From the NCBI GenBank assembly GCA_021777755.1, contig JAJYDE010000038.1:1-39457 (forward strand): 39,457 nt of DNA. Direction: 5' to 3'. The stretch comes from Deltaproteobacteria bacterium (GTDB lineage Bacteria > Desulfobacterota > Syntrophobacteria > Syntrophobacterales > Syntrophobacteraceae). Position 1 is the stretch's first letter. Each line of letters starts with the position of its first letter. A program made the position numbers and the translations under genes. Shown piece by piece: positions 1 to 39,457 of this stretch. The notes below the pieces were generated by a model. The model made no database searches and was not told the DNA's origin. It saw only the letters and a program-made list of their open reading frames with translations.

Positions 1-280
1 TCGCTACGCTTTTATCCCGCTCCCTGCCACGCTCTTCGCTACCCGCTACTCGCTACTCGCTACGCTCTTATCCCGCTCCCTGCCACGCTCTTCGCTACCC
101 GCTACTCGCTACTCGCTACGCTCTTATCCCGCTCCCTGCCACGCTCTTCGCTACCCGCTACTCGCTACCCGCTACCCGCTACTCGCTACCCGCTACTCGC
201 TACCCGCTCTTCGCTACCCGCTACCCGCTACCCGCTACTCGCTCCCCGCTACCCGCTACCCGCTACGCTCTTATCTCTTC
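1..280. repeat. Heptanucleotide tandem array with a 56-bp higher-order unit
   Basis: The whole stretch is built of 7-bp units of the form YCGCTAC (CCGCTAC, TCGCTAC and variants). At its left end, three 56-bp copies (8 heptamers each) start at 1, 57 and 113 and include the variant block GCTCTTATCCCGCTCCCTGCC; the rest is simple heptamers. The array ends at the bzaF stop codon (CTA on this strand at 281-283). Read on the minus strand it is (GGGTAGC)n, so it would lie in the 3' untranslated part of the bzaF transcript and has G-tracts with 4-nt loops. It runs off the left edge of the window. Confidence 0.95.
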
Positions 281-1588
281 CTACTTCTTGCCCGTAAGCA
301 AATGGCCGAAAAGAGCCGCGGAACCCTTGTTGGCGCAAAAATCCCCGCACATGGTGCACACTTTCTTGTCGTTGGGAGCGCGGCTGTCGCGGATCTCCCG
401 GGCCTTTTCCGGGAAAAGGGCGTTTTTGAACTGACCTTCCCAGTCCATGTCTCTTCGCGCCTTGCTCATCGCAATGTCCCTTGGCCTGGTGCGCTCCGGG
501 TATTTCGCCGTATCTCCTATGTAGGCTCCCAGGCGGGCCACCCGCACGCCTTCGGTCACATCTTCCTCGTTTGGCAGCGCGAGGTGCTCGGCGGGCGTGA
601 TATAGCAGATGAGGTCCGCTCCGTAGCGGGCGCTGTAGGCCGCCCCGATGGCCGCCACCACATGGTCGTAGCCCGCGCCTATATCTGTTGGAATCGGCCC
701 GAGCATATAATAGGGCGCTCCGTTGCTCATCTTTTTTTCTAAAACGATATTGGCCTCGATTTCATCGACCGGAACGTGTCCGGGACCTTCGACCATCATC
801 TGGCAGCCCATCTTTCTGCCCAGCTCGGCCAGTTCGCAGTTGATCAGAAGCTCCTGCACCATGGCCCGGTCGAACGAATCCCCGATGGCCCCGGAGCGCA
901 GCCCGTTGCCAAGCGAGAGCACCACGTCATATTTTTTCAATATCTCCACCACCCGGTCGAACTTGGCGTAAAGCGGGTTTTCTTTCTTGTTTTTCTGCAT
1001 CCAGGCGACCATGGAGGTCCCGCCCTTGCTCACCAGCCCCCCGTAACGGTAGCCCTGACGTTCGAGCCGCTCGATCGTGTAGAGATTTATCCCGCAGTGG
1101 ACGGCCATGAAGGAGATTCCCTCCGCGCACTGCTGTTCAATCAGATCGAAGAGCAGCTCCTCGTCGAGTTTGTTCGGGTCGCCGTAACGGCGCGCGGCCT
1201 CGCAGAAAGCCTGATAGAGAGGCACGTTGCCAACCGGAAGCTTCACCGCGGCAAGCACTTCCCTGCGCACCTTGTCGAGGTCCCCGCCAACGGAAAGTTC
1301 CATCAGGGTGTCGGCCCCCGCGGCCTCGGCGGCCCGCGCCTTCCGTACTTCCGCATCGATACTGACGATGTCGGTCGAGGTGCCTATGCTGGCGTTAACC
1401 TTGGACCGAAGACCCTTCCCGATGCCCACTATGCTGCAGGGGCGCTTTGTGTTGAGCGGCACAACGATCTGCCCGTCGGCTATCCTTTGCCGCACCAGTT
1501 CAGCATCGACCCCTTCCAGGGAAGCCACCTGTTTCATTGCATCCGTAATTACGCCGCTTACCGCCATCTCGACTTGCGAAGCCATCAT
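281..1588 (-). CDS. bzaF: 5-hydroxybenzimidazole synthase BzaF (ThiC-family radical SAM enzyme)
   Basis: A 435-residue ThiC-superfamily protein, the short form without the N-terminal extension of E. coli ThiC. The C-terminal radical-SAM cluster motif is CTMCGDFC (Cys411, Cys414, Cys418), and MVEGPGHVP and LGPIPTDIGAGYDH are family hallmarks. ThiC turns aminoimidazole ribotide (AIR) into the thiamin pyrimidine; the paralogue BzaF turns AIR into 5-hydroxybenzimidazole, the lower ligand of anaerobic cobamides. I choose BzaF because the leader holds a cobalamin riboswitch, not a TPP riboswitch, and because the upstream same-strand genes are cbiX and pduO; sequence alone does not exclude ThiC. AAGGAG lies 6 nt before the first ATG; a second ATG follows directly. 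The stop codon abuts the heptamer array. Confidence 0.8.
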   Translation of the reverse strand: MMASQVEMAVSGVITDAMKQVASLEGVDAELVRQRIADGQIVVPLNTKRPCSIVGIGKGLRSKVNASIGTSTDIVSIDAEVRKARAAEAAGADTLMELSVGGDLDKVRREVLAAVKLPVGNVPLYQAFCEAARRYGDPNKLDEELLFDLIEQQCAEGISFMAVHCGINLYTIERLERQGYRYGGLVSKGGTSMVAWMQKNKKENPLYAKFDRVVEILKKYDVVLSLGNGLRSGAIGDSFDRAMVQELLINCELAELGRKMGCQMMVEGPGHVPVDEIEANIVLEKKMSNGAPYYMLGPIPTDIGAGYDHVVAAIGAAYSARYGADLICYITPAEHLALPNEEDVTEGVRVARLGAYIGDTAKYPERTRPRDIAMSKARRDMDWEGQFKNALFPEKAREIRDSRAPNDKKVCTMCGDFCANKGSAALFGHLLTGKK

Positions 1589-1633
1589 TTGTCTCCTTAT
1601 GTCCCACGAGATTTATTCATCCGGCGCGCGGGC

Positions 1634-1679
1634 AAAAAAAAATCCCCCGGCGCGCGCTTCGAGCGTCAGAGGATTTGCC
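1634..1679 (-). terminator. Intrinsic terminator in the riboswitch leader (expression platform)
   Basis: On the minus strand AAATCCTC pairs with GGGGATTT (one G-U pair), enclosing an inner CGCT/AGCG hairpin, and nine T residues follow. It sits between the riboswitch aptamer and the bzaF start, the place expected for premature termination when cobalamin is bound. The pairing is by eye. Confidence 0.7.
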
Positions 1680-1699
1680 GTCTCCCCGGGGTGGTACTC

Positions 1700-1885
1700 C
1701 AAATGCCAGGTCTTCTGACTCTCGGATCATCCTACCGGCCGCGCCTTCCCATCCATTAAACTCGCGGACAGTGGCTTCCTTGCGGCTTTCGTCCCCGATC
1801 ACAGCGGCGGGTCCGTACCGGAGTTTCACCGGTTTCCCTTTTATGGCCCTAAGGCCAGCATTCGGTTGCTATTCACCTACAGTCT
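1700..1885 (-). promoter_or_regulatory. Cobalamin (B12) riboswitch
   Basis: The minus-strand leader of bzaF contains the conserved aptamer elements in order: GGGAAACCGGTGAAACTCC, then ACGGACCCGCCGCTGTG (the B12-box core), AAGCCACTG, GATGGGAAGG and finally GAGTCAGAAGACCTGGC. These are the diagnostic blocks of the cobalamin riboswitch class. It lies 3' of cbiX and controls bzaF, so lower-ligand synthesis is predicted to fall when cobalamin is plentiful. Confidence 0.95.
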
Positions 1886-1889
1886 GCGT

Positions 1890-1918
1890 CTCTTAAAAGA
1901 ATCGACGCGGCTTGTCAA
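1890..1918 (-). promoter_or_regulatory. Sigma-70-type promoter for the riboswitch-bzaF transcript
   Basis: On the minus strand a perfect TTGACA (1918-1913) is followed after 17 nt by TAAGAG (1895-1890). The start site would fall near 1883, at the 5' edge of the aptamer. It implies bzaF has its own transcript apart from pduO-cbiX. Confidence 0.6.
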
Positions 1919-1946
1919 GAAAACAAAATTGTCGGCTGGCCGGCCC

Positions 1947-2387
1947 TCAGCCCCGGGGCGGCGGGAGCAAGTTCCCGACCTCATCGGCGCTCCTTGCCTC
2001 TTCGATCCTGTCCCGCAGCAAATCCACCAGGTGTTCGTCAAATCCGAAGCCGCGCCCCATTCGTACGCTCACCCCCGGAAATTTTCGGGCCTCTTCTTTT
2101 AGCATTTCCGGAATATCGACCAGCAGGTGAACGCCCGAATGCAAAAAATAGGGAACCACCAGTACCGCGGTTGCTCCCAGTCGTACACATTTTTCAAATA
2201 TTTCAGGAAAGTGGGGCCCGAGTTTCGACAGGTTGCACACCTCGACCAGCGGATAGCCGTACTTTTCCCTAAGGCGCTCCGCCACCTTGCCCATGTCCTT
2301 TCCCGCATCCGGCACCCGGCTGCCGTGGCCGAGAATGATTACGGCCTCCACCAAACCCGCGGCCGCGCTGCTCACTTCTATTCCCAT
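1947..2387 (-). CDS. cbiX: Sirohydrochlorin cobaltochelatase, short CbiX type
   Basis: A 146-residue single-domain chelatase that inserts cobalt into sirohydrochlorin, the entry step of the anaerobic cobalamin pathway. The N-terminal ILGHGSR carries the metal-binding His21, and the second motif FLHSGVHLLVDIP carries His83 and His87. The size matches short CbiX proteins that work as homodimers; class II relatives such as SirB and full CbiX are about twice as long. GGAGG lies 6 nt before the ATG. It starts about 50 bp after pduO on the same strand, so the two are probably co-transcribed, and it is followed by the bzaF promoter and riboswitch. Iron or nickel chelation (SirB, CfbA) is possible for this superfamily, but the corrinoid neighbours favour cobalt. 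Confidence 0.85.
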   Translation of the reverse strand: MGIEVSSAAAGLVEAVIILGHGSRVPDAGKDMGKVAERLREKYGYPLVEVCNLSKLGPHFPEIFEKCVRLGATAVLVVPYFLHSGVHLLVDIPEMLKEEARKFPGVSVRMGRGFGFDEHLVDLLRDRIEEARSADEVGNLLPPPRG

Positions 2388-2437
2388 GGAATCCTCCCGG
2401 AAACCAAATTAATCCTGATCCTCATCTCAAGGCCGGC

Positions 2438-3013
2438 CTAACGGGGATTCTTCCAGCCCGATTCCTCGACGCCGTTAAGCTTGTTAAGGTAGCGGGCAAG
2501 CACGAACAGGTAGGAGGAAAGACGGTTCAAAAACTTCAGAAGCTCCATCAGTTCGCTTTGAGCTTTTCCTTGGTTCGACTCCCCGCGAAGAACCACCACC
2601 CGCCGCTCGGCCCTTCTGCATACGGTTCGCGCAACATGGGCAAGAGCGCCTGCCGGATGGCCTCCGGGAAGAATGAATTCACTCAGGCTCGCCAACTCGC
2701 CGTTCATACCATCCATGGCCTGTTCGAGCAGTTCGGTCTCAGCCCCGGCGATGCCTGCGACCGCTTCGAATCGCGGCGAATCGGGGGTCGTGGACAGCCA
2801 GGCGCCGGCGACAAAAAGAATTGACTGGATCTGCTCGCCCAGGGCCTTCAAATCGTCCCTGTCAGCCGGAAAGAGGGAAATCACCGCCCCCAGGACCGAG
2901 TTGAGCTCATCGAGATCGCCGCACGCTTCGACTCTGGGATGACTCTTGGTGACTCGCTCGCCGCTGTAAAGGTTTGTTTGTCCCTGGTCCCCCTTGCCGG
3001 TATAGGCCTTCAC
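2438..3013 (-). CDS. pduO: PduO-type ATP:cob(I)alamin adenosyltransferase
   Basis: A 191-residue protein of the PduO/MmaB family, which transfers the adenosyl group of ATP to cob(I)alamin. The ATP-binding TGKGDQGQTNL is at the N-terminus, RVEACGDLDELNS follows, and the C-terminal helices hold FILPGGHP, CRRAERRVV and LNRLSSYLFVLARYLN, all family signatures. I take GTG at 3013 as start because AAGGAG lies 5 nt upstream and it gives the usual VKAYTGKGD beginning; an ATG 12 codons earlier has no good ribosome site. It is first of the pduO-cbiX pair and lies near the riboswitch-controlled bzaF, so it likely serves general corrinoid synthesis and not propanediol degradation. Confidence 0.9.
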   Translation of the reverse strand: MKAYTGKGDQGQTNLYSGERVTKSHPRVEACGDLDELNSVLGAVISLFPADRDDLKALGEQIQSILFVAGAWLSTTPDSPRFEAVAGIAGAETELLEQAMDGMNGELASLSEFILPGGHPAGALAHVARTVCRRAERRVVVLRGESNQGKAQSELMELLKFLNRLSSYLFVLARYLNKLNGVEESGWKNPR

Positions 3014-3183
3014 CTTTTCTCCTTGTCCATTGGTATCGTATCGCTTCACCGGCCCGCAAACCTATCAGCCGCACCCCCCTTAGTCAACCGCTTTGGCCGT
3101 CTCGTTCCGCTTCGCCAAGGCCCCGAGCTTTCGACCGGCCGTCCTCCGACCCGCACCAGCGAAGAAAAATTTTTTACCCTTGT

Positions 3184-3212
3184 ATTATAGTTACTTACGT
3201 GTTATCAAACGA
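3184..3212 (-). promoter_or_regulatory. Possible promoter for pduO-cbiX
   Basis: A consensus TATAAT on the minus strand (3189-3184) has only a weak -35 (TCGTTT) 17 nt upstream. It would give a leader of about 165 nt before the pduO GTG. The -10 match alone is suggestive, not decisive. Confidence 0.35.
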
Positions 3213-3343
3213 CACTGCGGTCGGGAGACGACTCTCGGCCCGCATTCGCTTCCTCAGGGGAATACCCAAAAAAAGAGATAGCAAAATTGTCGTTCCGACA
3301 GGCCGGATTGATCCTTTTTCCCGGCCAATTGGAACTGGAGAAA

Positions 3344-3565
3344 ATGATGAAGTTTGCCATGATTCTTGGCCTGCCATTGTCCGTAATCGGTTTGATACTC
3401 TATGCTCCGCCTTTGCAAAAGCTTCTCGTCGCCCTCCTGGGAAATCCGGCGCGAATCGGCGCGGCCATTATTTTCGCGGCGGGCTGGGCTTTGTTGCTCG
3501 GTCATCTCCTCTTCCACCTGGGCATGAAAACCGGGGAAAATCAATCGGGGGAGCCGTCGAGATAG
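3344..3565 (+). CDS. Small two-helix membrane protein, function unknown
   Basis: A 73-residue protein starting MMKFAMILGLPL. GGAG lies 4 nt before the first of two adjacent ATGs, so I prefer this start to an ATG 19 codons earlier that has no ribosome site. Two hydrophobic segments are clear, roughly residues 4-24 and 38-60, joined by a short loop with LLGNPARIG; the tail is polar (KTGENQSGEPSR). No family was recognised. It stands alone, divergent from pduO, and the region downstream appears non-coding or decayed. Confidence 0.55.
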   Translation: MMKFAMILGLPLSVIGLILYAPPLQKLLVALLGNPARIGAAIIFAAGWALLLGHLLFHLGMKTGENQSGEPSR

Positions 3566-4174
3566 CCTTTTCGAGCCCGCCCCACCCCGGCAAGGACAGC
3601 TTTCCGTTGCTTCCTGTTTGTCCACCGCAAACAATGCCCGCAGCTCTTCCGTACCCCAAGGAATACCACCCTGACCGCTCAAGTCCGCCCCATCTCCGAA
3701 ACGGCGCAACCACACGGTTTTTCGATGCAATGTGGCTCAAGCCCGGAAACCGCGGTTACGCCACTTCCTTTTTCGGGGCTTGCGGAAAATAGCCCGCTCG
3801 CCATTTCACCGAAAAACATAGTGCGGAATAAATCCGACCTCCAGCGGAGCTCTGGAACTAAATGGCCCAACTCAAACCGCAGGAGGCCGGAAAATCAAAT
3901 AGCATACCCCCCCCGGCGACTACGCCGCATACCTACCCGCTTCAGTCGGGTGGACCACCGCCTCGTTCGCGATCGCCACAGGTTTTGGTAACGCGCCGAG
4001 GCCTCAAGGCTTCCCGCAGGGCAACAACACAAAAGATACCCACGAAAATCCAGGACGAATGCCAATCCCACTATTCATAATGCGCCGCAACTCCGGGGTT
4101 TGTCCCGAATGCCGGGACGCCCCCCGAGGGAGCCAGCCACCCTGCGGCAAAAGGTTCACGAAATACGAGTATTC
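3566..4174. other. No supportable gene; possibly decayed sequence
   Basis: Reading frames here are short, overlap one another on both strands, lack ribosome sites and have implausible composition. Short protein-like scraps occur (for example minus-strand VAIANEAVVHPTEAGRYAA ending near 3914) but are broken by stops. The stretch joins a pseudogene zone on its right and may be remnant DNA. No RNA gene or repeat was recognised. Confidence 0.4.
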
Positions 4175-4495
4175 TCAAAAGCACAGTACCTTGTCACAGG
4201 TTTGCACGAGTTCATAAAGGTTTTGTTGGGTCGCAATGTCGCCGTAGACGGTTTCCCCCAGTCCCCGGGAGCGCATGCAAGTCCCTCAGGAATAGAGCAC
4301 GCCGTCGCTTAACGTAAAGGATTTCATGAGATCTCCGAGCTTGTACCGTGGAGAATCCACTTCATGATATTGCACCGCGCCGCAGTTGAGGAAGAGAAAA
4401 ACATCCTCCATTTTTTCCAGGCAAAGATTGGCGAATCGAAAGGCATTCCAGAGAATTTCCGGGTCCTTGCTGGAACAAACGATTCCTATTTTCAT
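4175..4495 (-). CDS. DsrE-family protein, probable selenoprotein (in-frame TGA = Sec70)
   Basis: The frame opens MKIGIVCSSKDPEILWNAFR, as in DsrE/DsrF-like sulfur-relay proteins, and meets TGA at 4288-4286 after 69 codons. The same frame continues for 36 codons, GTCMRSRG to NLYELVQTCDKVLCF, and stops at 4177-4175. The continuation is the normal C-terminal half of the family (GTC-x-x-R and a DLYE-x-V-x-x-x-DKVL-x-F end), and the TGA replaces the residue directly before GTC, normally a conserved Cys. This pattern means selenocysteine (106 residues) and not truncation. DsrE-like selenoproteins are known from deltaproteobacteria. GGAGG lies 8 nt before the ATG. A short GGGA/TCCC hairpin directly after TGA is a weak SECIS candidate. 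Persulfide transfer is the likely role. The neighbouring SQR-like pseudogene is divergent. The alternative is a nonsense pseudogene. Confidence 0.82.
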
Positions 4496-4589
4496 TTCTT
4501 CACCCTCCAGTCAAATAAGCTATGGTTAGCAAAGACCTCTCCTGCTTTTTTCCATACATCATTATTGAAAACGCCTGAGGACGACAAGT

Positions 4590-4960
4590 TCGCCTTAATT
4601 CTCTCCCTTCCCTGGGTTGCCATGGGGCGCGGAAGGGCTGCCGATGTCACTTTCCCTCCAAGTCTAAGACCGATCCTGGAGAAAAGAAAGGTCGTTTTCT
4701 TCCACGAAGCGGCAACGGGGGGCGACGTCGATGCAGCTGAAGTATTCGTGGCGACAAATGAAGTGCCCCATGATTATCTGGTGATTTCAACCGATCCCCA
4801 CCTGCCTTTGAAGACGTTCCCGGCCTTGGCCACCCGTATGAATGCGTCTTCGAAATCGACGTGGCGCTCAGAAAGTGGAGGGTCCGCGCACGCAATGTTG
4901 TTGACTTGGCGATGCAAACAAGTGCTGAAGTGATCCAACCCATTGAGACCGTAATGTTTC
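4590..4960 (+). pseudogene. Decayed sulfide:quinone oxidoreductase-like flavoprotein
   Basis: Plus-strand translation gives SLPWVAMGRGRAADVTFPP, then LRPILEKRKV, FFHEAATGGDVDAAEVFVAT and VPHDYLVISTDPHL, the order seen in the N-terminal half of SQR/flavocytochrome-type FAD oxidoreductases. Near 4820 the homology shifts frame to PGLGHPYECVFEIDVALRKW, which resembles a later part of the family, so there is a frameshift and apparently an internal deletion. The N-terminal FAD-binding glycine motif and the C-terminal half are missing. It is divergent from the DsrE-like gene; such oxidoreductases and DsrE proteins often neighbour each other in sulfur metabolism loci. Limits are approximate. Confidence 0.65.
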
Positions 4961-5148
4961 ATCGCATTTTAACTCGATATGCGAGCTACTGTTTTCGATT
5001 GAATACAGGACAAAGGCTTCCATCATGTAAATCTCAGGGAAAGCGGTTCTTTTCCAGTTTTCCTGGCAAGAATAGGAGGATGCGAAGAAACCTTCATCTC
5101 CAAGCCATCACCCGTTCACCCGCTTTCCCCCTCTCTGGTTTCCGCTTA

Positions 5149-5636
5149 TATTGCCGCTTGTATTGCCGCCTCTATTGCCGTTTCAGGGTGCCGTTTTGTG
5201 GCCCGAAACCCCTATGTGATATTCCCCCCACGTGGATTCCACCGTTATCGGCCGGCGGGCCTTTCGGCCCTCGGCGCCCGTAACAGGGTTCTTTGAAAAC
5301 CGAATAACCGGTTAATCCGGACCTTTTCCACTCATTGCGCCTCGATCGGCAAACCCTTGCCGTGAAGACCACGCAGGCGCGCAGGCCTGCGCCTGGCGAC
5401 CACCCGGCCCTTCACCCGGCGCGGTCTTAATGCCGATTTTTCCTCCGCCCCCTTACTATCGCTTACTTTCGCGCTTCAGTTTTCCCCCCCTTTTTTCGCC
5501 CATTTTTTCCATGCTGTTCCCGTGCTGTTATCGTGCTGTTAACCATGCTGTTACCCATGCTGTTATCCTCGCTGTTCCCATGCTGTTCCCATGCTGTTAT
5601 TCCTGCTGTTATTTTTTACCCAAAAAGGCTGAAATA
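5149..5636 (+). repeat. Composite repeat element, copy 1
   Basis: An array of unrelated tandem-repeat blocks that recurs inverted at 37790-38390. In order: four 12-bp units beginning TATTGCCG (5149-5196), a GTGGATTCCACCGTTATCGG segment, the anchor TTCTTTGAAAACCGAAT (5289-5305, identical in the other copy), a pyrimidine-rich stretch, and nine CATGCTGTT units. A 32-nt stretch at 5594-5625 is identical in both copies. It has no coding potential I can support. Confidence 0.85.
5510..5625 (+). repeat. Nine-unit 11-13 bp iteron-like block (copy 1)
   Basis: Nine units with core TGCTGTT, mostly CCATGCTGTTAC/CCC, spaced 10-13 bp, end in CTGCTGTTATTTTTTACCC. The inverted copy has nine units too, with the same order of spacings. 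Direct repeats of this size resemble protein-binding iterons or centromere-like sites, but no cognate replication or partition gene is in the window. Confidence 0.85.
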
Positions 5637-6068
5637 TACGTTAAATCGCCATGATAAGAAAATCGGCAAAAAACAATTTTTCAATCGACATCATGAGAAC
5701 GCCGCCCGGTCGGCCCATAAGTGCATAACCGGGGATACATGCCTTTTCCCAAAAGGCGCAAGTTTTCTTCCGACTTCATCAAGCGCTCAAAGATCTGCGT
5801 CAGCCTCTCACCTCGCTTCCGCCTTCATCCGTAAATTCGTTTGTACTGGAGTATTTGTGAACATCAAACCCGACACGGCCCTTACATCTTTCCATGATCG
5901 GCCGACCCCGGTTGTGGTTCGAACCACATTCTTCGCAACGCCCCGGCAATGCTCATGAGAAATGCCACAAAAAAGACTGGCGTTGGATAATTTGCAGAGG
6001 TATTATCCGAAAGGCTCACGTAAATATGGCGGCTTGACCGCCCGTTCCTGCAAATGCCGGATGGGGCC
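5637..6068. other. Intergenic, no supportable gene
   Basis: Between the composite repeat and the sensor kinase. Frames on both strands are short and lack ribosome sites; no RNA gene, IS end or clear promoter was recognised. The kinase promoter should lie in its last 100-150 bp. Confidence 0.4.
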
Positions 6069-7733
6069 ATGCATTACGCTTACACTCCACACATCTGGCC
6101 TTCACTCCTTTCGGCGGGCTTTCTCGCCGTGCTCGCCGGGTGTGTTTGGCATCGCCGGTCCGTACCGGGTGCGCTTCCGCTTGCCATTCTCCTCTGGCTC
6201 ACCGTGCCGTGGGTGCTGGGTCACTCACTGGGGCTTGCGGCCGCGGATATTCCCACCATGATTTTTTGGGCCAAATACCGTTATGCGTGGCTGCTCCCGA
6301 TGGCCACCGCCGGCCTGTGCTTCACTCTGGAATACGCCCATCCGGGCATCCGCCTGACCCCGCGCATTCTGGCTCCCTTGATCGTTCCGCCCTTGGCCGT
6401 TTTCCTTCTGGTTCTCACCAACGACTCCAATCACCTTCTATGGCGTGGATTTACTTACAACGGGCGCCTACACCCCCACTACGGCCCCGCTGACCAACTT
6501 GTGTTTTTCTACGGCCTCTTGCTGCTTTTCTCCATGTCGGCTATTTTCGTCTGGTTGTTCGTGCGCTCGCCTCTCCACCGCAAACCCGTGCTGCTGTGTC
6601 TTTGCGGGCAATTTATCATGCGGCTCTCCCTGATCCTGGCACATTTGGACCCGAATCCGATCAGCGCTGTCGATTTGTTGGTCTTCGGGGTCGCCCTGAC
6701 CGGCCTCATGTATGCTCTGGCACTGTTTCGTTTTCATATGTTCGAACTGCTTCCGGTGGCCCGAAAAACCGTGCTCGATCAAATGAGCGAGGGGATGCTG
6801 GTTTTGGATGCCAGGCGGCGGGTTGTGGACTTGAACCCCTCCGCGGAGCGAATCCTCGGGGTGCGGGCGATCCGGGCTCGTGGCGCCCTTTGGGACGAGG
6901 TGATTCCGGAGCACCCGATGACCGAATCGGAAATCATCTTCAATGTGGGAGGCGCCCTGAGGTATTTTGCGCTCCGGCCCTCGCCCCTTCTGGGTCCCAG
7001 GGGAATGGAGCTGGGCTCCATAATATTGCTCCACGATGTGACCGAACAAAGACGGAGCCAGGCCCGGCTCTTTGAGCAGCAGAGCGCCTCGGCCACGCTG
7101 CGGGAACGTGACCGGGTGGCGCGCGAACTCCACGACAGCCTTGGCCAGATTCTGGCCTTCGTCAAAGTGCAGACTCTTGCCGCCCGCGAGTTTCTCGGAC
7201 GCGGCCGCGAACAGGAGGCCGACGAATGCCTCGCCCGGCTGGCCGCTGTGGCCCAGGAGGCCCATGCCGATGTGCGCGAGTATATCAGCGGGGCACGAGC
7301 GGGCAAATCGGCCGATCACGGCTTTTTCCCCGCCCTCCAGGACTACCTGCAAAGATTTCGTCAAAGTTGCGCTCTTGCCGTAAAACTCAATGTATCCTCC
7401 GAATTGAACGATGCGGCCTTCCGTCCCATGGTCGGCGCCCAATTGTTGCGAATAATCCAGGAAGCGCTAACAAACGTGAGAAAGCATTCCGGGGCCACCG
7501 AGGTCGATATCCGCATCACCACCCGGGACGAAGACTACGCCGAGGCCATTATCGAAGACGACGGAACCGGCTTTGATCCCTCCTTGCTGGAATTGGCGGG
7601 CACGCAAAATTTCGGTTTGCGCTTCATGCGCGAACGCGCGGAGGAGATTGGCGGAACCATACGGGTTCAATCCGCCAACGGCGCCGGTTCCAGGGTGGTT
7701 ATCTCGGTCCCGTTGAGAAAGGAATTGCAATGA
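6069..7733 (+). CDS. NarL-type sensor histidine kinase with 7TM input domain and PAS
   Basis: A 554-residue membrane kinase. About seven hydrophobic helices fill residues 1-215, resembling the 7TM N-terminal region of histidine kinases. A PAS domain follows (MSEGMLVLDARRRVVDLNPS to LLHDVTEQRR), then the HisKA_3 dimerisation helix with RERDRVARELHDSLGQ, the phospho-acceptor being about His355. The ATP-binding domain has IIQEALTNVRKHS (N-box), DDGTGFD and GLRFMRERAEEIGG. I choose the ATG at 6069, with a weak GGATGG before it; an in-frame ATG five codons earlier has no ribosome site. The stop overlaps the response regulator start by 4 bp (ATGA), so the pair is translationally coupled. The signal sensed is unknown; the 7TM domain suggests a membrane or lipophilic ligand. 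Confidence 0.9.
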   Translation: MHYAYTPHIWPSLLSAGFLAVLAGCVWHRRSVPGALPLAILLWLTVPWVLGHSLGLAAADIPTMIFWAKYRYAWLLPMATAGLCFTLEYAHPGIRLTPRILAPLIVPPLAVFLLVLTNDSNHLLWRGFTYNGRLHPHYGPADQLVFFYGLLLLFSMSAIFVWLFVRSPLHRKPVLLCLCGQFIMRLSLILAHLDPNPISAVDLLVFGVALTGLMYALALFRFHMFELLPVARKTVLDQMSEGMLVLDARRRVVDLNPSAERILGVRAIRARGALWDEVIPEHPMTESEIIFNVGGALRYFALRPSPLLGPRGMELGSIILLHDVTEQRRSQARLFEQQSASATLRERDRVARELHDSLGQILAFVKVQTLAAREFLGRGREQEADECLARLAAVAQEAHADVREYISGARAGKSADHGFFPALQDYLQRFRQSCALAVKLNVSSELNDAAFRPMVGAQLLRIIQEALTNVRKHSGATEVDIRITTRDEDYAEAIIEDDGTGFDPSLLELAGTQNFGLRFMRERAEEIGGTIRVQSANGAGSRVVISVPLRKELQ

Positions 7734-8359
7734 ATGTCATGCTCGTTGACGATCACCCGCTTTTTCTCGAAGGATTGGGAAATCTTATGGCCTCACGGGG
7801 TTTTACGGTCGTGGGCAAGGCCCGCGACGGAATCGATGCGGTTGAAATGGCCCGTCGCCTGCGCCCCGATCTGATTCTCATGGATATCCAGATGCCCCGG
7901 CTTGACGGCTTGAAGGCCGTGCGCATGATCAAAACCGAGTTGCCCGATACCAGGGTGGTCATGCTGACGATGTCCGAAGACGACGAAGATCTGTTCGAAG
8001 CGCTAAAAAACGGCGCCTGCGGCTATGTGCTGAAAACCCAGGACGCCGACGTCTTTTTCTCCCTGCTCTCCGAGGCCGCACGGGGCGAAGCCGTTCTTTC
8101 CCCCGGGCTGACCACAAGGATTGTCCGCGAGTTCGCCCGACGCCCGGCCTCCGAAAACGGCCCCCTTCCCAACCTTACCTCCCGCCAACTCCAGGTCCTT
8201 ACCCTGGTCGCAAAGGGACACACCTACAGGGAGGTCGGTGAAAGGCTGTTTCTTAGCGAGCGCACCATAAAGTACCACATGGGCGAAATTCTCACCCATC
8301 TTCACATGGAAAACCGCGCCCAGGCCATTGCTTTCGCCAAAAGCTCCGGCCTGGCCTGA
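7730..8359 (+). CDS. NarL/FixJ-family response regulator
   Basis: A 209-residue two-domain regulator. The receiver (about 1-120) has the acidic pair Asp7-Asp8, phospho-acceptor Asp52 in LILMDIQMPRLDG, the Thr of MLTMSEDD and the Lys of YVLKTQ. The C-terminal LuxR-type helix-turn-helix reads LTSRQLQVLTLVAKGHTYRE then LFLSERTIKYHMGEIL. It overlaps the kinase gene by 4 bp and is its cognate partner. Targets are not evident; the efflux operon that converges from the right is one candidate. Confidence 0.93.
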   Translation: MNVMLVDDHPLFLEGLGNLMASRGFTVVGKARDGIDAVEMARRLRPDLILMDIQMPRLDGLKAVRMIKTELPDTRVVMLTMSEDDEDLFEALKNGACGYVLKTQDADVFFSLLSEAARGEAVLSPGLTTRIVREFARRPASENGPLPNLTSRQLQVLTLVAKGHTYREVGERLFLSERTIKYHMGEILTHLHMENRAQAIAFAKSSGLA

Positions 8360-8385
8360 ACAAGCCGTTCTTGAAAACGTGGCCC

Positions 8386-8419
8386 TTTTGACCGGCCACC
8401 TTCTGCCGGCCGGTCAAAA
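8386..8419. other. Perfect 12-bp hairpin between convergent operons
   Basis: TTTTGACCGGCC (8386-8397) and GGCCGGTCAAAA (8408-8419) are perfectly complementary around a 10-nt loop. It lies 27 bp after the response regulator stop and 39 bp after the efflux operon end. The A/T run is on the wrong side for a classical intrinsic terminator in either direction, so it is a stable hairpin of uncertain role, perhaps protecting both 3' ends. Confidence 0.6.
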
Positions 8420-8457
8420 AAGCGCACTGAAAATCCATTCGAATGCTTTTCTGTTGA

Positions 8458-9207
8458 CTATTGCTCCGCTTTGACTCGTCCTTGGAGTTCTGCCAGCCTT
8501 CCGGCCGTCCTCTGCGCCCAGAAATCGAGAATATTTTGAGCATCGCCCCATTGCCACTGCGCCGCGGATTTTATCGACATCCCGCCTTCCCGCTTATCGA
8601 TCGCGGCCGCAAGGCGCTCTCCGGTGAGCGAATCAACGATTTGGCCTTCGGCCTGTGCGGAGCCCACGAAGGCATAGCTGCCCGTCGCCAGGGACTTGGC
8701 CGTATTGAGCACGCGCGCCTGCGGAACGACAACCGAAACCGATCTTAAAACCGGTGTCGCCGCCGTGGCGCCTGTAATGGCGGTCTCAAGCTCCAGAACG
8801 CCCGGACCGGGTTTGTTTACCAGCCTGAAATGCTGCTTTTCCAGGTTTTCTTCGAGTGCGTTATAGAAATAACCGGTGAGGACCCTTTGGTCCGAAACCG
8901 GTACGGAGTTGTCATGGCTCCAGAACTGCACGGGGGCCACCATGACCTTGTGATAGGCGCTCCAAACGGCCTTCGGGTTCACATAAACCATCGCGGCCCG
9001 CCCTTCGCCCCCGGGTTTTAGCTGCGAGTAATTCCTCAAAAATCCAGACCTCGCAACCGGAGCCCTTTCGCCAAGGGAACCACCTTCAATCAGGCCCGTC
9101 TTCGGCTGCGTTGTCGTCTCGGCGCATCCCGCGGCCAACAGCGCAATGGCAAAAAAGGTCATGATTGCTTTGCCGCTTCGGCTCGAAATAGAAAACCTGG
9201 TTGTCAT
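8458..9207 (-). CDS. DUF3313-family lipoprotein
   Basis: A 249-residue exported protein. ATG at 9207 is preceded by AGGAGG at 5 nt; a longer frame from 9252 lacks this. The signal sequence ends AIALLAAGC, a lipobox-like site, so it is a likely lipoprotein. Regions VNPKAVWSAYHKVMVAPVQF, LTGYFYNALEENL and DSLTGERLAAAIDKREGG resemble DUF3313 proteins, small envelope lipoproteins of unknown role. It is the last gene of the efflux operon, about 90 bp after the outer-membrane factor, so it may be an accessory envelope component. The family call rests on motif resemblance. Confidence 0.75.
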   Translation of the reverse strand: MTTRFSISSRSGKAIMTFFAIALLAAGCAETTTQPKTGLIEGGSLGERAPVARSGFLRNYSQLKPGGEGRAAMVYVNPKAVWSAYHKVMVAPVQFWSHDNSVPVSDQRVLTGYFYNALEENLEKQHFRLVNKPGPGVLELETAITGATAATPVLRSVSVVVPQARVLNTAKSLATGSYAFVGSAQAEGQIVDSLTGERLAAAIDKREGGMSIKSAAQWQWGDAQNILDFWAQRTAGRLAELQGRVKAEQ

Positions 9208-9297
9208 GATAACCTCCTCCTTTTTCAACAAACCGCAATGAAACGTTTTCAAGACCCGCGGAACCCTTCCGTCTCTCCGTGCCCTGACGGATTTATA

Positions 9298-10758
9298 CTA
9301 TTTGGGGCAACAGGGCTGCGCGGTGAGTTTATCGGCCCGGTTCACCCATCCCCCTCCCATGGCCTTGTAAATATTTACAACCGCCGCAAAAACCGAGGCC
9401 CTGATTTGAGCGCAGGTCAGTTCGGCGGGAAACAGCTGCTCCTCGGCGGTAAGCACGGTGAGATAAGAAGTGTAGCCGCCGTTATACTGCATCCACGCCA
9501 GTCGGTCGTAATTTCGAAGGGCAACGACCAGCTTCTCTTGGGCCTCCAGTTGTTCGCAGAGCTTGCGGCGCGAGACAAGCGCGTTTTCAACGTCGCTGAA
9601 GGCGCTTATGATGGCGTTCTTGTAATTTTCAAGCGCCTCCCGCCGCAGCGCCTTCGCCTGTTTTACCTGTCCCCATATGGCGCCGGCGGTAAAAATCGGC
9701 CCGGTAAAGGAACCCGAATAACTCCACATGCGCGCCGGCCCCTGGAAAAGCTCGGAGAGTTGCGAGCTTTGCACCCCCAAGGCGGCGGTAAGCGAAATGG
9801 TGGGGAAATAAAGAGCCTTGGCCGCTCCGATCTGAGCATTGGCGCCTATCAGCTCTTGCTCGGCCCGGACAAGATCGGGGCGCCGCTCGAGAAGCTCCGA
9901 AGGCAGACCGGCGGGGACCTCCGGAATGGAGATCCCGGAAAGGGGCTTTCCGCGCTTTACGGGACCCGGATTGCGGCCAAGAAGGACACAGATTGCGTTT
10001 TGGGTCTCTACGATCTGGGACTCGATCTGGGGGATCGTGGCCTCAACGGTCTCATATTGCGACCTTGCCTGTTCGACGGTCATCATGGAGACCTGGCCGT
10101 GCGCATACTGCAACTCGAAGAGTTTGACCGATTTCCCGTAGCTCGCAAGCGTACGCTTTGCGATCTCGAGCTGTTCGTCGAGCCCCCTTAGCTGGAGATA
10201 ACTCGAAGCAACCGAGGCCACCAGGGAAAGTATCACCCCGCGTCGGGCTTCATCTGTTGCCAGCAGGTTCGCCCGGGCGGCTTCACCGAGCCTTCGGATG
10301 CGCCCCCAAAGATCGATCTCCCAGCTTGCGCCGCCCAGCAACTGAAAGGAATTGGCCGGGTTTGGAACGAAGGCCGACAAGGCGCCCAACTCCCCCTTGC
10401 TTTGTCGCGCCCGCACGGCATCGCCGCTGTAACCGGCCTGGGGGAAAAGAGGAGCGCGGGTCTGGATGAGAACCCCTTCGGCCTGCTCCACGCTTGCCTC
10501 GGCAGCCTTTATGCTTTTGTTACCGGCAAGCGCTTCCCCGATCAGATGGTCGAGAACCGGGTCGTCGAACTTTTGCCACCACAGCGTATCGGCCGTGTTG
10601 CGCGCCCCTTTTTCCTCGTAGTGGAAGCTCTTGGGCATCTCCACGCTCGGGCGGTGATAATCGGGGCCAACCATGCAGCCGGAAATCAGGGCGGATGCGA
10701 AAAGCATCACAAATACCGGCCCCGCCAACCTGTTCCTTGTCTCAACCCTCGGGTGCAT
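9298..10758 (-). CDS. RND efflux outer-membrane factor lipoprotein (OprM/NodT family)
   Basis: A 486-residue TolC-like channel protein. The signal peptide ends in the lipobox ISGC, followed by MVGPDYHRPSVEMP, the typical start of NodT/OprM proteins. WWQKFDDPVLDHLI, SWEIDLWGRIRR and the repeated domain with LLERRPDLVRAEQELIGANA are family signatures; two OEP domains fill the protein. ATG at 10758 is one base after the upstream RND gene's TGA, showing coupling; longer readings into the pump gene are not credible. It would form the outer-membrane exit duct of the pump encoded upstream. Confidence 0.93.
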   Translation of the reverse strand: MHPRVETRNRLAGPVFVMLFASALISGCMVGPDYHRPSVEMPKSFHYEEKGARNTADTLWWQKFDDPVLDHLIGEALAGNKSIKAAEASVEQAEGVLIQTRAPLFPQAGYSGDAVRARQSKGELGALSAFVPNPANSFQLLGGASWEIDLWGRIRRLGEAARANLLATDEARRGVILSLVASVASSYLQLRGLDEQLEIAKRTLASYGKSVKLFELQYAHGQVSMMTVEQARSQYETVEATIPQIESQIVETQNAICVLLGRNPGPVKRGKPLSGISIPEVPAGLPSELLERRPDLVRAEQELIGANAQIGAAKALYFPTISLTAALGVQSSQLSELFQGPARMWSYSGSFTGPIFTAGAIWGQVKQAKALRREALENYKNAIISAFSDVENALVSRRKLCEQLEAQEKLVVALRNYDRLAWMQYNGGYTSYLTVLTAEEQLFPAELTCAQIRASVFAAVVNIYKAMGGGWVNRADKLTAQPCCPK

Positions 10759-10759
10759 A

Positions 10760-13700
10760 TCAGAAGACCTCCGGCCCGGCTTGGGGCTCCGAATCGGAGG
10801 GCGAGTCAGGGTGCGGCCCGAGCTTCTTTTTCTTCGAGCGTTCCGCGAGGTTGTCGAAAATGAAGAAAAACAGCGGCACATACAACATCGCCAGGGTGGT
10901 TTCGCCAATCATGCCTCCCATGATTCCCGTGCCGATCGAGTGGCGCGCGTTGGCCCCCGCCCCCGTGGCCAGGGCCAGCGGAAGCACCCCCAGGATGAAC
11001 GCGAGGGAGGTCATGACGATCGGTCGCAGCCGCTCCTCGCCCGCCTTGATGGTCGCATCCATGATCGAATGACCCTCCTTCCGTAAATCCACGGCAAAGG
11101 TTACCCTTAGCACGGCGTTTTTCGCCCCCAGTCCGATCAGCACCAGAAGGCCGATCTGAAAATAGACGTCGTTTTGAAGCCCCCTCAGCCAGTTGAATGC
11201 AAGCGCTCCTAAAATCCCGAAGGGCACCGCGGTCATCACCGACCCGGGCAGCGTCCAGGACTCGAACTGGGCGGCCAACACCAAAAAAACGATCACAAGT
11301 CCGAAAGCAAAAGCCGCCGTCGAAGTGGCGCCCGATTTTTTTTCCTCGAAGGCCATTCCCGACCAGCAATAATCATAGCCGCGGGGAAGCACTTCGCGCG
11401 CGATCTGCTCCATGGTCTTGATCGCATCCCCCGAGCTGTAGCCCCGGGCGGCCGAGCCGGTAATCTGGGCGGCGGGAAATCCGTTGAAATGGGGCACAAG
11501 ATCGGGGCCCGAAACGTACTTCGTATTCACAAGGGCCGAAAGAGGCACCATATGCCGCGATTTGGTCCTTGTGTAGAGCCGGGTGATATCGGAGGGCTCG
11601 CGTCTAAAAGGGGCGTCGGCCTGCAAAATGACGTTCCAAACCCGGCTGTACTGGTTGAACTGACTGACCGTGATCGAGCCGAACTGGGCCTGGAGCGCGC
11701 TGTAGACATCGGACACCGGGACCCCGAGAAGCACCGATTTCGAACGGTCCACCTCCGCCCGAAGTTGCTGGGAAACAGCGCGAAAAGTCGAATTGAGCCC
11801 GCTTAATTCCGGCCTCAGTCGCGCCTTTGCAAGAAACTCCCGGGCTATCTCGTAGAGTCGCTCGGGCTCCCCTCCGTTTTTGTCCTGAATCCAGAACTCG
11901 AAGCCTCCCGTAACACCGATGCCCGGAATCGCCGGCGGCGCTATCGGAATGAAAACACCGCTTTTTTTGCTCGCCCGCGCCTCGGCCCATGTCTTCAAAA
12001 GCACCGACCGGGCATTTTCCTCTCGCGCGCGCTTTAACGATGAATAACGCTCCCTGTAATCTTTGAGCGGCACAAAAAGGGTTGCCGAGTTGGTCTTGTA
12101 CTGATTGTCGATCAGGCTGAAACCGTTCACATCCGCCCGGTCGGCCACAGCCGGGTTTGCCGCAAAAAACCCGTCCACCACCTTGGTGGCCGCGGCCGTG
12201 CGCTTGAGGCTGGTCGCGTCGGGCATGATCACCATCGACATCAGGTAGCCCTGGTCTTCATTTGGCACAAAACTCGTCGGGATGGTGTGAAAAAGGTAGA
12301 AAAGCCCCCCCATCAAAACTGCAAGCACCCCGAAGGCCACCCACTTGCGCTTGATCATCAGCACCACGAGATTTCCGAATACAACGGTAAAGCGGTCGAA
12401 CTGACGATTGAACCAGGCAAAGGGGCCCCGTTGGGGCGGAGTCCTCTCTTTCAGCAGGATCCCGCACATGGCCGGCGTAAGCGTCAAGGCCACAAAACCC
12501 GATAGCGCCACTGAAATAACAATCGTGATGGCGAATTGCTTGTAAAGCTGCCCGGTCGTGCCCGGCAGAAACGCCGCCGGGATGAAAACCGAGGCCATAA
12601 CCAGCACCACCGCCACAAGCGAGGTGGCGATCTGCTCCATTGCCCTGATCGTGGCCTCCCGGGGCGCAAGGTTATACTTCACCATATTGCGCTCCACATT
12701 TTCCACCACCACAATGGCGTCATCGACCACCATGCCGATGGCCAGCACGATTCCGAACAGGGTCAGCAGGTTGACCGAAAACCCCATCGCCAGCATGCCG
12801 GGGAATGTGCCGATCAGGGCCACGAAAATCGCCACCGTGCAGATGAGCGTGGCCCGAAAGCTTTGCAAAAAAAGATACACTATCAGCACGACCAGGATGA
12901 TTGCCTCGATCAGTGTGTGAATGATCTCCTCGATGGATAGGCGCACAAAATCCGTTGTGTCGAGAACCACCTTGCACTCGATGCCGTCGGGCAAGGTGCG
13001 TTTGAGGCTGGCAAGAGTCTGGCGAACGGCCTTTGAGACGTCGAGACCGTTTGCCCCCGGCTGCTGGTAGACGGCCACAAGAGCCGAAGGCGCTCCGTTA
13101 AGATAGGTTGCGTCTATATAGGCCTTGCGGCCGACTTCCGCCCGGGCCACGTCCTTTAGCCGCACGATGGCGCTTCCGTCCCGATTGGCCCGAAGAATGA
13201 TGTTGTCATACTCCGAGGGCTTGACGAAAGGAGCCTGTGTTACGACCGGAAGGGTCAGTTGAACTTTGCGGCCATTGGGCTGCTGGCCGATCTGGCCCGC
13301 CCCGAAAAGAGCGTTCTGACGAGCCACCGCGTTTTGTATGTCTGTGGTCGTTATCCCCAGGGAGGCCATTCTGTCCGGATTCATCCAGATCCGCATCGCC
13401 TGGTCCGGAACCCCGAAAATCTGGGCCTGCCCCGCCCCGTTGACTCGTTTGATTGCGTCCAGCACATAAACATTGGCATAATTGGCCACATATTCCTGAC
13501 TGTAGCGACCGTCGGGATTGGTCACCCCTATGATCATCAACATGCTCGCCGATTTTTTCTGCACCGAGACCCCGTACTGCACCACCTCGGAGGGCAGCTG
13601 CGGCGTGGCCAGGTTGACCCGGTTTTGCACCTGCACCTGCGCGATGTCCGGATCGGTGTCCAGGGCGAAATAGACGGTTATGGTCAACTGGCCGGTGTTC

Positions 13701-13951
13701 GAGCTGGTCGAGGTCATGTAGAGCATGTTGTCGACCCCGTTGATCTGGGCCTCGATGGGCGCCGCCACAGAATCGGCCACGGTCTTGGAATCCGCCCCCG
13801 GATAGGTGGTGGTGACCTGGATCTGAACGGGAGTGATCGACGGGTACTGGGCCACCGGAAGCACCTTGATCGATACAAGACCCGCTATCACTATGATGAG
13901 CGAGATGACCGTGGCAAATATCGGCCGCTCGATAAAAAACTTGCAAAACAT
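10760..13951 (-). CDS. RND multidrug efflux transporter, second tandem copy (HAE1/AcrB type)
   Basis: A 1063-residue inner-membrane pump. It starts MFCKFFIERPIFATVIS with AGGAG 7 nt upstream; a longer frame into the previous gene is rejected. The TM4 proton-relay pair lies in GMVVDDAIVVVENVERNM and the TM10 lysine in LGAKNAVLRVTF; LRPIVMTSLAFILGVLPLA covers the TM11 Arg/Thr. Both large periplasmic loops are full length. It is highly similar to the gene upstream (for example NGVDNMLYMTSTSSNTGQLT in both), so the two arose by tandem duplication and may form homotrimers or an MdtBC-like heterotrimer. The 3' neighbour is the outer-membrane factor. Substrates cannot be inferred. Confidence 0.95.
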   Translation of the reverse strand: MFCKFFIERPIFATVISLIIVIAGLVSIKVLPVAQYPSITPVQIQVTTTYPGADSKTVADSVAAPIEAQINGVDNMLYMTSTSSNTGQLTITVYFALDTDPDIAQVQVQNRVNLATPQLPSEVVQYGVSVQKKSASMLMIIGVTNPDGRYSQEYVANYANVYVLDAIKRVNGAGQAQIFGVPDQAMRIWMNPDRMASLGITTTDIQNAVARQNALFGAGQIGQQPNGRKVQLTLPVVTQAPFVKPSEYDNIILRANRDGSAIVRLKDVARAEVGRKAYIDATYLNGAPSALVAVYQQPGANGLDVSKAVRQTLASLKRTLPDGIECKVVLDTTDFVRLSIEEIIHTLIEAIILVVLIVYLFLQSFRATLICTVAIFVALIGTFPGMLAMGFSVNLLTLFGIVLAIGMVVDDAIVVVENVERNMVKYNLAPREATIRAMEQIATSLVAVVLVMASVFIPAAFLPGTTGQLYKQFAITIVISVALSGFVALTLTPAMCGILLKERTPPQRGPFAWFNRQFDRFTVVFGNLVVLMIKRKWVAFGVLAVLMGGLFYLFHTIPTSFVPNEDQGYLMSMVIMPDATSLKRTAAATKVVDGFFAANPAVADRADVNGFSLIDNQYKTNSATLFVPLKDYRERYSSLKRAREENARSVLLKTWAEARASKKSGVFIPIAPPAIPGIGVTGGFEFWIQDKNGGEPERLYEIAREFLAKARLRPELSGLNSTFRAVSQQLRAEVDRSKSVLLGVPVSDVYSALQAQFGSITVSQFNQYSRVWNVILQADAPFRREPSDITRLYTRTKSRHMVPLSALVNTKYVSGPDLVPHFNGFPAAQITGSAARGYSSGDAIKTMEQIAREVLPRGYDYCWSGMAFEEKKSGATSTAAFAFGLVIVFLVLAAQFESWTLPGSVMTAVPFGILGALAFNWLRGLQNDVYFQIGLLVLIGLGAKNAVLRVTFAVDLRKEGHSIMDATIKAGEERLRPIVMTSLAFILGVLPLALATGAGANARHSIGTGIMGGMIGETTLAMLYVPLFFFIFDNLAERSKKKKLGPHPDSPSDSEPQAGPEVF

Positions 13952-13973
13952 CGGATCGCTCCTGTTGGGCAAC

Positions 13974-16900
13974 TTATAGGCCTTGGAGGACCTTTTCGGT
14001 TTCCTCTCCCGGCCGCTCCACCCTCTTCGCCCGCTCGGCAAGGCCGTCGAAAAGATAGAAAAAAAGCGGGACATAAAGCATGGCCAGGGTGGTCTCTCCT
14101 ATCATGCCCCCCATGATGCCCGTGCCGATCGAATGCCTCGCGTTGGCTCCCGCCCCGCTGGCAACGGCCAGTGGAAGCACACCGAGAATGAAGGCCAGAG
14201 AGGTCATGATGATCGGCCGCAACCGCTCTTCACCCGCTTTGATGGTCGCCTCCATTATGGAATGGCCTTCCTTTCGCAAATCCACGGCGAAGGTGACCCG
14301 CAGTACGGCGTTTTTGGCCCCCAGGCCGATCAACACCAGAAGCCCGATCTGAAAGTAGACGTCGTTTTGAAGACCGCGCATCCAGTTGAAAGCAAGCGCT
14401 CCGAGAATTCCGAAGGGCACCGCCGTCATGACCGATCCCGGCAGGGTCCAGGACTCGAACTGTGCGGCCAAAACGAGAAAGACGATGATCAGGCTGAAAA
14501 TGAAGGCCGCTATCGAAGTGGCCCCAGCCTTTTTTTCCTCGAAAGCCATCCCCGACCAGCAGTGGTCGAACCCGTAGGGAAGCACTTCACCCGCGGTTGC
14601 CTCCATGGCCTTGATCGCATCTCCCGAGCTGAAGCCAGCAGCCGCCGAGCCCGTGATCTGCGCGGCGGGAAAGCCGTTGAAGTGCGGCACCAGATCCGGA
14701 CCCGCGGAGTGTTTTATATCCACCAGGGCGGACAGGGGGACCATTTTCCCCCCTTTGGATTTCGTATAAAGTCTGGCGATGTCCGAAGGCTTTCGCCGGT
14801 AGGGTGCGTCCGATTGAAGAATAACGTCCCACACCCGGCTGTACTGGCTGAACTGGCTCACGGTGATCGAGCCGAACTGCGCCTGCAATGCGCTGTAGAC
14901 ATCCGAGATCGGAACCCCCAGGAGCACGCACTTGGATCGGTCCACATCGACCCGGATCTGCTGGGAAGAAGCGGTAAAAGACGAACTCAAACCTTTCAGC
15001 TCGGGCCGCTTGCGCGCCCTTGCCAAAAACTTTTGCGTCACCTCGTAGAGCCGTCCCGGATCCCCCGCCCCGGTATCCTGGATCCAGAACTCGAAGCCGT
15101 CGGTTGTCCCGATGCCCGGAATCGCCGCGGGAAACAAAGGAATCAGCACCCCCGAATCAATCGATCCGGCTTTGACCGCTGTTTCTTCAAATACCGCCCG
15201 CGCCGATTGCCTGCGCGCTTTGCCCGCCGAGGAGTAGCGCTCCTTGAAATCCTTCAGCATGATAAAAAGGGTCGCCGCGTTGTTCTTGGTCTGAAGGTCG
15301 AGCACGCTGAAGCCGTTTAGAATCACCCGGTGTCCCACCGCCGGATTTGCCGCAAAGAGTTTGTCCACCTTGTCGGTTGCCGCCGAGGTGCGAGTGATGC
15401 TCGATGCGTCGGGTAAAACGAACATGGGAAACAGGTAGCCCTGATCTTCGCTTGGCACAAAGCTCGTCGGGATGACGTGGAAAAGATAGCCGAGCCCTCC
15501 CATCAATGCCGCGAGCAGCAAAAACGCCACGCCCTTTCTCCTGATCATGAACACCACGGCGTTGCCGAAAGCCAGCGTGAAGCGTTCGAACTGTCTATTG
15601 AACCATGCGAAGGGGCCCCTTACGGGAGCCGTCCTCTGTTTTAGCATCAGGCCGCACATCGCCGGGGTTAGAGTCAGAGCCACAAATCCGCTAAGAGCAA
15701 CCGAAATGACGATCGTAACCGCAAACTGTTTGTAGAGCTGCCCGGTGGTTCCCGGCAAAAAAGCCGCCGGAACAAAAACCGAGGCCATTACGAGCACCAC
15801 CGCCACAAGGGAGGTGCCTATCTGCTCCATCGCCCGGATCGTGGCCTCTTTTGGCCCCAGGTTGTACTTCATCATGTTACGTTCGACATTTTCCACCACC
15901 ACTATCGCGTCGTCTACCACCATGCCGATGGCCAGTATCAGCCCGAAAAGGGTCAGCAGGTTGATCGAAAACCCCATGGCCAGCATGCCCGGAAATGTCC
16001 CGATGAGCGCCACGAAGATCGCCGCCGTACAGATGATCGTCGCCCGAAAACTCTGTAAAAACAGGTAGACCACCAGCACGACCAACAGGATCGCCTCGAT
16101 CAGAGTGTGAACGATCTCTTCGATCGAAAGACGCACGAAATCGGTTGTATCCAAAGCGATTGTGCAGTCGATGCCATCGGGCATCGTTCGTTTGAGGTCC
16201 CGCAAGGTTTGGTGCACGCCCTTGCTTACCGCCAGAGCGTTTGCCCCCGGTTGCTGGTAGACGGCGATGATCGTTGCCGGTATGCCGTCCAACCGGGTGT
16301 CCTGAACATATTGCTTGCGGCCCGCCTCGACGCGGGCCACGTCTTTTAGCCGCACAATGGAACTGCCGTTTTGCCTGGCCCCGAGAATGATGTTTGCGTA
16401 GGCCGAAGGCTGGACAAAAGGCGACTGGGTCACCACCGGGAAGGTAAGTTGGGGCGTGTAATCGGTTGGCTCCTGGCCCACCTGGCCCGCTCCGTGAAGG
16501 GAATTTTGCCGTGAGACCGCGTTTTTGACATCGGTGGTCGTGATCCCAAGGGAAGCCATGCGGTCCGGGTTGAGCCAGATGCGCATCGCCTGGTCGGGCA
16601 AATCGTAGTAAACCTCCGACTGGCCAGCCCCGTTGACCCGCTTTATGGCGTCGAGCACATAGACGTTGGCGTAATTGGCCACATAGTCCGCCGAGTAGCG
16701 GCCCCCTTTGTCGGTAACCGCAAGCAACATCAACCAGGCCGTCGATTTTTTCTGCACCGAGACCCCGTACTGCACCACCGCGTCCGGCAGTTGGGGCGTG
16801 GCCAGGTTGACTCGGTTTTGCACCTGCACCTGGGCGATATCCGGATCGGTGTTAAGGGCGAAATAGACGGTAATGGTCAGCTGGCCGGTATTCGAACTGG

Positions 16901-17144
16901 TCGAGGTCATGTAGAGCATGTTGTCGACCCCGTTGATCTGCGCCTCGATGGGCGCGGCCACCGAATCGGCAACGGTCTTGGAATCCGCCCCGGGATATGT
17001 CGTACTCACCTGTATCTGTACGGGAGTGATTGCCGGGTACTGCGAGACCGGAAGGACTTTCATCGCCACCAGGCCGGCAATCACGATGATGAGCGAAATG
17101 ACCATGGCAAAGATTGGCCGCTCGACAAAAAACTTGCAAAACAC
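13974..17144 (-). CDS. RND multidrug efflux transporter, first tandem copy (HAE1/AcrB type)
   Basis: A 1056-residue pump beginning with GTG at 17144 (reads MFCKFFVERPIFAMVIS), AAGGAGG 9 nt before it. Proton-relay residues are present in GMVVDDAIVVVENVERNM, LGAKNAVLRVTF and LRPIIMTSLAFILGVLPLA. It ends LAERAKRVERPGEETEKV, 22 bp before the second RND gene. Compared with its twin, the pore and porter regions keep the same motifs while scattered loop residues differ, consistent with two pumps of different specificity or a heteromer. It is separated from the membrane-fusion gene upstream by about 270 bp of G-rich repeat, unusual inside an operon. Confidence 0.95.
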   Translation of the reverse strand: MFCKFFVERPIFAMVISLIIVIAGLVAMKVLPVSQYPAITPVQIQVSTTYPGADSKTVADSVAAPIEAQINGVDNMLYMTSTSSNTGQLTITVYFALNTDPDIAQVQVQNRVNLATPQLPDAVVQYGVSVQKKSTAWLMLLAVTDKGGRYSADYVANYANVYVLDAIKRVNGAGQSEVYYDLPDQAMRIWLNPDRMASLGITTTDVKNAVSRQNSLHGAGQVGQEPTDYTPQLTFPVVTQSPFVQPSAYANIILGARQNGSSIVRLKDVARVEAGRKQYVQDTRLDGIPATIIAVYQQPGANALAVSKGVHQTLRDLKRTMPDGIDCTIALDTTDFVRLSIEEIVHTLIEAILLVVLVVYLFLQSFRATIICTAAIFVALIGTFPGMLAMGFSINLLTLFGLILAIGMVVDDAIVVVENVERNMMKYNLGPKEATIRAMEQIGTSLVAVVLVMASVFVPAAFLPGTTGQLYKQFAVTIVISVALSGFVALTLTPAMCGLMLKQRTAPVRGPFAWFNRQFERFTLAFGNAVVFMIRRKGVAFLLLAALMGGLGYLFHVIPTSFVPSEDQGYLFPMFVLPDASSITRTSAATDKVDKLFAANPAVGHRVILNGFSVLDLQTKNNAATLFIMLKDFKERYSSAGKARRQSARAVFEETAVKAGSIDSGVLIPLFPAAIPGIGTTDGFEFWIQDTGAGDPGRLYEVTQKFLARARKRPELKGLSSSFTASSQQIRVDVDRSKCVLLGVPISDVYSALQAQFGSITVSQFSQYSRVWDVILQSDAPYRRKPSDIARLYTKSKGGKMVPLSALVDIKHSAGPDLVPHFNGFPAAQITGSAAAGFSSGDAIKAMEATAGEVLPYGFDHCWSGMAFEEKKAGATSIAAFIFSLIIVFLVLAAQFESWTLPGSVMTAVPFGILGALAFNWMRGLQNDVYFQIGLLVLIGLGAKNAVLRVTFAVDLRKEGHSIMEATIKAGEERLRPIIMTSLAFILGVLPLAVASGAGANARHSIGTGIMGGMIGETTLAMLYVPLFFYLFDGLAERAKRVERPGEETEKVLQGL

Positions 17145-17165
17145 GGGGTAGAACCTCCTTAAGAA

Positions 17166-17418
17166 ATGTAGCGGGGAGCGAGTAGCGGGTAGCAGGTAGC
17201 GCAGGTGGCAGGTGGCAAAAAAGCGCCTTCCTGCTTCTCACTACCATTTTTCTCCCCGCCCCTCGCTCCCTACTCCCTGCTCCCTGCTCCCTGCTCCCTG
17301 CTACCCGCTCCCCGCTACCCGCTACCCGCTCCTTGCTACCCGCTCCCCTGCTCCCCGCTCCCTGCTCCCCCGCTCCCCCGCTCCCCGCTCCCCGCTCCCC
17401 GCTCCCCGCTCCCCGCTA
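17166..17418. repeat. Second heptamer array with G-quadruplex-prone tract and inverted arm
   Basis: From about 17270 to 17418 the sequence is CGCTACC, CGCTCCC and CTGCTCC units; on the minus strand the part next to the fusion-protein stop reads GGGGAGC repeated with tracts of four or five G and 3-nt AGC loops. The stop codon TAG of the fusion gene is part of the first unit. On the other side, 17167-17195 is the reverse complement of 17297-17318 apart from one 7-nt bulge, so the array could fold back just upstream of the pump's ribosome site (about 17151-17157). Same unit family as 1-280. Confidence 0.9.
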
Positions 17419-18585
17419 CTCCCTTTTCACCGCCTGGCCCGGCCGCAGTTTCAAAATACCCTCCACCACCACCTGATCGCCCTTGCGCAACCCCTCATCA
17501 ATGAACCACTCGTCGCCGTGCCATTGCCCCACTGTTACAGGGCGTGGCTCGGCCAAGCCGTCTTTTTCCACTACCCACACCACATGGCCCTTCGAAGTCT
17601 GCTGGACCGCCCGCTGCGGCACAAGAATACCGTTTCGCCGCACCGCCCCCTTCAATCGCACATGAACGTACTGGTTGGGGCGCAGCACCCCCCCGGGGTT
17701 GTCAACCGTTGCCCGAATCAGAAATGTACCCGTCTTCGGATCATACGAAGGATTTGAGAAGGTGACCTTTCCCGTATCGGGGAACACGCTTCCGTCCGAA
17801 AGGATGATCTCGGCGACATAGTCCTTGCGCTCGGGCTCGATCAAAAGCCCCTGCGCAACCTCCCTGCGGTAGTGCAGCCAGTCGTTTTCCGAAACACTGA
17901 AGTTGACGTACATTGGCGAGATCAGCGCCACGGTGGTCAGCAGGCTGTTGGAAGGATGCAGATAGGTTCCGTCCGCCTGCACCGCGTCGCTTGAAATGCC
18001 GCTCACCGGTGAGGTGATCAACGTATAGGAAAGATTTAGCCTCGCCTGCTCCACACTGGCTTTTGCCTCCTCGACCGAGGCGGAGGCCGACTCGAACTGG
18101 CCGATCGCATCGTCGAGGTCTTTTTGACTGAGCGCGCTCGCAGCGGCCAAAGGCCTTACGCGGGCAAGATTTAGACGTGCCACCTGTAAAGCGGCCTTGC
18201 GCCGGGCAAGAGCGGCCTCCGCCTGGTCGAGTTGGGCCTTGAACGGCTTCTGGTCCATCAAAAAAAGCTTCTGGCCCTTCTTGACAATGCTCCCTTCCAC
18301 GTAGAGCCGATGATCGAGAAATCCGCTCACGCGTGCCTGGATGTTCACCTGTTGCGAACTCTGTATCTGGGCAATGTATTCGAAAGACACGGGCACATCG
18401 GCCGGGCGAACCGTGATCGTCGATACAGCCACCGGCCCCTCTTCCTTATCGGTTTGAAGATCGTGCTTTTGACACCCGCAGGCCGCCCCCGCCGTCAAAC
18501 ACACGAGCAAAAGGTGCAAACAAAGCCTGCCGCGGCAGCTTGCATACCACGCCGATACTTGCCCTGAAAACATCGCGCGTCGCAC
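17416..18585 (-). CDS. RND efflux membrane-fusion (periplasmic adaptor) lipoprotein
   Basis: A 389-residue AcrA/MexA-type adaptor. GTG at 18585 has AGGAGG 6 nt upstream, better than an ATG four codons later or a longer frame. The hydrophobic LLLVCLTAGAACGC gives a lipobox-like cysteine. Then come the lipoyl/barrel-sandwich half-motif QSSQQVNIQARVSGFLDHRL, a coiled-coil hairpin (LDQAEAALARRKAALQVARL onward), the second half-motif LITSPVSGI, and beta-barrel segments ending in GILVPQRAVQQ. It bridges the RND pump and the outer-membrane factor. The stop codon lies inside the first unit of the G-rich array that separates it from the pump gene. Confidence 0.93.
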   Translation of the reverse strand: MRRAMFSGQVSAWYASCRGRLCLHLLLVCLTAGAACGCQKHDLQTDKEEGPVAVSTITVRPADVPVSFEYIAQIQSSQQVNIQARVSGFLDHRLYVEGSIVKKGQKLFLMDQKPFKAQLDQAEAALARRKAALQVARLNLARVRPLAAASALSQKDLDDAIGQFESASASVEEAKASVEQARLNLSYTLITSPVSGISSDAVQADGTYLHPSNSLLTTVALISPMYVNFSVSENDWLHYRREVAQGLLIEPERKDYVAEIILSDGSVFPDTGKVTFSNPSYDPKTGTFLIRATVDNPGGVLRPNQYVHVRLKGAVRRNGILVPQRAVQQTSKGHVVWVVEKDGLAEPRPVTVGQWHGDEWFIDEGLRKGDQVVVEGILKLRPGQAVKRE

Positions 18586-18696
18586 GATCTTCCTCCTGTC
18601 AACCAACGATCCAAAAATCCTTGCCCGCGGATGGAAATTGTCCAGGCGACAAGGCATAAAAACAGATACACGAAATACTTGCATGTCGCGAGCAGC

Positions 18697-19338
18697 TCAA
18701 TGCCCCCCCGCTTCTCCCGCCATTTTCTCCAGCACCCCGGCAATCTGCTTGGCCGTCTTTTGCACGTCCCTTTCCGGGTGCCTTTTCGACATTACGAACT
18801 TGGCCGCAAGCACATAGGGGTTCTTGGTCACAATCGCCCCCGGACCCCTTCCACTCTTCGATTTGGCACCGAATACCGCAATAGGCTCACGGCTTGACCT
18901 GCCGAGGTCAAAAACCGACACCTCCACCCGCATGTCGGTCGAACCCGCTCCGAACCCGACCACCGAACGGACCGCCCGGTTACCCTGGTCGGCATCGAGA
19001 AATCTTCCCCGCACAAGCCAGCCCGTATGCGGCTGAGGATTGCCGGGGTGGAGTCTTCGCGCCTGAAACGACTTGCTTCGCAGATCTTCGGTCAGCGCAT
19101 TGGACATCGCCTCGATCAATTTGTGCCTCTTGGCCTCCGGATCTTCTTGCATCATCGCGGGACGCCTCAGAAGGTGCGGTCGCTGCCCGCCCATCTGCGC
19201 CATGTCCAAGACGAAATCCGTAATGTAGATCACTTTCGGCCTTGCTTGCTTGGCGGAGGGTTCAGCGGCCCGACCGGGCCGAAAAACAAAAACAATCGCA
19301 AGCAGAACAACGGAAAAACCCATCAAGGCTCTTTTCAT
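18697..19338 (-). CDS. DUF4410-family secreted protein
   Basis: A 213-residue exported protein starting MKRALMGFSVVLLAIVFVF, a clear signal peptide, with GGGGAG about 8 nt upstream of the ATG. The mature part has VIYITDFVLDMAQM, LIEAMSNALTEDLRSKSF and GWLVRGRFLDADQGNRAVRS followed by VVGFGAGSTDMRVEVSVFDL, which match the DUF4410 pattern of envelope proteins of unknown function. It is the first gene of the efflux operon, about 110 bp before the fusion protein. DUF4410 and DUF3313 proteins at the two ends of the operon suggest accessory envelope roles. The family call is from motif memory. Confidence 0.8.
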   Translation of the reverse strand: MKRALMGFSVVLLAIVFVFRPGRAAEPSAKQARPKVIYITDFVLDMAQMGGQRPHLLRRPAMMQEDPEAKRHKLIEAMSNALTEDLRSKSFQARRLHPGNPQPHTGWLVRGRFLDADQGNRAVRSVVGFGAGSTDMRVEVSVFDLGRSSREPIAVFGAKSKSGRGPGAIVTKNPYVLAAKFVMSKRHPERDVQKTAKQIAGVLEKMAGEAGGH

Positions 19339-19739
19339 TCCCGACTCCCCGAAATGGTTGGTGTTCACCGCGCGCCAAGAAATCTTTCCATTGGGCCCCT
19401 CATGCAGTTTTCGCCGTCTGCATGATTGCCGGTTCGGCATTGATAAGGGAAGGATTATTTAGGATCGCAGATTACCATGTGGCCGTTATCGGCACAATGT
19501 ACTCCAGGGTATAGTTTTCGATTCGTTCCGTATAAGACAAGGTATCAGTTCAGCCAGTCCTTGCACTGTACTTTTTACTGTACTGCCCGAAAACCCGACC
19601 GATCCTGTCCGGATTCCACTCCGCTCGTTGAATCGACCGATGCAACATTTTCAAAAACAGAGCGCCAAATATTTCTATTTTCCCCTCTGATCGGGTATAT
19701 TGGACAAATCCACGACACACCTGAAGCGAGGAGCAAAGT
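19339..19739. promoter_or_regulatory. Divergent control region between efflux operon and XRE/cupin gene
   Basis: About 400 bp without a supportable gene, holding the promoters for both divergent units. A direct repeat CTGTACT-TTTTA-CTGTACT at about 19566-19584 is a possible operator. No strong -35/-10 pair was found by eye. Confidence 0.4.
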
Positions 19740-20345
19740 ATGCTAAGCAGCCATGAAGGCATGAGTGAGGCAGCCGAGTCGAAGATTGGGGCCAGGATTA
19801 TGCAAATACGGCGGAAATGCGATATCGACTTGGAGACATTGGCCGCGCGGACGGCCCTGGATTCCGAGGTTCTATCACGCATCGAGACAAACGAATTCAT
19901 TCCTCCCCTGGCAACACTTTTCAAGCTGGCCAACGCGCTTGGTGTCGATATCGCGGCGTTTTTGCAGGAAAGAACGAGTGAGGATAAAATCGCCATCACG
20001 CGCCGGGACGAAACGGTTCGCATAAGCAACCGGCCTCACCACGACCAGGGCGAAGCCGACTACGTTTACGCAGCACTCGATGTCCGGCAAAACTTCAGGC
20101 ATATGGACCCCTTCATGGTGGAGTTTCCCCTCCAGGAAGCCGAGGAAATGGTGTTCAACAGCCATGAGGGCGAAGAGTTTCTCCACGTCCTCGAAGGGAC
20201 CCTGGAGTTTCGATCTGAAGACAGGCTGGAAGTGCTCAATCCCGGAGACAATATCTATTTCCAGTCGGATATCAGCCACGGCTTTCGCCGCATCAGCCAA
20301 GGCCCGGCCAGAGCCATCGCCGTGATTTGGAACAAACGTCCCTGA
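19740..20345 (+). CDS. XRE-family regulator with C-terminal cupin domain
   Basis: A 201-residue regulator. Residues about 15-75 are a helix-turn-helix of the XRE/Cro type (IGARIMQIRRKCDIDLETLA, then LSRIETNEFIPPLATLFKLA). Residues about 110-195 are a small beta-barrel cupin: EMVFNSHEGEEFLHVLEGTL, LNPGDNIYFQSDISHGFR, with the His and Glu usually involved in metal or ligand binding. This HTH-plus-cupin architecture is that of PuuR-like regulators that sense small molecules. GAGGAG lies 7 nt before the ATG. It is divergent from the efflux operon, so it may control it, itself, or the small gene downstream; the sequence does not decide. Confidence 0.9.
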   Translation: MLSSHEGMSEAAESKIGARIMQIRRKCDIDLETLAARTALDSEVLSRIETNEFIPPLATLFKLANALGVDIAAFLQERTSEDKIAITRRDETVRISNRPHHDQGEADYVYAALDVRQNFRHMDPFMVEFPLQEAEEMVFNSHEGEEFLHVLEGTLEFRSEDRLEVLNPGDNIYFQSDISHGFRRISQGPARAIAVIWNKRP

Positions 20346-20359
20346 ACTCGCAATCCTGG

Positions 20360-20767
20360 ATGGCCGCCATGACCCCGAACTTATCCAGTGCGCTCTCCGC
20401 CCTTGAAACCGCGGCCGAAAGGCTCAGGCTCATCGAGGCGCAAGCCCGCGAAGCACTGTTTGCACAAAACGACCCGGCGACATACCGGCAAAAACTCGAA
20501 GAAAAAACCATGCTCCTGATGGAACTCCCCGAGTTGATCGAGCCGTTTTGCGACGGCCTGGGCAGGCAAGCCCTCAGGGAGTTGCGAGCCGGCGTCGACT
20601 CTTTTGCCTTGAGGGCCGAGAGGGCCATGGAGCTTTCCAGCCTCTTCTTTATGAATTGCCTTCTTTACCCGGAGGACTACAAGGAGGGAGAGCCAAACGA
20701 CCTGGAAGTTTTTATCGAGCGGCTACGGGCCAGGCATTCATCCGGCCATCGAAAGGAGGCTGAATAG
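20360..20767 (+). CDS. Hypothetical helical protein downstream of XRE/cupin gene
   Basis: A 135-residue protein from the ATG at 20360; starts at TTG 20327 (overlapping the regulator) and ATG 20369 are also open, and none has a convincing ribosome site. It is rich in Ala, Leu and Glu (LSSALSALETAAERLRLIEA, MLLMELPELIEPF), predicted mostly alpha-helical, with no signal or membrane segment. No family was recognised. Its position 15 bp after the regulator on the same strand suggests co-transcription. Confidence 0.6.
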   Translation: MAAMTPNLSSALSALETAAERLRLIEAQAREALFAQNDPATYRQKLEEKTMLLMELPELIEPFCDGLGRQALRELRAGVDSFALRAERAMELSSLFFMNCLLYPEDYKEGEPNDLEVFIERLRARHSSGHRKEAE

Positions 20768-20826
20768 GCTTGCCGGGCATTGGCATTTTGACAGGGGCGA
20801 TGAGATTTTGCCGCCTCGGGGCGATT

Positions 20827-21117
20827 CTAGAAATCCTTGTGAAATCCGGCGAAGCGATAATCCGCCAGTATCTCCTTCCCGCATCGATAACATCTGACGG
20901 GCCGAAATTGAGAGATGCCTACGAAGTCGTTGTCCTCCTTGAGATCGTCTTCTGTTCGAAACCTGTAGGCGAAGGGACTGTCCCAGTCTTCAGGAAAGTC
21001 CTCCGCCGTTATGCAATCCACGCAGATGAAGATCGCCTCGCCGGGGTTGCCGGGGTCCTCATCCCACATGGCCACAATCCGATTATCTTCCAAAAAGCGC
21101 TTCCATTCCGCCTTCAT
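20827..21117 (-). CDS. Small four-cysteine protein, probable zinc-binding, function unknown
   Basis: A 96-residue acidic protein beginning MKAEWKRFLEDNRIVAMWDE. Two CxxC pairs, CVDC in mid-protein and CYRCGKE near the end, look like a split zinc ribbon. AAGGGA lies 8 nt before the ATG at 21117; a GTG two codons upstream is also open. It stands alone on the minus strand between plus-strand genes. No family was recognised, and the middle (FPEDWDSPFAYRFRTEDDL) is unfamiliar. Confidence 0.6.
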   Translation of the reverse strand: MKAEWKRFLEDNRIVAMWDEDPGNPGEAIFICVDCITAEDFPEDWDSPFAYRFRTEDDLKEDNDFVGISQFRPVRCYRCGKEILADYRFAGFHKDF

Positions 21118-21331
21118 CGTCACAATCCCTTCAACGCGGGTTCACAGTTCGTATCCCTATGCCCGAAATGGAGTTGATTTTGAAGAATTTTCTGCCCGCG
21201 AGGTTAAAAAAGTTGAACTTTCGCAGGCGGGCTCCATCGCACCATTTCAGGCCGCGAGAGGGCAAATGTGGCATAAATGATGCTTGAACCATAGCCCATC
21301 GGGACTCATCGGAAGCAATCGGAGGATAATC

Positions 21332-23077
21332 ATGACATGCCCAACAGACCTTTGGTCGCCCGGGGAAACAGCTGAACGCATCGAAAAGGCCGCCGGGATT
21401 TGTCGTTCGATTTTGGCCCAAACTCCCGATAACCCGAGTTGCCTCCAACTGATGGGGATAATCGAATGCAAATTGAATCATCCCGCCGAAGCGGAAATCT
21501 GGTTCCGCAAGTCTCTGGCTCTTACTCCCGACTCACCAGAAACCCTGTTCTGCTACGCACTTGCCCTTATCATGCAAAAGCACTTCCAACGGGCCATCCC
21601 TCTACTCGAAAGGGCTGCCGAGATTAAGGCCGATTTCGCCCCCGCCTTGCATCAGCTTGGAAATGCCTACAAGGAAAATGGAAATACGGCCGAGGCGATC
21701 GAAACTTATGAAAAGCTTCTTGCTCTCAAACCCGACGAGCCGGAAATCCTTTTCAATCTTGCCATACTCTCCAAACAACAGGGCAATCTTGCAGCCGCCA
21801 GGCACTACTGTGAACGCTCTGTTGTCCGTGAGCCGTCAAACCCCTTTTGCATCAACAATCTGGGCATCATTTGCTACATGATGGCGGATTATCCCCGGGC
21901 GGCGGCCTGCTATCGCAAGGCGCTCGAGTTGAAGCCGGAGTATCCCGAGGCGCTGAGCAATCTGAGCATACTGATGCACGAGACGGGCGCTTTCGACAAG
22001 GCCTTTGAATACAGCAGCCGGGCCGTCGCCCTGCGACCGGATTATCCCGAAGGACTGAACAGCCTCGGCATTTCCTTAAGAGATGCCGGCCGGCTGGAAA
22101 AAGCCATCGAGGTCTTCAGATACGCCGCACGGCTCAAGCAAACCTGCCCGGAAACACGATACAATCTGTCCATGGCCCTTCTTGCGGCCGCAAAGTTCGA
22201 GGAAGGCTGGCAGCTCTATGAAGCCCGCTGGCAAACCGGCCCCATGAAGACCGTGTGCCGAAAATATCCTCAGCCCGTCTGGGAGGGCGAAACGGGCGAA
22301 GGCCGCCTTCTTTTCATCCACCCCGAACAGGGCATGGGCGATACGCTCCAGTTTTGCCGCTATGCGCCCCTGGCCGCGCGGAGAGGTCTTCGCGTCGTTA
22401 TGGAAGTGCAGAGGCCTCTTGTGCGCCTGATGAGATCCCTTGAAGGGGTTGACCATGTCCTTTCCGCTCCAAAGCAACCCGGCACCTTCGATTTCCATTG
22501 CCCGATGATGAGCCTGCCCCGGCTCATGCAGACCAGGTTTGAAACCATTCCCGACAAAACGCCCTACTTGGCGGCCGATGAAAATGAGGTTTTGAAGTGG
22601 GGCGAAAGGCTCGCGGCCCTTGCTGCCGGCAAGCCCCGGGTCGGGCTTGTATGGGCCGGAAGCGCCCGCCTTCACTTGCCGTCTCTGGCCATGACCGATC
22701 GTCGCCGCTCGATCTCTCCGCAGATGTTGCGGCCACTCATCGACAACAAAAACATTCATTTTCTGAGCTTGCAAAAAGACGGCCCGAGGGCGCCCGAAGA
22801 ACTCGGCCTGCTCGATCTCATGGACCAGTGCGCCGATTTCGCCGACACAGCCGCCCTCATAGCCAATCTCGATCTGGTCATAACGGTGGATACCGCCGTC
22901 GCACACCTTGCGGGCGCTCTTGGAAAACCGGTCTGGGTCCTCAATCGCTTCGACAGTTGCTGGCGCTGGCAACGCCAATGCGAAAAAACACCCTGGTATC
23001 CCACCATGCGACTTTTCCATCAACCGGAGGCCGGCGATTGGGCGAGCGTTATCGCCCGCGTTGCCGCCGAACTTTAG
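21332..23077 (+). CDS. TPR-repeat protein with C-terminal glycosyltransferase-like domain
   Basis: A 581-residue protein. ATG at 21332 has GGAGG 6 nt upstream, better than an ATG 16 codons earlier. Residues about 20-300 hold some eight tetratricopeptide repeats, seen as recurring G/A-Y-A-ALELKP patterns (AEIWFRKSLALTPDSPETLF, AIETYEKLLALKPDEPEILF, AAACYRKALELKPEYPEALS). The C-terminal part resembles GT9/GT41-type domains: LLFIHPEQGMGDTLQFCRY and VDTAVAHLAGALGKPVWVL, the latter a nucleotide-sugar-site signature. Such fusions are common in environmental bacteria and are thought to modify proteins or cell-surface sugars; the substrate is unknown. It is followed after 37 bp by a sensor kinase gene on the same strand. 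Confidence 0.85.
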   Translation: MTCPTDLWSPGETAERIEKAAGICRSILAQTPDNPSCLQLMGIIECKLNHPAEAEIWFRKSLALTPDSPETLFCYALALIMQKHFQRAIPLLERAAEIKADFAPALHQLGNAYKENGNTAEAIETYEKLLALKPDEPEILFNLAILSKQQGNLAAARHYCERSVVREPSNPFCINNLGIICYMMADYPRAAACYRKALELKPEYPEALSNLSILMHETGAFDKAFEYSSRAVALRPDYPEGLNSLGISLRDAGRLEKAIEVFRYAARLKQTCPETRYNLSMALLAAAKFEEGWQLYEARWQTGPMKTVCRKYPQPVWEGETGEGRLLFIHPEQGMGDTLQFCRYAPLAARRGLRVVMEVQRPLVRLMRSLEGVDHVLSAPKQPGTFDFHCPMMSLPRLMQTRFETIPDKTPYLAADENEVLKWGERLAALAAGKPRVGLVWAGSARLHLPSLAMTDRRRSISPQMLRPLIDNKNIHFLSLQKDGPRAPEELGLLDLMDQCADFADTAALIANLDLVITVDTAVAHLAGALGKPVWVLNRFDSCWRWQRQCEKTPWYPTMRLFHQPEAGDWASVIARVAAEL

Positions 23078-23114
23078 TCCTGTCATACGAAACTCTCTTC
23101 TTGCGAGGAGCGAA

Positions 23115-24758
23115 GTGCGAGACGAAGCAAAGACCCGAAAACAACTGATGGCCGAATTGAATGTGCTGCGTGCCAGGGTCGCCCGACTGCAAAAAGATGG
23201 CGCCGCCACGGGCACCCTACGGGAGACTCCGCCGGGAAACGAGACCCGGACCGCCGCGATTCTCCAAAATACGATGCATGCCATTCAGGATTTGGTTTCG
23301 GTCCACGACAGGAACCTGCGGGTTGTCTTCAGCAACTGGCGATGGCAAGATCACGTCAGTTCGGAGGAAAGGAATAGCTTTCCCAAATGCTACGCATGCT
23401 ACATGCATCGTGAAGAGCCTTGCGTGCCCTGCCCGACTTTGGAGGTCTTTCGCACCGGCCGGCCTGCGAAAAAAGAAATCTTTTCCCGCAAAACCAACAG
23501 AACCTACGAGGTGAATGCCTATCCGGTGACCGAGGCCAACGGCAATTTCGATCTGGTCACCCTGCATGCGCGCGATATCACCTATCTCAAAATTGCCGAG
23601 CAGGAACGCGAACAGCTACAGGCTAAATTCTACCGGATCGAGAAAATGGAGTCCGTTGGGCGACTGGCCGGAGGGGTCGCCCATGACTGCAACAATATGC
23701 TGGGAGTCATTATGGGCCATGCGGAAATGGCGCTCCAGGAGATCGATTCCTCCCACTCCATCCACTTGGATCTCGAAGAGATACTCTTTGCGGCCAATCG
23801 CTCGGCACACCTTGTGCGCCAGTTGCTCACCTTTGCCCGCAGACAAAAGATCAACCCCGAAGTACTAAATACAAACGACACGATTGAAAATATTTTCGAA
23901 ATGCTCTCCAGGCTCCTTGGCGAAGACATCGAGCTCCAATGGAATCCGGGCGCCGATCTTAAACCGGTAAAAATGGACCCTTCCCAAATCGAACAGGTCC
24001 TTGTCAATTTGTGCGTCAATGCTCGTGACGCCATTGCCGGATGCGGCAAGGTAAAAATCGGAACTGAAAATTTTACCGCCAAGGGAGATGTTTGCGCTCA
24101 ATTCAGCGGGGTCTTTCGCGGCGAGTATGTACTCATCTACCTGGAGGATAACGGCTGCGGCATGGATGAAGAGGTCCTCGGAAATCTTTTCGAGCCGTTT
24201 TTCACCACCAAGGAAGTCGGCAAAGGCACGGGGCTTGGTTTGGCCACCGTTTACGGCATCGTCAAACAAAACGGTGGATATATTGACGTCGATAGCAAAA
24301 CCGGCGAGGGAACAAAATTTTTAATCTACCTGCCCGTGGCCGATTTGCCAAAATCCGAAAATACTCTCCCCAAAAAACCGGGGCCAACCGACAAAAAAAC
24401 CGCAACGATTCTTTTCGTGGAAGATGAAAGCGCGGTGCTGACTCTGGGGAAAAAAATCCTGGAAAAATTCGGCTATCGCGTGCTGATGGCCAAAAGTCCT
24501 GCCGAGGCGCTTGATTTGGCGCAAAATTATTCGGATACCATAGACTTGCTCATAACCGACGTCATCATGCCCGGCATGAACGGCCGGGAACTGGCCCAAA
24601 AGCTTGCCGCGAGGTTCGATTTTCGATCGATTTACATCTCCGGCCATACCGGGGATGTGCTCGAGCAATTTGACGGCTTCGCGGGAGTCAACTTCCTGCA
24701 GAAGCCGTTTACCGTGAACAGCCTGGTCGAAAAGGTCCGGGAAGTGCTGGCGGGTTGA
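23115..24758 (+). CDS. Soluble hybrid PAS histidine kinase with Cys-rich sensor
   Basis: A 547-residue cytoplasmic kinase. GTG at 23115 has GAGGAG 4 nt upstream and gives a short coiled coil ([15 protein letters not shown]). The PAS domain (about 45-165) carries four cysteines, Cys92, Cys95, Cys103 and Cys106, in [17 protein letters not shown], a pattern of redox- or metal-sensing PAS domains. HisKA follows with His190 in [17 protein letters not shown]; the usual AHDFNN reads HDCNN here. The catalytic domain has [17 protein letters not shown] and [21 protein letters not shown] receiver ends the protein: FVEDES, phospho-acceptor Asp482 in [13 protein letters not shown], and FLQKPF. No transmembrane segment. 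The output partner is not in the window. Confidence 0.92.
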
Positions 24759-24863
24759 ACTGAAAAGCGACAAAGAGATTTTCCGGAAGCTCCTCAGATC
24801 TGCGGCAGACCCGCACGGCCGCGGAAGATCTTGCCCGACCCCTTGACATGCCCGCAACAGTTT

Positions 24864-26435
24864 TTATCGCGGGCCGGTCCCGAAAGCCTTCACACAAACG
24901 TTGGGGCCGGTATAGCCCGTCGTGGCCGTTAAACTTTGCCGTGCCAAATCGGTCCAGGTGGAACCGTCGGCGGAAACGAAGCTTTGTCCCGCCATCATCG
25001 AGGTCCTGTCGGTAACGCCCTGAATGGGGTACTGAAGGGCTATGGGGTAAGAGTTGCCACCAGAGGGGTTCGATACTTTGACCACGACCGAAAAAAACCA
25101 GCCAGGAGTTACGCGCGCCGTGAACGGCAAACTGACGGTGTGATAGCCCGGATAGGCCTCCTTTCCGCCCACTTGGGCCTTGAGGACCCCGGCGCGCGGA
25201 TTGACCTCGGCGATCTGGTCCGAACCGTCGGGGAAGGAAACCTTGTCATAAACCTGGACGGTGTAGGCCACATCGTAATCGGTGGTGTAGAAGCTTACCG
25301 AGTTGAGATTCTGGCCGGTCTTGTTGGCCCGGAACACGTTGGCCATCCAGCCGAAGTTTTGGCCCTGCCCGGGATTTACATCTCCCATGGCCGTCCAGCC
25401 GAGCATGTCGTATTGGTAGACATAGCTGTAGCCCAACATGCTCGCCACGCCGTCCCACGAATAAGCGTCAATGGTAATGGAATCGTCGTAGTAGGAAAGC
25501 CAGAAATAGCCCTGGTTGCCCCACCACGCCCCCCAGCTGTTTCGGATGAGCCAGGCACCATTTGCCGGTGGCGAGGAAAGCCCCGCGCTCGCAAAGTTCA
25601 CGGCCGGGTAATTGTCATTCCAGCCTATGATCTCCACCTCGTGATCGGCGTTGTTCTGATCGCCCGCCGTCGAATCATAGGCCACATAATCGCCGTTGCC
25701 CGCCACCTTGATGTTTGCCAAAAACGCGATCGAAACGCCCGCGCCGTTGGAGACAATCGCCTGTTTGACCTCATTGGTGTGGGCCGTACCGTCACCCACG
25801 TTAACTCCCACGGCCAACATCTCAACGTCGGTCAGCCGCGCCGCCTGAGGCGCCGAGGGAAACAGCGCGGGCGTAGCGTCGCCGTTGGCCAGATACCGAT
25901 AGGGACTCTGGCTTGCGGGAACGATTCCGTAAGCCGCCATGTCGGCAACCGCCATGAATTCCCAGCCACCGTCGCATACGCCTATGTCCGTTCCCTGCGT
26001 GTCGGCTATGTACTGTTCGGAAAAGGACGCGGTCTGGCGCCGCGCAAGGCCGGTCTCGACACCGCCCACAGCGGCGAAATCCCAGCACGAGCCGCAGTAG
26101 CCCTGATCGTTTATCGGAGGCATCCGGTGCACTTTGCGCAGGTCGTAAGTCGCGGGCAGGACGGCCGCGTTTAGCATGGCCGCCTTTGCATGCAGGGCCG
26201 AGCTTTTGCGCAGAAAGGAAAAGTCGATCGGCGAAGGGATGTATCCCGTCGCATGGCCGTCAAAAGTCCTTGTCTTTACCTCCGCCCCCGCCTTCCCGCT
26301 CGGCGCTCGATTTAAAAATGACTGATTGACCGGGGCAACCGTCAAATTCGGGCTCTGAGCCAGCGACAGTGTTGGAATCAAAAGGCCGCAACCGGCAATA
26401 AAACCCACCGCAATCGATAGATATACGCTCCGCAC
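24864..26435 (-). CDS. Secreted C1-family (papain-like) cysteine peptidase with lectin-like C-terminus
   Basis: A 523-residue protein beginning with GTG, GAGGAG 8 nt upstream. An N-terminal signal peptide (IAVGFIAGCGLLIPTLSLAQ) implies export. The catalytic residues are intact: oxyanion Gln111 and Cys117 in INDQGYCGSCWDFAAVGG, His265 in DHEVEIIGWND and Asn299 in GAWLIRNSWG. After the peptidase domain (about 95-320), residues 340-523 are beta-rich with LNSVSFYTTDYDVAYTVQVY, like the lectin-like domain that follows such bacterial C1 peptidases. It stands alone on the minus strand, facing the kinase gene. Surface protein processing or nutrient peptide use is plausible. Confidence 0.9.
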   Translation of the reverse strand: MRSVYLSIAVGFIAGCGLLIPTLSLAQSPNLTVAPVNQSFLNRAPSGKAGAEVKTRTFDGHATGYIPSPIDFSFLRKSSALHAKAAMLNAAVLPATYDLRKVHRMPPINDQGYCGSCWDFAAVGGVETGLARRQTASFSEQYIADTQGTDIGVCDGGWEFMAVADMAAYGIVPASQSPYRYLANGDATPALFPSAPQAARLTDVEMLAVGVNVGDGTAHTNEVKQAIVSNGAGVSIAFLANIKVAGNGDYVAYDSTAGDQNNADHEVEIIGWNDNYPAVNFASAGLSSPPANGAWLIRNSWGAWWGNQGYFWLSYYDDSITIDAYSWDGVASMLGYSYVYQYDMLGWTAMGDVNPGQGQNFGWMANVFRANKTGQNLNSVSFYTTDYDVAYTVQVYDKVSFPDGSDQIAEVNPRAGVLKAQVGGKEAYPGYHTVSLPFTARVTPGWFFSVVVKVSNPSGGNSYPIALQYPIQGVTDRTSMMAGQSFVSADGSTWTDLARQSLTATTGYTGPNVCVKAFGTGPR

Positions 26436-26637
26436 AGACTCTTCTCCTCATTAAGCCGCTCGACCACGATTTCCATATCAAGCGATGAACCGCATGTAAT
26501 TGCCAAAACAAACGGGCGGTGTCGAAAGGAATGTGGAACACCGCGCTTCACGTCCATCTGTCTGTCATGTTTTCGGGATTTATTCGATTTTTGACAATAG
26601 CATACCCGACGCAGAATCGCGCAATAATTTAGTGACG

Positions 26638-26651
26638 TTTATCATGATAAA
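26638..26651. promoter_or_regulatory. Perfect 14-bp palindrome, possible operator
   Basis: TTTATCATGATAAA reads identically on both strands. It lies about 200 bp upstream of the peptidase GTG. No cognate regulator can be named. Confidence 0.4.
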
Positions 26652-26704
26652 TTCGGGTGGGAGATCGCCGCCGCCGGTCTCTATGGTAATAGAAAGCCGC
26701 AAGC

Positions 26705-26839
26705 ATGGAGGATATCGATCACTTGGAACTGAAAAACGAAATTGCAGATAAAAGCAGGATTTCTTCCAGGCGGGTAAAACCGGCAATGTTTGTTAAAGGC
26801 GAAGGCTATAAGGAGCGAAAAATGCTGAACCCCAAGTGA
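26705..26839 (+). CDS. Possible 44-residue small protein
   Basis: ATG at 26705 opens MEDIDHLELKNEIADKSRIS and ends KERKMLNPK. The charged, Glu/Lys-rich composition is protein-like, but there is no ribosome site before the ATG and no recognised family. It could be a remnant of a larger gene. Confidence 0.2.
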   Translation: MEDIDHLELKNEIADKSRISSRRVKPAMFVKGEGYKERKMLNPK

Positions 26840-26990
26840 CCCTTTCAGATGCCCGGCTTCTCCGCGTTTGGTTCATCTCGGCTCACCGAATCAACTTCCC
26901 CGAAGAAAGTGTTGCGCTTTCTTCTTTCCGTTGAGTGCCTCAGCCGAGCTTTTCAATCGGGCCTCTTACTCGAACCTCTTGGGGTTCATA

Positions 26991-27008
26991 CATAGTATAA
27001 CCACTATG
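26991..27008. promoter_or_regulatory. Inverted repeat CATAGT-N6-ACTATG
   Basis: CATAGT (26991-26996) and ACTATG (27003-27008) flank ATAACC, with further TTCA/TGAA symmetry offset by 2 nt. It lies about 100 bp downstream of the DUF2905 stop and has no T-tract, so it is more like a binding site than a terminator. Confidence 0.35.
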
Positions 27009-27104
27009 AAATTACTGTCAAGAAAAAAAGAAGGGAAAAAGAAAAAAAGTTGAAATCGCCCGGAACTTGAGCGGGCGCGGCACTGCGCATACCCGGTACC
27101 GTGG

Positions 27105-27305
27105 CTACCTGCGAAAGATCCTGAGCAGTATGGAGATCAGCAGGCTGATCAGAACCATCGTCGTGATCGGAATGTAAATCTTTAGGTTCGGACGGTCGAT
27201 CACGATGTCTCCGGGAAGACGGCCCAAGGGCAGTTTGGCCAGCCAGGGCCAAAGAAGGCCCGCGGCCAGAATGAACGCCCCCGCGATAATCAGCACATTT
27301 CGCAT
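27105..27305 (-). CDS. DUF2905-family small membrane protein
   Basis: A 66-residue protein with two transmembrane helices (MRNVLIIAGAFILAAGLLWP and YIPITTMVLISLLISILLRI) joined by LPLGRLPGDIVIDRPNLKIY. The central GRLPGDI motif followed by a P-x-T motif is the hallmark of DUF2905, a widespread family of unknown function. It is the last gene of a minus-strand group after the crotonase and an 86-residue hypothetical, 48 bp from the latter. Confidence 0.9.
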   Translation of the reverse strand: MRNVLIIAGAFILAAGLLWPWLAKLPLGRLPGDIVIDRPNLKIYIPITTMVLISLLISILLRIFRR

Positions 27306-27353
27306 AAAACCCGCCCTGCCTTTGCGAAGTCGCTCCCCGAAGGCCTTTTCGGA

Positions 27354-27614
27354 TCACTTCGGAAGCGATTCGAGATAGAGGGAAAGGGATTCGAAGAGAC
27401 GGGGAGCGCCGATCTCATCACCCGATCTCAGATCGTAAGTCACAACGTTCACCGGGTCTTCGAGCGAGGCTGGAAAACCCGAGCCATCCCTGTTTGTGAC
27501 GTTTACGTAGGCCCGCTTTCCTTCGCTCTGAACAAATTTGGTATAGAAGGCCTCGCCCGAGCAACCCGCGGAAAGTCTGAAGCCGTAAGCAGACATGGTT
27601 TCTTCCAAGCTCAT
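27354..27614 (-). CDS. Hypothetical protein, 86 residues
   Basis: Begins MSLEETMSAYGFRLSAGCSG, with GAGG about 9 nt before the ATG. The rest is polar and mixed (FYTKFVQSEGKRAYVNVTNR, FESLSLYLESLPK) with no signal or membrane segment. No family was recognised. It starts 21 bp after the crotonase stop and precedes the DUF2905 gene, so the three are probably one transcript. Confidence 0.65.
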   Translation of the reverse strand: MSLEETMSAYGFRLSAGCSGEAFYTKFVQSEGKRAYVNVTNRDGSGFPASLEDPVNVVTYDLRSGDEIGAPRLFESLSLYLESLPK

Positions 27615-27635
27615 TTTTCAATCCTCTTCGGGCAG

Positions 27636-28412
27636 CTAGCGGCCCCGCCATTCCGGAGTCTTTTTTTCCAAAAACGCCTTCACCCCTGCTTCGGCATCTT
27701 CCGTGCAACAAAGTGAGGCAAAAAGGGCGCTAAGCATATCAAGCCCCTTTTCGTAAGGCATGTCGGCCATTGCGTAGATCCCCTTCTTGCCCGCCTGAAG
27801 GGCCAGGGGGCTTTTGGCCGCAAGCTTTCGCGCCAACTCCAGGGTGGCCTCCTCCAACCGCTCCCTTGGCACCACCTTGTTCACCAGCCCCAGATTCATG
27901 GCTTCCAGGGCCGAGATCATATCCCCGGTCAAGACCATCTCCAGGACCTTCTTGCGGCTCACCAGGCGGGCCAGGGGCGCGGCCGGCCCCAGGCAGATGA
28001 GCCCCACATTGATCGCGGTCGTGCCGAATTTGGCGTCCTCGGCGGCCACCGTAAGATCACACGCAAAGGATAATCCGGCGCCGTTTGCCAGGCAATAACC
28101 CTTGACCGAGGCAATCACGGGCTTTTTCATATGGGCTATCGTGTGGTTGTGCTCGTCCATCTTGCGGATAAACTCACCGTACTCCCCGGGAGTCTTGTCT
28201 TTGAATTCGGCAAGGGAAATGCCCGTTGAAAAGTGTTTTCCGTTTGCGCGGATTACGACCACCCTGACCTGAGGGTCGTTATCCAGGTTGACAAGAGCGT
28301 CATTTAGTTCCCTGGCGAAAGGAACGGTGAAGGTGTTCGCATCCTGAGGCCGATTGAGACTGATGAAGCCGATGGCACCATCTATTTCCACCATTACATT
28401 AGGTTCGGACAT
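27636..28412 (-). CDS. Enoyl-CoA hydratase/isomerase (crotonase) family protein
   Basis: A 258-residue crotonase-fold protein; ATG at 28412 has AAGGAG about 7 nt upstream, while a frame 60 codons longer looks non-coding. The first oxyanion-hole region is GKHFSTGISLAEF and the second is KGYCLANGAGLSFACDL, as in the family. The segment after it, INVGLICLGPAAPLARLV, lacks the clear catalytic glutamate and the PGGGGT-like loop of active hydratases, so the reaction may differ (isomerase, hydrolase or decarboxylase-like) or be unknown. It leads a small minus-strand operon with two short genes. No other fatty-acid or aromatic degradation genes are nearby apart from a PaaI-type thioesterase at 29775-30221. 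Confidence 0.88.
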   Translation of the reverse strand: MSEPNVMVEIDGAIGFISLNRPQDANTFTVPFARELNDALVNLDNDPQVRVVVIRANGKHFSTGISLAEFKDKTPGEYGEFIRKMDEHNHTIAHMKKPVIASVKGYCLANGAGLSFACDLTVAAEDAKFGTTAINVGLICLGPAAPLARLVSRKKVLEMVLTGDMISALEAMNLGLVNKVVPRERLEEATLELARKLAAKSPLALQAGKKGIYAMADMPYEKGLDMLSALFASLCCTEDAEAGVKAFLEKKTPEWRGR

Positions 28413-28728
28413 GATTCCACTCTCCTTGTCCTCGGTATCGGGTCCTCCAGGGCAACACGCTCGGGCTTGGCAACGCTGCCCGAGCGGGCATCCGCCGGAC
28501 CCCGGAAATCCATCGGGACATGCGCCGGCCGTAAGCCCGACAGTGCCCCGCACCATTCTATAGCATGAGAGATTGCCTTTATCCAGGGGCATGAGCCTCG
28601 GGGAAACAAAAGCCGGGGGGCGGACTCACCGGCCGCCGGATTCAGCTTCGCTCGGCGGACTTGTTCAAAACACGACCACGTTGTATAAGGGGGCCGCAAA
28701 GACATGCATGATACGGAGGAGGGCGGTA

Positions 28729-29778
28729 ATGAGATGGTTGGGCGGGGCCTTGATAATTTGCGCGGCGATTTTTTGGGGGATTCGCACCCCGGCCCTCTCG
28801 GCCGGAGTTACAGGGGCGGGCGCCTCATTTCCCTATCCTCTTTTCGCCAAGTGGACCGTTTCCTATAGAAATGCAACGGGCATCGAGGTCAATTACCACT
28901 CCATAGGCTCGGGGGGCGGAATAAGCCAAATAGAGGCCAAAACCATCGATTTCGGCGCCTCTGAGATGCCCCTTAAACCCGAGGCGCTTGAAAAGGCGGG
29001 GCTTGTGCAGTTCCCGACGGTCATCGGAGGCGTCATACCGGTCCTTAACCTGGAAGGGATAAAACCGGCTGAAATCAAATTGAGCGGCAAGGTCCTGGCC
29101 GGCATCTATCTTGGCAAAATCAGCAAGTGGAACAGCCCTGAAATCGCGCGTCTAAACCCTGGGGTAAGACTGCCCGACAAATATATCGGCGTGGTGCACC
29201 GATCGGATGCCTCCGGCACAAGCTTTGCGTTCACCAACTATCTCTCCGGGGTAAGCCCGCAATGGAAGCAGGTGGCGGGGACGGGAATTTCCGTATCGTG
29301 GCCCACGGGGGTGGGCGCCAAAGGCAACGAGGGCGTCGCATCCTACGTCCAGAAAATTTCCGGCTCCATCGGCTACGTCGAATATGCCTATGTGCTCCAG
29401 AACAACATGACCTATGCCCTTATGAAAAATAGAAACGGGCTGTTCGTAAAGCCCGGCCCGAAAAGCTTCCGGGCCGCCGCGGCGGCCATACGCTGGAAAG
29501 AGCTGAAGGACTTCTATACCGTTTTAACGGATGAACCGGGCAGGGACTCGTGGCCGATAACCGGGGTGACCTTCATCCTGATGTACAAAGACCCGCACGA
29601 CCCGATAACCGCCAAAAACACCCTGGATTTCTTTACATGGGCGGAGATGAAGGGGGAGCAAACGGCAAACGCCCTGGGCTATGTCCCCATGGCTGAAGGA
29701 GTTGTGAAACTTATCCGCAAGCAGTGGCGAACCGAGATCAGGGGGGCCGACGGCAGGCCTTTGGAACCCGGCCTTTAA
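28729..29778 (+). CDS. pstS: Phosphate ABC transporter substrate-binding protein PstS
   Basis: A 349-residue periplasmic protein; ATG at 28729 follows GGAGG at 9 nt and starts the signal peptide MRWLGGALIICAAIFWGI. Mature PstS begins with VTGAGASFPYPLFAKW. Phosphate-binding segments are recognisable: GSGGGISQIEAKTIDFGASE, HRSDASGTSFAFTNYLS and GSIGYVEYAYV. It would bind inorganic phosphate for the PstCAB transporter, but no pstC, pstA, pstB or phoU is in the window, so it is an orphan or extra copy. The stop overlaps that of the convergent thioesterase gene. Confidence 0.92.
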   Translation: MRWLGGALIICAAIFWGIRTPALSAGVTGAGASFPYPLFAKWTVSYRNATGIEVNYHSIGSGGGISQIEAKTIDFGASEMPLKPEALEKAGLVQFPTVIGGVIPVLNLEGIKPAEIKLSGKVLAGIYLGKISKWNSPEIARLNPGVRLPDKYIGVVHRSDASGTSFAFTNYLSGVSPQWKQVAGTGISVSWPTGVGAKGNEGVASYVQKISGSIGYVEYAYVLQNNMTYALMKNRNGLFVKPGPKSFRAAAAAIRWKELKDFYTVLTDEPGRDSWPITGVTFILMYKDPHDPITAKNTLDFFTWAEMKGEQTANALGYVPMAEGVVKLIRKQWRTEIRGADGRPLEPGL

Positions 29779-30221
29779 GCCCGGGGCGCGATCTCGACGC
29801 CTCTTGCCAGCTTGAACAGGGAGGTAAACTCCATCACCGCCCGATCCTCATCGTCGAGGATGGTCGAATGGCCCTTGAAGATCCTCCCGTCTCTTTCCAC
29901 GATGGCTGCTTTCGCCGTCACAACGCCTTTTCTCACAGGGAGGAGAAACTTCGATTCAAGGGATATGGTGGCGAAATGAGATTGCGGGGGAAGCAGAGTT
30001 TTTATGGCCATTGCAACCGCTGTGTCGGCCAGGCTTACGAGCGCTCCGCCGTGCATGAGTCCGGCCCCCTGGGCAAGATCGATCAAAAAGGGCATCTTTA
30101 GCGTGGCATGTCCGTCGGAGGCTTCCGTAATCTCCATTTGCAGCATTTGCTCGAAGGGTGCCAGACAGAGCCAGCCGTCCATGGAGAATCGATGCGGCCC
30201 GGTCGCAAAATGATCGCTCAT
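29775..30221 (-). CDS. PaaI-family hotdog thioesterase
   Basis: A 148-residue hotdog-fold protein. The PaaI/YbgC-like signature HGGALVSLADTAVAMAIKTL contains the conserved GG and Asp of the active site region; LESKFLLPVRKGVVTAKAAI and a late VMEFTSLFKL strand fit the fold. It probably hydrolyses acyl-CoA thioesters; whether short-chain or aromatic acyl groups is unknown. ATG with GAGGA about 11 nt upstream. It converges on pstS with overlapping stop codons (29775-29778). Confidence 0.88.
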   Translation of the reverse strand: MSDHFATGPHRFSMDGWLCLAPFEQMLQMEITEASDGHATLKMPFLIDLAQGAGLMHGGALVSLADTAVAMAIKTLLPPQSHFATISLESKFLLPVRKGVVTAKAAIVERDGRIFKGHSTILDDEDRAVMEFTSLFKLARGVEIAPRA

Positions 30222-30426
30222 TGGTTTTCAGTCCTCTTCAGCTTGTGATTCGGGCGCTCTTTCACCCGGAGAGTCAATAACATACAATTTCCCCCGAGAC
30301 AAAGCGGGAAGCGGTCGCAAATCGGCTCGACCCGAGTTTTAGGTCTGCCGTTTTAAGACAAAATGCGCTAATATTGCGCTTTTGGGGGCAAAATGTGCAA
30401 CGGCTCTTCCCTAGAGGTATTCACCG

Positions 30427-31524
30427 ATGGTGACCTGCCCGAAATGCGGATATGTTCGAAAACCTGGCGATGACGATTTTTTTTCCGGCCGGGAATGCCC
30501 GAAGTGCGGAATCATATACGAAAAATTCGAAACAGAGCAGCCGGCCTCAGACGATGGCAAGCTGGTGGTCTACCTGGAAAAACCCGGAAGGGACCGCACC
30601 CTTGTCTGGATTCTGGTAGTGCTTCTCTGCACCCTCGGGGCCTACTTCGCGGCATCGGGGAACTTGAAGAAGCCGGCCCCGGCCGAGTCGAAGCCGACCG
30701 CCTCCGCGCCCCCGAAAGCCGCTCAGGCGCCGCCGCGCCAGCGCGCGGCCGCCACCGCCCCAGCGCCCCCGCCGGCAGAGGACAAAATCGTCCAATCGCC
30801 GCCGCCGGCCTCCCACTCCCTGGCAATCCACTCCACCGCCCCTTCCCCGAAAAACGACTCGACCGAGGTTGCCAGGGCGATTCACCGCCTCTCGCAGACC
30901 TTGACTCAGCCGATGGACAGTGCCTATTTCCACAGAAACGAGCTGAGTGAAAATGACTATGTCGGTTTAAAATCTCAGCCCTATTATGTTAAAGTTCAAT
31001 ATATCCTGCAGTTGTATCGTCGTCAGCACGCATACATCGGCAACGGCTTTTTCGTTTGCGTAGACATGGCCATGGAGGTATGGGACGAGTTGGCCGCGGC
31101 CGGAATTCCGGCCAAACTCATGGTTGGAAACGTCCGCTCCGATATCACGCAGTCCGATACCCTGATCAGATACATCGCCGCGATGAACCATGCCTGGCTC
31201 CTGGTGGAGGTGGCGCCTTCCACGTGGATTCCGGTGGAAACAACCGGGGGATTCATCGTGCAGCCGTCCATGTGGAATTTTTCGCTCTACAACATGGGCG
31301 CGATGTTTGAAAACCCCGGTGAGTTCAAGGATTTCGTCGAACATAGAAAATCGATGTTTCTGACGTGCGGACAAATCGGCCCTCTGCAGTCCAATTTCAA
31401 CCAGACCTTTGCAGGCGAACGGGTGTCGGGCAAAGGCGTCGAATACACCGGTCGAATAATGCAGAAGGTCTATGACTGCGCAGGTCTGGTCCGAAGGGTG
31501 ACGGCGCTTCTACAGCCCAGGTGA
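30427..31524 (+). CDS. Zinc-ribbon, membrane-anchored transglutaminase-like protein
   Basis: A 365-residue protein of unusual layout. Residues 1-30 are a zinc ribbon (Cys4, Cys7, Cys24, Cys27 in CPKCGYV and CPKCGII). Residues about 58-76 are one transmembrane helix (TLVWILVVLLCTLGAYFAA), followed by a 70-residue Pro/Ala-rich linker. The rest is a transglutaminase-like domain with Cys211 in FFVCVDMAMEVWDELAAAG, His255 in MNHAWLLVEV and Glu271 in WIPVETTGG; Glu takes the place of the usual Asp. The zinc ribbon would face the cytoplasm and the catalytic domain the periplasm. GAGG lies about 9 nt before the ATG. It probably forms an operon with the lipoprotein downstream. No characterised protein of this exact layout was recognised. 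Confidence 0.8.
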   Translation: MVTCPKCGYVRKPGDDDFFSGRECPKCGIIYEKFETEQPASDDGKLVVYLEKPGRDRTLVWILVVLLCTLGAYFAASGNLKKPAPAESKPTASAPPKAAQAPPRQRAAATAPAPPPAEDKIVQSPPPASHSLAIHSTAPSPKNDSTEVARAIHRLSQTLTQPMDSAYFHRNELSENDYVGLKSQPYYVKVQYILQLYRRQHAYIGNGFFVCVDMAMEVWDELAAAGIPAKLMVGNVRSDITQSDTLIRYIAAMNHAWLLVEVAPSTWIPVETTGGFIVQPSMWNFSLYNMGAMFENPGEFKDFVEHRKSMFLTCGQIGPLQSNFNQTFAGERVSGKGVEYTGRIMQKVYDCAGLVRRVTALLQPR

Positions 31525-31596
31525 ACCGGCGGTGAGCCGATCGGTCGCGCTCGCTTCGAAACCGATGGAAATCGCGCCGCGCTTTGGAGTCATGAA

Positions 31597-32094
31597 ATGA
31601 CCTCGCCACAGAAACTCCCTCTGGGTGCGATGATTTTGTTCCTTCTTATGTCCACGGCTTCCTGCGGTCCGGTGCTGATCGGCGAGGCGGCCTGTGGGGG
31701 CGTCGTGGCCGCGGGAAACGTGGCCTATTGCGCGGCGATCCAGGATCCCGACGAAGCGCTGAAGAAGGCCGTCAAGGGATTCAACGAGGACTTTCGATTC
31801 GAGGATTACACGGGTGCGCTGGCTTTTGTCCTTCACGACCAAAGGAAAACATTCTGGTCCGAGGCCGACAGGTTCAAGGGAAGGATTCTCATCGCCAGCT
31901 TCGAGTTGCGGGATTTGAAGCTCGACAAGAAAAAAAAGCACGCCTCGGTCTTCCTGCACCTTGAATACTGGCGCCCGGAGAGTCCGAGCCTGAAAAAGGT
32001 TTCCATCGAGCAAAAGTGGCAATATTCGAAGAAGGACAAAAAGTGGGAACTGGGTGAGAGCGGATTCGCAGCGATTCACCCGGGCGACGATTGA
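31597..32094 (+). CDS. Putative lipoprotein, function unknown
   Basis: A 165-residue protein with signal MILFLLMSTASCG, a lipobox-like TASC. After it, a Cys/Gly-rich stretch (GGVVAAGNVAYCAAIQDPDE) precedes a polar domain rich in aromatic and Lys residues (FNEDFRFEDYTGALAF, SVFLHLEYWRPESPSLKK, QKWQYSKKDKKWELGESGF), which has the feel of an NTF2-like or beta-sheet domain, though no family is assigned. GGAG lies about 8 nt before the ATG. It follows the transglutaminase-like gene by 72 bp and may work with it in the envelope. Confidence 0.75.
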   Translation: MTSPQKLPLGAMILFLLMSTASCGPVLIGEAACGGVVAAGNVAYCAAIQDPDEALKKAVKGFNEDFRFEDYTGALAFVLHDQRKTFWSEADRFKGRILIASFELRDLKLDKKKKHASVFLHLEYWRPESPSLKKVSIEQKWQYSKKDKKWELGESGFAAIHPGDD

Positions 32095-32112
32095 TCGGAT
32101 TCCCCAAGGGTC

Positions 32113-32559
32113 TTGATTGCTCAAACACTATTGGCCAATTTCCAAAATCATTTTGCATCTCGATCATCAGCGGGAATTTTTCCACTCATGCAAAGACTTG
32201 TCGTCAGGCTGACCGCCATCCCTTTTGTCCGCAAGGCCCTTGAAGAAACCGGAGAACTTCAGCTTTTTGGAGGCAGGCCGGCGCCGAGAACGCTCTTCGG
32301 CGTTTCGGCCATATTATTGAGCTACGCCATGTGCTGGCCCGTCATAGGGCTGCTCAGCGCGGAGGCCGTCGCGCGCAAGAGGCCGTTGCTGATCATCGTC
32401 GGCGGACCTGTCGCCTACGGGCTTTCCCACCTGGTGTTCCTGCTGGGGTTGTACCTGGCCGGAGGGCGCCAGTCGTCCATTTTACTGCGCCGGCTCACCC
32501 GAACGGTCGTGCTCAAGTTGCTTGCCCGCTATCCCGAGGCGGCGCCTCCGGCCAAGTGA
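32113..32559 (+). CDS. Small two-helix membrane protein
   Basis: Open from TTG at 32113 (148 residues, AAGGG nearby) or from ATG at 32188 (123 residues); neither start is certain. Two hydrophobic segments are clear: LFGVSAILLSYAMCWPVIGL and LLIIVGGPVAYGLSHLVFLLG, with an Arg-rich C-terminal tail (LLRRLTRTVVLKLLARYP). No family was recognised. It lies 18 bp after the lipoprotein and may belong to the same transcript; it converges on the radical SAM gene. Confidence 0.65.
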   Translation: MIAQTLLANFQNHFASRSSAGIFPLMQRLVVRLTAIPFVRKALEETGELQLFGGRPAPRTLFGVSAILLSYAMCWPVIGLLSAEAVARKRPLLIIVGGPVAYGLSHLVFLLGLYLAGGRQSSILLRRLTRTVVLKLLARYPEAAPPAK

Positions 32560-32586
32560 ATACCGCCCGGACCCCGCTCGTTTCTG

Positions 32587-34254
32587 TTATGAAAAAAAGC
32601 CGGCGAACCGGTCTCTGAACTCCCGGCAAAGCCGCTCGGAGACCCGGTGTTCGAAAAGCCGCCCATCGGGGCTCGCCCCGAGGATCACCGCGTCGCGCAA
32701 GAAAACGGCCAAAAGGGCTTTGCCCGTGGTCCGCCTTTTGGCGCCATGGGTTTTCGCGCCTCCCATCCCCCGCCCCGCCGCGATCTTTTCGGCTACGCCC
32801 CGGGGCTCTTCGGCCAGGGCGGAAATTTCCCGTCTTTCTTCCCGCCCGAGCGTTTTGAAGAAATTGAGAATCCGTCCAAGCCGCAGCAGTGTCACGGAGT
32901 CCCGCCGGCTGGTGGTATCGGAGACGGGAAGCGCTGTGGAGCGAAGGAGCGAAAGGTGCGCGGGAAGAAGGCCCCGGGCGGCGCACCTGGCAAAGTCGCG
33001 ACTTCCCGGAGAGGGATAGAACACCGAGACTCCGGCAATCGCCTCCTTATCGGCCAGGTAGATCAGATCCGCCACCGATTCCAACGGGTCCTGATCAGGC
33101 GCCCCGACGATGATATAGGCCACCGCATCGAGTCCGAAGCGGGCCGCCGCCGAAAGCGCCTCTTCGAAAGAGTGTTTGACATCGGGGCGTCCAAATCTTT
33201 TCAACTGCTCCGGGGAGGTCGTGCAAAGGGAGAGATTGAGCGTTCGAAAGCCGGCCGTTTTCATGGCCCGGATCACTTCCAAATCGAGGCTTGGCGGAAA
33301 GAGGCCGTTCATCGCCCGAAGCTCGAGGCCCAAGCCGGAAAACCGGGCTTGGATTTCACCAAGCACACTCAAAAACCATTCTTTTCGAAAGGAGATGTTT
33401 TCATCTTCGAAATCGATGAAACGGGCACCCGCGCCCAGGACCTCGCGGCCGATTTCTTCGAGGAGCCTCGAAGGGCTTTTCATGCGGAAAGGCAGCCACG
33501 ATGCGCACCCGATCGAGCAGTAGCCGCAGCTTAGCGGGCAGCCCCTGCCCGCGGTCACAACGGCTGAGACGCTTTTACCGCGCCGGTAGAAGCCATGATC
33601 CAGGAGTTCGAGCGCGGGGAGCGGAACCTGGTCGAGGTCGTCCAAAACGGCGGGCGGGTTAAGAAAAAACTTCCCAGGGCCCGTCTTGAACCCTATACCG
33701 GGAACCGATTCAATGCGCCCGTTACCTCGCAGGGCTTCGGCCAACCGGACCAAGCCGGCCTCGCCTTCGCCCCGGATGATGAAATCGACGCAGTCCCAGC
33801 CCAGAACCTCCTCGCCCATTTCGGTCGGATGATGGCCGCCCAGCACCACCAGCGCCCGGGGGCACTTGCGTTTTACGGCCGAGGCGGTCTCAAGGGCCTC
33901 GGAGGCGTAAGCGCTGAAAAGCGAGGATACGCCCACAAGAAAGGGGTCGGACCGGGCGACCCTTTCGGCGATGCCATCAAAATCGAGGCCGTAGTGGCTG
34001 AAATCGTAAAAGAGGCAAAAGGGCGAAATATCGGGCCCGGGGTAGAAGTCCCGGAGATAGTTCATCTCGGGGGGAAGCGCCATCTTTTTGGATTTGTTCG
34101 TTGCGAGCGCATCGACGATTTCCACCGACCAGCCCCGCAGCAAAAGAGGCGAAGCGATGCAGGCCAGTCCGTAGGGAACGGTCCTTTTGGCCGTAAGATA
34201 AAAGTCCCGGATGGGTGGTTGAACGAGAACGATATCTGCCATTGGCGGGCTCAT
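32587..34254 (-). CDS. B12-binding-domain radical SAM protein
   Basis: A 555-residue protein. The N-terminal Rossmann-like cobalamin-binding domain is indicated by VLVQPPIRDFYLTAKRTVPY, LVGVSSLFSAYASEALETA and LGGHHPTEMGEEVL. The radical SAM cluster motif CPLSCGYC (Cys239, Cys243, Cys246) lies in VVTAGRGCPLSCGYCSIGC. A canonical DxHxxG cobalamin-ligand motif is not evident, as in many members. Residues 250-430 form the rest of the TIM-barrel (VSVFYPSPGSRDF, YIIVGAPDQDP). Members methylate unactivated carbons or modify tetrapyrroles and lipids; no specific role is assigned. It starts 2 bp after the priA stop, so it is translationally linked with priA. Confidence 0.88.
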   Translation of the reverse strand: MSPPMADIVLVQPPIRDFYLTAKRTVPYGLACIASPLLLRGWSVEIVDALATNKSKKMALPPEMNYLRDFYPGPDISPFCLFYDFSHYGLDFDGIAERVARSDPFLVGVSSLFSAYASEALETASAVKRKCPRALVVLGGHHPTEMGEEVLGWDCVDFIIRGEGEAGLVRLAEALRGNGRIESVPGIGFKTGPGKFFLNPPAVLDDLDQVPLPALELLDHGFYRRGKSVSAVVTAGRGCPLSCGYCSIGCASWLPFRMKSPSRLLEEIGREVLGAGARFIDFEDENISFRKEWFLSVLGEIQARFSGLGLELRAMNGLFPPSLDLEVIRAMKTAGFRTLNLSLCTTSPEQLKRFGRPDVKHSFEEALSAAARFGLDAVAYIIVGAPDQDPLESVADLIYLADKEAIAGVSVFYPSPGSRDFARCAARGLLPAHLSLLRSTALPVSDTTSRRDSVTLLRLGRILNFFKTLGREERREISALAEEPRGVAEKIAAGRGMGGAKTHGAKRRTTGKALLAVFLRDAVILGASPDGRLFEHRVSERLCREFRDRFAGFFS

Positions 34255-34258
34255 CTTC

Positions 34259-36298
34259 TCATGCTTCGGTTGACGGATCGCGGTCCACGGTGATCTGCAC
34301 GGCCCGAAAGGAGGAATCGCCCTTCACCGCCTGGAGCACGGCGAGGACGAAATCGCGCATATCCGGGTTTGTCCAGGTTTTGAGGAAAACCTGCCATCGA
34401 TACCTGTTTTTGAGTTTTACGAAGGCGGCGGGCGAGGGACCGAGCACCGCGACGGCTCCGCCCCCTTTTCGGAATTCCTCGGCCCTTTGGCGGCACAGGG
34501 CGGCAAGAAGGCGGGCTCCGGCCACCGCGGCCTCCTCGTCGCCCGAGGTTACGAGGAGCTTTAGAAGGCGGCTGAAGGGCGGATACTGGAGGTTTTCCCT
34601 CGATTTGAGTTCTTCGCGGCAAAAGCCATCGTAGTCGAGCCTTAGAGCCGAATCGATGGTAAAATGATCCGGATTGTAGGTCTGAACGATCACGCGGCCG
34701 GGTTCTTCTCCGCGCCCCGCGCGCCCCGCGACCTGGATGAGAAGCTGGACCAGGGTCTCCCCGGCCCGGAAATCGCCGGCCTGCAGGCCGCTGTCGGCGT
34801 TTATGATGCCGACCAGGGTCATATTCGGAAAATCGTGGCCCTTTGAAATCATCTGGGTACCCAAGAGGATGTCGGCCTTGCCCGATCTCACCTCGCCCAG
34901 CGCGTTTACCAGACGCTTGCGGCTGCTCATGGTGTCCCGGTCGACTCGAACCACGCGGGCCGCGGGGAAAAGCCTTTTGACCTCCTTTTCGACCTTTTCG
35001 GTCCCGAAGCCGCGCGGGAAAAGCGCGGCGTGGCCGCAGGCGGGGCACCGGTCCGGAAGGCGCGCTTCAAAGCCGCAGAAATGGCAGCGCAGCCGGTCGT
35101 CGTCCTTGTGGTAGGTAAGGGTCACGCTGCAGGAGGCGCACTCCAGGGGCTTGCCGCAGGTGTTGCAAAGGTAGTATTTCGAATAGCCGCGGCGGTTCAG
35201 AAACAACAGAGCCTGGTGGCCGGCTCCGAGCGTCTCGCCTATCGCCACGCGCAGCCGGTAGGAAAAAATCCCCCGCTTTCCGCCCTCGCGCTTCATGTCC
35301 ACCACTTCCAGCGCGGGCAGGGGCCGGTTGAGGATGCGGGAGGGAAGCGTGACCTGTCGATAGAGTTTTTCGGCGCACCGTTGCACCGTCTGGATCGACG
35401 GGGTGGCCGAGCCCATCACCACGGGCCCCTCGACGATCTTTGCCCGCATGAGGGCCGCGTCCCGGGCGTTGTAGCGCAGGTGATCGTCCTGCTTGTAGGC
35501 GGTGTCGTGCTCCTCGTCGACTATAATGAGCCGAAGATTTTGAACGGGAGTAAGAATGGCCGATCTTGCCCCCAGCACGATTTTCCTTTTTCCCGACCGG
35601 ATCTCGGCCCAGGAGCGTTTGCGAAAGCCTTCGGAGAGCCCGCTGTGCCACACCCCCAGACTCTGGCCGAAGCGGTCCTGGAAAATGGTTTCCATCTGGG
35701 CGCTTATGCCTATTTCGGGAACCAGCAGTATGGAGCCGTAGCCAAGCAGCAAGGCTTTTTCCATGAGCCGCATGTAGACTTCGGTTTTACCGCTTCCGGT
35801 CACCCCGTAGAGCACGAAGGGCTGAAAGGAGGGATTTTCGACGAAGGGAAGGATTTGTTCGAGGGCGGCCCGCTGGTCGACGGTGGGCTCGAACACCGCG
35901 GCCCGGGGGGTCGCCGGCTCCGTTTTTTTCCGCTCCCGCCCGCGGCCCGCGCCGACCGGCTCCGAGACCCCGAACGGAATCACAAGATCGAACACCTCGC
36001 CCAGGGGATAAAAATAGTAGCTCGACAACCAGCGGCAAAGTTGGAGCAAGTCGGGCGGCAGGGCCGGCATTTCGTCGATCGCGTCCAGGATCGGGCGAAT
36101 GGCGACCCCTTCGGGCAATTCCGGAACGGAACAGCCCAGGCTCAGGACAACCCCGGCGAGCGTTCTTTTCCCCAGTTCGACCAGCACCCGGCTTCCGGGC
36201 GAAAGACGCGCGGCCAGACGATCGGGGACCGCGTAGTGGAGGCTTCTGCCCAAGGCCGCTCCCATAACGGCCACTTCGGCAAACAGCTCACTTTCCAT
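34259..36298 (-). CDS. priA: Primosomal protein N' (PriA helicase)
   Basis: A 679-residue replication-restart helicase. The 3'-DNA-binding domain is followed by Walker A in YGVTGSGKTEVYM and the DEEH box in IIVDEEHDTAYKQ. The eight-cysteine zinc-binding region is complete: CNTCGKPLECASC, then RCHFCGF and RCPACG. The helicase C-terminal motifs are LLGTQMISKGHDFPNMTLV and LLIQVAGRAGRG. ATG at 36298 overlaps the upstream gene by 11 bp. E. coli PriA is 732 residues, so the length is normal. It restarts stalled forks on chromosomal DNA; here it sits between a LytM-like gene and a radical SAM gene. Confidence 0.97.
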   Translation of the reverse strand: MESELFAEVAVMGAALGRSLHYAVPDRLAARLSPGSRVLVELGKRTLAGVVLSLGCSVPELPEGVAIRPILDAIDEMPALPPDLLQLCRWLSSYYFYPLGEVFDLVIPFGVSEPVGAGRGRERKKTEPATPRAAVFEPTVDQRAALEQILPFVENPSFQPFVLYGVTGSGKTEVYMRLMEKALLLGYGSILLVPEIGISAQMETIFQDRFGQSLGVWHSGLSEGFRKRSWAEIRSGKRKIVLGARSAILTPVQNLRLIIVDEEHDTAYKQDDHLRYNARDAALMRAKIVEGPVVMGSATPSIQTVQRCAEKLYRQVTLPSRILNRPLPALEVVDMKREGGKRGIFSYRLRVAIGETLGAGHQALLFLNRRGYSKYYLCNTCGKPLECASCSVTLTYHKDDDRLRCHFCGFEARLPDRCPACGHAALFPRGFGTEKVEKEVKRLFPAARVVRVDRDTMSSRKRLVNALGEVRSGKADILLGTQMISKGHDFPNMTLVGIINADSGLQAGDFRAGETLVQLLIQVAGRAGRGEEPGRVIVQTYNPDHFTIDSALRLDYDGFCREELKSRENLQYPPFSRLLKLLVTSGDEEAAVAGARLLAALCRQRAEEFRKGGGAVAVLGPSPAAFVKLKNRYRWQVFLKTWTNPDMRDFVLAVLQAVKGDSSFRAVQITVDRDPSTEA

Positions 36299-37409
36299 TC
36301 TCGCGGCCCAACGCCGCCATGCAGGCGCCGCTCGTTTTGGCAAACGCGGCGGCCTCCGCCTCCGGGATCGACCTCAAGGGCGAAAACCCGGCTGTTTCGA
36401 AATCCAGGGGCCCGCCGTTCCGGTAGAACTGAAAGTCGAAGTAGGCTTTTCCGCTTTCGTTTTTCCCCGCCCGGCCGATCGTCATGCCTCTTCGCACCAC
36501 CGCCCCGCGCACGACTTCGCAGGCCGAGAGGTTTCCGTACCAGCTCGAATAGCCTCCCCCGTGGCGGATTTGGATCGAAAACCGCGCTCCCCGGGCTCTG
36601 TGGACAGCGGCCACCATCCCATCGGCGACGGCGCACACCCTGGTCCCTTCCGAGACGATGAACATCGTTTCGAAGCGGGGCCGGGAAATCTTTAAAACCG
36701 GGCCTCGGGGACAATGCAGGGGCGTTTTGGCAAAGGGGCGCTCAAGGGAGCGGCCCCGGGCATCGAAATATCCCCGGGACCCGTCGGGAAGCTCGAACCC
36801 GATGGCCTCCCGCTCTTTTCCCGATATCTCCAGAAGAGAGCCGAGGATAAGAAAGCCGCCCGGATACTTCCCGTAATAGACCGAGATGGAATCGCCCGCT
36901 TTCCAATCGCAGGCAAGATCGGCAGTGCAGGAAAAAATATCGGCCAGCCGAGAGATAACCGGCTCGGGGAGCCCGCAGGCGACACACGAATGGTGAAAAC
37001 TCCCGGAGGCCGGGCAGTGCGCGGCAGTCCCCTTTTCGTTTTTTCCCGGAAGCCAACCGGAGGCGGTTTTTCGAAAAACGTAGGCGCCGCCGCCCGAACG
37101 AAGATAGACGAGCTTGCGGTTTGAAATCAAAAGGGCTTGGTCACCGCCCTGGAAACTTTTGACCGATCCGGCCTCCAGGGCTTTGCCCAACGGAGACCCG
37201 GCGAGCGCCTTTTTCAGCTCATCGCCGGAAAGCATCACCAGGGGCCGGGCTCTGCGCACTTCGGGTTCTCTTGGCGAGACAAATTTCAGCCATCCGGGCC
37301 AGAGGGTCATCCCCCGGTATATCCCGAAGCCGATCCCCGCGACAAGCAGCACGATCAAAAGATGGCGGCCGCGAAAACGCCTTTTGGGGTAAAATTCAAT
37401 TTTCGACAT
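36288..37409 (-). CDS. MepM-like M23/LytM protein lacking catalytic residues (pseudo-peptidase)
   Basis: A membrane-anchored protein of 373 residues, or 378 if translation starts at 37424; the inner ATG has CGGA 6 nt upstream. One transmembrane helix (LLIVLLVAGIGFGIY) precedes an OapA/Csd3-like region (ADIFSCTADLACDWKAGDSI, EAIGFELPDGSRGYFD) as in MepM-type endopeptidases. The LytM domain follows (EGTRVCAVADGMVAAV, IQIRHGGGYSSWYGNLS, VVRRGMTIGRAG), but the zinc ligands are gone: the usual HPVL-to-GVDY segment reads GPVLKISRPRFETMFIV, and HLHYE reads YFDFQFY. It is probably an EnvC-like activator or scaffold of cell-wall amidases. It overlaps priA by 11 bp, and a solitary CRISPR repeat lies at its start. 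Confidence 0.85.
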   Translation of the reverse strand: MSKIEFYPKRRFRGRHLLIVLLVAGIGFGIYRGMTLWPGWLKFVSPREPEVRRARPLVMLSGDELKKALAGSPLGKALEAGSVKSFQGGDQALLISNRKLVYLRSGGGAYVFRKTASGWLPGKNEKGTAAHCPASGSFHHSCVACGLPEPVISRLADIFSCTADLACDWKAGDSISVYYGKYPGGFLILGSLLEISGKEREAIGFELPDGSRGYFDARGRSLERPFAKTPLHCPRGPVLKISRPRFETMFIVSEGTRVCAVADGMVAAVHRARGARFSIQIRHGGGYSSWYGNLSACEVVRGAVVRRGMTIGRAGKNESGKAYFDFQFYRNGGPLDFETAGFSPLRSIPEAEAAAFAKTSGACMAALGRENGK

Positions 37410-37425
37410 TTTTTCCGATGGCATT

Positions 37426-37457
37426 GTTCAAGTCCACGCCCCCGCGCGGGGGGCGAC
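37426..37457 (-). CRISPR. Solitary CRISPR repeat in the leader of the LytM-like gene
   Basis: A 32-bp match to the array repeat at 39231-39392, differing at three positions (GTTCAAGTCC for GTTTCAATCC at the plus-strand left end), with the GC-rich palindrome perfect. There is no second repeat on either side at the 65-bp period. On the minus strand it has the same orientation as pre-crRNA and ends 1 nt before the ATG at 37424, placing a strong hairpin in the 5' end of the mRNA. Confidence 0.9.
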
Positions 37458-37789
37458 ACGTGGTGTCAGTACGGGAAGACACTCTTATTGGCAATTGTGT
37501 TCGGCTAATGTGTTCGGCAATTGTGGCAAGGGATACTATTATCAATTGCACGCCTTTTCAAACGAAACTTGTTTACGCCGGTGGCCCGCGATTGAAAGCC
37601 CGGATTTTTTGCCAGGGAGGGACAAGAAATAGTTGTCGTTTATCGGCGAGGGCCGCGCTTTTTAAAACTTCCAAATTGAGAGCTGTATCCCCGGTTTTGC
37701 AATTATGGGCAATTCGCCGAGAAGATCACGCTGTTTTTTGAAAAAATATTTTTTTGCCTGTTTTGCTATCATACTGATTTAACGCATTT
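37458..37789. other. Intergenic, AT-richer, no gene seen
   Basis: No supportable frame. It has a 10-bp direct repeat GGCAATTGTG at 37490 and 37516 with a TGTTCGGC repeat between, and a run of A/T near 37738-37755. The LytM-like gene's promoter should lie here or in the CRISPR repeat itself. Confidence 0.4.
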
Positions 37790-37798
37790 TTAATGCTA

Positions 37799-37917
37799 TT
37801 TTGGGTAAAAAATAACAGCAGGAATAACAGCACAGGAACAGCATGGGAACAGCATGGATAACAGCATAGGTAACAGCATGGGTATCAGCATGATAACAGC
37901 ATGGTAACAGCATGGGG
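37799..37917 (-). repeat. Nine-unit 11-13 bp iteron-like block (copy 2)
   Basis: Nine TGCTGTT-core units in the same spacing order as 5510-5625, with one unit mutated to TGCTGAT. The flanking 32 nt (37799-37830) are identical to 5594-5625. Confidence 0.85.
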
Positions 37918-38172
37918 AAAAAGGGCCAAAAATCGGGCGAAAAGAGCGAAGCGCAAAAATAGGAGATATTAAGGAGGGCGGAGGAGAATAAGGAGGGCGG
38001 AGGAAAATCGTTTTTTCGAGTGCGGCCGACTTGCCGGGGGCGCGCCGGGAGGCGGAGGGGAGGCGGATGGGCGGAGGTCTTCGCCAGGGCGGACCGCACG
38101 GGAAGAGATTTTCGACGGACGCGGGAAGAGCAAAGTCATTCGGTTTTCAAAGAACTCCGTTATCGGGTGGGC

Positions 38173-38269
38173 GGGTCGCAAGGTCCGCGGAGCGAAAGAA
38201 CCACAGGGCGCAAGGACCGCGGGTCGCAAGGACCGCAGGTCGCAAGGACTGTTAGTCGAAAGAACCGCC
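38173..38269. repeat. 16-bp tandem block inside copy 2
   Basis: Six units of 15-17 bp resembling GGGTCGCAAGGACCGC start at 38173, 38189, 38206, 38221, 38237 and 38253; two carry GCGAAAGAACC variants. The matching place in copy 1 (about 5235-5285) has roughly one related unit, so this block expanded or contracted after the copies separated. Confidence 0.8.
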
Positions 38270-38452
38270 GGCCGGTAACGGTGCAATCCACGGGGTTTTG
38301 TATCACAAGGGGATTTTAAGGCGCAAAACGGCATCCAGAAGCGGCAAACAGGACGGCAAATAGGGGCGGCAAAACAAGCGGCAAGCAGTTGGTGGCGACA
38401 TCCGTCTGCCAGAATCCCCGGGGCCGACTTCTCGGTGGCCCTTCCTTACTCA

Positions 38453-38779
38453 CTACCCCCCGCGTTCGGATTTAAAACCCGAAGGCAACCGGCGGGCACC
38501 CTGAAAAACCCGAAGGATATGGACAGCCTTGCCCTCAACCATGTATGGTACAATGTATGGCACAATGTACGGAGTGCCTGTTACGACGAGTTCCCGCGTA
38601 TCCGGTACGCGGCCGGGACGACCAGTTGCAGGATGCTTCGCCAAAACATCGACACTATCCAAGACACGCTTTACGAGATCGGCCGCCGCTTGAGGATTAT
38701 CCTGAGCAATATAATCCGCTTCGGCATCCAGGTTTTTCAGGGCAGTCCTCAACCAGCGAATTTTATAACCACTTGTCAC
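38453..38779 (-). CDS. RelE/ParE-family toxin with a 4-residue internal duplication
   Basis: A 108-residue toxin of the RelE/ParE superfamily, starting MTSGYKIRWLRTALKNLD; ADYIAQDNPQAAADLVKRVL, HPATGRPGRVPDTRELVV and VHILRVFQGARRLP are typical. ParE members poison gyrase; others cleave mRNA. In the core the family's single TPYIVPYR-like strand reads TPYIVPYIVPYMVEG, because of a 12-bp unit repeated near 38541-38576. The extra IVPY may distort the central sheet and reduce toxicity. It overlaps the antitoxin gene by 17 bp, antitoxin first, the usual order. Confidence 0.9.
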   Translation of the reverse strand: MTSGYKIRWLRTALKNLDAEADYIAQDNPQAAADLVKRVLDSVDVLAKHPATGRPGRVPDTRELVVTGTPYIVPYIVPYMVEGKAVHILRVFQGARRLPSGFKSERGG

Positions 38780-38999
38780 GGAGGGCCCTCATCTCTTCGT
38801 CCGTTGCAAGATCTCCCGAATTAGCTTCCTCAATGGCTTTCAGGGTTTCATCCACTTGCCATGCCTGGATTTCAAGATAGGCCTCCACAGCCTGAGCAAT
38901 CAAAAAGCCTCTCTTCCGGCCTGTAGCCTTCGCCAGCGCTTCAAGCCGTTCTTTGGTACCAACCGGTATTCTTGCAGAAACGGTTGCAGTTTCGTCCAC
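38763..38999 (-). CDS. Ribbon-helix-helix (CopG/RelB-type) antitoxin
   Basis: A 78-residue protein starting with GTG (MDETATVSARIPVGTKERLE). The N-terminal strand VSARIP followed by LEALAKATGRKRGFLIAQAV is a ribbon-helix-helix DNA-binding fold. The acidic C-terminal half (VDETLKAIEEANSGDLATDE) would wrap the toxin. An in-frame TGA two codons upstream fixes the GTG as the first start; GAGGGGAG lies upstream. It would repress its own promoter through the inverted repeat at 39024-39038. Confidence 0.9.
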   Translation of the reverse strand: MDETATVSARIPVGTKERLEALAKATGRKRGFLIAQAVEAYLEIQAWQVDETLKAIEEANSGDLATDEEMRALRDKWL

Positions 39000-39019
39000 G
39001 GCTCATTCTCCCCTCACAT

Positions 39020-39063
39020 TGTGTATGTTGTAAACATAATATACACAGTTTGAGTTGTGGCAA
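39020..39063 (-). promoter_or_regulatory. Toxin-antitoxin promoter and operator
   Basis: Inverted repeat TATGTT-GTA-AACATA at 39024-39038 lies within outer arms TGTGTAT (39020-39026) and ATACACA (39041-39047). On the minus strand TTGCCA (39063-39058) with a 16-nt spacer leads to TATTAT, overlapping the operator, which suits autorepression by the RHH antitoxin. Confidence 0.65.
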
Positions 39064-39118
39064 CCTGAATTTTTTCCACCTGAATTTTTCCCACCTCAGT
39101 CCTTTCCTCACCGGCCCG

Positions 39119-39457
39119 AATGCAATCCATGGCCCGACGCGGCGGGGCGACCTGCCCGCTTTCGGACGAACAGCTCGACTACTGGAGTTTCAATCCACGC
39201 CCCCGGTGGAATTCGCCAGCGCCGCATGCGGTTTCAATCCACGCCCCCGCGCGGGGGGCGACACTTTATCACGTAACAATAATGAAAAGAGCGTTGTTTC
39301 AATCCACGCCCCCGCGCGGGGGGCGACGCGCCCTTTTCTGAAAACGCCGCACCCCCATTAGTTTCAATCCACGCCCCCGCGCGGGGGGCGACCTCGAACC
39401 GGACAAAACCGCCCACCAGCAGCTCGTTTTCACACCCCGCCCCCGCGCGGGGGGCGA
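39119..39457 (-). CRISPR. Type I-C-like CRISPR array, trailer end (array continues past the window)
   Basis: Three identical 32-bp repeats at 39231-39262, 39296-39327 and 39361-39392, each starting GTTTCAATCCACGCCCCCGC on this strand, with three 33-bp spacers (39263-39295, 39328-39360, 39393-39425). The minus-strand repeat ends GTGGATTGAAAC, like type I-C repeats, so transcription is toward the left with the leader off the right edge. A degenerate repeat at 39187 keeps only its first 19 bp, and an older one lies at about 39119-39151. The repeat at 39426-39457 is cut by the window and altered in its handle region (GTTTTCACACC). No cas genes are in the window. Confidence 0.95.

Follow-up and report, generated by a model that had tools for sequence, protein, structure and literature searches.

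The window, i.e. the whole 39,457-nucleotide stretch of DNA analysed here (57% G+C), contains two inverted copies of one composite unit in which four blocks follow each other in identical order, an arrangement that an earlier note had proposed and that the alignment coordinates confirm. The limits it gave, 5149-5636 and 37790-38390, place the copies correctly but are too narrow, as the conserved region runs from 5139 to about 5739 on the + strand (copy 1) and from 38384 to about 37684 on the − strand (copy 2). Similarity begins at a TTGCCG-type array, continues past GCTGTT repeats and an A/T-rich segment, and ends at GGGGATACA. The individual parts are:

5139-5199, + strand: copy 1, TTGCCG-type array with units at 5139, 5151, 5163, 5175 and 5189, running into TTTTG (−35-like); the same array stands before phage-type genes
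5215-5222, + strand: copy 1, extended −10-like sequence TGTGATAT
5288-5305, + strand: copy 1, boxA GTTCTTTGAAAACCGAAT
5306-5512, + strand: copy 1, pyrimidine-rich variable middle
5513-5610, + strand: copy 1, nine GCTGTT iterons spaced 11-12 bp
5611-5739, + strand: copy 1, A/T-rich 3' module with GTTAAATC core at 5640-5647, up to GGGGATACA
38328-38384, − strand: copy 2, TTGCCG-type array of five units
38300-38307, − strand: copy 2, extended −10-like sequence TGTGATAC
38171-38268, − strand: copy 2, 16-bp tandem expansion between promoter and boxA, lacking in copy 1
38138-38155, − strand: copy 2, boxA
37814-37911, − strand: copy 2, nine iterons
37684-37812, − strand: copy 2, A/T-rich 3' module with GTTAAATC core at 37776-37783

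Identical stretches of 32 and 17 nt had been reported between the copies; they exist, but the longest exact match is 34 nt (5592-5625 against 37832-37799) and the second, which is GTTCTTTGAAAACCGAAT itself, is 18 nt (5288-5305 against 38155-38138). The count of nine repeat units likewise stands for copy 1, all of them GCTGTT, but copy 2 has eight GCTGTT and one GCTGAT. A ParE-type toxin gene (38453-38779, −) lies immediately upstream of copy 2, and tandem heptamer-type arrays (CGCTACC, CTCCCTG) occupy positions 1-266 and 17252-17417, similar heptameric stretches being present within elements of genome G003. The window also carries a ThiC-like gene with a cobalamin riboswitch (Rfam) just upstream of it (281-1588 and 1688-1877, both −) and a cobalamin adenosyltransferase gene near the two; the ThiC-like gene might represent bzaF, a gene for the lower ligand of B12.

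As judged by alignment, the unit is a member of a dispersed intergenic family of one bacterial genus, in which the blocks follow one another in the same order in different species: a TTGCCG array of 12-13-bp units that ends in a promoter, boxA, a pyrimidine-rich stretch, GCTGTT every 10-13 bp, and an A/T-rich segment. Copy 1 matches 25 stretches of its own genome (4.2 Mb in 103 contigs) at E ≤ 0.001, 11 near-complete copies, each about 700 bp including flanks, can be aligned over their full length, and a GCTGTT-triplet pattern gives 63 overlapping matches at 13 places, the reversed pattern none. With another copy as query, 8 of 97 genomes were matched, i.e. the own genome, six of the ten other genus members and one distant genome, the last by a 25-base stretch only. 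The search for further copies that the earlier note had proposed thus found them, with block order conserved, in the genome itself and in its relatives. A short array pattern, allowed up to two mismatches, matches G003 52 times (2 for the backwards control), G007 39 (3), G008 37 (0), G001 27 (1), G000 22 (3), G010 12 (2) and G005 7 (0), and G002, G004, G006 and G009 one to three times each. All are draft bins with genes called by a simple in-house scorer, family searches checking selected proteins only. Since copies occur in both orientations at many places in the genome, the pair in the window is not special, and inversion of the 32-kb segment through it, as had been suggested, is not supported in the one assembly.

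A small non-autonomous element that captured a phage promoter and spread selfishly by transposition or recombination would make any link to a regulon incidental. Consistent with this, the ends are discrete (the array at the 5' end and the 3' end are common to the copies), flanks are unrelated while the middle varies in length, and variants are species-specific. Four loci of the own genome (L011, L015, L018, L020) share duplicated upstream flanks that include a histidine-kinase fragment. An orthologue search for the copy-1 kinase led to two unrelated loci. At the copy-2 site, orthologues of the downstream gene lie beside priA in each of eight other genomes, and the upstream DNA examined there contains no array or iterons; the site being empty in all eight, copy 2 is lineage-specific. 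Target-site duplications are a feature of miniature transposable elements (MITE-like), and transposition generating them had been one proposal, yet the longest flank repeat averages 5.56 over 34 elements and 5.39 (SD 0.18) when partners are shuffled; with 35 of 200 shuffles reaching 5.56, there is no excess. No transposase was found and no terminal inverted repeats were noticed, and the retention of promoter, boxA and iterons in order over a large divergence suggests constraint. We therefore regard selfish spread as possible but rather doubtful. BOX elements are likewise dispersed intergenic bacterial repeats. So are STAR elements (PMC3532100) and the TAACTGA direct repeats of Beggiatoaceae (PMC4679880), which share with the present family short direct repeats at many intergenic sites in a lineage-specific distribution; here, by contrast, the repeats are joined to boxA and to a promoter common to phage structural genes. 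Literature searches, confined to open-licence papers, returned no description of such repeats.

The promoter character of the array was analysed in 80 distinct arrays from examined loci of six genomes (none from G005), which were chosen for having an array and are not a census; at least one of them is spurious, namely a duplicate entry, lying upstream, of the L113/L140 element, whose boxA and iterons it inherits. In 60 of the 80, a TATAAT-like −10 lies at 18-58 nt, counted from where the last unit begins, and in 37 of these it is at offset 32, as against 5 of 80 in the next interval. Downstream on the same strand, boxA (up to two mismatches) follows in 33 arrays and at least three GCTGTT units in 32, while a variant double hairpin follows 11, all in G003. 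None of these three features lies upstream of any of the 80 arrays, and neither boxA nor iterons occur antisense (0/80). In elements defined by iterons or hairpin, boxA is found at up to four mismatches in 29 of 43, and in none over 20 rounds of shuffles, though 13 of the 43 lack a match even at six; in the own genome boxA or iterons are missing from 6 of 18 arrays. The block that the earlier note had called an anchor is thus real and conserved, but its identity is now that of an rRNA-type boxA, because nearly the same sequence (GCTCTTTGGAAACTAAATA or GCTCTTTGAAAACTARATA, starting 51-85 nt before 16S) is carried by the 16S leader of relatives, namely G002 of the genus and G026 and G029 of the order. 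A 16S search in the own genome found none, and the rrn reference is therefore taken from these relatives; at the level of sequence, a boxA matching it does stand downstream of the promoter. Eight viral matches to the exact boxA showed no array in the parts examined, and several resemble ordinary phage or gene leaders.

Leaders of rRNA and of CRISPR arrays carry boxA (PMC12691694, which cites Stringer 2020), and the succession described there, promoter, boxA and a long untranslated transcript, appears to recur here, the repeat boxA almost matching the rrn boxA of relatives. The repeats differ in having neither rRNA nor CRISPR repeats behind them and in being driven by a phage-type array promoter. 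That they are non-coding, as had been proposed, is borne out by 48 elements that combine an array with boxA, iterons or a double hairpin: none of them lies inside a called long ORF. They might instead act as a 5' leader or portable promoter for neighbouring genes, as both window copies point at a gene (6054, +, for copy 1; 37424, −, for copy 2) and the downstream gene is on the same strand in 25 of 42 elements that have one called. This split of 25 to 17 is no bias (p=0.28), and the downstream genes vary between copies; the lack of orientation bias, together with the position of all 48 elements outside long ORFs, makes an mRNA leader unlikely, and we hold the whole proposal improbable. More improbable still is the structured regulatory RNA that the earlier note had envisaged. 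An alignment of own-genome leaders (n=10) does fold, with 17 pairs and 92% of cells paired, but only one of the 17 shows two Watson-Crick types, and RNAalifold finds no pairs across species in either leader (n=21) or tail (three genomes, n=18). Nor does any Rfam family correspond, searches at the gathering threshold and at a relaxed E-value giving, besides two matches at chance level, only the cobalamin riboswitch described above.

The iterons number 3-10 per array and are spaced 10-13 bp (in one case 14); the stretch before them averages 67% pyrimidine and 16% G, and A+T makes up 66% of the 95 nt that follow them (n=32). The suggestion that the repeat is a protein-binding DNA site is possible.

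The TTGCCG array is not confined to the repeats. Some arrays of G003 and G005 are immediately followed by phage-like genes, and in IMG/VR two array patterns match 9 and 13 stretches, making 15 distinct records, several of them near-duplicates. In 14 of the 15 the array precedes terminase, portal, DUF5681 or neighbouring genes; in the remaining one (L160) none of these lies behind it in the part examined. The families represented are portal PF12236, terminase phrog_2, capsid GP7, Bbp19, protease phrog_458, internal virion phrog_308/418 and tail phrog_376. Two records (L158, L166) include host genes found also beside the cluster of G003, so that the 'viral' label is no proof of a free virus. In the host clusters of G000, G001, G005, G007, G008 and G010 an array was seen, by eye, before 11 of 21 inspected gene starts, chiefly at operon heads; for the terminase of G000 and G008, the 420 bp next to the start showed none. 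Arrays elsewhere drive a 736-residue protein with transglycosylase/endolysin-type PHROG matches (L272), DUF5681 genes (L274, L147), a 735-residue protein without assignment (L273) and a conserved 153-residue protein (L150, 3102-3560; also L061 and L139), which adjoins a ligase-like gene, has no Pfam or PHROG match and is a candidate regulator. Genome G001 has a second podovirus-type cluster (L221, contig C183) with a variant TGGCC-type 13-bp array, TGGCCNCTTCT, at 5787-5823 before one start, which suggests a sister activator specificity.

The host clusters are built from tailed-phage genes. On contig C102 of the own genome, all in one direction, terminase, portal and Bbp19 are followed by host genes (TsaE, NAD(P)HX epimerase/dehydratase, complex I) and these by protease, capsid, lysozyme, tail and internal virion genes; matches include portal PF12236 (3e-154), capsid GP7 PF20911 (8e-135) and Bbp19 PF25181, besides tail and internal virion proteins, the terminase being phrog_2 as assigned for a homologue. 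The phage genes are split into operons with host operons between them in six of the seven carrying genomes and contiguous in G003; complex I genes adjoin them in G000, G001, G005, G008 and G010. A truncated portal in G010 (L222; C25, 41277-41816) sits between terminase and complex I, an intact one following the capsid genes, and looks like the relic of a relocated gene. Portal PF12236 is present in 7 of the 11 genus genomes, the same seven that have 7-52 array matches, the other four having 1-3; the chance of this is 1/330 if genomes are independent. Portal and exact array are both absent from the 15 family genomes outside the genus. The podovirus-type genes that have the array before them (terminase, portal, protease/capsid) are intact, and selection on the cluster genes is strongly purifying: no compared structural gene has internal stops, and dN/dS is well below 1 and similar to that of complex I genes, although some dS values are saturated (portal of G000 and G001, dN 0.060, dS 1.31; capsid of G000 and G008, dN 0.046, dS 1.90). 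Synteny is shared, and pairwise identities agree with those of the host gene for the portal but not for the capsid (the distance correlation is 0.83 between portal and Nnr and 0.03 between capsid and NuoD, over six pairs each). Among named phages, those of the epsilon15 group come closest in the portal (41%).

In its genes, this cluster resembles a gene transfer agent (GTA). As defined in the passages cited (PMC9662315), GTAs have structural proteins derived from caudoviricetes, genes that are fully endogenised, often at multiple loci, mostly vertical inheritance with co-diversification with the host, particles that package mostly random host DNA and deliver it to other cells, and a gene set too large for full packaging. 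Likeness in the own genome extends to the caudoviricete-derived structural proteins and to intact tailed-phage genes endogenised over several loci under purifying selection. According to the section cited (PMC11841831), a run-off replication origin derived from a phage is coupled with BaGTA, a precedent for DNA sites acting together with particle genes. The present cluster is set apart by its epsilon15/BPP-1-like character and by many dispersed non-coding units bearing the particle-gene promoter, a feature that the cited portions of these two sources do not mention for GTAs.

A tie of the 3' module to the phage is putative. Scanned phage records and host clusters contain no iteron array or double hairpin, and boxA is likewise not found beside phage genes; G005 has arrays and portal, and the composite element was not found among its matches. 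Together these observations weaken the claim that the phage system needs the 3' module. Two viral matches to the iteron pattern showed no array in the parts examined. A G003-type iteron hairpin lies within the DUF5681 gene of G003 (L121) and within that of one viral record (L163); G000 and G001 lack it in their DUF5681 genes. No instance of the motif CTGnATTTnCAG occurs in a further 258,551 bases of phage or cluster DNA. By position the DUF5681 product is small-terminase-like. A CI-like repressor (HTH_3 and Peptidase_S24) adjoins the cluster (L213, 1146-1901, −; L222, 5487-6236), has relatives in G007 and G008, and is a candidate regulator, possibly damage-inducible. As an iteron-binding protein it is no more than a lead, since upstream of its gene, over 700 bp in each of four genomes, there is no iteron or convincing array and only two single array-like matches.

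Because they carry the same array promoter and co-occur with the portal, the most plausible reading of the repeats is that they are non-coding parts of a regulon belonging to a domesticated phage, a link to podovirus-type genes that the earlier note did not foresee. We give a probability of roughly 55% to the reading that each copy is a non-coding transcription unit of a domesticated-podovirus regulon, with an activator, boxA antitermination and opening of the iteron and A/T-rich module as its inferred elements. A putative activator would bind the TTGCCG array, as its direct repeats stand in phase before the −35, and on induction of the phage-type genes RNA polymerase would start at each copy. 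BoxA would recruit NusB/S10, so that Rho would not stop the untranslated, G-poor transcript; transcription would then traverse and open the iteron and A/T-rich module, in which a further putative protein may bind the iterons. The promoter held in common with the particle genes suggests that the repeats act when virus-like particles are made. Phage late promoters with activator sites offer a parallel, one activator-type promoter coordinating separate structural operons, as appears to be the case here; the differences are that most of the elements with boxA and iterons drive no gene and that the activator is putative. The arrays could also be decoys that titrate a phage activator, thereby defending the host or restraining the domesticated phage. 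Their number per genome (up to 52 pattern matches, in G003) and the presence of the same array in phage-type records would fit, but a decoy has no need of the −10, boxA and iterons that are nevertheless kept, which leaves titration with little likelihood.

Within the regulon reading, the dispersed sites might be switched on together with the particle genes such that the iteron and A/T-rich module serves as a transcription-activated origin or packaging start. Slight support comes from the iterons lying next to A/T-rich DNA and from the hairpin within the DUF5681 genes of G003 and L163; its lack in those of G000 and G001 speaks against. We advance this tentatively and think it unlikely; were it true, many parts of the chromosome would be amplified or packaged at once. 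If the link between repeats and phage genes holds, the genus maintains a domesticated podovirus, with structural genes scattered between operons of core metabolism, and tens of non-coding units lie under the same promoter as the particle genes. The use of boxA would then extend from rRNA and CRISPR transcripts to dispersed repeats. It also becomes a testable question whether a phage-derived particle system may control DNA sites all over the chromosome of its host.
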